Source: Flavobacteriales bacterium
GTDB taxonomy: Bacteria > Bacteroidota > Bacteroidia > Flavobacteriales_D > Crocinitomicaceae
Assembly: GCA_947475095.1 (NCBI GenBank)
Contig: CANJLG010000004.1
Span: forward strand, 1 to 64,000
Length of the DNA stretch: 64,000 nt
Direction of reading: 5' to 3'
Shown: piece by piece, positions 1 through 64,000 of the stretch
How positions within the stretch are numbered: the stretch's first letter is position 1
How the letters are laid out: every line of letters starts with the position of its first letter
Notes under the pieces: generated by a model
Seen by the model: the letters and a program-made list of their open reading frames with translations, nothing else
What the model was told of the DNA's origin: nothing
The model's database searches: none
Made by a program: the position numbers and the translations under genes

Positions 1-172
1 CTATTGGGGCATCAAGGCTTTCCTTTTGTTCATACACCTTGTATCGGAGAATTACTAGTCGCTCATGTAATAAGTTTGTTTGCTCTACTAGAAAATCCAA
101 CTCTTCAATTGTTAGGTTACTTCCTTTAATGGCAGCAATGTTTTTTGAAATGGAATCAATAAGTGTTTTCAT
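1..172 (-). CDS. Conserved small hypothetical protein (partial, runs off the window start)
   Basis: Hand translation of the minus strand from the ATG at 172: MKTLIDSISKNIAAIKGSNLTIEELDFLVEQTNLLHERLVILRYKVYE...; resembles a short conserved Bacteroidetes protein. Not in the ORF track because it is truncated. Confidence 0.6.
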   Translation of the reverse strand, partial: MKTLIDSISKNIAAIKGSNLTIEELDFLVEQTNLLHERLVILRYKVYEQKESLDAPI

Positions 173-337
173 TTGGGGTATTTTATTTTTTTTTCAACAT
201 TTTATAGAAGTTAATAGCATTTTATCTTCTGAATAAAACTATTTAGCGTACTTAGATGTCAAAAGTAAAAAACCTATCGCTATCATTGTGATAAATTCAA
301 AAATTATTTAATATTATCGTTTAAAAGTAGAAATAAG

Positions 338-913
338 ATGTTTTTAGAACAATTTCCTGCAGAAGGCAAACAACATGGATGGATTGAAGTAATATGTGGT
401 TCGATGTTTTCAGGTAAAACAGAGGAACTGATTCGGCGCATAAAGAGAACCCAGTTTGCTAATCAAAGTTTATTATTGTTTAAGCCAGCTATTGACAATC
501 GTTACAGTGAGAATAATGTTGTGAGTCATCAAGGTAATGCCGTTAAAGCCAATCTCATTAATATGTCTTCTGAAATTTTAACGCTTTGGGACAATGAGAA
601 AGTTGTGGCAATCGATGAGGCCCAGTTTTTTGATGATGGTATTATTGATGTTTGCCATATTTTAGCATCAAAAGGAGCACGTGTTATCATAGCGGGTTTA
701 GATATGGATTATACCGGTAAGCCTTTCGGTCCGATGCCTCATTTACTTGCGATAGCTGAATATGTCACCAAAGTCCATGCTATTTGTCTTTCTTGTGGTA
801 ATTTAGCGCAATTCTCTCATCGTACAGCGAATGAACCGGGGCAAGTATTGGTGGGAGCAGTAGAAAAGTACCAGCCCTTATGTCGTTCTTGTTATAATGC
901 CTTAAGCACTTGA
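338..913 (+). CDS. tdk: Thymidine kinase
   Basis: IEVICGSMFSGKTEELIRR P-loop, AIDEAQFF, and Cys pairs CLSC / CRSC of type II TK. Confidence 0.95.
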   Translation: MFLEQFPAEGKQHGWIEVICGSMFSGKTEELIRRIKRTQFANQSLLLFKPAIDNRYSENNVVSHQGNAVKANLINMSSEILTLWDNEKVVAIDEAQFFDDGIIDVCHILASKGARVIIAGLDMDYTGKPFGPMPHLLAIAEYVTKVHAICLSCGNLAQFSHRTANEPGQVLVGAVEKYQPLCRSCYNALST

Positions 914-3213
914 ATCTAGCCATTGATTTACATACAATTATTGATTTAAGTAAGGGAGAAACCGTTGGCTTTGTCCCTAAAAAGCACCTCGTAAAAGCGC
1001 TTTCTATTGATACTAGAAAACTTGTTTCAGGAGAACATAGTGTTTTCTATGCTTTACAAGGTGAATTTAAGGATGGTCATGCTTTTATCCAAGATGCCTA
1101 CGATAAAGGTGTTCGCGCTTTTATTGTTTCAAGCCTCCCAAAGACACTATTAAAACAAGCCACTTACATTTTAGTCAAGAACACGCTTTATGCCTTACAA
1201 GCAATCGCAAAACATCACCGGGATCAATTTAATTACCCAATCGTTGCCATAACGGGTAGCGTAGGAAAGACCACCACAAAAGAATGGCTATATTACTTTC
1301 TAGCGACAAAATTTAGAGTCATTCGAAGTCCAAAAAGCTATAATTCTCAACTGGGCGTAGCACTTTCCTTATTAGAATTAAACCAGGACTGTGATATTGC
1401 TCTAATTGAAGTTGGTATTTCTGCTCCGGGAGAAATGGAGAGGCAGGAAAAACTCATTCGTCCTGATATTGGAATTTTAACGGCAATTGGCACAGCTCAC
1501 CTCGATAATTTTTCTGACGTTACGGAACTTTGTAAGGAAAAAATCCAGTTGTTTGCTCACGCTAAAAAAATATTTTTAGGCCCTGGATTAAATAATAGAG
1601 GCTGGTCATTTCTCAAAGGGGATCCTGTAGAACTTAGCGAATATACGAATGATATGCTTGAGCTTCCATTTGGCGATATCGCTAGTAAATCGGCTACTGC
1701 AATCGCTATTTCCGTAGCAACGTACCTGAAGGTGCCTGCGCAAAATATTAAGAAGACAATTCCTTTATTGCCGCGTTTAGCCATGCGTTTAGAAACCTAT
1801 GAAGGGGTTAATAACAACACAATAATTAATGATACCTACAATTTAGACCTCGATGCATTAAAGCACTCTCTGGAATTTCAAGTTTCGATTGCTAAAAATC
1901 GTCCCAGAGTACTAATTATCGGTCTGCATGATAAAAATACGAGCATTTTAGAAAAAATATACGCAATAACTCAACCGTTCCAATTAGATAAAATAGAAGT
2001 GGTTTATTTAAGTGAGGAGCCCTCTTTTACTATCGAAAACTCGGTTGTCTTGATAAAAGGAACTCGAAAAGCCAACATGCAAAAATGGGCTATGCAGCTA
2101 AAGCTAAAAAAGCATAAAACGCAAATTGAAATAAATTTATCGGCTTTAAGGCACAATTTGCTGCAGTACAAGGAACTCGTGGATAAAAACACAAAGATGT
2201 TGGTAATGGTTAAAGCCCAAGCGTATGGAAGTGGCCTCATTAAAACAGCTCAATTTATTGAGAAAATAGGAATTGATTATCTTGGAGTTGCTTATGCCGA
2301 TGAGGGTGTTGAACTACGAAAAGCGGGTGTGTTATTACCAATTTTGGTTATGAATGCAGAGGAAGAAGCATTCGACGATTGCATACAATATAAATTAGAA
2401 CCGTCAATCTATTCTTTCGAACAACTTGAAGCCTTACTTCATCATCTTATTGCTCAAAATAAAGAGGCATTTCCGATCCACTTGAAATTTGACACGGGTA
2501 TGAATAGACTTGGGTTTTCATCAACTGAAACTCGAAAATTGATCGATGTAATTCGTTCCCAACCTGAAATTTTGATTAAAAGCGTTTATTCTCATTTAGC
2601 TGAATCGGATAATCGAAAAGATCCCTCATTCACCTTACGTCAAATTGAAACCTTCACCCAGATTTGTAACCAGATCCAAAAAATGGTACCTACGCCATTC
2701 CTACGCCACATATTAAATTCGGAGGGGATCGTTAATTTTTCTTCAGACCAAACGACTATGGTTCGGATAGGCATCGGAGCATTCGGGATCAGTTCGAATG
2801 AGATTTGGCGTAAAAATTTAAGGCCTGTCATTGCTTGGAAAAGCACGATTTCACAACTAAAAACAGTAGAGAAAGGCGAAAGTATAGGCTACAATAGGTC
2901 TTTTGTGGCTCCCCAAAAAATAACAATTGCCATCATTCCGCTTGGATATGGCGATGGGTTTAGAAGAATATTAAGCAATGGGAAAGGGGGTGTTTTTATT
3001 CAAGGCGTATTTTGCCCAACGGTAGGAAATGTTTGCATGGATATGATTATGGTGGATGTAAGTCACCTCTCGGTTCAAGCAGGTGATGAGGTTGAAATCA
3101 TTGGTCAGCACCAAGGTATCGAGGCATTGTCAAGCTTAATGGAAACGATTCCTTATGAGCTCATGACAGGGATTTCACAGCGCGTGTATAGAAGTTATAT
3201 TAATGAGGAATAA
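910..3213 (+). CDS. Bifunctional MurF-like UDP-MurNAc-tripeptide ligase / alanine racemase fusion (TTG start, 4-bp overlap with tdk)
   Basis: N-terminal Mur ligase AITGSVGKTTTKEW and NDTYNLD; C-terminal alanine racemase MVKAQAYGSG, HLKFDTGMNRLGF, GYGDGFRR, VCMDMIMVDV. Confidence 0.92.
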   Translation: MNLAIDLHTIIDLSKGETVGFVPKKHLVKALSIDTRKLVSGEHSVFYALQGEFKDGHAFIQDAYDKGVRAFIVSSLPKTLLKQATYILVKNTLYALQAIAKHHRDQFNYPIVAITGSVGKTTTKEWLYYFLATKFRVIRSPKSYNSQLGVALSLLELNQDCDIALIEVGISAPGEMERQEKLIRPDIGILTAIGTAHLDNFSDVTELCKEKIQLFAHAKKIFLGPGLNNRGWSFLKGDPVELSEYTNDMLELPFGDIASKSATAIAISVATYLKVPAQNIKKTIPLLPRLAMRLETYEGVNNNTIINDTYNLDLDALKHSLEFQVSIAKNRPRVLIIGLHDKNTSILEKIYAITQPFQLDKIEVVYLSEEPSFTIENSVVLIKGTRKANMQKWAMQLKLKKHKTQIEINLSALRHNLLQYKELVDKNTKMLVMVKAQAYGSGLIKTAQFIEKIGIDYLGVAYADEGVELRKAGVLLPILVMNAEEEAFDDCIQYKLEPSIYSFEQLEALLHHLIAQNKEAFPIHLKFDTGMNRLGFSSTETRKLIDVIRSQPEILIKSVYSHLAESDNRKDPSFTLRQIETFTQICNQIQKMVPTPFLRHILNSEGIVNFSSDQTTMVRIGIGAFGISSNEIWRKNLRPVIAWKSTISQLKTVEKGESIGYNRSFVAPQKITIAIIPLGYGDGFRRILSNGKGGVFIQGVFCPTVGNVCMDMIMVDVSHLSVQAGDEVEIIGQHQGIEALSSLMETIPYELMTGISQRVYRSYINEE

Positions 3214-3265
3214 TTAGTTAGATTTGTTCCTAATGCCTTGGTTTACTCTTTAACTTTTAATTTTT

Positions 3266-4282
3266 ATGTCACCTAAAATTCAGGAAGAATTATTACAAGC
3301 AGTAAAACTGAAATTAAGCCCGGGTGAAACAATAGGTTTTGCACTGAGCGAAGTGCTGAGCGTTAGTCAAGATGCTGCGTATCGAAGATTAAGAAATGAA
3401 ACTTCCCTTACGATTGATGAGGTAAAAAAGCTATGTACGGTCTATAAAATCTCATTTGACGCCTTAATTAATCAAACGAAAGGAAATGCATTATTTACCT
3501 ATAACCCGCTAAATGAATATGATTTTAGTTTAGAATCATATTTGGAAGGAATCTTAAGTGCCTTTAATCGACTAAAGGCACTAGATGATCCTAAAATTAT
3601 ACTAACGATCAATAATATGCCCTTTTTACAATTGATTAATATCCCTCAATTGTTGCGGTTTAAACTTTTCTTTTGGGCGAAAACATATTTACAAATTCCA
3701 GAATATCAAAACATACCTTTTCGTCATGAGAAAGTTCCCGAAAAGGCTTTTGATTTGGGTATGAAGATCATTTCTTTATATAACAGTATTCCCTCTGTGG
3801 AAGTATATGACCCGGAATTAATGCGGGGATTTCTTCGCCAAATTTTATATTATTTTAATTCTAATATGTTCGAAGACCCAAGCTATGCCCTCTTTTTATG
3901 CGATAGAGCGCTACTGTTTTCGTCCCATTTAAAAGCCCAAGCAATATGCGGCAAGAAATTTATTTATGGTACTCAAGCACCAGCGCAAGGAAATCAATTC
4001 GATATGTTCCTAAATGAAACAATTAATACGGATGCAGCTTTCTATTTTGAAAGCAAACAGAACAATGGGCTATTTCTTACACACAATGTTATGAATTACC
4101 TACATACCAATGACAAGCAATATGTATCAGATACCAAGCAAGTATTGGATAAGCAAATTGCGAATTCTAGTTTGATCAGCGTTGTTAATGAAAAAGAGCG
4201 AAATCGATTCTTCTCCGATTTTGATAGAACCATTTTGAATTTCAGAAAGAAGATAGAAGCTGAAATAGAATTTAATAGCTAG
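3266..4282 (+). CDS. Helix-turn-helix protein with long uncharacterised C-terminal region (putative regulator)
   Basis: N-terminal HTH-like segment SEVLSVSQDAAYRRLRNETSLTIDEVKKLCTVYKIS; remainder alpha-helical, no recognised domain. Confidence 0.65.
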   Translation: MSPKIQEELLQAVKLKLSPGETIGFALSEVLSVSQDAAYRRLRNETSLTIDEVKKLCTVYKISFDALINQTKGNALFTYNPLNEYDFSLESYLEGILSAFNRLKALDDPKIILTINNMPFLQLINIPQLLRFKLFFWAKTYLQIPEYQNIPFRHEKVPEKAFDLGMKIISLYNSIPSVEVYDPELMRGFLRQILYYFNSNMFEDPSYALFLCDRALLFSSHLKAQAICGKKFIYGTQAPAQGNQFDMFLNETINTDAAFYFESKQNNGLFLTHNVMNYLHTNDKQYVSDTKQVLDKQIANSSLISVVNEKERNRFFSDFDRTILNFRKKIEAEIEFNS

Positions 4283-4332
4283 TTGCATTTTTCGCAAACA
4301 ACATTTTGTTAATTACTATAATCAGTTTTCTC
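4261..4332. repeat. Copy 1 of a ~70-bp imperfect direct repeat (tgaaatagaa...agttgcatttttcgcaaa...aatt...atcagtttt)
   Basis: By-eye alignment with 5281-5351; core agttgcatttttcgcaaa identical; copy 1 overlaps the 3' end of the 3266-4282 ORF. Confidence 0.65.
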
Positions 4333-4400
4333 AATTTAACAGGTTCGATACATTTACAAAAAGATATAAATATTAATCGTCCAAATCGTAACTGTTTATC

Positions 4401-5213
4401 ATGCCAACTAGTTTTTATCTCAATAAAACCGTTATAGTCACAGGCTCTTCGAGAGGCTTGGGCAAAGTAGTGGCCTATCAGGCATTACAAAGTGGAGGGA
4501 ATGTTATTTTACATGGCCGCGGTACGGAAGATGCTTTAGACGATTATTTTAAAGATCAAATAGCCAAGGGTAAGGCCTTTTACGTTAGTGGTGACGTTGA
4601 GCAAATGGAAACGGCGCAACAGTTAGTTTCGACTGCTATAGAACGCTTTGGCCGCTTGGATGTCTTGATTAACAACGCTGGAATTTCAAATAAAGGGGCC
4701 TTTTTAGAGTCAGCAATCAGCGTAGTTAATCAGGTAATTCAAACTAATTTAATGGCTGTTTTACAACTCACTCACCTCGCCCTCCCGCACATTGTTCAAT
4801 CTAAAGGCAGCATTTTATTTATTTCATCTTTAGCGGCCTTCGTTGGATTGCCAGGCTATATGCCTTATTCAGTCTCAAAAATGGCGCTAAGAGCAGTAAG
4901 TGAAAGCCTTAATATTGAGTTAAAAAGACAAGGGATTCATATTGGAATAATTTATTTTGGTTTTGTAGAAAATGACAACGAGAAATACACATTAAATCCA
5001 AGTGGCCACAAAGAAAAAGTTCCCCCTCGAAATAAACTCATCACCTTTACAAAAGAAGAGGCTGGATTTTGTATTGAAAAAGTATTAAGAAAGCGCCAAA
5101 AAAGGAAGACACCAGGGATAACAGGAAAGCTTTTTTATTGCCTTTCTAACTATGCTAGTTTTCTATTTTTTAAAATGCTTTCTCGCCAATATGAAAAACA
5201 ACAAGCCAATTGA
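4401..5213 (+). CDS. SDR-family oxidoreductase
   Basis: VTGSSRGLGKVVA, NNAGIS, YSVSKMALR active-site motif. Confidence 0.9.
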   Translation: MPTSFYLNKTVIVTGSSRGLGKVVAYQALQSGGNVILHGRGTEDALDDYFKDQIAKGKAFYVSGDVEQMETAQQLVSTAIERFGRLDVLINNAGISNKGAFLESAISVVNQVIQTNLMAVLQLTHLALPHIVQSKGSILFISSLAAFVGLPGYMPYSVSKMALRAVSESLNIELKRQGIHIGIIYFGFVENDNEKYTLNPSGHKEKVPPRNKLITFTKEEAGFCIEKVLRKRQKRKTPGITGKLFYCLSNYASFLFFKMLSRQYEKQQAN

Positions 5214-5280
5214 AGTATTTGGATAACTCTATCCTCTGTTTTTAGCAAACAAGTTTTTTAAGTTGCCTTCAAAAATGTCA

Positions 5281-5351
5281 TGAAATAGAACTTTATGACA
5301 GTTGCATTTTTCGCAAATAATAGTTCGCTAATTGCCAAAATCAGTTTTTTT
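5281..5351. repeat. Copy 2 of the ~70-bp imperfect direct repeat
   Basis: Same block order as 4261-4332, one 1-bp gap; lies upstream of the 5401 ORF. Confidence 0.65.
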
Positions 5352-5400
5352 GTGTAAAAAAGTAAGGCTACTTTTATACTTAAATTAAAAACCAAATCTT

Positions 5401-6198
5401 ATGAAATCAATTATAACCTTAGCTTTATTCTTCTTAGGTAGTTTTTGTGTTAATGCACAAGATGTAATGACATTAAAAAATGGTGCGCAAATGAATGTGT
5501 TCGTTTCGGAAGTTACTCCATCCCTTATTAAATTCAAAAAAACCACTGATGGGCCAATGTATTCTATGAATTTAGTAGAAGTAAAAAGTGTTGCATACCA
5601 CGATGGTTCAACAGAAACATTTGGTGCCGAGCCCAAAATTACCATTACAAAAAATGACAATTTAAAGGATGATCTTTTGGCGCCATCTAAACGATATGGC
5701 GGACCAAGAATCGGATTTACTTATTTAGGAGTGGGTACCTCAAGGGAAAAAATTGCAGAGGCATTTAATAGAGGAGACATAACACCATGGATATCTCAAT
5801 TCGGCTGGCAATTTGAAACGCGTATTTTTACCCTTGATGATGGGGCATGTGGTTTAGTAGAGTTTGTCCCTATGATTGGTGGCCTTGAACAAGGATTATT
5901 TCTTCCTAGCGCTTCTGGAATTCTTGGCTTTCGCACACGGTCGGGTATTGAGTTAGGTGTAGGCCCCTCTTTATCGCTTTCTGGAGTTGGCTTGGTAATG
6001 GCAGCTGGAGCTTCCTTTAAGATTGGGAAAGTTACCTTTCCAATTAATGTTGTGTTTTCTCCGAACATTACGAAAACGACAGCTGATAGTGATCAATATG
6101 ATCCTATTACAAACACTTATATTACTGTGCCAGGTGTAGAATCAAAGTCCGGATTTAGATTGAGCTTGGTGGTGGGCTTTAATTCACGGAAATTATAA
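5401..6198 (+). CDS. Secreted hypothetical protein
   Basis: Signal peptide MKSIITLALFFLGSFCVNAQ; repetitive beta-strand C-terminus. Confidence 0.7.
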   Translation: MKSIITLALFFLGSFCVNAQDVMTLKNGAQMNVFVSEVTPSLIKFKKTTDGPMYSMNLVEVKSVAYHDGSTETFGAEPKITITKNDNLKDDLLAPSKRYGGPRIGFTYLGVGTSREKIAEAFNRGDITPWISQFGWQFETRIFTLDDGACGLVEFVPMIGGLEQGLFLPSASGILGFRTRSGIELGVGPSLSLSGVGLVMAAGASFKIGKVTFPINVVFSPNITKTTADSDQYDPITNTYITVPGVESKSGFRLSLVVGFNSRKL

Positions 6199-6228
6199 TA
6201 TAAATTTTCCTGTTAATTTAATTAAAAA

Positions 6229-7005
6229 ATGAAAAACTTCCTTCTTTTCTGCTGCGTTTTTTCGTTAGCTCTTTGTTGTGTCGCACAAGACACACTGATT
6301 AGTGATAAGGGAGCGATTACGATTGCTAATATCGTAGCTCAAGATAGTGATTTTATTACTATTTCTTCGATCGATTCATCTAACAAAGAGCTTGTTCTAG
6401 TACCAAAGTCATCACTTATATTTATAAAATATACTTCTGGATTAACCGAACAATTTTATGTAAATGACACCATTATTAACAGTGAGGGCAGGGTTTTTCC
6501 TGTTAAAGTGCTAGAAGTAGATAACAATTCAATCACCTACTTTAATTATACTGGAAAAATTGCTGAGCCAGTCATTAGTTCCATGAGCACTTTATTATTG
6601 GTAAAATTGCATGATGGAACGAAAGTAGCATTAACTAAAACTACAGAAAAACCGAATGGAACTAAAGAAGAAGGCACAAGTTTCGATTATAATTTGGGCA
6701 TCAGCGATGCTAAAAATTACTATAAAACCAAACCGGAGGTAATTGTTGGTTCTGTCGTCATGGGAGCCACCTCGATTTTTATGGCCCCCATATTATTCGC
6801 TACAATCATTGCATGGACGCCACCAAAAAACTTACATTGCTTAGCTAATCCAAACGATGTGTTATTGGAAGCTAATACTCAATACTACAAGGGATTTAGA
6901 GACGGAGCCAAACGAAAAAAAACAGCTGTAGCAACGGCTTCTTATTTTTCGGGCTTGGGGGCTTTGGTTGGTTTTATTGGCGCAATGGTTTATTTTTTTT
7001 GGTAG
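6229..7005 (+). CDS. Secreted/membrane hypothetical protein, N-terminus related to the preceding ORF
   Basis: Signal peptide; SDKGAITIANIVAQDSDFITI / FIKYTSGLTEQF parallels LKNGAQMNVFVSEVTPSLIKF / SVAYHDGSTETF of 5401-6198; two C-terminal TM segments. Confidence 0.65.
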   Translation: MKNFLLFCCVFSLALCCVAQDTLISDKGAITIANIVAQDSDFITISSIDSSNKELVLVPKSSLIFIKYTSGLTEQFYVNDTIINSEGRVFPVKVLEVDNNSITYFNYTGKIAEPVISSMSTLLLVKLHDGTKVALTKTTEKPNGTKEEGTSFDYNLGISDAKNYYKTKPEVIVGSVVMGATSIFMAPILFATIIAWTPPKNLHCLANPNDVLLEANTQYYKGFRDGAKRKKTAVATASYFSGLGALVGFIGAMVYFFW

Positions 7006-7105
7006 TAAAGAGCAAACTTTTTAATCATGTCAAAATAGGGATACTTTTCTCTAATTTCAGCTATAATATGAATTAGATTCTCTAAATTTGTTCAAAACAT
7101 TAGAG

Positions 7106-7627
7106 ATGAACCCACGAGTAGAAAAAGCTTTAAATGATCAAATTCAAAAGGAGTCCTCCTCCTCTCAATATTACCTCGCTATGGCCTCATGGTCTGAAGC
7201 AAATGGCTTAGGTGGAACGGCAAAATTCATGTATGCCCATTCTGATGAGGAACGTTTCCATATGTTAAAATTGATAAAGTTCGTAAATGAGCGAGGCGGT
7301 CGTGCTGAAATTGCTGAAATTTCAATGCCCCCTAAAGAATTTAAAGACTTGAAAAATGTCTTTGAATCTTTGCTTGCTCACGAAATTCGAGTAACTGAAA
7401 GCATTAACAATTTAGTCGATATTTGCTTGCAGGAGAAAGATTACACCACCCATAATTTCGTCCAATGGTATGTTTCTGAACAACTAGAAGAAGAAGCTTT
7501 AGCACGAACAATGCTAGATAAACTTCGTCTTATCGGCGATAATCAGGGCGGCATGTACTTATTCGATAGGGATTTGGAAAACGCTTCTCAAGAAAAATCT
7601 CCTCCCACAAAGCAAACTGGAAATTAA
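7106..7627 (+). CDS. ftnA: Ferritin
   Basis: Non-haem ferritin: NDQIQKESSSSQYYLAMASW, SDEERFHMLK, QWYVSEQLEEEALA; start placed at MNPRVEKA. Confidence 0.92.
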   Translation: MNPRVEKALNDQIQKESSSSQYYLAMASWSEANGLGGTAKFMYAHSDEERFHMLKLIKFVNERGGRAEIAEISMPPKEFKDLKNVFESLLAHEIRVTESINNLVDICLQEKDYTTHNFVQWYVSEQLEEEALARTMLDKLRLIGDNQGGMYLFDRDLENASQEKSPPTKQTGN

Positions 7628-7630
7628 GGT

Positions 7631-10600
7631 ATGAAATGGGTGTTTTATTGCCTTTTCGCCCTTCAGTTATTATTCTTTACAGTAAATTGTAAGGCCCAAT
7701 CTGCTTATAAATTCATTAATTATACCGTAGCAAATGGCCTATCCCAAAGTAATGTAACCACTATACTTGAGGATAATTTACATGGTATTTGGATTGGCAC
7801 CCAAGAGGGGCTCAATCATTTCAACGGAACAGATTTTTTAGTATATAATAGAGGGAATACGAAGGCCATGACTAGTGCTTTCATTACTTCTTCAATTACA
7901 GCTAATAATGGTGATTTATGGTTTGGAACATCGAATGGATTACTTGGTCGAGATAATAAAACGGCAAGCTTCAAGTCCTATTTTAGAAAAAGTAATGAGT
8001 CAATATTTATTGAACAAATAAAGAAGGGTAAGGACGGATTATTGTGGATTTTAACACAAGAAAGTCAGTTGTTTTGCTTTAATAGTATAAAGAAGCAGTT
8101 TGTGTCGATTCCCTCCTTTGTGCCGCAAACAAGAATTAATTTTCTATATACGACCCCAGACGGATCTCTTGTACTTGGTCAAGAAAATAATGGCATCTAT
8201 TATTGCGACTTATTAAAAGGATCTAAGACTCATATTTCATTGCCAAATGTGGATGGTGAAAGGGCAGGAATGCTAAGCGTGGCTTGTTCTTACGACAACA
8301 ACAAAAAAATATTACTTTATTGTAATAACAATTTCTTTAGTTATGTAATAAAGACAAAAGTCTTAACGAAAGAATTTGACTTTCTAAAAAAAACAATAAC
8401 ATCTCCTGTTGTTTCTATGTTAAAAGTCAACGACTCTTGGTTATTCGCTTGTGATGGGCAGGGCCTATTTCAGGTTGGGGCAAAGGGTGATGTCAGCAAT
8501 AGTGCAGAAGATATTTTTCAAAAGAATACACTATTGAACAACATGATTAACTGCATGATAATTGACCGTTCTGGAGTTGGCTGGTTAGGTAGTGACAGAG
8601 GGCTTTCCAGCTTTAATCCCAGACAAAAGAGTTTTTTAGCAGTAGGTCCTAGTGATAAAAAAGAGAAAGGATTACCAAGTCAAAATGTATGGGCAATAAA
8701 TGAAAGCGTAAGGGGTGACTATACGTATATTGGGACAGATGTTGGAGTTACTCGAATAGGGAAAGCAAAGGGTGACTTTCAGCATTTCGAAAAAATTGGG
8801 GAGCAAGAAAATATTGGTGTTGGATCCGTATTGTGCATAGAGGTTTTGCCAAACGAAACGCTATTGTTAGGTTGCTTTGATGGATTTTATTCCCTAAACC
8901 CTAATGCTACACGCCCCGAGTATAAAAAAATAAAATTAAAACTAGGAGAGCAATCGAATGAGCATCAAAGAATTTATTCTATAGTAAAATATAGTAGCCA
9001 TGAGTATTTCTTAGGCACTAATTCTGGGGTATTATTATGGGATATAGAATCTGGAAAAACCAAAGATTTTATTCATGATCCCTTTGAAATTGATTCCACA
9101 ATTTCAAAAGGGATTTGCCGAACAATCTATCAGGATAAAAACAATAAATTTTGGTTCGCCACGACCAGTGGGGGCTTAAATTATTGGGATACAGATAGAT
9201 TAAAAATTATTCCCCACCCAATTAATGACATTATCTTCAGTTTGAGCAAGGATATGCTAACTTCTATCTGTCAAATTAATGACGATGAATATTTTATTGG
9301 AACCCATGGTTCTGGACTTTTAAAAGTTAATTTCTCCTCTAATAAAGTAGAGCTGTATTCTGATAAGAATGGATTACCAAACAATGTTATCTATGGGATA
9401 TTAAAAGCCACGGGTGATGTTATTTGGATGAGTACAAATAAAGGAATTTCTAAATTTAACTTTGTTACGAAAGAGATTAAAAACTATGATGAGTTAAACG
9501 GATTAATTTGCAATGAGTTTAATTCAAATGCTTATTTTAAGGCACGGAATGGAGCGTTTTTTTTTGGTGGAATTTATGGATTCAACTATTTTATCCCTTC
9601 CAGCATTCTAACGGAAAATCAACTGTGTGATGTAAAAATTACCTCTGTCGATATTGAGTCAAATAAATCCAATCCAACAGCCAGGAGCTTAACCCCTTAT
9701 CAACTTAACAATAATGGCGTCTTAGAATTGGATTATGATCAAAGGGGATTTACGATTAATTTCCAGCCGACTAACTTAATCTCACCAAAACTCATACAAT
9801 ATAAATATATTTTGATTGGTGATCAGATGTCTGACACGAATATAATTTCTAATTCAAATTCTGTTAGCTTCAATTCTTTGTCTTGGGGGGAGTATACCAT
9901 AAAAATATATGCCCGAATTGCTGATGGTGAATGGAGTAAAAATCCCGCAATTTTAAAAGTAAAAATAAACCCTCCATATTGGGCGACGATTCCTTTTTGG
10001 CTCCTCATTATTTTCTCTTTATCGATTATCATATATATAATAATGAGATTGCGGACTAATAATATAAGGCGAGAGAACATTAGATTGGAAATGAAAATTG
10101 CATTTAGGACACGTGAAATTTTAAAGCAAAAGCAGCAAATAGAAAGTCAAAACACGACGATAAATCAAGAAAAAAACAAAGTTCTCGAACAACAAAAATT
10201 ACTTTTTAAAGAAAAGGAGAAAACGGAAAAGTGGCTAAAAAACACCCTTCCGCTTCAAGTAGTAGAAGAGTTGAAAATACGGGGCAAAGTCTATGCAAGG
10301 GCTTATGAAAATGTCTCTGTTATGTTTACTGATGTTGTAGGGTTTACAAAAATTGCGGAATCAATGACTCCGACAAGCTTAGTTTCTAGGCTAGACATCA
10401 TTTTTCGTAGATTCGATACCATAGCACTCACAAATAATTTGGAAAAAATAAAAACAATTGGTGATGCCTACATGGCCGCCGGAGGCATTCCTGATATAAA
10501 TTCTACACACCCCATAGACGCTTGTCTTGCCGCTCTTCAAATTCAAGCATATATGAACGAATTAAAGAACGAAGCAATAGCGAATAAAAAAGACTATTGG

Positions 10601-11530
10601 CAATTAAGAATTGGCATCAATACAGGACCTGTTACCGCAGGTGTTATTGGCAAGTTGAAAATTGCTTACGATGTGTGGGGAGCCACGGTAAATCAAGCTC
10701 AACGAATGGAAATGCTTAGTGAACCAGGAAAAGTTACCATTTCAGAGTCAACCTTCACATTTATTGAACCTTACTTTGTTTGTGAATATAAAGGAAAGGC
10801 GCTAACCAAATCAAAAAGCTTAGTTGACACCTATGTTATTCATAGTATAAAACCAGAATTATCGGAAGATGGAGAGGGCTTAATTCCAAATGATCGCTTC
10901 TATCAAATTGTTCAGCTTCATTTATCTACTGCTATTAAATACCATAAGGTTGAGCATGATATCATTAATAAATTGAAAGAAGGATTAAAGAAGGAATTGC
11001 TTTATCATTCTGTAGATCATACTATTGATGTAGTTAACGCAGTCGAGCGAATTGCTCTATCTGAAGGGCTTGCCGACGACGGGCTGTTTTTACTGAAGAC
11101 TGCAGCCCTCTTTCATGATGCAGGATTTTTAAAGAAATATGATTCAAACGAATCTATTGGCGCTAAAATGGCGTCATTGATGCTTCCTAAATATGGATAT
11201 AGTGAACAAGACATCAATGTGATAATTAAGTTAATACATGTTACAGAAATACCTCACAAGCCGCTTAATCACCTTCAAGAAATCATGTGTGATGCCGACT
11301 TAGATTACCTTGGAAGAAATGATTTCGAAGTAATTTCTAACAAGCTAAAACAGGAGCTTAAAACAATGAAAAAGATTAAGAGTGATCGTAAATGGGATGA
11401 AATTCAAGTAAAGTTTTTTAATCAACATACATACTTTACTCCTACTGCCATTCAAAGTCGATCCCAAAAGAAACAAGAAAACCTCGCCGTGATACTTGCA
11501 AGATTAGAAGAAAATAATTATACCGATTGA
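7631..11530 (+). CDS. Periplasmic Reg_prop beta-propeller / Y_Y_Y sensor - TM - coiled coil - class III adenylate cyclase - HD domain
   Basis: Repeated propeller motifs (GIWIGTQEGLNHFNG, DLWFGTSNGLL, VGWLGSDRGLSSF), TM WLLIIFSLSIIIYIIM, cyclase FTDVVGFTKIAE / KTIGDAYMAAGG / YDVWGATVNQAQRME, HD motifs HSVDHTIDV / LFHDAGF / DADLDYLG. Confidence 0.88.
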   Translation: MKWVFYCLFALQLLFFTVNCKAQSAYKFINYTVANGLSQSNVTTILEDNLHGIWIGTQEGLNHFNGTDFLVYNRGNTKAMTSAFITSSITANNGDLWFGTSNGLLGRDNKTASFKSYFRKSNESIFIEQIKKGKDGLLWILTQESQLFCFNSIKKQFVSIPSFVPQTRINFLYTTPDGSLVLGQENNGIYYCDLLKGSKTHISLPNVDGERAGMLSVACSYDNNKKILLYCNNNFFSYVIKTKVLTKEFDFLKKTITSPVVSMLKVNDSWLFACDGQGLFQVGAKGDVSNSAEDIFQKNTLLNNMINCMIIDRSGVGWLGSDRGLSSFNPRQKSFLAVGPSDKKEKGLPSQNVWAINESVRGDYTYIGTDVGVTRIGKAKGDFQHFEKIGEQENIGVGSVLCIEVLPNETLLLGCFDGFYSLNPNATRPEYKKIKLKLGEQSNEHQRIYSIVKYSSHEYFLGTNSGVLLWDIESGKTKDFIHDPFEIDSTISKGICRTIYQDKNNKFWFATTSGGLNYWDTDRLKIIPHPINDIIFSLSKDMLTSICQINDDEYFIGTHGSGLLKVNFSSNKVELYSDKNGLPNNVIYGILKATGDVIWMSTNKGISKFNFVTKEIKNYDELNGLICNEFNSNAYFKARNGAFFFGGIYGFNYFIPSSILTENQLCDVKITSVDIESNKSNPTARSLTPYQLNNNGVLELDYDQRGFTINFQPTNLISPKLIQYKYILIGDQMSDTNIISNSNSVSFNSLSWGEYTIKIYARIADGEWSKNPAILKVKINPPYWATIPFWLLIIFSLSIIIYIIMRLRTNNIRRENIRLEMKIAFRTREILKQKQQIESQNTTINQEKNKVLEQQKLLFKEKEKTEKWLKNTLPLQVVEELKIRGKVYARAYENVSVMFTDVVGFTKIAESMTPTSLVSRLDIIFRRFDTIALTNNLEKIKTIGDAYMAAGGIPDINSTHPIDACLAALQIQAYMNELKNEAIANKKDYWQLRIGINTGPVTAGVIGKLKIAYDVWGATVNQAQRMEMLSEPGKVTISESTFTFIEPYFVCEYKGKALTKSKSLVDTYVIHSIKPELSEDGEGLIPNDRFYQIVQLHLSTAIKYHKVEHDIINKLKEGLKKELLYHSVDHTIDVVNAVERIALSEGLADDGLFLLKTAALFHDAGFLKKYDSNESIGAKMASLMLPKYGYSEQDINVIIKLIHVTEIPHKPLNHLQEIMCDADLDYLGRNDFEVISNKLKQELKTMKKIKSDRKWDEIQVKFFNQHTYFTPTAIQSRSQKKQENLAVILARLEENNYTD

Positions 11531-11557
11531 TTTATAGGTTCTTTGAGTTTTTTGGTT

Positions 11558-12247
11558 TTACGCCATTTTTCTCACTCCCCTTTTTTTCTTAATGCTATAG
11601 GTATAACTTACATTCAGAATGTGCTTATTATTCGGTGCCGGCAAGTTTATTTTTTGGTCATATTGGTATCCAAATTGAAAAGAATGTGGTCCTGAAAAAT
11701 CTAAACTAGCTCCAATAAAATAACGTATTTTGTTAAAACGACGACCTAAGGGCGCATAGTTCGGATCATAAAAAAATTCAGCACTAATAATCGGAGAAAA
11801 GACACTGTTCTTTATGTCATAAAAAATTTGTGGTTTAATTCGATATGCTTTATCAAAGTCTGAATCATAATTAGCACTTAATCTGTCAAAGCCATATTGA
11901 TAACGAAATCGCAATCCCGCTATAAATCGTTTTTTATCGTAATTAAATTGTGCATTTAGATTGATGCGGCTACTCCCACTGTAAACCCCACTTGATGATT
12001 TGTCAATAATATAGCGAAAATCTATCGATGGCCGAAACCAATCGAACACTTTAACTTTTATAGATGCTTGTGGAAACATCGTGACAAATCCCCGCTCACC
12101 AATTCTATTGGTCCAATCTGCACCTAATGAAACGCGCTTAGAAACCCCGATTTTAACTCCTGTCTCCGTCCAAACTTGAAAAGCCGAAGCTTGAGAAAAT
12201 CCATATGAAGAGCAAAGAAAGATCGCCAAATAAAGAAAATTCTTCAT
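11558..12247 (-). CDS. DUF2490-like outer-membrane beta-barrel protein
   Basis: Signal peptide; WTETGVKIGVSKRVSLGADWTNRIGERGF, alternating aromatic beta strands. Confidence 0.65.
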   Translation of the reverse strand: MKNFLYLAIFLCSSYGFSQASAFQVWTETGVKIGVSKRVSLGADWTNRIGERGFVTMFPQASIKVKVFDWFRPSIDFRYIIDKSSSGVYSGSSRINLNAQFNYDKKRFIAGLRFRYQYGFDRLSANYDSDFDKAYRIKPQIFYDIKNSVFSPIISAEFFYDPNYAPLGRRFNKIRYFIGASLDFSGPHSFQFGYQYDQKINLPAPNNKHILNVSYTYSIKKKRGVRKMA

Positions 12248-12253
12248 AAAGGA

Positions 12254-12685
12254 TTATATTTTTTTCTTTAATTCAATTGTTCCAATATCTAGGATTTGGT
12301 CCTTGCTAGTAATTTCAACGGTTACTTGTTTATTCGTTTCTAACGCAGCACATGGAAAACAGTTTTCATAGGAGTAAATGGTGTATGTTCCGGGGCGTAA
12401 ATAATTAAATTCGAAACTACCATCATAACTAGTTTTAATGTCATCATCAAAATAGGTGTCCTCTGTACCATAAACGATGTAAACATTTTCATTCGCTAAA
12501 ACACCTGTGCCGTTAAATTGAGTCAATTGATCATCAGTATAAAATTTACCGGTGAGTTTACCTTTTATTTTTGCTTTGCCTCCAAGACCTTCTGTTTTTG
12601 TACAGCCAGTCAATAATAGAATTAAAACAAAAAAGAAATAATATTGGCTTAATGATTTCATAATACTGTAGTTAAATTTTGACAA
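12254..12685 (-). CDS. Putative lipoprotein with carboxypeptidase-regulatory-like fold
   Basis: Lipobox [23 protein letters not shown]. Confidence 0.6.
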
Positions 12686-12780
12686 ACATACATTTTTTTA
12701 ATCGCTTACCGAATAGAACATTTCAGAAAATGGTGTTATTATTATTTTTTTGTAAATTTACCTTAATATATCTCTCTAAT

Positions 12781-15700
12781 ATGAATAAAATACTACTAAT
12801 TTCTTTATTTTTTATCTCATGTGCATCACTTCATGGTCAAGTAAAAATAAATGAATATTCGTGTTCCAATATTGCAGGTCCTACTGATGCTTACGGTGAA
12901 AGAGAGGACTGGATAGAGTTGCTAAATACCACAGGTGCATCTGTGGATTTAACCGGTTGGTTTTTGTCTGACAAGCCTACTAATTTAACCAAATGGCAAA
13001 TTCCTAGTGGGTCCATTAGTGCCAATGGATATAAAATGGTGTTTTGCTCAAAAAGAGATTTGGTCAATGGCAATCAATACCACCCTAATTTTGCGCTTTC
13101 ACAAACAGAAGGCGACTGGATTATTCTAACCAACCCTTCGTTAGCAGTTGTTGATTCTTTTAAAATTGTCCACATGACTAAGTCCAATCATTCGGTTGGG
13201 AGAACGACCAATGGCGCGTCAACGTTTAGTTTATTCACGACCCCAACGCCCAACGCTAGCAATGCTGGGGCCAGCAATTTTTATACAGCATCGCCTGTTT
13301 TTACACTCCAAGCAGGATTTTATCCTGCTGCGCAGTCAATCACTATTACTTGCCCAGACCCAGCTGCAACCATACGGTACACCATTGATGGTTCAGATCC
13401 TGTGGTGACTTCACCTGCTTACACAGGACCGATTCCGATAGCAAGTACTAAAATAGTTCGGGCCGCCGCATTTGGAACCAACTTGCCGTCTTTTACTGCC
13501 ACGAATACTTACTTCATTAATAGCACCCACACGCTACCGGTGGTTTCTGTATCGAGTCAAGGGGTTTATAGTTTGGTGGCCAATGGAAGCCAAAACCCTC
13601 CTGATCGCATAGGGTCATTTGAATTGTTTGAAGATAATGGGGCCTTTATTGATGAGGGTCAGGGAGATTTTAATAAGCATGGAAATGATTCCTGGAGCTA
13701 TCCTCAAAGGGGTTTCGATTTTATTATGCGAGATGAATACGGCTATAATGGCGACCTTGAGCATGTGATCTTTCCAGAGAAAGCAAGGGATAATTTTCAG
13801 CGTGTAATATTAAAGCCGGCAGCAAGTGATAATTATCCATTTGAGAATGGTGCACATATTAGAGATGCTTTTATCCATGAATTATCGATAAAGGCGGACA
13901 TGAAATTAGATGAGCGTACTTGGAGACCTTGTGTGCTATATTTGAACGGACAATATTGGGGTGTATACGAGATACGGGAAAAAGTAGATGACAGTGATTA
14001 TACTGATTTTTACTACAATCAAAACAAATATAACCTTTACTATCTAAAGACTTGGGGAGGAACTTGGCAGGATTATGGCGCGCCAAATGCGCTACCTGAT
14101 TGGAATAGCTTGAAGAATTATATCGCTACCAACAGCATGGCTAATCCCACTAATTTTGCTTATGTCGATAGCCTGCTCAATTGGGAGTCACTTTGTGATT
14201 ACTTTATGTTCAATTCGTATGTCGTAAATCAAGATTGGTTAAATTGGAATACGTCTTGGTGGAGAGGAATCGACACAAGTGGTGATAAGAAAAAGTGGCG
14301 CTATGCGCTTTGGGACATGGACGCTACCTTCGGTCACTACATCAACTATACTGGAATTCCTGATCCAAGTGCAAATGCCGATCCTTGTAACGTAGAGAAT
14401 TTACCGAATCCAGGAGGCCAAGGTCATACCGAGATACTAGAAAAACTTATTCTTGAAAATCCAGTTGTTGAGCAATACTATATTACGCGATACATCGACT
14501 TGGTGAATACGTATTTTTCCTGTGACAGCATGATTGCACTTCTCGATAGTATGGTCAATGAAATTGGGCCTGAAATGACGGCACATTGTGCCAAATGGGG
14601 AGGTACCTATAACGGTTGGCAGACCAAAGTTCAAACGCTGAGAAATTTTATCAATGCTCGATGTTTGGCTTTGACACAAGGACTCATTGACTGTTATTCA
14701 TTAAGCGGCCCATTTGCGGTTACGTTCAATGTAACGCCAGTGAATGCTGGAAAAATAAAAGTAAATTCTATTTGGCCACCTTCTTATCCCTGGTCTACCA
14801 CTTATTTTGGCGGAATCAACACCAATATTATTGCACAAGCAAATCCTGGTTATGTATTTAGTAATTGGACCTATGTTACAGGGCCGCTTCTTTTTCCAAT
14901 TACACAAGACACCAATGGTGTGAACATTACTGGTCCAGAAACCATTGTTGCGGTATTTGTCCCTGACATTCCAGATTTAGATGGGGACGGATGTTTGAAT
15001 GTAGATGAAGTTACAGCGGGCACTGACATAAATAACCCAGATACGGATGGAGACGGCGAAAACGATTGCGCGGAGATCGGCTCAAATCCGGCCAACCCAT
15101 TGGATACCGATGGCGATGGAATTATTGATGCCTTAGAATCTTCCATTATTGATACCGATGGTGATGGGGTAAATGACGAGGCGGACATAGCCAATACCGA
15201 TCCTTGTATTCCCAACCCAAATGCTGGACTTTGTGATCAAGACGGTGACGGTTTAACCAACACGCAAGAAACGACAGCCGGGACAAATCCAACAAATCCG
15301 GATACGGATAATGATGGAATAAACGACGGCCTTGAAGTAGCCAACGGTTCCGATCCACTTGATCCTTGTGATCCTGACGATTCCTTACCATTGTGTCAAA
15401 TCGATACCGATGCGGATGGATTAACCGATGCCCAAGAAGGCGTTTTAGGAACTGATCCTACAAACCCAGACACCGATGGTGATGGTTACAGTGACGGACA
15501 AGAAGTTACCAATGGTTCCGACCCATTAGATCCATGCGATCCAGATGACAGTTCTCCAGAATGCGCTACAGGAGTTCATATCCCTACGGCATTTTCACCT
15601 AATAATATCGGAAATGTGGCCAATAATGGTTATTCGATTATTGTGGGGTATGACATTTCTTCATTTACCTTCAATATCTACGATCGTTGGGGAAATAATA

Positions 15701-15849
15701 TGTTCCAGTCTAGTACACCAAATTTCGTTTGGGATGGCACTAATAAAGGAGCGAATTGTAACTCAGGCGTTTATGCCTACAGCATGGATGTACTTTACCT
15801 TGATGGTAAAAAAGAAACGCTTTCCGGGAATATTACCTTAATTCGCTAG
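12781..15849 (+). CDS. Secreted multidomain protein: lamin-tail + CHB_HEX_C-like + CotH kinase-like + TSP3 repeats + T9SS type B C-terminal domain
   Basis: Preferred start [54 protein letters not shown]; CotH-like [20 protein letters not shown] and [13 protein letters not shown]; repeated DTDGDG; C-term TAFSPNN...FNIYDRWGN...[10 protein letters not shown]. Confidence 0.87.
14979..15560 (+). repeat. Intragenic TSP3 (calcium-binding) repeat tract
   Basis: Recurrent D-x-D-x-D-G motifs: DLDGDG, DTDGDG (x4+), DQDGDG, DTDNDG, DTDADG; recurring [13 protein letters not shown]. Confidence 0.85.
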
Positions 15850-15850
15850 G

Positions 15851-16876
15851 ATGCGTAAGTTAAATTTACTATCCTTTATGCTTGCTATAAGTGGGTTCTT
15901 TACGGCCCAAGACTATCATTTTTCGCAATTTGATAAATCCTTAATGGTGCTAAATCCAGCCGCTGTTGGTGACTTTGAAGGTTTTGAACGTTTCAGTATT
16001 CAAAATAGAAATCAGTGGATTGGTGCGGGAACACAGTTTATGACCACTATGGCATCGGCTGAACTTACTTTTGGAAAATCAGCACGAAACAATAATGGAT
16101 TTGTTGGTCTAGGGGTGTTTTTTTTAAATGATGTTGGCGGTGATTCAAAATTCGGAATGACATCAGGGGGGATTTCAATTAGTGGGAATTTACCTTTAGC
16201 CAAAGGACATCGTTTAGCCGCGGGACTTCAAACCTCATTTAATAATCGAAACGCAGATTTTTCAAACCTTTCGTTTTATTCTCAGTGGAATGGAATTACA
16301 TTCGATCCATCAATTCCAGTCGACGAACCGAATCAATTAGCATCTTTTAGTTATGTGGATGCAGGACTAGGCGCAAATTACACCTACAACAAAAAGAGTA
16401 ATTCTAGTATGGGTGGGAAAGACTTTATTTTAAATAGTGGATTTTTTATCCAGCATCTTAACCAACCTAAACTTCGTTACAATGCGCTAACATTAGATCG
16501 TTTAAATGCTAAATATGGCATTTATGCCACCACAACAATTGGGTTTAATTCCAGGTCGGGCTTGGAGTTAAAAGTCGGCCAATTTTTTCAAGGGAAACAT
16601 TATGAGGGCGTATACGGTGCTTTTTATAAATTACGATTTAAAGGATCATCTCGTGTCACGAATCTAATTAATGATAAAAATATCAGCGTAGGTTCTTATT
16701 TTCGATCCACTGGGGCAGCAATTCCTGCTTGTTTCATAGATTTTGGCACTTGGAGATTTGGTGTTTCTTATGATCAGGAACTCGGCAGGATTGCACGCGC
16801 TTATCGGAGCTCCTTGGAATTTTCTTTTGGATTCACATTAACCAAGCGTTCCATGTTTAGCGGAAAAAAGCTGTAA
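15851..16876 (+). CDS. PorP/SprF family type IX secretion membrane protein
   Basis: AQDYHFSQFDKSLMVLNPAAVGDFEG, QNRNQW; directly follows a T9SS type B cargo gene. Confidence 0.9.
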   Translation: MRKLNLLSFMLAISGFFTAQDYHFSQFDKSLMVLNPAAVGDFEGFERFSIQNRNQWIGAGTQFMTTMASAELTFGKSARNNNGFVGLGVFFLNDVGGDSKFGMTSGGISISGNLPLAKGHRLAAGLQTSFNNRNADFSNLSFYSQWNGITFDPSIPVDEPNQLASFSYVDAGLGANYTYNKKSNSSMGGKDFILNSGFFIQHLNQPKLRYNALTLDRLNAKYGIYATTTIGFNSRSGLELKVGQFFQGKHYEGVYGAFYKLRFKGSSRVTNLINDKNISVGSYFRSTGAAIPACFIDFGTWRFGVSYDQELGRIARAYRSSLEFSFGFTLTKRSMFSGKKL

Positions 16877-16880
16877 AAGT

Positions 16881-18401
16881 TTAGAGTTCTTTTAAATAGG
16901 CTTCCCAACGGTTGTTTTGATCTTCAGAGAGAACACGCGGCATTTTATTCTGTGCACCAATCTTTCCTAAAGTACTCATGTAATGATAAATTGTCCCGAT
17001 TGGGATAATGGTAATTTGGGGAGGGCCTAAAGTGTATTTTCGTGCAGACTTATAATCATCATTTATTTTACTCAGTTCTTCATCAAGGATCGCCACGAGT
17101 TTATTTTTATCAAGTTGTGCTTGACTAGACTCTAAATACCAATGATGTGCCTGAGCGGTTAAATCTGCGGAAATTGTAAATTCAGGTTCAATTATTATTC
17201 CGCTCTGTCCTATATTTAGTAAGGCTGTATGGATATTGTCAAGCGATAAATGTTCCCCGCAAATGCTTAAGAACTGCTTAATTCGCCCTGAAATAATTAT
17301 TTCTCGTTCTTCTACATTAATAAAACGAACTAAATCTCCGATTAAATAACGCCAAAGGCCGGCATTTGTACTAATAACCAAGGCGTAATCAATCCCCGGT
17401 TTTACCTCACTAATCGTATACGCAATGTGCTTGGAAATTAATGAGCCTGTTTCCGTAAAATAATCGGAATTGAAGGGGATGAATTCGAAAAAGATGTTGT
17501 CGTTTACAAGCAATTTCATGCTTTTTTTAATTGGATCTACTTGATAGGCAAAATACCCCTCACTAGCTAAATAAGTATCCAATAAAAAAACCTTTTTTCC
17601 GCATACTTTCTTAAATCGCTCCTCGTATGGCCCCATGAAGACACCACCATGAACATATACTTGTAAATTAGGCCAAATGTCGTGGATATTATCGACCTCG
17701 TAATGGTTAATAATACGTTCCATCAGCATTAAACACCAGCTAGGAATACCAGCAATTAGAGTAATATTCCATTTATCCGCTTTTGCAACGATGGTGTTTA
17801 GTTTCTCATCCCAATCTTTTATGGCCGAAATTTTATCTCCAGGCTTTGTTAATGGCTTTGCTAATAAAGAAACATGCTTCTTTAAAATACCACTTAAATC
17901 GCCTTCAATATGCTTATCTACTTTTATTAATTTTGTAGACCCTCCTAAGGCCAAAATACTACCTTCGTAAAAGGCATTTTCTAAATCCAACTCGTGTAAG
18001 ATCGAAAACTGCATCAAGCTAGTCTTTTGAAATGAACGGATCATTTGAGCAGAAACTGGAATTCGTTTACTAGGAGAGCCTGTAGTTCCTGACGATAATG
18101 CATAATATTTAATTTTCCCTTTCCATGTACAATCCTTCTGTCCAGCGATTGTTTTGTTTAGCCATTTATCATAAAACTCTTCGTAATCATTTATAGGAAC
18201 AATAGATTGGTATTGGCTAACGAGATCAGATTTTTGCAAAAGATTGGTAAAGCTGTGATAAAAGCCAAATTGCGTATGCTTGGCAGTATTTAGTAATTTT
18301 CTTAATACTAGAAGTTGGTTTTTGTAATCGACATGCCTTCGATTAATTCGTTTGAAGCTTAGTTCAGTTGATTTTTTTAAGAGCCTACCAATTATTTTCA
18401 T
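16881..18401 (-). CDS. GH3 auxin-responsive promoter family protein (acyl-acid amido synthetase-like)
   Basis: YYALSSGTTGSPSKRIPVS, YLASEGYFAYQ, WRYLIGDLVRF, ISGRIKQFLSICGEHL. Confidence 0.88.
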   Translation of the reverse strand: MKIIGRLLKKSTELSFKRINRRHVDYKNQLLVLRKLLNTAKHTQFGFYHSFTNLLQKSDLVSQYQSIVPINDYEEFYDKWLNKTIAGQKDCTWKGKIKYYALSSGTTGSPSKRIPVSAQMIRSFQKTSLMQFSILHELDLENAFYEGSILALGGSTKLIKVDKHIEGDLSGILKKHVSLLAKPLTKPGDKISAIKDWDEKLNTIVAKADKWNITLIAGIPSWCLMLMERIINHYEVDNIHDIWPNLQVYVHGGVFMGPYEERFKKVCGKKVFLLDTYLASEGYFAYQVDPIKKSMKLLVNDNIFFEFIPFNSDYFTETGSLISKHIAYTISEVKPGIDYALVISTNAGLWRYLIGDLVRFINVEEREIIISGRIKQFLSICGEHLSLDNIHTALLNIGQSGIIIEPEFTISADLTAQAHHWYLESSQAQLDKNKLVAILDEELSKINDDYKSARKYTLGPPQITIIPIGTIYHYMSTLGKIGAQNKMPRVLSEDQNNRWEAYLKEL

Positions 18402-18637
18402 TTAAGCCAATTTTTTAATACCTCAATAGGGTATTTGTAGTTATATAAGCCAAATTTAGCTTGGCTGCAAGCGATTGATTATCTCATAACAAAGATAAAT
18501 TAGTTTTACAATTAAATAAAACTTTGTCATTTCCCATAAAAAATAAATGCTCACACACATCGGACTAATCATGGGTGTTAACGCGTCAAATATGAAAAAC
18601 CGGATGTAAATATTGATATTTATGGTAATTTTACCAC

Positions 18638-19438
18638 ATGTCGGATTCCAAAAACATGTCTTTTTTACAGCACTTGGAGGAACTTCGTTGGATTTTGGTT
18701 CGAAGTGCAATAGCCATTTTATTTTTCGCCCTTATTATTTGGTATTTCCAAGAGGAAATAATGGTGAATGTTTTTTTATCAATGAAGGAGAAAGACTTCA
18801 TTACCTTTCGCTTATTTTGCGAATACTTGGGTGTTTGTATTGAAGAGATACCGGTTAAAATGCAAAGCATGACAGTTTCGGGTCAATTCACCTATGCTTT
18901 AATGATGAGTTTTTTGGGTGGATTAGTCGTATCGTTTCCCTATGTCTTTTATCAAATATGGTCTTTTGTAAAACCGGGACTTAAATTCAAGGAGAAAAAG
19001 ATGGCAAAAGGTCTTGTCTTTTATGTCAGCCTATTATTTTTCTCGGGAATTTTATTTGGTTATTTTATTGTCGCCCCATTAAGCATTCAGTTTTTTGGGT
19101 CGTATCAAATTAGCGATCAAATTGAGAATAATTTTACCATAGGTTCGTACATGAGCACAATTCTATCTACTATTTTTTATTCGGGCTTATTTTTCTTGCT
19201 ACCCATCATTAGTTATCTACTAACAAAAATTGGTTTGATTGATGTTGCTTTTTTAGTTAAATACCGAAAGCACGCCATAGTAGTAATTTTAATATTAGCT
19301 GCGATCATAACACCTCCAGATATCGCTTCTCAAATTATCGTTTCGATTCCGATTGTGGTGCTTTATGAAATAGGAATATTGGTTTCTAAAAGAGCTGAGA
19401 GACTTGCCAAGAAAGCGGCACAGACGATTCAAGAATGA
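18638..19438 (+). CDS. tatC: Sec-independent protein translocase TatC
   Basis: SFLQHLEELRWILVRS, multi-TM, AAIITPPDIASQIIVSIPIVVLYEIGI. Confidence 0.95.
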   Translation: MSDSKNMSFLQHLEELRWILVRSAIAILFFALIIWYFQEEIMVNVFLSMKEKDFITFRLFCEYLGVCIEEIPVKMQSMTVSGQFTYALMMSFLGGLVVSFPYVFYQIWSFVKPGLKFKEKKMAKGLVFYVSLLFFSGILFGYFIVAPLSIQFFGSYQISDQIENNFTIGSYMSTILSTIFYSGLFFLLPIISYLLTKIGLIDVAFLVKYRKHAIVVILILAAIITPPDIASQIIVSIPIVVLYEIGILVSKRAERLAKKAAQTIQE

Positions 19439-21891
19439 GAAGCTTATTTTTCTTACTATGCTTCATCCCCGCCTTTTTTATGGCCCAAAAAACAATTGTT
19501 TCTGGCAAAGTAGTCGATGAGGCGAGCAAAGAAGGAATCGCAAATGTAAAAATTCAATTTTTCAATTCTAAAATAGCGGTGTTGAGTGATTCACTTGGCA
19601 AATTTACCTTGGAGACTTATTATGCCACAGATTCGTTACAATTTTCTTTTCCTGGTTATGCAACTGTGCGATTCAAAATTAAGATCGATCAAGCTCAGGT
19701 TTTAAATGTGAAATTAGCCCTTAAAACATCAAATTTCGACGAGATTACGGTTCGTCCACCAGATGAGTTGCCGTCAACAAGGCTTCATAAAAAAGTGATC
19801 GCAAACAAAAAAGTGAACAACAAGGAAAAGCTTGATGCATACGAATATGAGGTTTATAATAAAATTCAGTTAGACGGGAATAATCTTGGGGATAAATTTA
19901 ATCAGATTGGAGTAGTTAAGAAACTTGATTTCGTGTTGAATTATATGGATACTTCTGTTGATGGAAAAACATTTCTACCTCTCGTATTAAGTGAATCCGT
20001 CTCCGATTTTTATTTCTCTAATAACCCGAAAAATAAAAAGGAAGTTGTAAAAGCATCGAGGGTAACAGGGATAGAAAATCTAAAAATATCACAATTTCTT
20101 GGAGATATGTATTTAGAAATAAATGTATTTGATAATATTATTGATTTATTCGGCAAATCTTTTATTAGCCCAATAGCTAATTATTCGCGCTCATATTACA
20201 AGTATTTTTTAGAAGACTCAAGCTATATTGGAACGAATTGGTGTTATAAGTTACGCTTTATTCCAAAGCGTAAAGGAGATTTAGTTTTTGAGGGTGAAAT
20301 GTGGATTCATGACACCACCTATGCGGTCAAACAAATTAAAGCTACTATCGCTGGGCTCGCCAATTTGAATTACATACAGGATTTTTATTTTGAGCAAGAT
20401 TTTACTCAAATTGAAAAGGAGGTGTGGATGCTAACAAATGAAAAATTAATTGCAGATGTGCGCTTAACTCAAGATACTAAATTAATCGGTTTATATGGCC
20501 GTAGATCTAGTTCCCGTAAAAACTTTGTTGTTAATTCTAAGCGGCCACCGGATTTTTATAAATCTGACAATACCGTCGAAATACTTGATGGGGCCACCAA
20601 TAAAACAAAAGAAGAATGGCGCGAATTAAGGCATTCTGCACTTAACCTAAATGAGCATGGTATTGGTCAAATGATCGACTCTTTAAATCACGCTCCTTTA
20701 TTCGTTAAATTAAAAAAACTCACCTATTTTGCTTCAACGGGTTATTTTCCTTTGGGGAAAATTGAGTTAGGGAGTGTGTTTTCATTGATTAGTTCTAATC
20801 CTGTTGAGAATTACCGCGTTTCATTGGGACTTAGAACATCGAATGATTTTTCAAAGCGCATTGAATTAGGGGGAACATTGGGGTATGGATTTCTTGACCA
20901 ACGTTGGAAGTATAGCGCCTTATTACGTTATAATCTTAGCCCAAAAAAACGTGCTTTGTTAATTGCTTACTACAATTTTAATATTGAACAAATCGGTCAA
21001 TCACCAACTGCCGTTGCATTAGGTTCTACTTTTGCAACCGTTTTTAGTACTGCTCCATTTGACAAATTAACCTTCGTGAAAAGGGTGGGCCTTAACGTTG
21101 AAAAGGATGTTAAAAAAGACATTGTCTTTTTTACTGGGATGGAGTGGAAACAATTTAATCCATTAGGAGTAACTAGTTATTTATACTATAATCCCAGTTC
21201 ACAAATTATTGATACCATAAGCCAAATTAGAACGGCAGAAATTACGGCAAGATTTCGTTGGACGAAAGACGAAGAATTTATTAGCGGTGCTTTTGACAGA
21301 ACAAGTGTAACCTCCAGTTTTCCAATTCTTTCTGTTCAGGCCATTTTTGGACTTAAAGGCGTTCTCGGAAGCCAATATAATTATCAGAAATTTGAATTTC
21401 AACTCGAACATAATACACAGGTTGGTGTATTTGGCAGGATGAGGTATGGGGCGACAGCCGGATATATTTTTGGAAGAACGGCTTATCCATTCTTGAAAGT
21501 ACATGAAGGCAATCAGTCTTTGTGGCTGCTAACATCCACATTTAATAAATTAAATTTTGTAGAGTTTGTTTCTGACCGCTATGTTTCGGGCTTTATTGAA
21601 AACCATTGGGAGGGCTTATTTTTTGATCGGATACCTCTTGTCAGTAAGTTAAAGTTGCGATTAGTTACAACAGGTCGTATAATGTACGGTGCCGTAAGTG
21701 AGCGTCACAATCAAGTCATGCTAATGCCTTCTTTTGTAAAGAAATTTGGTAATATTCCTTATTCCGAACTATCGATAGGTATTGAAAATATTTTTAAAGT
21801 AGGCCGTGTTGATTTAGTTTGGCGTTTAACACACAACACACCCGGAATAAGTCCATTGGGTGTCCGAGCTCGTTTTTCCTTCAATTTTTAG
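19435..21891 (+). CDS. DUF5686 / carboxypeptidase-like regulatory domain outer-membrane protein
   Basis: Signal peptide, SGKVVDEASKEGIANVKI, C-terminal beta-barrel with RARFSFNF end; ATGA overlap with tatC. Confidence 0.78.
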   Translation: MRSLFFLLCFIPAFFMAQKTIVSGKVVDEASKEGIANVKIQFFNSKIAVLSDSLGKFTLETYYATDSLQFSFPGYATVRFKIKIDQAQVLNVKLALKTSNFDEITVRPPDELPSTRLHKKVIANKKVNNKEKLDAYEYEVYNKIQLDGNNLGDKFNQIGVVKKLDFVLNYMDTSVDGKTFLPLVLSESVSDFYFSNNPKNKKEVVKASRVTGIENLKISQFLGDMYLEINVFDNIIDLFGKSFISPIANYSRSYYKYFLEDSSYIGTNWCYKLRFIPKRKGDLVFEGEMWIHDTTYAVKQIKATIAGLANLNYIQDFYFEQDFTQIEKEVWMLTNEKLIADVRLTQDTKLIGLYGRRSSSRKNFVVNSKRPPDFYKSDNTVEILDGATNKTKEEWRELRHSALNLNEHGIGQMIDSLNHAPLFVKLKKLTYFASTGYFPLGKIELGSVFSLISSNPVENYRVSLGLRTSNDFSKRIELGGTLGYGFLDQRWKYSALLRYNLSPKKRALLIAYYNFNIEQIGQSPTAVALGSTFATVFSTAPFDKLTFVKRVGLNVEKDVKKDIVFFTGMEWKQFNPLGVTSYLYYNPSSQIIDTISQIRTAEITARFRWTKDEEFISGAFDRTSVTSSFPILSVQAIFGLKGVLGSQYNYQKFEFQLEHNTQVGVFGRMRYGATAGYIFGRTAYPFLKVHEGNQSLWLLTSTFNKLNFVEFVSDRYVSGFIENHWEGLFFDRIPLVSKLKLRLVTTGRIMYGAVSERHNQVMLMPSFVKKFGNIPYSELSIGIENIFKVGRVDLVWRLTHNTPGISPLGVRARFSFNF

Positions 21892-21903
21892 TACTTTAGC
21901 AGG

Positions 21904-22629
21904 GTGAAATTATTTACAACAAGTATTAAGAAATCATATAGAGGTCGCTCAGTTGTAGACGGGGTCTCTGTTGAAGTAAAACAAGGTGAAATTGTTGGTT
22001 TGTTAGGTCCAAATGGCGCTGGAAAAACAACTTCTTTCTACATGATTGTTGGATTAGTTAGACCTGATCAAGGACACGTTTTTCTTGATGAACTTGAAAT
22101 CACAAAATTACCAATGTATAAAAGGGCCCAACTCGGAATTGGTTATCTTCCACAAGAGGTTTCGGTGTTTAGAAAGTTAAGCGTAGAAGATAACATTATG
22201 GCCATTCTCGAAATGACTCCGCTAAGCTCAAGCCAAAGGAAACAAAAATTAGAAAAATTATTAGAGGAGTTTGGTCTTGTAGCTATTCGAAAAAACCTCG
22301 GTGACCGATTATCTGGAGGGGAAAAAAGAAGAACAGAAATTGCTCGTGCACTAGCCACTGACCCCAAATTTATTCTCCTTGATGAACCTTTCGCCGGGGT
22401 AGATCCTATTGCGGTTGAAGATATTCAAAGTATAATTTCCGAATTAAGAAACCGGAATATCGGCGTTTTAATTACGGATCATAATGTTCAGGAAACCTTG
22501 TCAATTACTGATCGAGCCTATTTGCTTTTTGAAGGGAAAATATTGAAATCAGGAACAGCAGAAGAACTTGCCGCTGACGAACAAGTACGGAAGGTTTATT
22601 TAGGGCAAAATTTTGTGCTGCGAAAGTGA
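21904..22629 (+). CDS. lptB: LPS export ABC transporter ATP-binding protein
   Basis: Walker [47 protein letters not shown] start. Confidence 0.93.
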
Positions 22630-22632
22630 TAA

Positions 22633-25305
22633 TTACTTGAGAAGGTTGACAGATCCTGTTATGATTTGCCACGCGCTGGGAATGTTACAAGGTTTGTATT
22701 TTAATACGTAAGCATACACACCATCAGGACTAATTGCCCCTCGGTATTTACCGTCCCATCCCAAATCTTTGTTGTCGGTAATAAAAACGAGCTGCCCCCA
22801 ACGATTATACACACAAAACTCCCAATCGATAATTTCAAAATCGGTCACGGGTTTGAACACATCATTTTTTCCATCTTCATCTGGGATAAAAGTATTGGGA
22901 ATGTAAAGGGTAAAAGGGCTAACCTTTACAGTACAAATGGCCGAATCTTTACACCCAAAAACATTAGATACGATTTGAACGGGGTTATCTGTTCCGGCAA
23001 CAATATAATCATGTGAAAAACTGGCTTGATTAGACATAAAGCCATTGTGATCGAAGTAGTAAAGGTAATTGGAAGCCCCACTCGATTCATCTGTAAAATT
23101 AACGGTGTTATCACACACATCCACTTCGGTGGGATTAACGCTAAATCCTGCAATAGGAGATGGGTGCACGGTTACAATATCCTGTTGTAGCATATATAAG
23201 GTATCGATACAACCCTCCAAGGTAATTAAGGTTAAGCCAACACTATAGTTTCCAACCTGATAATAGACATGGCTCGGATTTAAAGCTGTAGAGGTTCCTC
23301 CATCTCCAAAATCCCAAGAATAGCTTGCATTACCGTCAACTACACTCGTATTGACAAAGCTCGCAATTGATGGAGCACATTGTAAACTATTTAAGAAAAC
23401 AAAGTTAATACTCGGCTCAAAGTAAACATAAACTTGTTGTTGAACAGAATCAATGCAATTGTCAAAACTACCATAAAGCGTTACCGGTTGAACTCCAGCA
23501 CTTAAATAGGACACATCATTTACGTCTGAACTATTCGCAAAAGAAGGAACTGCATTGGATCCAAAATCATACCAGTAAATGGCATTTGGTGGGCCGCTAA
23601 CGGTTCCGTCGAAATCATACAACCCACCATTGATACAGAGAGAATCTGAATGGGTAAAACTTAATAATAAAGGTTCATTAACGGTGATTTGAACATCACT
23701 CGTATCCGAACAATTCAAACCTGAGCTTGCAATTAATTGAACGGTATAGGTTCCAGACGTAGTATAGGAATACGAGGGTGAAAAGACACTGCTTATGTCT
23801 GTGTTTATTCCGCCAACCCCAAAATCCCATTGGTATTGAAAACTATTGGTGGAGGTATTTCCAAAGGCGATGGTCAGGCCAAGGCATTCAATATTAGGAG
23901 GAACGCTGATACTTGATGTTGCCTGCCCAAAAATATAAACAGAGTCGGTAAAACTAGTTTGACATTGACCATTATCACCAGAAATGACAATCGTGTGGTA
24001 TCCCGGTGTGGAGTATACAATTGTTGGCCCTGCCAAGCCTGATGCACTGCTTTGTGATGCACTCGCATCAAAGGTCCATGAATAAGTACCTATAGAAGGG
24101 GAACTAGATTGACCAACAAAGTTAAATTCATTCCCGTTAATGCATAAGGAGTCTTCTGCTGACCATCCGACCGAAAAAGGATTGTTTACGATGATCGAAA
24201 TATATGCGGTATCTGTGCAAGGCATTCCCGGGTTAACAATTAGTTGTGCTTGATAGGTGCCTGGGCCAGGATAGGTGTAATTTGGCTCAAATAAAGAGCT
24301 GATATCGGCATTTGTTCCAGCAACCCCAAAATCCCAAGCGTAGCTCGAACCACCATAAGAATTATTATCAAATTGTACGGTTAAACCTTGGCAGTATGAA
24401 ATAAAGGTCGGCAGTTGTTCTTGTGTGGGTAAGATCGCTTGCATGGTAATATTGCAGTTAAATACCCGGAATAAAAAGTCACGTACAGTTTGACCGATAA
24501 TAACACCATTTCTGACTTCCTGAACGCGCACACCTACTACAAATAAGCCGATCATGTTTGGATTGACATTTAATATACCACTTACGGGATCAATCGAAAC
24601 AGAAGAACCAGGGCCTAATGGAGTAGCAGCGCTATACCCTCCGGCCCAATTGACTGGCGGATAAGGTGGCGGTGGGGTTTGTGCAGGGAGAGGATTTATG
24701 GAGTTTGCGCCAGCGTTTGGGGTAACCAGTGAATACACTAATTGATCTCCATCGGGATCTGTTGCAACATGATTAAAGACCAAGTTATCATTGTTGCAAA
24801 GTAATATAGGAGGGTAGTTTACAAACCGTGGACTGCTGTTTTGATAATAATTGGAACCTGAGCCGGGTATGGTTGTGCTTAAGGTTATGCCCGTGTCATC
24901 GGGATTATTAAGGTTGGTGACATTTGGTCCGCGGCAGCAACGCTGGTAGGCTATCGTATAACCATTTGGAGATGGAGGTAGGGTAACAACGACCGTGTAG
25001 ATAGCTCTTTCAACGCAAATATTTGTTGGGGGTGTTGCGCAGGGATTATTGAAAATTACAGGTAGTACTGTGCTACCCGGAAAGGGAACATCAATGTTTT
25101 GATATAAGTTCCCCCCTAAATAAATCGCCAATTTTAACGGATTATCATATTCTGCACCTGTTGAATTGCAATCTCTATAAAGGGTTATAAAAAATCTATA
25201 TTGGTTATTCCCAAGGTAATTGTAATAAATATCACCACCAATGATATGGGAAGCAAAACTTAGTTTCGAAAACAACACAAAAAGACAAATGATAATGTAT
25301 TTCAT
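22633..25305 (-). CDS. PKD-repeat protein with T9SS type B (gliding motility-associated) C-terminal domain
   Basis: Signal peptide; SHIIGGDIYY N-term; PKD motifs YSWDFGDGGTSTALNPSHVY; C-term TFIPDEDGKNDVFKP...VYNRWGQLVF...DGVYAYVLKY. Confidence 0.88.
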   Translation of the reverse strand: MKYIIICLFVLFSKLSFASHIIGGDIYYNYLGNNQYRFFITLYRDCNSTGAEYDNPLKLAIYLGGNLYQNIDVPFPGSTVLPVIFNNPCATPPTNICVERAIYTVVVTLPPSPNGYTIAYQRCCRGPNVTNLNNPDDTGITLSTTIPGSGSNYYQNSSPRFVNYPPILLCNNDNLVFNHVATDPDGDQLVYSLVTPNAGANSINPLPAQTPPPPYPPVNWAGGYSAATPLGPGSSVSIDPVSGILNVNPNMIGLFVVGVRVQEVRNGVIIGQTVRDFLFRVFNCNITMQAILPTQEQLPTFISYCQGLTVQFDNNSYGGSSYAWDFGVAGTNADISSLFEPNYTYPGPGTYQAQLIVNPGMPCTDTAYISIIVNNPFSVGWSAEDSLCINGNEFNFVGQSSSPSIGTYSWTFDASASQSSASGLAGPTIVYSTPGYHTIVISGDNGQCQTSFTDSVYIFGQATSSISVPPNIECLGLTIAFGNTSTNSFQYQWDFGVGGINTDISSVFSPSYSYTTSGTYTVQLIASSGLNCSDTSDVQITVNEPLLLSFTHSDSLCINGGLYDFDGTVSGPPNAIYWYDFGSNAVPSFANSSDVNDVSYLSAGVQPVTLYGSFDNCIDSVQQQVYVYFEPSINFVFLNSLQCAPSIASFVNTSVVDGNASYSWDFGDGGTSTALNPSHVYYQVGNYSVGLTLITLEGCIDTLYMLQQDIVTVHPSPIAGFSVNPTEVDVCDNTVNFTDESSGASNYLYYFDHNGFMSNQASFSHDYIVAGTDNPVQIVSNVFGCKDSAICTVKVSPFTLYIPNTFIPDEDGKNDVFKPVTDFEIIDWEFCVYNRWGQLVFITDNKDLGWDGKYRGAISPDGVYAYVLKYKPCNIPSAWQIITGSVNLLK

Positions 25306-25350
25306 AGGCTTAGTAGACGTAAAGTTAGTCCAAATGTTTGCTTTTAAATA

Positions 25351-26127
25351 TTATTTGCATCCATCAAAGTTATATATCGAAGAAGTGTATTTATAAGCAC
25401 CCCAATTTTCGATCGCTGAGCCATCAACACATTTTCCTGGATTACCCTTTTCGAAAGCAAGATCTTTATCATAAAAATACCGCGCTGCTAAACCATAATA
25501 ATCATGCCTGCTTGGGTGCTCAGGGTTACAAATGGCAAATATTTTTTCATTCACTTTTTGATTAACAATCATTTTTATGGCTTGTATGACATCATGGCTA
25601 TGCACCAAATTTACAGGTGAATTACCATCGTTTAGAGGGGGTGATTTTTTAATGAGGCTGTGAATGGGATGTCTTTTCGGACCAATTAAACCTCCGAGTC
25701 TAAGGATACACCAATTTGAAGTGTGTAAAATAATGTTCTCCGCAAGTGTTAAAGGATGCCCTTCTATGAGTACACTTTCCTCAGAGACCCTGCCGGTGGT
25801 ATTGGCATAAACGCCAGTCGAACTTAAAAATATAACACGAGTAGTAACAGAAAAGTTGGATAGTAGGGACGAAATTATCAATGGATAATTCGTAAAACCT
25901 GTGGGGGGTAAACCAATAATTAAAACATCGGTTTCTACTAATGGATTGATATTAACGGAAGTATCAGAAAATGTAATGCTTACTGATTTCCACTTATTAT
26001 TTTCGAAAAACAAGCGTTTTTTAGGGTCTCTAGATGATATCGCTATTGCATACCCATCTGCATATAAGGCTTCAGCAAGTTGAACCCCCAACCATCCACC
26101 TCCAATAATTGTTATTTTTTCTTTCAT
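25351..26127 (-). CDS. NAD(P)-binding Rossmann-fold epimerase-like protein
   Basis: KITIIGGGWLGVQLAEALYADG, FLSSTGVYANTTG; start placed at MKEKITII. Confidence 0.78.
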   Translation of the reverse strand: MKEKITIIGGGWLGVQLAEALYADGYAIAISSRDPKKRLFFENNKWKSVSITFSDTSVNINPLVETDVLIIGLPPTGFTNYPLIISSLLSNFSVTTRVIFLSSTGVYANTTGRVSEESVLIEGHPLTLAENIILHTSNWCILRLGGLIGPKRHPIHSLIKKSPPLNDGNSPVNLVHSHDVIQAIKMIVNQKVNEKIFAICNPEHPSRHDYYGLAARYFYDKDLAFEKGNPGKCVDGSAIENWGAYKYTSSIYNFDGCK

Positions 26128-26144
26128 TATACTTTTCAAATCTT

Positions 26145-26152
26145 ACCTTTGT
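26145..26152 (+). promoter_or_regulatory. Bacteroidetes-type -7 motif (TACCTTTG) upstream of lpdA
   Basis: Matches TAnnTTTG in the divergent intergenic region. Confidence 0.45.
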
Positions 26153-26172
26153 CAGACCATAAAGATACAAAG

Positions 26173-27576
26173 ATGAGTTCTTACGACGTAATTATTATTG
26201 GTTCTGGACCTGGTGGATACGTTTCTGCCATTCGTTGCGCCCAACTTGGATTAAAAACAGCGATTATTGAAAAATATGCAACATTAGGGGGCACCTGCTT
26301 AAATGTGGGATGTATTCCTTCTAAGGCATTATTGGATTCTTCCGAACATTTTTTTAATGCCAAACACAACTTTCAAGAACATGGCATTGATCTAAAGGGT
26401 CTACAGGCAAATTTAAGCCAAATGATAAATCGAAAAAACGAAGTGGTAAGTCAAACATGCGCCGGGGTTAAGTTTCTAATGGATAAAAATAAAATCTCCG
26501 TCTATTATGGAATGGGATCTTTTGTTGATAAACAAACGGTTTCTGTTCTTGCTGAAGACGGCTCAAAAACAACGCTGACGGCTAAAAATATTGTGATTGC
26601 AACTGGTTCAAAGCCCAATTTCTTTCCGGGAATGGAGCCAGATAAAAAACGAATTATCACCTCTACTGAGGCACTTAATATGACTGAAATCCCCAAGAAA
26701 ATGCTCGTGATTGGAGCGGGTGTTATTGGTTTGGAATTAGGCTCTGTGTTTAGCAGACTTGGGAGTGAAATTGATGTAATTGAATTTGCACCGACCCTGT
26801 TACCAACAATGGACGCATCGATTGGGAAAGAATTTGGTAAAATTCTTAAAAAAGAAGGATTTAAATTTCACATGGAACACCGAGTAGAATCGGTTGTCAA
26901 TATGGGAAAAAAAGTGGTTTTGACCGCCTTAAATAAAAAAGGGGAGTCGATTAATTTCGAAGCGGACTATTGTCTAGTTGCCGTTGGTCGAAAAGCATAT
27001 ACGGAAGGCTTGCAGCTTAAAAACGCTGGTATTTCAGCGAATGAGCGTGGGCAAGTGGAAGTGAATGAGCACCTTCAAACTGCAGTGCCTACTATTTATG
27101 CTATCGGAGATGTTGTTCGAGGCGCGATGTTGGCTCATAAAGCAGAAGAAGAGGGAGTATTTGTGGCAGAGTTAATAGCGGGTCAAAAACCTCATATTAA
27201 TTATAATTTAATTCCAGGGGTTGTTTACACATGGCCAGAAATTGCTGCTGTTGGAAAAACAGAGGAGGAAATAAAAGCCATGGGTATCGAATATAAAGTA
27301 GGAAGTTTCCCCATTAAAGCTCTAGGCAGGGCTCGCGCAAGCATGGATACTGCTGGCTTTATTAAGATTATTGCGGATAAAAAAACCGATGAGGTATTGG
27401 GTGTTCATATGATTGCCCCTCGAGCAGCTGATTTAATTATGGAAGCAGTTGTCGCAATGGAATACCGAGCATCTGCTGAGGATATTGTTAGGATTTGTCA
27501 CCCTCATCCTACCTATTCTGAAGGGATGAAGGAAGCGGCAATGGCTGCTACGGATAACCGCGCCATGCATATCTAA
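26173..27576 (+). CDS. lpdA: Dihydrolipoyl dehydrogenase
   Basis: IGSGPGGYVSAIRCAQLG, GGTCLNVGCIPSKALL, HPHPTYSEGMKEA; start moved to the ATG at 26173 (MSSYDVIIIG). Confidence 0.95.
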   Translation: MSSYDVIIIGSGPGGYVSAIRCAQLGLKTAIIEKYATLGGTCLNVGCIPSKALLDSSEHFFNAKHNFQEHGIDLKGLQANLSQMINRKNEVVSQTCAGVKFLMDKNKISVYYGMGSFVDKQTVSVLAEDGSKTTLTAKNIVIATGSKPNFFPGMEPDKKRIITSTEALNMTEIPKKMLVIGAGVIGLELGSVFSRLGSEIDVIEFAPTLLPTMDASIGKEFGKILKKEGFKFHMEHRVESVVNMGKKVVLTALNKKGESINFEADYCLVAVGRKAYTEGLQLKNAGISANERGQVEVNEHLQTAVPTIYAIGDVVRGAMLAHKAEEEGVFVAELIAGQKPHINYNLIPGVVYTWPEIAAVGKTEEEIKAMGIEYKVGSFPIKALGRARASMDTAGFIKIIADKKTDEVLGVHMIAPRAADLIMEAVVAMEYRASAEDIVRICHPHPTYSEGMKEAAMAATDNRAMHI

Positions 27577-28305
27577 TTAGGGATTCCAAAGCGCCCAACT
27601 TTTCATTGCCTGCGTTTTTAACATGCTCTCCCCATTCATTATACTAGCACCTTGTGCTTTAGCTTTTTTTAGAAATAGTGTTTCAATAGGATTGTAAATT
27701 AAATCGATGGCAAGGTGATCGTTTCCCATTGATTCATAGGGAAGATCAAGACACTCATCGAGGTGTGGGTGTGTTCCGACCGGTGTGCAGTTAATGATTA
27801 ATTTGCAAGCGTTGATCATGTGAGAATTTACCGCTGAGTAATCAAAGTGTTTAGGGATGCCACTCGCTTTTCGACTAACAAAAAGCACGTCAATACCAAT
27901 TTCTTGTAAGACAAATGCCACAGCTTTTGCTGCACCACCGGTCCCGAATATGATTGCGCGTTCATGCTGGTTCGTTAAAAAGGGCTTGATGGATTGCTGA
28001 AATCCAAACACGTCTGTGTTGTATCCAATTTTATGGTTTCCATCAAAAACGATGGTATTTACAGCACCAATTGTTCTCGCAAGTGGATCAAGTTCATCTA
28101 AATACGGAAGGACGCTTTCTTTGTATGGAATTGTAACATTAAGACCGGAAGGAGCCTGAGCAAAGACAGTTAAAATCTCTTGAATGGATGCTAGTTCAAA
28201 ATTTTTGTACCTTGCCTCAATAGCTTCGTTTTCGAACATGGTGCTAAAAAATTTAGATGAAAACGAGTGCGATAAAGATTTTCCGATTAGTCCGTAGGTT
28301 TTCAT
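27577..28305 (-). CDS. aroE: Shikimate dehydrogenase
   Basis: YGLIGKSLSHSFSSKFF, LNVTIPYKESV, FGTGGAAKAVAFVL; start set at MKTYGLIG. Confidence 0.93.
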   Translation of the reverse strand: MKTYGLIGKSLSHSFSSKFFSTMFENEAIEARYKNFELASIQEILTVFAQAPSGLNVTIPYKESVLPYLDELDPLARTIGAVNTIVFDGNHKIGYNTDVFGFQQSIKPFLTNQHERAIIFGTGGAAKAVAFVLQEIGIDVLFVSRKASGIPKHFDYSAVNSHMINACKLIINCTPVGTHPHLDECLDLPYESMGNDHLAIDLIYNPIETLFLKKAKAQGASIMNGESMLKTQAMKSWALWNP

Positions 28306-28387
28306 GCTTGAATTTGATTTGCGAAAATACAATAAATCGCATATTGAAATCAATTATTGTTTTCTTGAAGCAATAAGAACATTCTTT

Positions 28388-28395
28388 TAACTTTG
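28388..28395 (+). promoter_or_regulatory. Bacteroidetes-type -7 motif (TAACTTTG) immediately before rsgA
   Basis: TAnnTTTG match ending 5 bp before the ATG at 28400. Confidence 0.5.
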
Positions 28396-28399
28396 TATT

Positions 28400-29338
28400 A
28401 TGGAGCAGGGTTTGGTATTGAAGTCGACAGGAAAATGGTATACCCTTGAGTTATCTGCAGGACAAATTGTTCAAGCGCGAATTCGTGGAAAATTACGTTT
28501 AGAAGGGCTTTCAACCACTAATCCTATCGCTGCGGGGGATAAAGTGTTCCTGCTACCCGATGTAGATTCAGAGGGAATTCGCTTGATTGATAACATCGTC
28601 CCTCGTAAAAACTACCTTGTGCGAAAGTCAACCAATCTTAGCAAGCAAATGCAAATTTTAGCTGCAAATATTGATCATGCTTATTTAGTAGTTACTCTAA
28701 AATCACCGGTCACACAAATCGCCTTTATAGATCGTTTTTTAGTTTCTGCTGAGTCGTTTAGAATTCCGACAACAATTTTATTTAATAAAACTGACCTATA
28801 TGGAGAGGAAGAGTTGGGGCTTCTAGCTGTTTTAAAAAATATTTATGGTACCATAGGTTATGGTGTAGCAGCGATAAGTACAATAGATAAATTGACCACA
28901 AATTTTCTTTTGAATGAAATCGATGGAAAAAACGTGATGATTTCTGGTAATTCTGGTGTTGGAAAATCATCGTTAGTGAATGCACTAGATGCTACGCTAA
29001 ACCTTAGAATTGGCGAAATTTCACAAGCTCATGAACAAGGCAAACATACTACTACCTTTGCTGAAATGCATAAATTAGCGAGCGGAGGCTATATCATCGA
29101 CACCCCAGGCATACGCGCTTTTGGCCTAATTAATATCGAAAAGGAGCATATCTCACATTATTTTCCTGAAATAAGGGACTTATTGGGGCAATGTCGTTTT
29201 CATAATTGTATGCATTTAAACGAGCCCTACTGTGCGGTTAAACTAGCATTAGAAGAGGACCAGATTGCAGCGTCTCGTTATCATAGTTATTTACAATTAA
29301 TGGAGGAAGATGGCAATTCTCCTTATCGTTATGCATAG
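28400..29338 (+). CDS. rsgA: Ribosome small subunit-dependent GTPase A
   Basis: Circularly permuted GTPase: FNKTDL, GNSGVGKSSLVNAL, DTPGIRAFGL, C-H-C zinc motif CRFHNCMHLNEPYC. Confidence 0.95.
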   Translation: MEQGLVLKSTGKWYTLELSAGQIVQARIRGKLRLEGLSTTNPIAAGDKVFLLPDVDSEGIRLIDNIVPRKNYLVRKSTNLSKQMQILAANIDHAYLVVTLKSPVTQIAFIDRFLVSAESFRIPTTILFNKTDLYGEEELGLLAVLKNIYGTIGYGVAAISTIDKLTTNFLLNEIDGKNVMISGNSGVGKSSLVNALDATLNLRIGEISQAHEQGKHTTTFAEMHKLASGGYIIDTPGIRAFGLINIEKEHISHYFPEIRDLLGQCRFHNCMHLNEPYCAVKLALEEDQIAASRYHSYLQLMEEDGNSPYRYA

Positions 29339-29343
29339 AAATC

Positions 29344-29802
29344 ATGAAGATAGTCATACAACGAGTAAGTAGTGCGTCTGTTAAAATTAATAAGGAAATC
29401 TACAGCCATATCGAAAATGGCCTTGTCATTTTTTTAGGCATTCATTCGGAAGATAATCTAGATGATATTCAGTACCTCATTAAAAAAATAGTGGCTTTAC
29501 GCATTTTTAGCGATGGGGATGGAAAAATGAATTTGTCTGTCCATGATGTTAAGGGCGACTTACTGGTGATTAGTCAATTCACTTTATATGCTCAAACCAA
29601 GAAAGGAAATCGGCCTAGCTTTATTGATGCAGCGAATCCGGAAATTGCTTTGCCTTTGTACCACGATTTTTTGACTTGCCTTCAGCAGCAATATAAAGGA
29701 AGGATTGAAACTGGGGAATTTGGCGCCGACATGCAAATATCGCTATGCAATGATGGTCCAATTACCATAATCATCGATTCAAAAGAAAAAAAAGCGCTTT
29801 AG
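29344..29802 (+). CDS. dtd: D-aminoacyl-tRNA deacylase
   Basis: MKIVIQRVSSASVKI, LLVISQFTLYAQTKKGNRPSF. Confidence 0.95.
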   Translation: MKIVIQRVSSASVKINKEIYSHIENGLVIFLGIHSEDNLDDIQYLIKKIVALRIFSDGDGKMNLSVHDVKGDLLVISQFTLYAQTKKGNRPSFIDAANPEIALPLYHDFLTCLQQQYKGRIETGEFGADMQISLCNDGPITIIIDSKEKKAL

Positions 29803-29841
29803 AAACCATAAATAGTAATTACTACCTTAAAATATAACAAC

Positions 29842-31965
29842 ATGAAAAAACTTTTCTTCTTTTTACTTCTTTCAACGAGTGTTACCGCTCAAAAAAAAGA
29901 GATTTCTTTGTCTGACGCGGTCTTACAGCAAGGTCGTAAATTTGGCCCTGACCGCATTGCGAATTTTCAGTGGATACCTGAAGGATCAAGTTATTCGTAT
30001 TGCAGCAAAGATTGGACAATCTTATTTAAGTCCGAAGTGTCGTCTGATAAAGATCAGGAATTGATAAAAATTGCCGATATAAATACTGTTTTAACAACAG
30101 ATTTCGCAAATTTTTTCGGAATGTCTTGGCTCAACGATCATGAAATATGCTTGAATGATGGATCAAAAGTTTATTCCTTTGACCTTAGCTCTAAAACGGG
30201 AAAAAAAATTCAAAAAGTAGAAGATGGAGCCGAAAACCAATCCTTTCATGCTGCTAGCAATCAACTATCCTATACTTTGGGTAATAATTTATACTTGCTT
30301 AAAGCAGATGGTAAAAAAGTGTCAATTACGAAAAACACGGATAAAAATATTGTCTCCGGCCAGTCGATTGCTCGCAATGAATTTGGGATTTCAAATGGGA
30401 TTTTTTGGAGTAAATCAGGAAACAGACTTGCATTTTATCAAAAAAATGAAACCAATGTGCATGCTTATCCTTTGCTTGATATTACGCAAACACCAGGGGA
30501 ATTAATGGAAATCAAGTATCCAATGGCCGGACAAAAATCGGAGGAGCCTAGGATTGGAATTTATCAGGTGAAAAAAAATAAGACAGTTTATATCAGTCCA
30601 AGAGGGGATAAAGATGACTACTTTACGAATCTCACGTTTACTCCAGACGACCAATATATTATTGTTGCTGAGGTAAATAGAGATCAAAATCACCTGTGGC
30701 TAAATCTTTATGATGCAAAATCAGGAAAGTTTATTAAAACGATTTTGGAGGAAACCAATGATCGTTGGGTAGAGCCTGAGCATGCAGCTTATTTTCCAAC
30801 GAAAACTTCAACTAATTTTGTTTGGATATCGGAAAAAAACGGATTCAATAATTTATATTATTATGACATCAACGGTAAGCTGCTGAAGCAACTGACCAAT
30901 CACACGTTTGTGGTAAAGGACATATTGACAACGAGCAAAGATGGCAAGACGATGTATTATTCTGCCACCGGACCGAATCCCATGAATACCTTAGTTTATT
31001 CTGTTGATTTTGAAGGAAATTCGGTTTTAGAAACCCGCGAAGAAGGGACACATGCTTTTTCTTTGTCTTCAGATGGTATTTACTATTACGATGCTTTTTC
31101 TAGTGGAACTGTTCCTCACAAAGCGATGCTATGGACCAATAACGGGAAAATGGCAAAACCCCTCATTACCTCAAAAGAAAAATTAGATGATTACCTTATT
31201 GGTCAAACAGAAACTGGAACAATTAAAGCTAATGATGGGTCTGATTTGTATTATCGAATGATAAAACCAAGCAATTTTGATGCGTCTAAAAAATACCCAG
31301 TAATGGTTTATGTTTATGGAGGGCCTCATGCGCAAATGGTTACCAATACCTGGCTTTTTGGGGCCAATCTTTGGATGCATTGGATGGCGAATCAAGGATA
31401 TATTATTTACACGCTTGATAATCACGGTTCTGGTGAACGAGGTTTTGATTTTGAGTCAAAAATTCACCGCCACTTGGGCGATTTGGAAATGGAAGATCAG
31501 TTGTTGGGAGTTCGTTTTTTACGTTCCTTACCCTATGTAGATTCCACTAGGTTAGCAGTGCACGGATGGTCTTTTGGCGGTTTCATGACCACCTCGCTGA
31601 TGCTGCGTCAACCAGGAGTATTTAAGGTTGGAGTGGCTGGAGGCCCAGTAACGGACTGGAAATATTATGAAATCATGTATGGCGAACGGTACATGGATCG
31701 TCCCGAACAAAACAAAGAAGGGTATGAAAAAGCTTCTTTGCTAAATTATGCCGATAAGCTAACAGGAAATTTATTATTGATTCATGGAACAGTTGATGAT
31801 GTTGTTGTCATGCAGCATAATTATGCCTTGGTTCAAAAATTTGTTGAGGCAGGAAAACAGATGGATTTCTTTCCTTATCCGATGCACAAGCATAATGTAA
31901 TAGGGAAAGATCGAGTGCACTTAATTGAAAAAATTCTAAGCTACATTTTGGAGAAGAATCAGTAA
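29842..31965 (+). CDS. S9 family peptidase (DPP4-like)
   Basis: YVYGGPHAQMV, HGWSFGGFMTTSLML nucleophile elbow, HGTVDDVV, FPYPMHKHNV. Confidence 0.92.
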   Translation: MKKLFFFLLLSTSVTAQKKEISLSDAVLQQGRKFGPDRIANFQWIPEGSSYSYCSKDWTILFKSEVSSDKDQELIKIADINTVLTTDFANFFGMSWLNDHEICLNDGSKVYSFDLSSKTGKKIQKVEDGAENQSFHAASNQLSYTLGNNLYLLKADGKKVSITKNTDKNIVSGQSIARNEFGISNGIFWSKSGNRLAFYQKNETNVHAYPLLDITQTPGELMEIKYPMAGQKSEEPRIGIYQVKKNKTVYISPRGDKDDYFTNLTFTPDDQYIIVAEVNRDQNHLWLNLYDAKSGKFIKTILEETNDRWVEPEHAAYFPTKTSTNFVWISEKNGFNNLYYYDINGKLLKQLTNHTFVVKDILTTSKDGKTMYYSATGPNPMNTLVYSVDFEGNSVLETREEGTHAFSLSSDGIYYYDAFSSGTVPHKAMLWTNNGKMAKPLITSKEKLDDYLIGQTETGTIKANDGSDLYYRMIKPSNFDASKKYPVMVYVYGGPHAQMVTNTWLFGANLWMHWMANQGYIIYTLDNHGSGERGFDFESKIHRHLGDLEMEDQLLGVRFLRSLPYVDSTRLAVHGWSFGGFMTTSLMLRQPGVFKVGVAGGPVTDWKYYEIMYGERYMDRPEQNKEGYEKASLLNYADKLTGNLLLIHGTVDDVVVMQHNYALVQKFVEAGKQMDFFPYPMHKHNVIGKDRVHLIEKILSYILEKNQ

Positions 31966-31991
31966 CTAAGGATCTATTTCTGGCATAGCGT

Positions 31992-32038
31992 CCGCTTCAT
32001 TTCATGAAGTGGACTCCTTTTGTGATCCGCTCAGGATT
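31992..32038 (-). repeat. Partial duplicate of the tRNA-Arg 3' end plus terminator hairpin
   Basis: ccgcttcatttcatgaagtggactccttttgtgatccgctcaggatt matches 32160-32206 at 46/47 positions. Confidence 0.85.
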
Positions 32039-32158
32039 ACAGAACCTAAAAAAAAAAGGCTCATTCCAAGCATAGCGCCCACTATGCCTTGCATAGCTCG
32101 GTGTTTTCCATTTTTATTGTTTACGGAAACAAGTTCCCGACACTAAAAAACGAAAAAG

Positions 32159-32182
32159 CCCGCTTCATTTCATGAAGTGGAC
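32159..32182 (-). terminator. Rho-independent-like terminator of tRNA-Arg
   Basis: Minus strand GTCCaCTTCATgaaATGAAGcGGGC followed by TTTTT. Confidence 0.55.
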
Positions 32183-32190
32183 ACCTTTTG

Positions 32191-32264
<74 letters not shown>

Positions 32265-32289
32265 CTAATATACATTTCAATTTTCGGTT

Positions 32290-32328
32290 TGCTCTATCCT
32301 CCCGAACCTTCGGGAGAGCTAGCGGACC
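32290..32328 (-). pseudogene. tRNA-Arg 5' fragment (acceptor + D arm) with a hairpin in place of the D loop
   Basis: Minus strand GGTCCGCTAGCTC-tcccgaaggttcggga-GGATAGAGCAA versus intact GGTCCGCTAGCTC-AGCT-GGATAGAGCAA. Confidence 0.75.
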
Positions 32329-32346
32329 TAAATCTTATTAATAAAA

Positions 32347-32370
32347 AAGGGGATGATTGCTCATCCCCAA
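32347..32370 (-). terminator. Rho-independent-like terminator downstream of tRNA-Pro
   Basis: GGGGATGAttgcTCATCCCC stem; minus strand followed by a T-run. Confidence 0.65.
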
Positions 32371-32374
32371 GTTG

Positions 32375-32449
32375 TCGGGGCGGCAGGATTCGAACCTGCG
32401 ACCTCCTGGTCCCAAACCAGGCGCGATGACCGGACTACGCTACGCCCCG
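32375..32449 (-). tRNA. tRNA-Pro (anticodon TGG)
   Basis: CGGGGCG acceptor, CCTGGTTTGGGACCAGG anticodon arm, GCAGGTTCGAATCCTGC T arm. Confidence 0.93.
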
Positions 32450-32497
32450 AACTTATTGACCTTTTGTTATTGCTATCAGTTTGATCGTTATCAAACT

Positions 32498-32536
32498 CGT
32501 CTCACCATAATCAATCTTCGCGGTGGGAGCGAGATT
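32498..32536 (-). repeat. Duplicate of the tRNA-Ser 3' end plus downstream flank
   Basis: cgtctcaccataatcaatcttcgcggtgggagcgagatt, identical over 39 bp to 32601-32639. Confidence 0.88.
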
Positions 32537-32623
32537 ACTTCAGCTTTGCTTCAGTGCTCTGCGCTTCGCTCCGGGTCGAACGAGTTCAAATCTCCCTTCG
32601 CGTCTCACCATAATCAATCTTCG

Positions 32624-32710
<87 letters not shown>

Positions 32711-32780
32711 TATGCATTAACGGACGGCAAAAGTAAGAAATCCTTTTGTTTTTTCAGAATTTTAGACGAAAAAAAATGGC

Positions 32781-33950
32781 TTAATCGTAAACAAATTCTC
32801 CATAGCTTGATTTGATGGTCACTTTCGCCCCTATATTTGACTCAACACGTCCGATAATTTTTGCATCTATTCCGAAGTGATTTGAGATTTTAATTAGCTC
32901 ATTGGCAATTTCTTTGGGCACATATAATTCCATCCGATGCCCCATATTAAATACTTTATACATTTCTTGCCATGGTGTTTGAGACTGTGATTGAATCAAT
33001 TTAAAAAGCAGGGGGGTATCAAATAAGTTGTCTTTAACAATGTGTAAATCCGTTATAAAGTGCAATACTTTTGTTTGCGCACCACCGGAGCAATGCACCA
33101 TGCCGTGAATATCTTTTCTGAATTTAGCAAGCATTTCGATAATAACAGGCGCATAAGTTCGCGTCGGAGAAAGAACTAGTTGTCCTGCATTTAGGGGGCT
33201 TCCCTCAATCGAATCGGTGAGTTTAAGCTCTCCACTATAAACGAATTCTTCAGGAATAGATGCGTCATAGCTTTCAGGAAATAAAGTAGCTAATTCATGA
33301 TGAAAAACATCATGTCGCGCACTTGTTAATCCATTACTTCCCATACCACCGTTATAACCATGCTCGTAGGTAGCTTGTCCAAATGATGCAAGACCTACTA
33401 TCACATCTCCAGCTTGTATGTTTCCATTTGAAATAACATCGGATCTTTTCATTCTGCAGACCACTGTAGAATCAACAATAATGGTTCTTACAAGATCGCC
33501 GACATCTGCCGTTTCTCCTCCTGTCGCATAAATATTTAAGCCGAAACTCCTTAATTCTTCCAGCAGGGCCTCTGTTCCATTAATAATTTCCGATAATACT
33601 TCGCCGGGAATCAGGTGCTTATTTCTACCAATAGTAGAAGAAACGATGATCGGACCAGTAGCGCCAACACAAAGTAAATCATCAATATTCATGATTAAAG
33701 CATCTTGGGCAATCCCTTTCCACACGGAAATATCACCGGTTGATTTCCAATAGGTATAGGCCAAAGAAGATTTTGTTCCAGCGCCATCGGCGTGCATGAT
33801 AAGACAATAGTCATCGTCTCCGCCTAGATAATCGGGCACAATCTTGCAGAAGGCTTTTGGAAACAACCCTTTATCAATGTTTTTTATGGCATTATGCACA
33901 TCTTCTTTTCCCGCTGAAACTCCCCGGGATTGATATCTGTTGTCTGACAT
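32781..33950 (-). CDS. purM: Phosphoribosylformylglycinamidine cyclo-ligase (AIR synthase)
   Basis: MHADGAGTKSSLAY, MNIDDLLCVGA, ATGGETADVGD. Confidence 0.9.
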   Translation of the reverse strand: MSDNRYQSRGVSAGKEDVHNAIKNIDKGLFPKAFCKIVPDYLGGDDDYCLIMHADGAGTKSSLAYTYWKSTGDISVWKGIAQDALIMNIDDLLCVGATGPIIVSSTIGRNKHLIPGEVLSEIINGTEALLEELRSFGLNIYATGGETADVGDLVRTIIVDSTVVCRMKRSDVISNGNIQAGDVIVGLASFGQATYEHGYNGGMGSNGLTSARHDVFHHELATLFPESYDASIPEEFVYSGELKLTDSIEGSPLNAGQLVLSPTRTYAPVIIEMLAKFRKDIHGMVHCSGGAQTKVLHFITDLHIVKDNLFDTPLLFKLIQSQSQTPWQEMYKVFNMGHRMELYVPKEIANELIKISNHFGIDAKIIGRVESNIGAKVTIKSSYGEFVYD

Positions 33951-33987
33951 TTACGTTAAGGTTGTGATACAAAGGTAAAAAAATGAC

Positions 33988-34197
33988 TCAGTTATTATCT
34001 GCTGTTTCATCTAATTCATCTAGAATTTTCTGCACATCTAATTCAGTTGCTTTCAATTTAGATTTACAAAGGTGTATTAGTTCAGCCGCCCGCTTTACTT
34101 TTATCGCTAAATCATCAATAGAAATGTTACCCATTTCCATTTCTCCAACTATCTGCTGAAGCTCTTCAAAAGCTGCCGCATAATTTTGTTCTTTCAT
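33988..34197 (-). CDS. xseB: Exodeoxyribonuclease VII small subunit
   Basis: AAAFEELQQIVGEMEMGNISIDDLAIKVKRAAELIHLCKSKL; start set at MKEQNYAA. Confidence 0.88.
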   Translation of the reverse strand: MKEQNYAAAFEELQQIVGEMEMGNISIDDLAIKVKRAAELIHLCKSKLKATELDVQKILDELDETADNN

Positions 34198-34389
34198 AAG
34201 GTAAAAATAAGTATTTAACTTTTTGGAACATGGGTTGAGCCCTTTTTTTTCAGCCAAAAATGATAATAACAAGTGCTTTCATCTGCTTCATTTAGCGCTA
34301 TTTTGCTTAATGAAACCATGGACTTTAGCAGTAATTAATTTTAAGGTCACCGGTAAAATTAGTATATTTGCCATTGAACGTGTTGTTTT

Positions 34390-37053
34390 ATGTGGAATTT
34401 TATCTCCAATCTTATACTCAGAAATCGATTTATTATCTTAGGGATAATTACTCTTTTGACTGTGTTTTTTGGATTTCATGCCTCAATTGGGATTAAGATT
34501 GATAACAAATATGGGACTCTCCTTCCCAAAGAGACTGAAACACAGCAAACCTACTTAAAATTCAAATCTTTATTTGGCGAAGATGGCGCTACCATGGTCA
34601 TTGCTATTAAGTCAAAGGATTTATATACTGAGAAAAAGTTTTTGCTTTGGCAAGAATTAGGAGAGAAAATCCTGAAAATGGATGGTGTCACATCTGTCAT
34701 TTCCGAGGCGAAATTGGTTAGATTAAAGAAAGACACAAGCAAGTCGTCCTTTAAACCTGAAGTTATTTTTACTGGGCGCAATCATAATTTTGATACCACT
34801 AAAGATGGGGGTAAAAGTATTCAGGAGCTTAAAAACGAAATTCGAAGCAATCCCCTATATGCTGATTTACTTTATAATGATTCTACTTACGTAAGCTTAA
34901 TGCTCGTAAATATCGACGAAAAATTTCTAATCGATAAAAAAAAGCAAGGGGTAGTTATAAAAATTGAGGAATTAGCTAACTCATACCACACCTATTTTGG
35001 CGATGTGCATTTTTCAGGTTTACCGCACATGCGCGTGCAAATAGGCAAGCGTGTATTAACTGAAATGTACACCTTCATCTTTTTATCCATGTTGATTTCC
35101 GCCCTATTTATGTACTTCCTTTTCAGGTCTGTTCGGGTAACCATAATCAGTATAATAGTGGTAATGGTAACGGTAGTTTGGGCATTGGGGACCATTAGTT
35201 TGATGGGGTATAACGTATCATTAATGATGGGATTAATTCCTCCTTTAATGATTATTATCGGAATACCTAATTGCATTTATCTTTATAATAAGTTCCATTA
35301 TGAATTTCGAAATCATAACAATAAGGCAAAGGCTTTAAGCCGCATGATTCGAAAAACTGGTACCGCTATGTTGCTCACGAACCTTACTACAGCCATAGGT
35401 TTTATGACATTTTTATTTACTAGTTCTGAGAAATTCTTTGAGTTTGGTGTTATTTCTTCCATCAATATTATGCTTTGTTACATAGTATCTATTTGCTTAG
35501 TTCCCATCTTTATTTCTTTTTCTAAAAATCCACGCGAACGCCACTTAAAACACCTAGATAGAAAACTCGCCGTTGGTTTGTTGGAACGATTGGTTTCTCT
35601 TACAACTAATTACCGTCCTGCGATTTATATCGTTACGATCGTTTTAACCATATTGGCAGGGGCAGGGGTATTTTTTATGAAGGTTACAGGAAATATTACT
35701 GGCGACTTGCCTGTAAATGATCCTATTCGAAAGGATATTCGTTTTATGGAGAAAAATTTCGGAGGTTCAATCCCCTTTGAAGTATTAGTTTACTACAAAA
35801 AAAATAGTCGATTATTTGAGAATACAACATTAAGTAGGTTGGAAGAGGTGCAAAATATGTTTGCTCATGACACCATGTTCTCTAAGAGTATTTCTATTGT
35901 TGACTTCGTTAAGTTAATTAATATGTCTTATTACAATAACGACTCTAGTCGTTATACCACTTTTAAATCTGCGGATAAACCTCAATTAAAAAAGTATGTG
36001 GATGGCTTTAATTCGAGTATACAGAATTCGTCATTTTCGATAAAGGAATTAGTAGATACAACGAATAAAATAGTTCGTATTAGAACACAAATGAAGGATA
36101 TTGGGTCATATCAGGTAACTGACGAAGTGGACACGATTCACTCCAGAATTGATCAAATCTTAAATCCAGATCGAAAAAACATAGAACGCTTTTATGCTAA
36201 AGCAGTAAAGGGAAACAAGGAATATTATGACTCTTTATTGTTTTCTGATTTTACCGGCATTTACAACAACACTACCGCGCTTTTAAGCAATGGGAATCAG
36301 GAACAGATAGATAAGTTCGATGCTGATCCGGAGTTAATAAAAACTTATTATGCGTCTAATTCCTTTTTGCCTATCTTGCGTAAGGCCATCGATAAAAATT
36401 ATTATGATGTCAAGTTAACAGGGACCTCCGTCGTTGTCTCAGAGGGAACTAAATACTTGATGGACAATCTATGGCAGAGTATCATCTTTGCTATAATTTC
36501 GATTGCAGCGTTAATGTCTATTCTTTTTTATTCGTTTAGAATGGTGGTCGTTTCGATGATACCTAATTTAATTCCAATGATTGTTACAGCCGGAATAATG
36601 GGATGGTTCGGCATTCCATTGAAACCGTCAACATTATTAATTTTTTCAATAGCACTAGGTATTACTATCGATAACACGATTCACTTTTTAGCCCATTATC
36701 GGCACGAATTGAAAATGAAGAAATTAGAATTAAAGGAGTGTGTTGCTATGTCAATACGTGAAACGGGCTTAAGTATTATTTATACCTCCGTAATTTTGTT
36801 TTTCGGTTTCATTGTCTTTGTTTTTTCTGATTTTGGAGGCACCCAGGCACTCGGATATCTATCTGCGATTACTTATTTTGTTGCCTTATTTACCAATTTG
36901 ATTTTATTACCAAGCCTATTGCTGAGTTATGAGCGTAAGTTAACGACGAAATCTTTCGAAGAACCGATGTTTGAAATCTACGATGAAGAAGATGATACCA
37001 ATTGGAACTTATTGGAATTAGATGCTGATGAAGCCAATAAAGAGAAAGAATAA
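34390..37053 (+). CDS. MMPL/RND superfamily transporter
   Basis: About 12 TM helices in two repeated blocks; TGTAMLLTNLTTAIGFMTFLFTSS and IALGITIDNTIHFLAHYR. Confidence 0.88.
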   Translation: MWNFISNLILRNRFIILGIITLLTVFFGFHASIGIKIDNKYGTLLPKETETQQTYLKFKSLFGEDGATMVIAIKSKDLYTEKKFLLWQELGEKILKMDGVTSVISEAKLVRLKKDTSKSSFKPEVIFTGRNHNFDTTKDGGKSIQELKNEIRSNPLYADLLYNDSTYVSLMLVNIDEKFLIDKKKQGVVIKIEELANSYHTYFGDVHFSGLPHMRVQIGKRVLTEMYTFIFLSMLISALFMYFLFRSVRVTIISIIVVMVTVVWALGTISLMGYNVSLMMGLIPPLMIIIGIPNCIYLYNKFHYEFRNHNNKAKALSRMIRKTGTAMLLTNLTTAIGFMTFLFTSSEKFFEFGVISSINIMLCYIVSICLVPIFISFSKNPRERHLKHLDRKLAVGLLERLVSLTTNYRPAIYIVTIVLTILAGAGVFFMKVTGNITGDLPVNDPIRKDIRFMEKNFGGSIPFEVLVYYKKNSRLFENTTLSRLEEVQNMFAHDTMFSKSISIVDFVKLINMSYYNNDSSRYTTFKSADKPQLKKYVDGFNSSIQNSSFSIKELVDTTNKIVRIRTQMKDIGSYQVTDEVDTIHSRIDQILNPDRKNIERFYAKAVKGNKEYYDSLLFSDFTGIYNNTTALLSNGNQEQIDKFDADPELIKTYYASNSFLPILRKAIDKNYYDVKLTGTSVVVSEGTKYLMDNLWQSIIFAIISIAALMSILFYSFRMVVVSMIPNLIPMIVTAGIMGWFGIPLKPSTLLIFSIALGITIDNTIHFLAHYRHELKMKKLELKECVAMSIRETGLSIIYTSVILFFGFIVFVFSDFGGTQALGYLSAITYFVALFTNLILLPSLLLSYERKLTTKSFEEPMFEIYDEEDDTNWNLLELDADEANKEKE

Positions 37054-37059
37054 ACAAGG

Positions 37060-37749
37060 CTAATCAACGCACTCCATTAATAATAAATCCCCAGATTCGT
37101 GCTCAATTGAAACGATACCATCCCTCAAAACGCTATTGCTGTTACCCATTCGATAACCCGAATTTAGTTCCTCATTGCTTAAGGAATACGTTAAATTTTT
37201 AGTGCTTATTCCGCTTACTTTTCCTAAGGGCATCAAGGAAATAATAGTGCCTGCAGCATACCACTTTTCGTATTTTGTTTTAAGTAAGATAATAGTAGAA
37301 TAATCATCTATAATAGTGATGTCTAAGGTTTTTCTGTACTTAACGATACAGGAAATATTAGCAAAAAAATGATCACTTCTCCTTCCCGTTGCCCATACTA
37401 CTTTTACGGATTGCACTTCCTTTAATAGTAGAAAGTCAAAGGCTTTTTCTAAATCAGTTTTATGCTGATTCGTTGAGTGTATGATTTCAATTTCCGGATG
37501 TTTTTGCTGGTATATGGAGGGGTTTAACCCCCGATCAAAATCGCCTAATAAAACACTAGGCTTTATTCCGAATGCCAGTACTCTGTCTATTGCCGCATCA
37601 AGTACTACTATAAAGTTCGTCTCACGTAAAATGTTCTCCAACAACTCATTACTGCATTGTTCTCCGTTTGCAATAATTATTGCCGAAGACAAGGAGGAAG
37701 AGCTGTTTATATTGTGATTCTGCACTACTAATTTATTTTTTTTGCTCAA
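37060..37749 (-). CDS. Thiamine pyrophosphokinase
   Basis: LDAAIDRVLAFGIKPSVLLGDFDR, HKTDLEKAFDFL, ATGRRSDHFFANI. Confidence 0.85.
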   Translation of the reverse strand: MSKKNKLVVQNHNINSSSSLSSAIIIANGEQCSNELLENILRETNFIVVLDAAIDRVLAFGIKPSVLLGDFDRGLNPSIYQQKHPEIEIIHSTNQHKTDLEKAFDFLLLKEVQSVKVVWATGRRSDHFFANISCIVKYRKTLDITIIDDYSTIILLKTKYEKWYAAGTIISLMPLGKVSGISTKNLTYSLSNEELNSGYRMGNSNSVLRDGIVSIEHESGDLLLMECVD

Positions 37750-37899
37750 AAATATAGATTATTACTAAAAGACAAGCTATCGGCATTTCATATTTGTGAA
37801 CCGACACAGAACTCATTTTAAATATTTATGAAAGAATCATAAGGTCGTAAATTGATTACGTTCTTCAGCTCTAAATTTGTATCATAAAAAGAAAAGAGT

Positions 37900-38208
37900 A
37901 TGGAAAAGACAATGGAAATAAAACAGATTAAAGTGGCCTCTTGCAGGGAGGATGTAGTCATCTTAGGCCAATTATCAAGTGGAAACTTTCAGTATGAAAG
38001 TTCAATTGTTATCAATACAAGTGATTTAAATCGTTTAATTAATCTTTTACAAAAAGATAATCCAAGTGATGAGATTAGTGCCATGTTTACAAGTACTGAT
38101 TTTTATGACTGGACCGAATATGTTTTAAATACAAAGTCCCTTGACAACAAAACAATTCTAATAAGTGATATAACGGATTTTAAATCGTTAAGAAGAATTT
38201 GTGCTTAA
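37900..38208 (+). CDS. Hypothetical protein (102 aa)
   Basis: Intact ORF in its own intergenic slot, no recognised domain. Confidence 0.5.
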   Translation: MEKTMEIKQIKVASCREDVVILGQLSSGNFQYESSIVINTSDLNRLINLLQKDNPSDEISAMFTSTDFYDWTEYVLNTKSLDNKTILISDITDFKSLRRICA

Positions 38209-38573
38209 GGCTGGATGATAACCGTTTCTTCATTGGTCGTCTCGGCCTCAATTTTAATAATCCCTTGGCCAAAACGATTTGATTTATAAGCTTCGATGTC
38301 TAGTACTGCAACTCCAGCTTGACCCAATTGATAAATTTCATTATAATTAAATGTTGCTATTCCAGCAGAGTTGGTATAAGCAGTATCATACACTGCTACT
38401 TGTGACGGGCAATTACAAGTTGATGTGCCGTGTAGTACAACCATTGCTTGTTCCACAACATCATTGTTTTCATCACGAACCTCAATTTTTGCGATGGTAT
38501 CTTCTTTCTTAACACAAGAACCAATAACCATTAAGCCAATTATAGCTACTCCAAAAAGAATTATTTTTTTCAT
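38205..38573 (-). CDS. Putative lipoprotein (tandem paralogue B)
   Basis: Lipobox IGSC; DTAYTNSAGIATFN shared with the neighbour. Confidence 0.65.
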   Translation of the reverse strand: MKKIILFGVAIIGLMVIGSCVKKEDTIAKIEVRDENNDVVEQAMVVLHGTSTCNCPSQVAVYDTAYTNSAGIATFNYNEIYQLGQAGVAVLDIEAYKSNRFGQGIIKIEAETTNEETVIIQP

Positions 38574-38582
38574 TTCCTTAGT

Positions 38583-38957
38583 TTAATTCGGTAAATAAAT
38601 TGTTTCAACAGAGGTCGTGTGTACTCGACATCTTGAATAACCAGTCGCTGTCTTTGTGTTGTATTTTACAACAATATCAAAATAACCAGTTGTATTATCT
38701 TCACCTGAAACATCAAAGTATTGATCCATATTCACAACAGTAAAGCCGGAGCTATTAGTGTATGAGGTATCTACAAAATTTAAGGTAGGTGGTGTGGATT
38801 GTTGGTCGCCAATAACGACTACTTTGGCTCCATTCATTAATTGATTAGACGATGAGCGAACGAATACTTTTAAAATGGCGGGATCTTTTGATTTGCAAGA
38901 GCCAATTATCACGAGAATAAATAGGAATAAAATTCCAAAAAGTGCTTTTTTCATCAT
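38583..38957 (-). CDS. Putative lipoprotein (tandem paralogue A)
   Basis: Lipobox IGSC; DTSYTNSSGFTVVN. Confidence 0.65.
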   Translation of the reverse strand: MMKKALFGILFLFILVIIGSCKSKDPAILKVFVRSSSNQLMNGAKVVVIGDQQSTPPTLNFVDTSYTNSSGFTVVNMDQYFDVSGEDNTTGYFDIVVKYNTKTATGYSRCRVHTTSVETIYLPN

Positions 38958-39101
38958 ATTAATTAAGTAGTAAAATTAAAAATAATTTTCCAATAAACAA
39001 AGTCTATACGTGCAAGCCAAAAAGATGTTGCCAAAGATCCTCGCAAATGGCGTTTAATAACTCAAATTGCAACTCTTTATTCTTTTATTTCAAAATCCTT
39101 T

Positions 39102-39109
39102 TAACTTTG
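39102..39109 (+). promoter_or_regulatory. Bacteroidetes-type -7 motif (TAACTTTG) upstream of pheS
   Basis: TAnnTTTG match about 50 bp before the pheS start. Confidence 0.5.
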
Positions 39110-39161
39110 TAAACTGTCCTTTGTTGCCATAAAACAATTTAAAGGAATTAAAAGTTACACC

Positions 39162-40187
39162 GTGCCCAAAATGAATGATAAAATTAACCAATTATTGCTC
39201 CTATTCAAGGCTGATGCAGATCAGGTAGGCACGCTTGACACATTGGAGGAGTTTCGAATTAAATATTTAGGTTCTAAAGGCTTATTAAAAGATTTATTTA
39301 ATGAATTAAAGACCGTACCCAATGAAAGTAAGCGGGACTCAGGCCAGCAAGTAAACGCTTTACGCATTCAATTGGAGGAATTTTATACTGAAAAGAAAAC
39401 CGCTCTTACCCCACAAGAAAATATAAAAATAGGTCAGGATTTAACTCGGCCAGGACAAAATATCACGAAAGGAAGTCACCACCCATTATCATTAGTAAGA
39501 GACGAAATAATCGATGTTTTTAATCGAATAGGGTTTGAAGTTTCGGAAGGTCCTGAGATTGAAGATGATTGGCATAATTTCTCCGCTTTAAATTTCCCCA
39601 AAGACCATCCGGCAAGGGACATGCAAGACACATTTTTTATCGAAAAAGGGGACAGAGAAATAGCGCTTCGAACCCACACTAGTTCTGTGCAAGTACGCGT
39701 CATGGAAAACACTCGTCCTCCCATACGAACCATTTCACCCGGAAGAGTTTATCGAAATGAAGCGATTTCTGCGCGTGCGCATTGTTTTTTTCATCAGGTA
39801 GAAGGATTATATATCGATAAAAATGTTTCGTTTGCTGATTTAAAACAAACACTTTTACACTTCGCGAAAGCGATATTTGGAGATCATGCCCAAATTAGAC
39901 TTCGCCCCTCCTATTTTCCATTCACCGAACCAAGTGCTGAAGTCGATGTTTCTTGCTCTATCTGTGACGCTAAAGGTTGTAATGTTTGTAAATACAGTGG
40001 ATGGCTAGAAATTTTAGGTTGTGGAATGGTTGATCCGGCAGTGCTTGAAGCAAGTGGGATTGATTCTTCTGTCTACAGTGGCTTTGCCTTTGGAATGGGG
40101 GTAGAGCGTATAGCGCAACTTAAATTTAAAGTAAATGATCTACGCTTATATTCTGAAAATGACTTGCGCTTTTTAAAACAATTTTAG
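39162..40187 (+). CDS. pheS: Phenylalanine--tRNA ligase alpha subunit
   Basis: GSHHPLSLVRDEIIDVF, RTHTSSVQVRVM, GRVYRNEAISARAHCFFHQVEGL, FAFGMGVERIAQLKF; GTG 39162 or ATG 39171. Confidence 0.95.
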   Translation: MPKMNDKINQLLLLFKADADQVGTLDTLEEFRIKYLGSKGLLKDLFNELKTVPNESKRDSGQQVNALRIQLEEFYTEKKTALTPQENIKIGQDLTRPGQNITKGSHHPLSLVRDEIIDVFNRIGFEVSEGPEIEDDWHNFSALNFPKDHPARDMQDTFFIEKGDREIALRTHTSSVQVRVMENTRPPIRTISPGRVYRNEAISARAHCFFHQVEGLYIDKNVSFADLKQTLLHFAKAIFGDHAQIRLRPSYFPFTEPSAEVDVSCSICDAKGCNVCKYSGWLEILGCGMVDPAVLEASGIDSSVYSGFAFGMGVERIAQLKFKVNDLRLYSENDLRFLKQF

Positions 40188-40195
40188 CGATACGA

Positions 40196-40537
40196 ATGAG
40201 CTACATAGAACTGAAAACAGAGAATGAACTAAAGGAATTGATAGCTGCAAGCTTTCATAAACCTCAAGTTATTTTTAAACACTCCACCCGTTGTTTTATA
40301 TCATCAAGGGTACTTAAAAATACATTGAGTAGTTTTGAAGATCCCCGGGCTGATTGGCATTTATTGGATTTAATTGCTTTCCGAAATATTTCCAATGACA
40401 TTGAAAAGATGTTAAACGTAACGCATCAATCTCCTCAAATCATTATAATCGACAAGGGAATTTCACCCTATAATGCCTCCCATGAACAGATCTTGCCAGA
40501 GGCTATTTTCGAACAGATTGATAACCTTAACCGATGA
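40196..40537 (+). CDS. ytxJ: Bacillithiol system redox-active protein YtxJ-like
   Basis: VIFKHSTRCFISSRVL single-Cys thioredoxin-like motif. Confidence 0.82.
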   Translation: MSYIELKTENELKELIAASFHKPQVIFKHSTRCFISSRVLKNTLSSFEDPRADWHLLDLIAFRNISNDIEKMLNVTHQSPQIIIIDKGISPYNASHEQILPEAIFEQIDNLNR

Positions 40538-41625
40538 AAAAAAAGAAACGCGTTACCATTCTTATCATTGTTGGAATAGGCATCATTTCTTATTTCCTTT
40601 ATAAAAATAATGTCACAGCATTAGAGGATGAAGCATTACCGTGTCATTTTACGATTCAGGATAATATTACACTTACTCATGGACAAAAACTTGATATACC
40701 AATAGCATCTACTGAACAATTTAATTCCATTGAACTTCGCATAGGCGATAGTATCCTCTCAAAATGGGCGAAGCCATCGAAACTCATTCATTATGAATTA
40801 AATTCGAAAGCCATGCAGGTGGGTTTGTTTACACTTGTTTTAATCGCAAAAACGAAAGATGGGAATGAAATTCGGGATGAACGCACCATTCAAATACTAT
40901 CTGACATTGTTCCAAAAAAATGGAGGATAAAGATTATCAACGAGTACCCTCATTTAGATTCTAGCTATACTCAGGGGCTTGCTTTTCTGAACAATACACT
41001 ATTTGAAAGTACAGGAGATCCTAATACAACAGGCAGCTCTTTAGTGGGCGAAATAACATTAGAAACCGGGAAAATAAATCGTCGTACTGGCCTCGATAAA
41101 ACGTTTTTTGGTGAAGGAATTACCATTTTAGGAGATAAGATTTTTCAAATCACTTGGAAGAATCAAACTTGTTTTGTGTATAATGCCGCTGACTTTGCCA
41201 AACAGAAAACATTTACCTATACTGGAGAAGGCTGGGGGATTTGTAATGATGGGAAGTATCTCATTATGTCTGACGGAACGGATAGATTAAGCTATCGTGA
41301 CCCGGAAACTTTCCAGTTACTAAAATCAGTAGATGTTTATACCAACGAAGGCCCCATCTCCATGTTAAATGAGTTGGAATTTATTGATGGATTAGTCTAT
41401 GCAAATATTTACACCACTAACTTAGTTGCCGTTATCGATCCGGAAAATGGAAAAGTGATGGCCACTATTGATGCAACAGAATTAGTTGAGCGCGGAAAAG
41501 GAAATGGACAAGTACTTAATGGTATTGCATACAACTCTTCAAATCGCAAAACTTATATGACGGGTAAGTTTTGGCCAAAACTGTTTGAAGTAGAAGTGCT
41601 TAAAACACCTGTTAAGGGCTTGTAA
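40534..41625 (+). CDS. Glutaminyl-peptide cyclotransferase
   Basis: YTQGLAFLNNTLFESTGDPNTTGSSL, ITWKNQTCFVYN, GEGWGICNDGKYLIMSDGTDRL, NELEFIDGLVYANIY. Confidence 0.88.
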   Translation: MKKKKRVTILIIVGIGIISYFLYKNNVTALEDEALPCHFTIQDNITLTHGQKLDIPIASTEQFNSIELRIGDSILSKWAKPSKLIHYELNSKAMQVGLFTLVLIAKTKDGNEIRDERTIQILSDIVPKKWRIKIINEYPHLDSSYTQGLAFLNNTLFESTGDPNTTGSSLVGEITLETGKINRRTGLDKTFFGEGITILGDKIFQITWKNQTCFVYNAADFAKQKTFTYTGEGWGICNDGKYLIMSDGTDRLSYRDPETFQLLKSVDVYTNEGPISMLNELEFIDGLVYANIYTTNLVAVIDPENGKVMATIDATELVERGKGNGQVLNGIAYNSSNRKTYMTGKFWPKLFEVEVLKTPVKGL

Positions 41626-42862
41626 AGAAAAGTTGGCTTTGAAAGCCTACGCCATTCGAAATAACTAATCTATAGTTTCCATTTTGAAAATCATCCATTG
41701 AAAAAAAATGATATTTTTCATTAATATCAAATGATTTTACTACGGCATTATTCTCATTAAACACTTGAATTTTTGTTCCTTCACCACTTATTCCGTTTAA
41801 ATGCAATTGAAATAATTTTTCATTTATAGGCATTAAACTGATAAAGCCTTGCTCATTTTCTAGTAATGATTTGGGTAATGTCCGTTTGTTTTTGCCCTTT
41901 AGCTTTACTTTTTCGCTGCCATCCAGCGCCAAAAGAGGACCTAGATTTGGCAAATCGCCTTCAGTAAAGTTTTTTTGCTGGTTAGCAGGTAGCATATCCT
42001 TATCGGTTAATTTCCATACGCGCATATAATCTACCAAGAACTCACTGGGGAAAGCCGTTTTCTTATTCGGGCCAGGAGAAAAAGGACCTTTATCGACCGC
42101 TACGGATAGATTAGCAATCATATTCATTTCCGCTCCAAAATCGCCGACATAGTTGGCAACGGGCTTACCATTCATGTAAAAGTTAACATAGCCAGGAAGC
42201 CATATCCCTGAAAAAACAACCCATTCTCCCATTAAGGACCGATCCGTTTTAAGCCAAGCTCCCCATGGTTTTTTTACGATATAGGGAAAGGGTTTGATTT
42301 TATCACAAGCATCGGGACAATGAATATCAACATGAAATTCGTTGGTTTTCTCTCCTTTCGATTCCATGAAATCAATTTCGTCGTTAGGTTTCCCCCCATA
42401 AAGCCAAAAGGCTGGCCACAATCCTTGACCCTTAGGAATAAAGCAACGGCACTCAAAATAACCATACCTAAAGGATAATTTGCTCCATAATGCTGCCGTT
42501 AGGTAATTTAATTTAACGCGATTGTTTTGGACCAATGGATTTTTATTTTTTATGTCATCCTCCAACATCCATTCTGGAAATGTCCGGTAGTCAGAGCTTG
42601 TATCTACCGTTAAAATAGCTTTGCCATTTTCAATACTAACCATTTCTGGTGCGGCATAAATCCCATCCTTAATCGACAATCCTCCCCAAGGATAATGATT
42701 ATACCACTTGCTTTCATCCAAACGCTCGTCGGTAAATTCATCTCCAAAATGATAGTACCATTCTTTTATTGAATTGTTGTTTATCTGCCAAAGTGTCGGC
42801 TTTAACTGTGCCGCTAATGAAGACAAAACCAAGCAAAAAGACAAGATAAATAAGTGTTTCAT
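41612..42862 (-). CDS. Secreted GH16-family glycoside hydrolase
   Basis: Signal peptide; catalytic DEIDFMESKG; GLWPAFWLYGG; FHVDIHCPD. Confidence 0.87.
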   Translation of the reverse strand: MKHLFILSFCLVLSSLAAQLKPTLWQINNNSIKEWYYHFGDEFTDERLDESKWYNHYPWGGLSIKDGIYAAPEMVSIENGKAILTVDTSSDYRTFPEWMLEDDIKNKNPLVQNNRVKLNYLTAALWSKLSFRYGYFECRCFIPKGQGLWPAFWLYGGKPNDEIDFMESKGEKTNEFHVDIHCPDACDKIKPFPYIVKKPWGAWLKTDRSLMGEWVVFSGIWLPGYVNFYMNGKPVANYVGDFGAEMNMIANLSVAVDKGPFSPGPNKKTAFPSEFLVDYMRVWKLTDKDMLPANQQKNFTEGDLPNLGPLLALDGSEKVKLKGKNKRTLPKSLLENEQGFISLMPINEKLFQLHLNGISGEGTKIQVFNENNAVVKSFDINEKYHFFSMDDFQNGNYRLVISNGVGFQSQLFFTSP

Positions 42863-42976
42863 ATCATTGATTTAACAAAGCGCTCAAAAATAAGCAAGAT
42901 AAATTTGATTTAAAGAATTACAGCAATCAAAATAACTAATACACGTTTTAAGGATATCGCTTATCTTCGCTTTTCC

Positions 42977-45900
42977 ATGTGCTTACGACCACTTTTATTT
43001 CTCTTTTGTATCACCCCTGTCATGTTAACCGCACAAAGTGGTAATTTGAGGTCGTACTCCATTAAAGCCTCCTCCTCAAGCATCAAAATAGATACCTTAA
43101 GCATCTACCCCAATTCCTTTTATGCCATATGGAATGGAGACACGCTCTCCAAAAACGATTACTTTTTAGATTACACATGCTCAACTTTTCAATGGTTGCG
43201 AAAAGATACCGGCCTAGTCAAGCTTCATTACCGAGTGCTTCCTTTTGATTTTTCTCGCAGCTACAAGCGATATGACACCACACTACTCAGTATAAAAGCA
43301 AACGATGAAAGAGACAAATTCAAAATTAGTAATTCCTATTCCGTCAACGATGTTTTTGGCGGACAGGAATTAGCAAAAAACGGAAGTATTTCTCGAGGCG
43401 TGAGTTTCGGAAACAGGCAAGATTTAGGGATTAATTCGGCCTTAAACTTAGAATTATCAGGGAACCTATCACCGAATTTAAAAGTGCTTGCGGCGGTTTC
43501 AGACGCCAACATACCCATTCAGCCCAATGGAAACACGAATAAACTTCAAGAATTTGACCAAGTCTTCATTCAAGTATTTAATGAGCAATTTAAACTAACG
43601 GTTGGTGACTTTTGGCTATCAAAACCTGATGGCTTTTTTATGAACTATAAAAAAAGGGCACAAGGCCTAAGTATCGAGAATCGTTGGCCCTTGGAAAACG
43701 ATAAATATTGGAAAACTCAAGCGAGTGCAGCGCTTTCAAAAGGAAAGTTTAATCGACAAGTGATTGTTGGGATAGAGAGCAATCAAGGTCCCTATCGACT
43801 AAGAGGAAACGAAAATGAACCCTTTATTTTAGTTCTTGCAGGTACAGAACGCATTTACATTGATGGCCGCTTATTGGAGCGAGGGCAGGAATACGATTAT
43901 GTAATGGATTATAATACCTCGGAACTTACCTTTACAGCACGCAACCTCATTACAAAAGATTCACGCATTGTAGCAGAATTTCAATATTCTGATCAAAACT
44001 ATGCCCGCTCCTTAATCCAAAGCGCCACAAGTTACCATGGAAAGAAACTAGATTTCTGGTTGAATGCCTATTCTGAACAAGATGCCAAAAATCAATCATT
44101 ACAACAAAACTTAAGCCCTTCCCAAAAATTTTACCTAAGTACAATTGGCGACAACTTGGAATTAGCTAAGATTTCAAGTATTGATTCCATCGGATATTTC
44201 GATAATCAAGTATTATATAAAATGATTGATTCCTTAGCGTACGATTCCGTTTTGGTCTTTAGCGTGCAACCAGACTCTGCTATATACCGAGCGGTTTTTC
44301 AATACATTGGAGCAAATAAGGGTAACTACATATTAAATAACTATAATGCGCTAGGTAAAGTTTTCCGTTGGGTTGCTCCTGTTGGCGGTATTCCACAGGG
44401 CGATTTTCAACCCTCACGCCTTATTATCACCCCAAAACAAAAACAACTATTTACCTCCGGCTTTCGATACCAACTTACTAAAAACATTAAAATTGATAGC
44501 GAAACAGCCCTTTCAAGCGAGGACCTTAATACATTTTCAACCCTTGGAAATAATAATAATCTAGGACTAGCACAGCGCAGTAAAATTACTCAATCGCGTA
44601 TCCTCGGAGATAGTAGTAAAGGTTGGGAGATTGAAAATAAAATAGAATATGAATACCTACATGCTAATTTTTCGCCCATAGAACAATACCGTAGCGTTGA
44701 ATTTGACCGCGATTGGAACACAAGAAATAAAGGCTATCAAGGTCAGCAAGGAGTAGGACAAATCAGTTCAAAACTCAAACAAAAATCGTACGGATTTATA
44801 AATCTATCCGGCCAAAGCTACGCTTTCGGAAAAGATTATCTTGGCAATCGAATTTATTCTGATGGGAAATGGAATCAAGGAGGCTGGTCTGCAAATTGGA
44901 ATGGTAGCTATTTATCGTCGAAAACAACAGGCGGCAATCAGTTTTTTAGGCACCGTATAGATCTCAATAAAAACATTGGTCGTCTCAGACTTGGATATCG
45001 TGATGACCATGAGAAAAACACCTTTACAGATTCGAGTCAATTCATCACTAAAAACAGCTATCAATTTTTTGATTATGAAATTTATTTAGCCAGCTCCGAC
45101 ACTTCTTCTTCTACATTTAAGTTTTATTATCGTGAACGCTATGATCAACGAGCAGATAGCACATCATTACGACAAGCAGCAAAAGCGAGAACCTTGGGTG
45201 GAGAAATCTCCTTAAAAAAACTAAAAGACCAACGCTTAACCCTAATCGGTGGATATAGAACATTGGCGATTACTGATAGTAGTTTGATCAATCAAAGCCC
45301 AGAAAATTCCTTAATTGGTCGAATTGATTATGAAGCGAGGTGGTTCAAAAACGCCTTAAATTGGAGCACCTTTTATGAAGTGGGTTCTGGACTAGAACAA
45401 AAGCGGACCTTTATTTACATAAAAGTAAATGATGGCCAAGGTGTTTACACTTGGGTAGATTACAACAATGATGGTGTAAAAGACCTAAACGAATTCGAAA
45501 TTGCGCAATACGTAGACCAGGCAAGTTATATCCGAATTTTCACCCCAAGCAATGACTATGTAAAGACCTATTCGAATGAACTCAATCAAGGCATTTTTTG
45601 GCGACCCGAAAAAATATGGGCAAAGAAAAAAGGCTTTTTGGGCTTAATGGCTAAATTTTCAAACCAAACTCGTATTCGTATTAATCAAAAAACCAGCCTA
45701 TTTGACCCCAGCACATTTTTTAACCCATTTGCCAATGCCATAGCAGACACCAACTTATTAAGTACAGGAGCACTGATACGAAATGCCCTATATTTCAATC
45801 GAACGTCAAACGTAATAAATGCTGAATACACCTATCAAGACAGTAAAAATAAAAGCCTACTAGCATCTGGATTCGATTCAAAAAGAAATAAATACCACGA

Positions 45901-46411
45901 AATATTTACCCGGTGGAACATTATTCCTACCTTTTCCATAGAACTTAAAGGGCAAAAAGGGGCGAAAAGTGCCTTTGCCGACTACACCACCAACAGAAAC
46001 TATTCATTTGGTTACCAATCACTCTTAGCTAGCTTTATTTACCAAGCATCCACCAACTATCGTCTCACCCTTGATGGGCGAATAATAGACAAAAAAAATG
46101 AGGCTAATTTTGGAGGGGAAACCTGTTTATTAAAAGAAATCGGTGGAAGTTTTAAGTACAATCAAACCGAAAAAGGAAGTGTTCAGGGTGCTATAAAGGC
46201 CATATCAATGGGTTATACAGGCAATCCAAATTCAGCTGTCGGATTTGAAATGCTTGAATCCTTGAGGCCGGGAATTAATTATACGTGGAATCTTAGCTAC
46301 CAGCGTACCTTATCCAAAAATTTGCAATTAACCATTCAGTACCTGGGAAGAAAATCCGAAGCGATTCGAACCATTCATAGTGGAAGTATGGAAGTAAGGG
46401 CTTATTTTTAA
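42977..46411 (+). CDS. Large outer-membrane/surface protein (1144 aa), function unknown
   Basis: Signal peptide; long beta-barrel-like region (LSGNLSPNLKVLAAVSDANIPIQPNGNT, LTVGDFWLSKPDGFFMNYKKRAQG). Confidence 0.7.
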   Translation: MCLRPLLFLFCITPVMLTAQSGNLRSYSIKASSSSIKIDTLSIYPNSFYAIWNGDTLSKNDYFLDYTCSTFQWLRKDTGLVKLHYRVLPFDFSRSYKRYDTTLLSIKANDERDKFKISNSYSVNDVFGGQELAKNGSISRGVSFGNRQDLGINSALNLELSGNLSPNLKVLAAVSDANIPIQPNGNTNKLQEFDQVFIQVFNEQFKLTVGDFWLSKPDGFFMNYKKRAQGLSIENRWPLENDKYWKTQASAALSKGKFNRQVIVGIESNQGPYRLRGNENEPFILVLAGTERIYIDGRLLERGQEYDYVMDYNTSELTFTARNLITKDSRIVAEFQYSDQNYARSLIQSATSYHGKKLDFWLNAYSEQDAKNQSLQQNLSPSQKFYLSTIGDNLELAKISSIDSIGYFDNQVLYKMIDSLAYDSVLVFSVQPDSAIYRAVFQYIGANKGNYILNNYNALGKVFRWVAPVGGIPQGDFQPSRLIITPKQKQLFTSGFRYQLTKNIKIDSETALSSEDLNTFSTLGNNNNLGLAQRSKITQSRILGDSSKGWEIENKIEYEYLHANFSPIEQYRSVEFDRDWNTRNKGYQGQQGVGQISSKLKQKSYGFINLSGQSYAFGKDYLGNRIYSDGKWNQGGWSANWNGSYLSSKTTGGNQFFRHRIDLNKNIGRLRLGYRDDHEKNTFTDSSQFITKNSYQFFDYEIYLASSDTSSSTFKFYYRERYDQRADSTSLRQAAKARTLGGEISLKKLKDQRLTLIGGYRTLAITDSSLINQSPENSLIGRIDYEARWFKNALNWSTFYEVGSGLEQKRTFIYIKVNDGQGVYTWVDYNNDGVKDLNEFEIAQYVDQASYIRIFTPSNDYVKTYSNELNQGIFWRPEKIWAKKKGFLGLMAKFSNQTRIRINQKTSLFDPSTFFNPFANAIADTNLLSTGALIRNALYFNRTSNVINAEYTYQDSKNKSLLASGFDSKRNKYHEIFTRWNIIPTFSIELKGQKGAKSAFADYTTNRNYSFGYQSLLASFIYQASTNYRLTLDGRIIDKKNEANFGGETCLLKEIGGSFKYNQTEKGSVQGAIKAISMGYTGNPNSAVGFEMLESLRPGINYTWNLSYQRTLSKNLQLTIQYLGRKSEAIRTIHSGSMEVRAYF

Positions 46412-46414
46412 ACT

Positions 46415-46819
46415 ATGAAAGATATCGAAACCAAGGCTGATGTTGAAAAATTAATCACTTTATTTTATGGTAAAGTTGTTAAAGATGCTAGCCTATCTCC
46501 ATTTTTCGCCAACATAGATTTGGAAAAACACCTGCCGCACATGATTCACTTTTGGTGTTTTGCCCTCCTTGACGAACCCGGATATACGACCAATGTGGTA
46601 GAAAAACACCTACACATGCCATTAAAAGCAATACATTTTAGTACTTGGCTACAGCATTTCAACCAAACCGTAGATGCCCTTTTTATCGGTGAAAAAGCAG
46701 AGGCCGCAAAACAAAGAGCTGCCCTTATTGGGTGGACTATTCAAAGTAAAGTTGAAAAGAAATTGACATTAACCGCTAGCCTCGGTACATTCCTCCCTTC
46801 GGCCGGAACACTCGGCTAG
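46415..46819 (+). CDS. Truncated haemoglobin (group III-like globin), C-terminus formed by a repeat element
   Basis: FYGKVVKDASLSPFFANIDLEKHLPHMIHFWCFALLDEPGY; last codons ASLGTFLPSAGTLG* lie inside repeat unit 1. Confidence 0.85.
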   Translation: MKDIETKADVEKLITLFYGKVVKDASLSPFFANIDLEKHLPHMIHFWCFALLDEPGYTTNVVEKHLHMPLKAIHFSTWLQHFNQTVDALFIGEKAEAAKQRAALIGWTIQSKVEKKLTLTASLGTFLPSAGTLG

Positions 46820-47030
46820 CTCACAACAAGCTTATCGAGTGATTCCGCTCTCTCGATATAATCGCCCATGGCGACCACTCGATTGGCGGAATAGTATCGA
46901 GGTAAGCACTCGGCTAGCTCACAAAAAGCTGATCGAGCGCATCTCGACTTCGCTCGATGTGCTCTTGAAAGTGGATCGAAAGCAGCTTATCGAGTGGGCA
47001 CAGCTTGCTGGGGTTGTATCGAGAGAAGCG
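46774..47030 (+). repeat. GIY-YIG-associated modular repeat, unit 1 (257 bp)
   Basis: cgctagcctcggtacattc...gctggggttgtatcgagagaagcg; shares modules with units 2 and 3. Confidence 0.9.
46935..46964. other. Hairpin in repeat unit 1
   Basis: gagcgcatctcgacttcgctcgatgtgctc. Confidence 0.75.
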
Positions 47031-47103
47031 TAATATTCACTATGAAAATTTCCTTAACAAACAATTCAAATTTTTTGTATCTTACTAAGATGAACTTAAT
47101 ATA

Positions 47104-47391
47104 ATGGTGTGTCACATGTATATCTTAATTTGCGGAGACGGAACTTACTATACCGGAAGCACTCGTAATTTAGCACGAAGACTAATGCAACATCAATCTG
47201 GTACAGGAGCTATTCACACAACAATGCACCAACCCGTAGACTTGATTTATTCAGAAGTGTTTTCTAGAATTGACCATGCGTTTTATCGCGAAAAACAGGT
47301 TCAACGGTGGTCTCATGATAAAAAGACTGCTCTTATTAAAGGAGAAATTGAAATATTAAAGATGTTGGCAAAGAAAGATTTCAAGCGCTAG
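47104..47391 (+). CDS. GIY-YIG nuclease family protein (solitary)
   Basis: MYILICGDGTYYTGSTRNLARRLMQHQSGTGAIHTTMHQPVDLIYSEVFSRIDHAFYREKQVQRWSHDKKTALIKG; alternative start at 47116; stop codon inside repeat unit 2. Confidence 0.93.
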   Translation: MVCHMYILICGDGTYYTGSTRNLARRLMQHQSGTGAIHTTMHQPVDLIYSEVFSRIDHAFYREKQVQRWSHDKKTALIKGEIEILKMLAKKDFKR

Positions 47392-47612
47392 CCTCGTCCG
47401 GCGCTTGCCGAGTGATTCCGCCATCTCGATACAATCGCCTATGGCGACCACTCGATTGGCGGAATAGTATCGAGGTCAGCACTCGGCTAGCTCACAACAA
47501 GCTTATCGAGCGCACATCGAGTCCGCCTAGTCGGACTCGAGGCGCTCTTGAAAGTGGATCGAAAGCAGCTTATCGAGTGGCCACAGCTTGCTGGGGTTGT
47601 ACCGAGAGAAGC
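47386..47612 (+). repeat. GIY-YIG-associated modular repeat, unit 2 (227 bp)
   Basis: cgctagcctcgtccggcgcttgccgag...gctggggttgtaccgagagaagc. Confidence 0.9.
47508..47547. other. Hairpin in repeat unit 2 with a different stem sequence
   Basis: GAGCGCacatCGAGTCCGcctagtCGGACTCGaggCGCTC. Confidence 0.8.
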
Positions 47613-47616
47613 AAAT

Positions 47617-47785
47617 CGCTAGCCTCGGTACATTCATCCCTTCGGTTGGAACACTCGGCTAGCTCACAACAAGCTTATCGAGCGCATCTCGACTTCGCTC
47701 GATGTGCTCTTGAAAGTGGATCGTAAGCAGCTTATCGAGTGGCCGCAGGTTGCTGGGGTTGTCCGCCTGGGCGGACGAGAGAAGC
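47617..47785 (+). repeat. GIY-YIG-associated modular repeat, unit 3 (169 bp, lacks the central module)
   Basis: cgctagcctcggtacattcatcccttcggttggaac...gctggggttgtccgcctgggcggacgagagaagc. Confidence 0.9.
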
Positions 47786-47789
47786 ACCC

Positions 47790-50700
47790 CTACTTCAATC
47801 CCATCATTTTCTCAAAAGCATCTTTGATATGGCGCACCGGCTCGATTACCAAGCGCAGCTTATCATTGTTTTGTACAAGGCGGTAATCTTTGCCTATGCT
47901 CATGATTTTGTTGAGTAATAAGGTAAACGTTTCTGTTTCGTAAAATGAAGATTGTGGATTCGAAATAAAATACCCCACTAATTTTTCACTTTTAATCACT
48001 AAGCGCTCCATGCCTAACTCTTGGGCCAACCAACGTAATTCAAAAGAAAACAGGAGCTCCTTTGCGGCTTTGGGTAAAGGTCCAAAACGATCCACTAAAT
48101 CTACTGAGAAACGATCTAACTCTTCTTTGTTTTTTAAATTATCAAGTGCCTGATATAAACTAAGCCGTTCCGTTACATTATTTACATAATCATCTGGAAT
48201 ACGAACTTCCATATCTGTTTCAAAAATACAATCGCTTACAAAAGACCCAAAGGTATCGGTTTGTCTATCGTCAAATAATTCCTTAAACTCGGTGTCTTTT
48301 AATTCTTGCATGGCTTCATTCAAGATCTTTTGATACATTTCAAAGCCAATCTCAGAGATAAACCCACTTTGTTCTCCCCCCAACATGTTACCAGCCCCTC
48401 GAATGTCTAAGTCTTTCATCGCGATATTGAAACCTGCTCCTAAATCTGAAAATTGAACTAATGCTTCTAAGCGTTTGCGAGCCTCGGAAGTTAAGAGGCT
48501 AAATTTGGGAGCAATAAGGTAACAAAATCCTTTTTTATTTGAACGGCCTACCCTGCCGCGAAGTTGGTGAAGATCACTCAATCCAAATTGATTAGCATCG
48601 TTGATAATAATCGTATTTGCATTAGAAATATCAATCCCGGATTCGATTATGGTAGTCGCAATCAGCACATCATATTTACCATCGATAAAGTCCATCATCA
48701 CTTTCTCTAACTGTTTACCATCCATTTGCCCGTGACCAATAGCGACGCGAACACCAGGACATAGGCGCTGAATCATTCCAGAAATTTCTTTTATATTGGA
48801 CAAGCGATTATTCACAAAAAACACCTGTCCACCTCGCGTAACTTCGTAAGCAATAGCGTCGCGTATAGTCTCTTCGTTAAAAGAAATCACCTCTGTAAGT
48901 ACCGGTTGTCGGTTCGGTGGTGGCGTATTGATGATGCTCAAATCGCGTGCTCCCATCAATGAAAACTGCAACGTTCGTGGAATTGGCGTTGCGGTAAGTG
49001 TTAATGTGTCAACAGAGGTTCTTAATGTTTTTAATTTATCTTTCACCGAAACACCAAATTTCTGCTCTTCATCAATAATCATCAAGCCCAAATCTTTGAA
49101 CTTCACCTTTTCAGAAACCAAGGCGTGGGTACCAATGAGAATGTCAATTTTACCACTGGCCAACTTCTTTAACGTTTCACTTGTTTCTTTCGCCGATTTA
49201 AAGCGGTTAATATAATCAACAGTACATGGAAAATCTTTTAGACGCTCATTAAAACTTCGGTAATGCTGCATGGATAAAATAGTAGTTGGAACTAAGATCG
49301 CCACTTGTTTACTATCACACACGGCTTTAAATGCGGCCCTAACAGCGACTTCTGTTTTACCGAAACCGACATCTCCACAAATCAATCGATCCATGGGTGT
49401 ATTGGATTCCATGTCCTTAATTACATCTAGACTTGCCTTATTTTGATCGGGCGTATCTTCATACATAAAAGAAGCGGTCAATTCATTCTGAAGGTAATTA
49501 TCTTGCGAAAAAGCAAAGCCTGGCTGTGATCGGCGTTTTGCATACAATTGTATTAGATCAAAGGCTAATTCTTTGATTTTTTTCTTGGTTTTATTCTTTA
49601 ATGTAGCCCACGCTTGAGTGCCTAATTTATTCATTTTGGGTACCGCACCATCTTTTCCAGTAAACTTAGAAATGCGATGAAGTGAGTGAATCCCTACATA
49701 CAATACATCACCATCTTTGTATAAAAGCCGAATAGCTTCTTGTGGTTTTCCGTTAACATCTATCGTTTCTAATCCCGAAAACTGCCCAACACCATGGTCG
49801 ATATGTGTTACATAGTCTCCCTTTTGAAGATTGTAAATTTCTTTTAAGGTGAGTGCTTGTTTGGTTTGACGGAACCCTTCTTTTAAGCGAAAACGATGGT
49901 AGCGATCGAAAATTTGGTGATCAGTATAGCAAACAATTTTTACAGTTGGGCAAACAAATCCTTCTTGAAGCGCAAAGTCCATTGGCTCAAAATTAACCCC
50001 TCCACCAATATCCTCGAATACTTGAAAAAGGCGTTCAATTTGCTGAGCTTGATTGGAAAAAATAATATTTAAAAACCCACTTTCTTGCTTCTGCAATAAA
50101 TCTGCTTTCAACAAATCAAAATTCTTATTGAAACTAGGCTGCGGTAAGAAATCGAAAGTTATTTTATCGCTAGCTGGAAAATGATAGACCGGCCCGAATT
50201 CGATAATTGAAAGCGCAGCTAGGTTGTCCTTTAATTCCTTTGGTGATAAAAAAAGGGCTTCAGGGGCAGCATCAAGTGGACTAATCGTCATTTTTTTAAA
50301 GGCGTCTTTTGCTTTTTCAAACCCCTTGTGCAAGGCATCTTCGAGACGTTCGTAGGAACTTAGCCAAACTTTAGTAGACATCCCTAGGAAGGAAAAGAAG
50401 GATCCTATCCCGTTTTGAACCATTTGACCTTGAATATTTGGTATGATCATCAAGGACACATGCTTGGATAGTGACAATTGATTAGCAGCATCAAAGGTTC
50501 TAATAGATTCTATCTCATCGCCGAAGAATTCTATACGGAACGGAAAATCATTCGAAAAAGAAAAAACATCAACAATGCCACCACGTATAGCAAACTGACC
50601 CGGTTCATAAACAAAGTCGACACGTTCAAACTGGTATTCGATGAGTAAATCATTCAAGAAATCTATGGCATATGATTTACCTACCTCCACGCGAAAGGTA

Positions 50701-51134
50701 TTTTCTATTAAGTTTTGTTGCGTTGGAACCTTCTCGAACAGGGCTTCTGGATATGTAATTACCCAGGTGTTATCGCCTTTAGAAATTCTAGCTAATACTT
50801 CTGCTCTAGCGACCACATTAGCATTATCAATTGCCTCTACTTGATACGGTAAGCGATAGGATGACGGATAAAAATGTACTCGTTTGTCTGATGGATATAG
50901 TCCCTGAAGATCATTTAAAAAATAAGCCGCTTGTTCTTTATCGCCAAGAATAAAAATATGATTCCCCGGTACTTGATCGGCTACAGCAGTCGCGCAAACA
51001 CTTGTTGCAGAACCGACCAAACCAGACCAATGGACGCGTGCCTTAGGTCGAAACAATGCTTGAGCAGTTTGTTCGACAGGGGAATATGATTTAAAAACAT
51101 GCAGGAATTGCTTGCGTTCCATTCGTGGCTGCAA
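47790..51134 (-). CDS. mfd: Transcription-repair coupling factor
   Basis: GDVGFGKTEVAVRAAFKAV, LTATPIPRTLQFSLMGARDLSIINTPPPNRQP, QLRGRVGRSNKKGFCYL. Confidence 0.96.
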   Translation of the reverse strand: MQPRMERKQFLHVFKSYSPVEQTAQALFRPKARVHWSGLVGSATSVCATAVADQVPGNHIFILGDKEQAAYFLNDLQGLYPSDKRVHFYPSSYRLPYQVEAIDNANVVARAEVLARISKGDNTWVITYPEALFEKVPTQQNLIENTFRVEVGKSYAIDFLNDLLIEYQFERVDFVYEPGQFAIRGGIVDVFSFSNDFPFRIEFFGDEIESIRTFDAANQLSLSKHVSLMIIPNIQGQMVQNGIGSFFSFLGMSTKVWLSSYERLEDALHKGFEKAKDAFKKMTISPLDAAPEALFLSPKELKDNLAALSIIEFGPVYHFPASDKITFDFLPQPSFNKNFDLLKADLLQKQESGFLNIIFSNQAQQIERLFQVFEDIGGGVNFEPMDFALQEGFVCPTVKIVCYTDHQIFDRYHRFRLKEGFRQTKQALTLKEIYNLQKGDYVTHIDHGVGQFSGLETIDVNGKPQEAIRLLYKDGDVLYVGIHSLHRISKFTGKDGAVPKMNKLGTQAWATLKNKTKKKIKELAFDLIQLYAKRRSQPGFAFSQDNYLQNELTASFMYEDTPDQNKASLDVIKDMESNTPMDRLICGDVGFGKTEVAVRAAFKAVCDSKQVAILVPTTILSMQHYRSFNERLKDFPCTVDYINRFKSAKETSETLKKLASGKIDILIGTHALVSEKVKFKDLGLMIIDEEQKFGVSVKDKLKTLRTSVDTLTLTATPIPRTLQFSLMGARDLSIINTPPPNRQPVLTEVISFNEETIRDAIAYEVTRGGQVFFVNNRLSNIKEISGMIQRLCPGVRVAIGHGQMDGKQLEKVMMDFIDGKYDVLIATTIIESGIDISNANTIIINDANQFGLSDLHQLRGRVGRSNKKGFCYLIAPKFSLLTSEARKRLEALVQFSDLGAGFNIAMKDLDIRGAGNMLGGEQSGFISEIGFEMYQKILNEAMQELKDTEFKELFDDRQTDTFGSFVSDCIFETDMEVRIPDDYVNNVTERLSLYQALDNLKNKEELDRFSVDLVDRFGPLPKAAKELLFSFELRWLAQELGMERLVIKSEKLVGYFISNPQSSFYETETFTLLLNKIMSIGKDYRLVQNNDKLRLVIEPVRHIKDAFEKMMGLK

Positions 51135-51184
51135 AATTACCCAATCTTAATTAGGGGGCAATGCATTAAAATAAAAAAAAGGTG

Positions 51185-52174
51185 TTATTTTAGAAAACTC
51201 ATGGCTTTTTGAACCATGCTTTTTGATCCAATAAAATAAGGGACACGTTGATGAAGCTGCTGTGGCTGGACGCTCAGGATCCTTTCCCTGCCAGTTGTTG
51301 CAAGGCCACCAGCTTGTTCCGCAATAAACGCCAAGGGATTACACTCATACAACAAGCGCAATCTGCCCATGGGATGAGCGAAAACAGCGGGATAAATGTA
51401 AATTCCTCCCTTTATTAAATTACGATGAAAATCAGCCACTAGCGAACCTATGTAGCGACCGGAATAAGGGCTGTTAAAATCATTTTGATGACTTTGACAA
51501 TATGCGATATAGTCTTTTAATGCCGGCTCGCATTCATTAATATTGCCCTCGTTCATCGCGTAATAACGACCCATTTCGGGCATCTTCATCATCGGATGAG
51601 ATAAGAAAAATTTATTTAGTACAGTATCTAAGGTAAAGCCATTCACCCCATTTCCTGTAGAATATACCAACATGGTAGACGAACCGTACAATACATAACC
51701 AGCAGCCACTTGTTGTGTCCCCGGCTGCAACATATCCTCAAGCACAGCCATCGTTCCTGTTGGGGAAATGCGTCGATAAACAGCAAAAATTGTCCCTATA
51801 GAAACATTTACATCAATGTTACTTGAGCCATCAAGAGGGTCAAACAAAACAATGTATTTTCCATTTTGGGACTCTTGGGAAGCAAAGGCAACAAAATCAT
51901 CATTTTCTTCAGATGCTATTCCGCAAACTACACCACAATTTTGGAAGGCCGCGATGAAAGCATTATCTGCTACTAAGTCAAGTTTTTGCTGTGCCTCTCC
52001 TTGAACATTATCGAGTCCTTGAGCGCCAAGAATATGATCTTCTAGGCCAGCGTTTCGAATGTCTTTTGAAAGGCCGGTAGCGGCAGATACGATAGCATTT
52101 ATGACATGAATAAGCCCTTCATCGCTTGCATGGTTAACAAGGGTAAAATCAGCTATAGAAATGGCTTCAGGCAT
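51185..52174 (-). CDS. fbp: Class 1 fructose-1,6-bisphosphatase
   Basis: VLFDPLDGSSNIDVNVSIGTIFAVYRR, GGIYIYPA, RLRLLYECNPLAFIAEQAGG. Confidence 0.95.
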   Translation of the reverse strand: MPEAISIADFTLVNHASDEGLIHVINAIVSAATGLSKDIRNAGLEDHILGAQGLDNVQGEAQQKLDLVADNAFIAAFQNCGVVCGIASEENDDFVAFASQESQNGKYIVLFDPLDGSSNIDVNVSIGTIFAVYRRISPTGTMAVLEDMLQPGTQQVAAGYVLYGSSTMLVYSTGNGVNGFTLDTVLNKFFLSHPMMKMPEMGRYYAMNEGNINECEPALKDYIAYCQSHQNDFNSPYSGRYIGSLVADFHRNLIKGGIYIYPAVFAHPMGRLRLLYECNPLAFIAEQAGGLATTGRERILSVQPQQLHQRVPYFIGSKSMVQKAMSFLK

Positions 52175-52194
52175 GGTTGATTGAACTAAAGTAA

Positions 52195-53016
52195 TTAGTC
52201 AAACCATCCACCGTAAACTGTATTAGACTCAATGGGATTGACAATTAATGTTGGAATTAGAGCATCATTGGTAATCATATATTGCTCATAATTTGATGAA
52301 ATTACATTTAAAAAATTACTGCGATTCAAATTCATTATAGCAATTAAATCCGCATCCACGCTTACAGCATGCTTTACAACCTCTTTATCAAATCCTGAGC
52401 TAGGTAAAATAGCCGTAGTAATATCAAGGCCTCGATCATTAAAAAATTTCTCAGCAAATAATCTATTGCTTTCTAATTGATGCTTTAAATAAGAATCTGA
52501 TTCTTCAGGCGTAACAACATGAATTTTTGAATTAAAATACTTTGCAAGATTGGAAACAATCGAAAGTTTTTGTTTCGTTTCCTTGTGTAAATCCATAGGA
52601 ACTACAATGTTCTCGTAACCGGTTGTTTTAACAGCTTTTTCTTGAACTATAACAAAAGGAATATGCGAATGAGTAACAACTTTAAGCGCATCGCTTCCAA
52701 CGATATGTTGCCAACCGTGAGCGCCATGAGTCCCCATAAAAACTAGTTCTGCTTGATGTTCTGCAGCAAAATCTCCTATATCTTCAAAAATATTACCAAT
52801 GCGAATATTTGGGATAAGCTCCAAGCCTTCAGAGGCATAGTTGTCAATTATTTTATCTAATTTAATACTCGCCTCCTTAATGTCTGCTTCTTTAGAAACA
52901 ACATGAAGTAATAGAATCACTTTATTGCTAGATTTTCCAGTTGCAATTGCATGTTGTAAAGCAATGTCAGCGGCTGCCGTAAAATCGTGAGGTACGATAA
53001 AAGAATTAATTTTCAT
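52195..53016 (-). CDS. Universal stress protein family (two UspA-like domains)
   Basis: FIVPHDFTAAADIALQHA, FMGTHGAHGWQHIVGSDALKVV; start set at MKINSFIV. Confidence 0.88.
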   Translation of the reverse strand: MKINSFIVPHDFTAAADIALQHAIATGKSSNKVILLLHVVSKEADIKEASIKLDKIIDNYASEGLELIPNIRIGNIFEDIGDFAAEHQAELVFMGTHGAHGWQHIVGSDALKVVTHSHIPFVIVQEKAVKTTGYENIVVPMDLHKETKQKLSIVSNLAKYFNSKIHVVTPEESDSYLKHQLESNRLFAEKFFNDRGLDITTAILPSSGFDKEVVKHAVSVDADLIAIMNLNRSNFLNVISSNYEQYMITNDALIPTLIVNPIESNTVYGGWFD

Positions 53017-53524
53017 AAGTAGGTGTTTTAACAAAATTACGAGTAAGATATGGAAAGTTTGTGCTAAATCACTATTTTTTTTTTGAGGCACACTATTTTT
53101 GGCAAGAAACCCTTGCTTTTTAAAGGGTGCAAGCGCAATGATGTAGTGCCGAGAGAGACGAACGAGCAAAAGGCAAAGTGTTTTTTTTGTAGCTCAAAAA
53201 AAGTTCAATTTATAACTGGAAGAGTAAAATTGAATATTGAACGCTACTTTTTTTGGTTTGATTCAGTTTTTTTTACGGATTAAATCAGCAAGCTTGCTAA
53301 GAACATTCACCCATCCCGTACTAATTATGAAAGAAATAGTGTACCCCTTTCTGACGGTTTCGTTATAGGAGCAAATCATTAAGAGTTTCGTCAAAAAAAC
53401 GAAAGCCAACCGATCTGACAAGGCACGGTGGAAAAGCAATGAGGAACAAAGGTTCAAAAACAATTGCACCCCATTTTCATCTTTCTTTTAATGATTTATT
53501 GTTTAACCTTTAAAACCCATTATC

Positions 53525-54583
53525 ATGAAAGTTTTTCTAGAATTACCCGGCTATCGCCATGTTGTTAACGCTATTTTTGCGGGTTTTTTATGCTGTAATA
53601 CTTGGAGTCAAGCTCCAAGTAAGTACGAGCCCGCCCCTGAGTATAAAAAAATAGTAAATAACGATGGGAGCACATATTTAGGTCAAATTGAAAATGGTTT
53701 AGCCTCCGGATTAGGGACCTTAACAGATATGAACGGAGATCAAAAAATCGGCTATTTTCAAGATGGAATTTTTCTAGGGGAATACATTGTTAATCCTTGT
53801 TGGCACCTGGTCGATATTTACTACGAATTTGAGGATTCGCTGTTAATGGAATCATTTTCTATAGACATTAACATTCAGGATGATGTCCCTGAAGACACGT
53901 ATTTGTATCTCAGCACACAATCCTCGAAGATTAACCAGGTGAGTTTTTATAATGGTATTCAAACGCATTGTGGGGGATATCGTGGGGTAACTGGGGAGAA
54001 CAACTTCGGAAATTTCGTCGATCTAGGGCGTGCTTCTATCTTTTCAAGATGGTCGGAGCGATTAGGAACAGCCATGAAAATTCAAAAGTCGGGTGTTGGG
54101 GAGAGTGGGGGGTATGAAGGAGATTTTATTAGTGTCCGGAATGCGCAGCCCTGGAAAAAAGGAAAATATACCATCACCTTGCGCAATACACATGAAAAAG
54201 TAACGATCGATGGCGTCGTTCATACCTTTGTCGCCATGCAGGTTTTTTCTCACACAAAAAACACCCTCATTCAAACAGGAAGTCTAGCATTTCCTGGCGA
54301 ACAACTATTTCTTGATAAGAATCAAGGAATTTTTGTGGAATTGTATTTCAAACGCCTTCCAGTATCTAAAATTCCTCTTTTACGTTTTCAATTTGATCAA
54401 ATTAAAGTGAATGGGGAGTTAGAACCTTGCTTGTTTCCAATCGCAGCGTATCCTTTTAACGCCCCCCAATTTGCAAAAGCAACTTTTTCTGATGGAAAAT
54501 TTGATGTCCTAATCGGAAAAACAGTTGAACGCACCTCCTTCCGGTTTTATAAAAGCGAATTGATAATAGAGGACCTGGAATGA
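53525..54583 (+). CDS. Secreted hypothetical with MORN-like segment
   Basis: Signal-like N-terminus; DGSTYLGQIENGLASGLGTLTDMNGDQKIGYFQDGIFLGEY. Confidence 0.65.
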   Translation: MKVFLELPGYRHVVNAIFAGFLCCNTWSQAPSKYEPAPEYKKIVNNDGSTYLGQIENGLASGLGTLTDMNGDQKIGYFQDGIFLGEYIVNPCWHLVDIYYEFEDSLLMESFSIDINIQDDVPEDTYLYLSTQSSKINQVSFYNGIQTHCGGYRGVTGENNFGNFVDLGRASIFSRWSERLGTAMKIQKSGVGESGGYEGDFISVRNAQPWKKGKYTITLRNTHEKVTIDGVVHTFVAMQVFSHTKNTLIQTGSLAFPGEQLFLDKNQGIFVELYFKRLPVSKIPLLRFQFDQIKVNGELEPCLFPIAAYPFNAPQFAKATFSDGKFDVLIGKTVERTSFRFYKSELIIEDLE

Positions 54584-54633
54584 GGGGGGGATAGGCTGAA
54601 TCAACATCTCAACTCACCTTTAAATCCAATAAC

Positions 54634-54921
54634 ATGACCTATTTATTTATCCCTCAAGCCGGCGATCGTGAAGCAATTCACATGCGATTAAGCGCCCTTG
54701 AAAATGCTACGAAAGCAGAATTAATTGCTATTTACAACAAGACCCAAAAAACTGGAATTATTGCAGTTCGTGCACAGATTCATGGCATTCTAGCCCTTCA
54801 CTATCGCTTTAATGCTGTGTTTGGGTCTTCACCAATATGCATCAAAGACCAATTTGAAGTGTCCTTGCAAAATCCAATTGTCCCAGTAGGGGATCATTGG
54901 GAGTTTGAAATAGGGCACTAG
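54634..54921 (+). CDS. Hypothetical protein (95 aa)
   Basis: Intact ORF, no recognised domain. Confidence 0.5.
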   Translation: MTYLFIPQAGDREAIHMRLSALENATKAELIAIYNKTQKTGIIAVRAQIHGILALHYRFNAVFGSSPICIKDQFEVSLQNPIVPVGDHWEFEIGH

Positions 54922-54980
54922 TATTTTCTTGCAAAGAACTGTTGTGAACGTTTGAAGTTCTATTTTGTCTGTAGACGGAA

Positions 54981-56336
54981 TTACTTCCCAATACAAAACT
55001 TGCTAAAAATATTAGCCAGTAAATCATCGGTTGAAATATCTCCTGTAATCGTGCCCAAATGAAACATCGCTTGGCGAATGTCCATGGCAATAAAATCGCC
55101 ACTGGTTCCTGCTTGGAGTCCCTGCTTCGCCAAGGCAACGATGTTAGCAGTTTTTACCAGGGCTTCGTGGTGGCGCGCATTTGACACAATGGTATCGGTC
55201 TGTAAGTCGAAGTGTCCCAAAACCAAGTGCCTTAGGTGTGCCTTCAGTTCGGAAATTCCCTCGCCGTTTTTGGCGCTTACAAGAAAGCCTGTTGTTTGGA
55301 TTGTTGGATTCAAATCGGACTTATTGACCAATAAAATCAAGTGTTTATCGGGGTATTGTGTCTTTAGACTTTGAATCCAATTTTCGGTATCTGTCAAGGA
55401 TTGTGTGTCCTCGGCATCGGCCATACACAGTACGATTTGTGCCTGTTCTATTTTTTGCATGCTGCGTGCAATTCCCATGGCCTCTATGGTCTCGGTCGTT
55501 TCTCGGATACCAGCTGTATCGATCAAGCGAAAAATGATGCCCTCGATGTTGAGCGTTTCTTCAATGACGTCTCGGGTGGTGCCGGCGATCGGACTCACAA
55601 TGGCTCGGTCTTCCCCCAAAAGTTGGTTCAACAAGGTGCTTTTTCCGGTATTCGGAGCACCAACTAACGCTACAGGCACGCCATTTTTTATCGCATTGCC
55701 GAGGGCAAAGGATTCCGCCAAACGTTCGAGGATCCTTAATACTTTATCCACTAAAGCCAACAGTTGGCCTCGGTCTGCAAATTCAACATCTTCTTCTGCA
55801 AAGTCTAATTCCAATTCTATCAAGGAGGCAAAGTGGATGAGTTCCTCTCGCAAGGTGCGCAATTCATTTGAAAAGTGACCCCGCAATTGCTGAAGGGCTA
55901 TTTGGTGTGCTTGCTTGCTCTCGGATGCAATTAAATCGGCAACGGCTTCGGCCTGTGACAGGTCCATTTTTCCATTCAAAAAAGCCCGCTGGGTGAATTC
56001 ACCTGGCTCGGCCATTCTAGCGCCTAATGTGCACAAAAGGTGGAGTATTTCTTGTTGAATGTATGGGGAGCCATGGCAACTTATTTCGATGCTTTCCTCT
56101 CCGGTAAAACTTTTATTTTGGTCAAATACTGCTATCAATACTTCGTCTAATGCTCGGCCATTTGAGTCGCTTAACAAGCCAAAATGGATGCTGTGGCTTA
56201 CGGCTTCGCTTAGGTTTTTGGAGAAATGGCTGAGCAACATGGATTTGGACTTGGAGCCAGATACCCGAATGATGCTTAGGGCGCCTATTCCGCTAGAGGT
56301 GGCAATTGCACAAATAAGATCGTTTGGTGCGTTCAT
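54981..56336 (-). CDS. mnmE: tRNA modification GTPase MnmE
   Basis: AIATSSGIGALSIIRVSG, GAPNTGKSTLLNQLLGEDRAIVSPIAGTTRDVIEE, C-terminal FCIGK. Confidence 0.96.
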   Translation of the reverse strand: MNAPNDLICAIATSSGIGALSIIRVSGSKSKSMLLSHFSKNLSEAVSHSIHFGLLSDSNGRALDEVLIAVFDQNKSFTGEESIEISCHGSPYIQQEILHLLCTLGARMAEPGEFTQRAFLNGKMDLSQAEAVADLIASESKQAHQIALQQLRGHFSNELRTLREELIHFASLIELELDFAEEDVEFADRGQLLALVDKVLRILERLAESFALGNAIKNGVPVALVGAPNTGKSTLLNQLLGEDRAIVSPIAGTTRDVIEETLNIEGIIFRLIDTAGIRETTETIEAMGIARSMQKIEQAQIVLCMADAEDTQSLTDTENWIQSLKTQYPDKHLILLVNKSDLNPTIQTTGFLVSAKNGEGISELKAHLRHLVLGHFDLQTDTIVSNARHHEALVKTANIVALAKQGLQAGTSGDFIAMDIRQAMFHLGTITGDISTDDLLANIFSKFCIGK

Positions 56337-56392
56337 AGCACAAAAATAAACAGAATGCCGACGCTTTTCAAGCGAGTGGGAAGATACATGGC

Positions 56393-57043
56393 TTACTGCT
56401 TAGATAAAACATCGATTAATTCCTCCAATTGGGCATTTTTTAAGGTGAGGTTTGGAGTGATCTTGGCCTTAAGCAGGGCTTTTTCGGTCGTATTTCCCCA
56501 CGCAATAACCTTAGCGTGCTCAGAGAGTTTGTTGACCTGTAAAAAAGCCTCAAGGTTACTCGCGCTGGTAAAAACATACACATCACATTCAGGAATAACG
56601 CTCGGCTTGAGCAGCGTGTTGTAGATGCAGATGCTTTCGCACTGCGAACTTGGTATGATTGAAGCAATGGTTTTCTGTGAAAGCGACGAGTGAGGGATGA
56701 GCAATCGTTTTTCGCCGAGCCAACTTTTAAATTTTTCAGCTACTTTTTCAGGATTCCCAGCTTCTTTTCCAACAAAGGCAAAATCGATGTTGAATCGTTT
56801 CGCGGTTTCTTCGCCTATACAGGCAAATGCGAGGGTGCTTAAAGGACCTTCGTAGTTTCGTAAGAAAAAACGTCCCGCTCGCACACTGGAAAAAAATACC
56901 ACTTCAAAGGGTTTCTCGATGGAAAAAGGGACTTCCTCAAAGGTGATTTGAGATTGGGCATGCAAGTCGATTTGACCAAATCTACAGTATTGCTGAAGAA
57001 TAAAGAGATCGTCTAGGTCTCGGGTGATGTAAAGGCTTTTCAT
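56393..57043 (-). CDS. hemD: Uroporphyrinogen-III synthase
   Basis: VVFFSSVRAGRFFLRNY, FACIGEETAKRF, VYVFTSASNLEAFL; downstream of hemC. Confidence 0.87.
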   Translation of the reverse strand: MKSLYITRDLDDLFILQQYCRFGQIDLHAQSQITFEEVPFSIEKPFEVVFFSSVRAGRFFLRNYEGPLSTLAFACIGEETAKRFNIDFAFVGKEAGNPEKVAEKFKSWLGEKRLLIPHSSLSQKTIASIIPSSQCESICIYNTLLKPSVIPECDVYVFTSASNLEAFLQVNKLSEHAKVIAWGNTTEKALLKAKITPNLTLKNAQLEELIDVLSKQ

Positions 57044-57933
57044 GAGCGCGCTTTCAAAACCGAAGCAATGTGCGCGGCAATGTCTGGGTTTTCGTTTGCT
57101 TCAAATTTAAAAGAAACCGCTGCTTCTTGTGCACTGTGTGCATGGGTAACGTGGATGAATTGTCCATCATTATAAACACCCAGGGGCAATTGGCAACCTC
57201 CATCCATTAGATTCAAAACGCTGCGTTCAATAGCAATTAATGCGTGGACCGAAGTCTCATTTAAAGGAGAAACAAGGGTTTTTGTGCGTTCATCATTGCT
57301 GCGTATTTGTAAACCAAGTACACCTTGCGCAGGAGCGGGCACGATAATTTCTGGATCCAGTCGCACGACGATTAAATCACTTAAATCTAAGTTCAATCTA
57401 CTTACTCCGGCTTTCGCTAACAAGATGGCATCGTATTCTCCGTTGCGCAACTTGGCGATTCGGGTCGGCACATTTCCACGTAAATCTTTAATGATTAAAT
57501 CGCTCCGATGAGCAAGTACTTGTGATTTTCTTCGGGCAGAAGAGGTTCCGATTATGCCTCCTTTTTTCAAATTCCACAACCTATTTTCTTCAACAGAAGT
57601 TGGGTGAATCAACAAGAGTTCGGCAGGGTCTTCTCGTTCTGAAACCGCTACAATGCAGAGTCCTTCAGGCGGATTTGTTTCTAGGTCTTTGTGGGAGTGA
57701 ACGGCTAAATCGATTCTTCCTTGGAGTAGGGCAAGCTCCAGTTCTTTGGTAAAAAACCCTTTACCTTCTAGTTTATCGAAGCTGAGGTTTTGTATAAGAT
57801 CACCTTGGGTTTGAATGATTTCAATGCTGACTTCACAGCCTACCTTTTCCAGCTTTGTTTTGACATGATGCGCCTGCCATAGAGCCAAGTCGCTGCCGCG
57901 AGATCCAATTATAATGCGCTGATTTTCAGGCAT
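57040..57933 (-). CDS. hemC: Hydroxymethylbilane synthase
   Basis: RIIIGSRGSDLALWQAHHVK, DLAVHSHKDLETNPPEGL, DLRGNVPTRIAKL, APAQGVLGLQIR. Confidence 0.96.
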   Translation of the reverse strand: MPENQRIIIGSRGSDLALWQAHHVKTKLEKVGCEVSIEIIQTQGDLIQNLSFDKLEGKGFFTKELELALLQGRIDLAVHSHKDLETNPPEGLCIVAVSEREDPAELLLIHPTSVEENRLWNLKKGGIIGTSSARRKSQVLAHRSDLIIKDLRGNVPTRIAKLRNGEYDAILLAKAGVSRLNLDLSDLIVVRLDPEIIVPAPAQGVLGLQIRSNDERTKTLVSPLNETSVHALIAIERSVLNLMDGGCQLPLGVYNDGQFIHVTHAHSAQEAAVSFKFEANENPDIAAHIASVLKARS

Positions 57934-59200
57934 TTTTAATGATGATTTCTTTCGCTAATTTCATAGGACCACTGATGTATTTTTTTTCCATGTAGCCAAT
58001 CACTTTTTCCAATACCTCCCGAGATTGTTCATCCATGTTTTCAATTTCTGATTTAAAAACATTGTTTAGGGCAGAATCTTTAATTTCTTTAACTTGTTTA
58101 GGAACAGATTTCATAGCTAATTCCACGTAACGCTCTTTTACTTTTGTCCGAAATTCAATAATGGCTAAGTCAATAATTTGTAGCACATGGTCTACTTCTT
58201 TCGTTCTTTCTTTTAGGTTTTGATTGGAGATTTTTTGAAGTAGATCCACTGAAATGTGCGTCAGGGAATAATTTTCACTAATCGAAGGATTTAGATCTTG
58301 TGGAATAGCAATATCGATGACAATTTTTTTATCTTGTTCTCCATTTAGTATGGCAGCATAAATTTCTGGCGAAATAACGTGATGATCAGCTCCTGTGCAC
58401 GAAATGATAACGTCAAAACCTTCTCGATAAGTCATTAAATCATCTAGGCGATAAGCGGGACATTTTAGTTGCGATGCCAAGACTTCTGCGTTCGCCAATG
58501 TGCGGTTAAACACTGCGAAATTTTTGTAGCCATGTTTTTTTAAATAATGACTCATTGTGGTGTTTGTAACGCCGGCTCCAATCACTAAAATACGTGCCTC
58601 TAAGTGAATGTTTAATCGTTTTAAGTGCTGATATGCCAGAGAAACAACCGAGACAGGCTTGGTAGCAATGCTCGTTTCTGTGTACACTTTTTTAGCGGTT
58701 TCGATAACGTGCTTCATCAAAAGCCGAAACCGATCACCGCTTAGGCCAATTTTGCGACAATGCTCATAGGAGGTTCGCATTTGGGTAATTATTTCACGTT
58801 CTCCAACAATCATTGAATCGATGGAAGAAGCGACCGAAAAAGCATGTTCTATGGCTTTTTCGCCTTTATATAATTCTAGATGAAGGAGGTATTCCGTTAT
58901 TTCTGACTGCTCTAGATTGGGATACAAGGCTTCCAATAAATCATTAATCCAAGTATTTGTGATTGCCACTTCGGTAAACAAACTTATTTCAACGCGATTG
59001 CAGGTAGAGATAAATAGAAGTTCTGGGATATCAAACTTTGCTTTTAAGGCAAGTAATCGAACTGCTTGATCTGCTTCTTCAATGTGTAAGAAACCAATTT
59101 TACTTACCTCAAATCGTCGGTGCGTAAAAGCGATAGTGTGAAGTTCGGAGAGCAAATTTATTCTATTTAGGTACAAATTTCGCAAGTGAAACCCGTTCAA
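57926..59200 (-). CDS. hemA: Glutamyl-tRNA reductase
   Basis: LLFISTCNRVEISLF, SSIDSMIVGEREIITQMR, ILVIGAGVTNTTMSHYL. Confidence 0.93.
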   Translation of the reverse strand: MNGFHLRNLYLNRINLLSELHTIAFTHRRFEVSKIGFLHIEEADQAVRLLALKAKFDIPELLFISTCNRVEISLFTEVAITNTWINDLLEALYPNLEQSEITEYLLHLELYKGEKAIEHAFSVASSIDSMIVGEREIITQMRTSYEHCRKIGLSGDRFRLLMKHVIETAKKVYTETSIATKPVSVVSLAYQHLKRLNIHLEARILVIGAGVTNTTMSHYLKKHGYKNFAVFNRTLANAEVLASQLKCPAYRLDDLMTYREGFDVIISCTGADHHVISPEIYAAILNGEQDKKIVIDIAIPQDLNPSISENYSLTHISVDLLQKISNQNLKERTKEVDHVLQIIDLAIIEFRTKVKERYVELAMKSVPKQVKEIKDSALNNVFKSEIENMDEQSREVLEKVIGYMEKKYISGPMKLAKEIIIKNA

Positions 59201-59270
59201 TTGTCATAAGAATGTCATGAGGCCTTATTTATAGTTGATTTAAATTACAACAAGAAAAAAAGGGCTGATT

Positions 59271-59675
59271 TTAAAGGATTTCTTGACAAATTTCTACCAA
59301 TAATTTTTGCGTAGATTTCGGATGAAGAAAAGCAATGAGCTTATTGTCAGCGCCAGGCTTGGGTGTTTCGTGAATCATCTCAAAGCCCAAGGAACTAAGG
59401 CGTTTTATTTCGGCATGAATGTCATCCACTTCAAAAGCAATATGGTGAAAGCCTTCGCCTTTATTGGCTAAAAACTTTCCGATGGGTGATACAGGATCCA
59501 TCGCTTCAAGTAGTTCGATTTTAGTATTGCCCACTTTTAAAAAAGCAGTGCGAACCAGTTCTGAAGCTACGACCTCTGTTTTGTAGCAGCTTACACCCAA
59601 TAAATTTTCGTATGTTTTTAAGGCCGCCTCGATGTTTTCTACAGCAATACCGATATGTTCAATGTGCTTTATCAT
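59271..59675 (-). CDS. mce: Methylmalonyl-CoA epimerase
   Basis: IEHIGIAVENIEAALKTYENLLG, EGFHHIAFEVDDI. Confidence 0.92.
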   Translation of the reverse strand: MIKHIEHIGIAVENIEAALKTYENLLGVSCYKTEVVASELVRTAFLKVGNTKIELLEAMDPVSPIGKFLANKGEGFHHIAFEVDDIHAEIKRLSSLGFEMIHETPKPGADNKLIAFLHPKSTQKLLVEICQEIL

Positions 59676-59676
59676 A

Positions 59677-60510
59677 TTAGTATTTTATGAATTTTTCGGA
59701 GGAATTATCGAAGTTAATGAAGTAAATGCCATTTAATAGATTTTTACAATTAACTTGACTACCGTATCCTTTTATCAGGATGTTTGCAAAGGCATCATAT
59801 AGTTCATACTTGGTTTTGACTGGTACACCATTTGAACTAAAATAAATAAAGTCTTTGACTTTTGCGGGTGTTTTAATTACTTTCTTTACGGAAGAGGTAA
59901 ATCCAACTTCTTTAGAGAGTCGCTTTTGGCCCGTGTTATCAAGTTGCATTATTCTAACTTTGTTATAGCCACTGTGCGGAATAATCGTTAAAAGATATTT
60001 ATTGATAGTTGGCTTTCCGTCTCCCTGAATTTCACCAACTGAAATCCATCTTCCCCATTTGTATTGTTCGATATGAAAAGGAAGTCGCCCATTTTCATTT
60101 TGTGTTGTCCAAGTAATAGATCCATTAGATGTTGCGCTTAATGAAACGATTGAAAAAGTGCTTTTAGGCAATAATATTTCAGGATTTACAAATCGTGGTG
60201 TGCACCCCTCATAATGTTCTAGTTCTACAAAAAGCTCTTCTCCTTTGGTAAGGCCAAATAAACTAAGGTCAATTTGAAAGTGTTCGTTTTGTATCGTCGC
60301 GGGAAGAATATTTCCATTGACTAAAACTTTGCTGACACAATAACCAAATCCGTCACTTTGATAGGGGTTTGAAACATAAAGATTCATCCCTTGATAATAC
60401 CCATCAATCGATAAATTTGCACTCTGAGAATAGCTTATCAATGATGGAAATAGGCATATAAAAGCAAGGCGTAACATCATCTTAATTGAATTATACAATA
60501 TTAAGTGCAA
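59677..60510 (-). CDS. Secreted hypothetical with T9SS type A-like C-terminus
   Basis: N-terminal signal; C-term VKTKYELYDAFANILIKGYGSQVNCKNLLNGIYFINFDNSSEKFIKY. Confidence 0.62.
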   Translation of the reverse strand: MHLILYNSIKMMLRLAFICLFPSLISYSQSANLSIDGYYQGMNLYVSNPYQSDGFGYCVSKVLVNGNILPATIQNEHFQIDLSLFGLTKGEELFVELEHYEGCTPRFVNPEILLPKSTFSIVSLSATSNGSITWTTQNENGRLPFHIEQYKWGRWISVGEIQGDGKPTINKYLLTIIPHSGYNKVRIMQLDNTGQKRLSKEVGFTSSVKKVIKTPAKVKDFIYFSSNGVPVKTKYELYDAFANILIKGYGSQVNCKNLLNGIYFINFDNSSEKFIKY

Positions 60511-60562
60511 TTTGTCAGAAATGCAAGTGCGGTATTATTTTTAAATTCCTTAATTTTACATC

Positions 60563-61117
60563 ATGAGTATAGAAGCCGTAAAATCATTGCATATTATTTT
60601 CGTCGTTTGTTGGTTTGCTGGCTTGTTTTATATGGTACGTTTATTTATTTACCATACAGAGGCCTACAAGAAAGAGGAAGATGAGCGAAATATCTTGATA
60701 AAACAATACATTATCATGCAGAAAAAATTGTGGTGGTATATTACCACGCCATCGATGGCCCTGACAATTTTATTTGGTTTGTGGATCATCTTATTGAATG
60801 CTGCAGCTTACAATCAACCTTGGATGTATATTAAGTTAGCTTTTGTGGCACTTTTAGTCGTTTATCATTTTGCATGTCAGAAAATAATGAATGATTTAAT
60901 GAATGACAAGGTTGTTTGGACCTCCCTAGGACTTAGAATTTGGAATGAGGTAGCCACCTTATTTTTAGTAGTGATTGTTTTTCTTGTCGAAATGCAAAAC
61001 ACCATGGATTGGATGTATGGAACGATTGGATTTATAGGAACAGGAATATCCTTAATCCTTGCCATAAAATTATATCAGACAGTTCGAGAAAAAAGAGCTA
61101 AAAACATTAAAGATTAA
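60563..61117 (+). CDS. hemJ: HemJ-like protoporphyrinogen IX oxidase (UPF0093)
   Basis: AVKSLHIIFVVCWFAGLFYMVRLFIYH, KKLWWYITTPSMALTILFGLW. Confidence 0.87.
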   Translation: MSIEAVKSLHIIFVVCWFAGLFYMVRLFIYHTEAYKKEEDERNILIKQYIIMQKKLWWYITTPSMALTILFGLWIILLNAAAYNQPWMYIKLAFVALLVVYHFACQKIMNDLMNDKVVWTSLGLRIWNEVATLFLVVIVFLVEMQNTMDWMYGTIGFIGTGISLILAIKLYQTVREKRAKNIKD

Positions 61118-61142
61118 TTCGTATTACTTTAGAAAGAATTAT

Positions 61143-61150
61143 TACCTTTG
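61143..61150 (+). promoter_or_regulatory. Bacteroidetes-type -7 motif (TACCTTTG) upstream of atpB
   Basis: TAnnTTTG match about 40 bp before the atpB start. Confidence 0.45.
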
Positions 61151-61189
61151 CATAAAATTTTAAGGGTTTTCCCTTTAAAAAGCAAATAA

Positions 61190-62329
61190 ATGATTGTCTC
61201 TAAGCTTTTTACTCAGGTTGTTTTAATCCTTTTTTTGGTGCTGACCCCATCAATAATTTCTGCAAAAAATGCCCCATCAATAACTGCTGCACAGATTGCT
61301 CCAGTTAATTCGGTTGAAGATGAGTTTGATGTCAATGAAATGATTATGCATCACGTTAAAGATGCGCATGAATGGCATTTATGGGGCAGTGAGCACAAAG
61401 GGGTTTCCTTACACCTTCCTGTCATTTTATATGATAATGGACTGAAGGTTTTTAGCGCAAGTCATTTTTATCATGGAATATCTGTGTTGGAGAAAGATCC
61501 GAAAACGGGCGAAAAACATAGTTATTTATTAGGTGAAGGTCCCGCAGAAGGCTACGCATTATTCCACGAGAAGATATACCGCTTGTCAGAAGGAAAAATG
61601 CATTTTGAAGATGGACATCCTCACAATGCCATGCCATTGGACTTGTCAATAACCAAAAATGTTACATCTCTTTTCTTTGGTGCTTTCTTGCTAATATTTA
61701 TTATGTTTAGCATGGCAAGGTTTTACAAAAAAAATGGTGCCGTTGCCCCAAAGGGGATTTCAAAATTTCTGGAGCCTTTGGTTCTTCTAGTGCAGGATGA
61801 CATTGCTAAAGCAAATATTGGGGAACGCAAATACAAAAAATATGTTCCGTATCTTCTTACCGCTTTCTTTTTTATATTATTGAATAATTTATTGGGAATG
61901 GTTCCTATCCTTCCAGGTGGTGCTAATTTAACTGGAAATATCAGCGTTACCCTTTTTCTGGCTCTCTTTACATTATTAATAACGGTGTTCTCAGGGAATA
62001 AAAATTATTGGAGGCATATATTTGCTACACCAGGGGTTCCAATTCCTATCCTAATTATTATGGTGCCAATAGAGATTATTGGAATTTTCACCAAACCCAT
62101 TGCATTAATGATTCGACTTTTTGCAAATGTTACGGCAGGACACATTATCATTTTAGCACTCATCTCCTTAATTTTTATAAATAAAAGTATTGCTTGGAGC
62201 GCATTGTCGGTGCCTATGGCTTTGTTTATTTCAATTTTGGAATTGTTAGTTGCCTTTTTACAGGCGTATCTTTTTACAATGCTTTCTGCATTGTTTATAG
62301 GTGCTGCCGTGGAAGAAGCGCATCATTAA
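61190..62329 (+). CDS. atpB: F0F1 ATP synthase subunit a
   Basis: N-terminal extension HHVKDAHEWHLWGS; IALMIRLFANVTAGHIIILALI; FLQAYLFTMLSALFIG. Confidence 0.95.
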   Translation: MIVSKLFTQVVLILFLVLTPSIISAKNAPSITAAQIAPVNSVEDEFDVNEMIMHHVKDAHEWHLWGSEHKGVSLHLPVILYDNGLKVFSASHFYHGISVLEKDPKTGEKHSYLLGEGPAEGYALFHEKIYRLSEGKMHFEDGHPHNAMPLDLSITKNVTSLFFGAFLLIFIMFSMARFYKKNGAVAPKGISKFLEPLVLLVQDDIAKANIGERKYKKYVPYLLTAFFFILLNNLLGMVPILPGGANLTGNISVTLFLALFTLLITVFSGNKNYWRHIFATPGVPIPILIIMVPIEIIGIFTKPIALMIRLFANVTAGHIIILALISLIFINKSIAWSALSVPMALFISILELLVAFLQAYLFTMLSALFIGAAVEEAHH

Positions 62330-62584
<255 letters not shown>

Positions 62585-62591
62585 AAAAAAT

Positions 62592-62626
62592 AATATGAAC
62601 CGCAACGGTTGGTTGCGGTTCATATT
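62592..62626 (+). terminator. Intra-operon stem-loop between atpE and atpF
   Basis: aatatgaaccgcaac-ggttg-gttgcggttcatatt, perfect 15-bp stem followed by ttta. Confidence 0.75.
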
Positions 62627-62658
62627 TTTAGTTTAAAAATTAATAAAAAAATAGAAAT

Positions 62659-63153
62659 ATGGACTTGATATTACCTGATTACGGCTTGTTGTTTTGGACA
62701 GGATTAGTTTTTTGTCTTTTGTTATTTTTATTAGCAAAATTCGCTTGGAAACCAATTCTAAATGCTGTGGATGCTAGAGAACAAAAAATCCATGAAGCAT
62801 TAGAGTTAGCCGTAAAAACAAAAGCAGAGATGCAGTTACTTCAGGCCGAAAATGAAAAAATATTAAAAGAAGCGAGGGCTCAGCGAGATGCTATTATGAA
62901 TGATGCAAAAGAAACGGCAGTTCAGATGATAGAAGATGCTAAAAATAAAGCGAAACTCGAAGCAAATAAAATTGTTGAAAGTGCAAAGACAAGTATCGCG
63001 ATGGAAAAAACAGCAGCAATTGTAGATTTAAAGAATCAGTTAGCTGGTTTTTCATTGGATATCGCTGAAAAAATTGTGCGCGGTGATTTATCTACTGATG
63101 CAAAACAAAAGGCTCTTGCTGAAAAATTGGCGGATGATATAAATATGAACTAA
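62659..63153 (+). CDS. atpF: F0F1 ATP synthase subunit b
   Basis: LLFWTGLVFCLLLFLLAKFAWKPILNAVDAREQKI. Confidence 0.95.
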   Translation: MDLILPDYGLLFWTGLVFCLLLFLLAKFAWKPILNAVDAREQKIHEALELAVKTKAEMQLLQAENEKILKEARAQRDAIMNDAKETAVQMIEDAKNKAKLEANKIVESAKTSIAMEKTAAIVDLKNQLAGFSLDIAEKIVRGDLSTDAKQKALAEKLADDINMN

Positions 63154-63156
63154 GTC

Positions 63157-63690
63157 ATGAAATCTACCAAAGCAGCGATAAGATACGCAAAAGCATTATT
63201 GGAAATGTCTATTGAGCAAAAGGTCTTAGATCCTGTTTTGCATGATATGTCTAGAATAATGACGATGGCCCAAAGTTCTCAAGATTTTGTGAGTTTCCTT
63301 AATTCACCAATCATTAATACAGACAAGAAAATAAAAATCATTAATGCCTTAATCGTTGATTTACAGCCGCTAAGTGCAGGATTTATTTCGCTTATTGTTA
63401 AAAACGGTCGTTCCGCTATGTTGCCTTTCATCGCTTCGGGCTATAGCTCTTTGCTTGAAAAACATCGTGGGATTGTTTCGGGAACAATTATAAGTGCTGT
63501 TGCCCTCGACAATGATACTAGAAAAAAAATAATTGATAAATTATCCAAGACCTTCGCAGGGGAATTAAGATTGGTTGAAAAAATCGATCCTGCATTAATT
63601 GGGGGCTTTATTATTACAATAGGAGACAAACAAATTGATTCCTCCGTAGCAAGCAAATTAAAAAATTTAAGACAAGAATTAACCAACTAA
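63157..63690 (+). CDS. atpH: F0F1 ATP synthase subunit delta
   Basis: AAIRYAKALLEMSIEQKVLDPVLHDM, DPALIGGFIITIGDKQIDSSVASKLKNLRQEL. Confidence 0.95.
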   Translation: MKSTKAAIRYAKALLEMSIEQKVLDPVLHDMSRIMTMAQSSQDFVSFLNSPIINTDKKIKIINALIVDLQPLSAGFISLIVKNGRSAMLPFIASGYSSLLEKHRGIVSGTIISAVALDNDTRKKIIDKLSKTFAGELRLVEKIDPALIGGFIITIGDKQIDSSVASKLKNLRQELTN

Positions 63691-63724
63691 GTCGCAGGAC
63701 TTAAAAAACTTAAAATAAAATAAA

Positions 63725-64000
63725 ATGGCAGACATTAATCCAGCAGAGGTTTCAGCAATTTTACGGGAACAATTATCAGGATTCAGAACAGAAGCTGAAT
63801 TACAAGAAGTAGGTACAGTTCTTCAAATTGGAGATGGCATTGCTCGTATTTACGGGCTAAACGGAGTTCAATATGGAGAATTAATTGAATTTGATGGTGG
63901 CTTGCAAGGAATCGCCTTGAATCTTGAAGAAGATAACGTTGGGGCAGTTTTACTCGGTCGTTCTTCTTTAGTGAAGGAAGGTGATACGGTAAAAAGATTA
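63725..64000 (+). CDS. atpA: F0F1 ATP synthase subunit alpha (partial, truncated by the window end)
   Basis: Hand translation: [78 protein letters not shown]...; absent from the ORF track because it has no stop in the window. Confidence 0.95.

Follow-up and report, generated by a model that had tools for sequence, protein, structure and literature searches.

Repeat units and a solitary nuclease gene beside mfd

The DNA analysed here, referred to as the window, is a 64-kb stretch of a draft genome. Between its globin open reading frame (ORF; 46415-46819) and mfd (47790-51134, minus strand) there are three repeat units, with a small nuclease gene between the first two. One descriptor accounts for each unit as imperfect hairpins, in which an outer stem is followed by YTCGR, an inner sequence, CTCR and the closing side of the outer stem. 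The features are as follows.

46774-47030, no strand: repeat unit 1, a mosaic of four hairpins
46775-46820, plus strand: hairpin gctagc-CTCGG-tacattcc...ggaaca-CTCG-gctagc, with 6 of 6 outer-stem pairs
46830-46907, minus strand: long hairpin with outer stem gcttac/ataagc and an attccgc...gcggaat palindrome inside
46928-46986, minus strand: hairpin gctgct-TTCGA...CTCG-atcagc, enclosing a short hairpin at 46937-46962 (plus strand)
46985-47029, minus strand: hairpin gcttct-CTCGA-tacaaccccagcaagctgtgccca-CTCG-ataagc
47104-47391, plus strand: solitary GIY-YIG nuclease of 95 aa (PF01541, E = 3.9e-15), between units 1 and 2
47386-47612, no strand: repeat unit 2, the half-hairpin gctagcctcg and then hairpins at 47403-47480, 47501-47569 and 47568-47612 (all minus strand)
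47617-47785, no strand: repeat unit 3, a hairpin at 47618-47663 (plus strand), a short hairpin at 47682-47707 (plus strand) and a diverged remainder

The three units and the GIY-YIG ORF had been placed here by an earlier sequence-only reading, and both were confirmed at these positions; the modules common to units 1 to 3 are 82-95% identical. That reading had also described the repeat as a modular palindromic unit. The palindromes are real, including attccgc...gcggaat, which is the interior of the hairpins at 46830-46907 and 47403-47480, but the repeat is not a single unit of 250 bp: it is a mosaic of short hairpins built around a defined core. Seven of the nine stringent descriptor matches in the window are concentrated in the 1-kb repeat and nuclease stretch, a clustering greater than would be expected by chance. 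A search of Rfam with positions 46500-48200 gave no match at E <= 1.

The stop codons of the globin and nuclease ORFs are both supplied by repeat sequence. For the nuclease, the TAG stop is at the very start of unit 2 (gcTAGcctcg). The globin ORF extends into unit 1, thus its final residues and stop codon are repeat-derived, and insertion of the repeat has probably altered the C-terminal end of the globin. Several homologs of the nuclease (L098, L103, L177, L181 and others) have C-terminal tails, such as FGSAQP, that run on into the hairpins; here too the repeats contribute to predicted proteins.

In the GIY-YIG domain, conserved Tyr, Arg and Glu residues have a catalytic role. The nuclease has the PF01541 match and these three residues, Y16, R26 and E63, are invariant in the 16 homologs compared, as are Y6, G18 and H30. 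Its nearest solved structures by sequence are the UPF0213 proteins BH0048 (1zg2, E = 3.9e-19) and EF2693 (1ywl, E = 8e-16). Searches of NCBIfam and PADLOC with the nuclease gave no match. The gene is intergenic and is probably not within an intron or intein.

Hairpins around homologous nuclease genes

A scan of genome contigs identified more than 540 related stretches, the best 80 of which form the first set of loci. This set spans nine phyla, with 65 of the 80 loci in the Bacteroidota. The left and right flanks have 13-mers in common at 37 of 68 usable loci, compared with 3.5% of same-contig control windows. On reading, the flanks were seen to have lineage-specific stems and a common core. 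The simple pattern TTCGA N3-7 GCTCA is present at 39 of the 80 loci and a wider regular expression at 67, against 10% of controls; both were replaced by the descriptor, in which a conserved YTCGR...CTCR core is enclosed by a variable outer stem. A core of this kind implies that the hairpin has an internal T-C/C-T mismatch.

With no more than one stem mismatch, the descriptor is matched within 400 bp of the gene at 76 of the 80 loci, compared with 3 to 8 for control cores, and with zero stem mismatches at 55, compared with 0 to 1. The swap and revcomp-each control cores are equivalent on the two strands, thus there are five distinct controls and not six. Random placements match in 5.4% of cases. 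Hairpin density is 5.9 per kb at 0-249 bp from the gene and 0.06-0.34 per kb from 750 bp to 3 kb.

Since the descriptor was derived from reading these first 80 loci, the evidential weight is carried by a second set, made up of 40 further loci from a phylum-level search, none of whose DNA matches the first set at >=90% identity. Hairpins are present at 16 of the 16 loci where the nuclease scores at least 110 bits and at 13 of the 15 scoring 84-110 bits, a total of 29 of 31 for the window-type nuclease group. Below 84 bits, where the genes belong to other GIY-YIG subfamilies, a hairpin is found at none of the nine. The pairing of GIY-YIG genes with hairpins is strongly supported. A small spurious ORF lying by chance beside low-information repeats would, like this one, be short and stand alone. 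Against such a coincidence are the strong Pfam match, the invariant catalytic-type residues and the abundance of related stretches, and it is refuted by control cores and placements far below the observed frequency and by the independent locus set; it is barely credible.

The hairpins also carry a fixed tag, which differs between two clades. In clade 1 the tag is N5-C, or C6: 97% of hairpins have C as the sixth base past CTCR, a position outside the five-base stem used for hairpin selection. In clade 2 the bases at +4 to +7 past CTCR are T, G, A and C at 89-100%. C6 is found at 104 loci and TGAC at 14. On the nuclease tree, which is built on few columns and leaves many forks open, C6 and TGAC are separated by one change if only loci with either label are counted, and TGAC requires four changes if unlabelled rows are included. 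A covariance model was built from 41 short hairpins, and in its alignment the inner pair covaries, being C-G in 29, G-C in 12 and unpaired in 0; the outer-stem pairs had been selected for and the inner pair had not. The clade-specific tags suggest that recognition may be by sequence rather than by structure alone.

Distribution of the repeats and the nuclease across genomes

Repeats confined to this locus would have counted against the sequence-only reading. They are not so confined, since repeat pieces give 28 matches across ten contigs of the window's draft genome (G000), which is 98.7% complete. In the stretches that were read, the copies are just past gene ends. They are therefore dispersed short imperfect palindromes, mostly intergenic, and they flank a single-copy nuclease gene, as is characteristic of REPs. 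RAYT-type genes exist in the Bacteroidetes (PMC6006769), so a RAYT or other transposase could in principle move the repeats, with the GIY-YIG gene associated only incidentally. However, a search of the window's 98.7%-complete genome for RAYT (PF01797) gave no match, and an incidental association would have to recur at 29 of 31 independent loci; this explanation is highly improbable.

With the covariance model, for which the matches per genome are lower bounds because no more than 52 candidates were scored, hairpins were found in 13 of the 14 Bacteroidota genomes in which the nuclease match reaches 105 bits or more, in 20 of 67 with weaker GIY-YIG matches and in 10 of 66 with none. The difference between the first and last of these groups has a Fisher p of 4e-8, related genomes not being independent. 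Three genomes, G044, G161 and G194, have 23-38 model matches, again as lower bounds, and no strong clade-1 nuclease match: G044 has at least 27 with no nuclease match, and G161 at least 23 with a weak match only. The GIY-YIG gene of G194 adjoins a different hairpin type, GTCATTTCGA...GAAATCTC.

Within the genus the nuclease is sporadic and most species are without it. Repeats of the window's own type are present in G000, G018, G207, G006 and G021 among 41 genomes, and G007 has one short match. The query repeats were taken from nuclease-bearing genomes, thus the generic covariance-model count is the fairer test. Genome G207 was chosen on its repeats alone and was then found to have two related nucleases, one of which is flanked by the second repeat type of the window's genome. 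G006 (80% complete) has repeats and no nuclease match; G021 (89% complete) has repeats and a weak GIY-YIG match of another kind, at 30 bits. Relatives without the nuclease may thus keep repeats, as G006 and G021 do, both genomes being incomplete; orphaned copies would be expected to behave in this way.

Also in the window's genome is a second GIY-YIG gene (G000:C9:73525-73778; L045 2025-2307), broken by stops and a frameshift. Hairpins of a further type, GGTGCC-TTCGA-...-CTCA-GGCACC, flank it on both sides and follow the same design. An intact relative, L156 in G207, shares both these hairpins and the start of the gene downstream. A GIY-YIG fragment is found at the end of contig C5 of the same genome (L046). 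In G021 a different GIY-YIG gene (L163; G021:C14:52101-52340) is near a tRNA-like sequence, and on its opposite side there is a repeated piece resembling a tRNA 3' end.

The nuclease could also be an enzyme that processes or maintains hairpins. It would resolve the hairpins or cruciforms of repeats that had spread by other means, and its location among them would preserve the linkage. Such a role would fit with elements that, as imperfect palindromes, can extrude as hairpins, and with a nuclease that is sporadic and not essential. It is harder to reconcile with the lack of the nuclease from most species of the genus and with the clade-specific tags, which suggest recognition of sequence over structure alone, and we regard it as quite improbable.

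In the sister species, G018, the nuclease and its flanking repeats are beside a SulP-type transporter and not mfd. The nuclease ORFs have 93% nucleotide identity, compared with 80% protein identity for the mfd C-terminus, and the segment common to the two genomes is the cassette with its repeats, at unrelated loci. A second marker gene was sought in the incomplete G018 genome and was not found, so the argument for horizontal transfer has mfd as its one marker. At the mfd locus of G207 and G021 the hairpins are kept and the nuclease is absent; in G207 a 46-bp match corresponds to the start of unit 2 together with about the last 20 bases of the nuclease ORF. G006 has repeat matches just past mfd. 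The sequence-only reading had proposed that empty sites be sought in relatives, and here the outcome was negative: among the 30 loci scanned there is no precise empty site and no target duplication at the mfd locus. Repeats are kept there in near relatives and are in none of the more distant relatives whose sequence was read, and a globin beside mfd is in no other genome among these 30 loci; there is thus no clean junction.

GIY-YIG enzymes act as homing endonucleases, and the gene could be a homing parasite that cuts within hairpins of separate origin and inserts itself there, making the repeats its target and not its product. The bracketing of the gene by repeats, the common cassette at unrelated loci in G000 and G018, and the repeats that outlast the gene in genomes without it are all consistent with this. 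It leaves unexplained, however, why hairpin density peaks at the gene and why nuclease-free genomes are mostly without hairpins. The tag also follows the nuclease clade, although a target preference could give the same result. On balance, homing into existing repeats is unlikely.

Relation to REPs and other GIY-YIG systems

The explanation that we favour, and consider probable, is a REP-like system of two components, in which a GIY-YIG nuclease takes the place of RAYT. The earlier suggestion, that a GIY-YIG nuclease and dispersed palindromic repeats form a pair comparable to REP/RAYT, is upheld by the recurrence of the pairing, the dispersal and co-occurrence, the clade tags and the finding of no RAYT. 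Counting against the system are genomes rich in hairpins but with no or only a weak nuclease match, such as G044 and G161, and the failure to find an exact empty site or target duplication. In such a system each dispersed element would be a short imperfect hairpin, made up of a variable outer stem, a YTCGR...CTCR core and a fixed tag at one end, and their partner would be the small solitary nuclease, its gene inside a cluster of its own hairpins. For recognition, cleavage and the route of spread, we infer that the nuclease would most likely recognise the tag and core of a hairpin that is probably extruded or single-stranded, and would nick or cut near the tag. GIY-YIG enzymes are not known to carry out strand transfer, thus spread would need host repair. 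Host repair or recombination may copy the hairpin into intergenic sites elsewhere, at times together with the nuclease cassette, and where the nuclease is lost the hairpin copies would persist as orphans. The nuclease would in this way mobilise or maintain the repeats.

GTAG REPs are short imperfect hairpins with an internal mismatch and an end tag, dispersed and clustered at their nuclease, with enzyme and repeat co-evolving (PMC8266576). The system in the window resembles this GTAG REP/RAYT (TnpA-REP) system: the internal mismatch of its hairpins is conserved, the end tag is fixed, copies are spread between genes with a cluster at a single-copy nuclease gene, and enzyme and repeat co-evolve. 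The enzyme is GIY-YIG (PF01541), however, and not an HuH (Y1) transposase, clade 1 has the tag N5-C and clade 2 the tag TGAC, and the core differs. With both the HuH enzyme and the GTAG tag missing, the system is not classed as REP/RAYT.

The catalytic domain is held in common with GIY-YIG homing endonucleases, and self-spread is possible for both, but the gene in the window is probably outside any intron or intein, and its partners are hairpins in many copies, not a single gene site. The likeness to UPF0213 proteins is that of the closest solved structures. No earlier description of a pairing between GIY-YIG and REP-type hairpins was found in the open-licence literature.

CGTC-tagged REPs were reported in a 2013 survey (Di Nocera et al.) to "apparently lack a dedicated transposase", only GTAG-type REPs being tied to an enzyme (PMC3733652). 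They too are tagged hairpins, and related GIY-YIG subfamilies adjoin them. GTC-A...T-CT hairpins are beside other GIY-YIG subfamilies at 13 of 22 Bacteroidota loci, with 51 matches near the gene, a few of them weak, and 7 in 87 kb further off; control tags give 0-7 near the gene. In a plasmid collection, 10 of 15 loci, mostly from Proteobacteria, have GTC-A...T-C hairpins within 500 bp of a GIY-YIG gene and six control tags have zero. At the other five there are CCTC-, TGTC- or variant-tagged hairpins, seen by eye and unscored. In Azospirillum lipoferum AZO_p3 (L249 3986-4279) a GIY-YIG gene and CGTC hairpins are between sufB and sufC, the suf order being otherwise continuous. On a Planktothrix agardhii plasmid (L257 3989-4273) a GIY-YIG gene has an MmeI-type restriction enzyme on one side and the DISARM helicase drmA on the other.

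It is possible, though we hold this tentatively, that GIY-YIG enzymes are general partners of several REP superfamilies including the CGTC REPs, and drive their spread by an undescribed GIY-YIG route. REPs are repeats found widely in bacteria. The pairing provides a concrete candidate enzyme for a class of hairpins in the Bacteroidota and their relatives, and related proteins supply one for the CGTC class as well; whether or not the enzyme spreads the hairpins, the question is reduced to a simple cleavage assay. The hairpins in the window differ from CGTC REPs in being without the unpaired CGTC/TGTC/CCTC tag and AT-starting stem, with another tag and another core in their place. If the enzyme does spread these hairpins, they would form with it a REP-type system whose nuclease has an unrelated fold.
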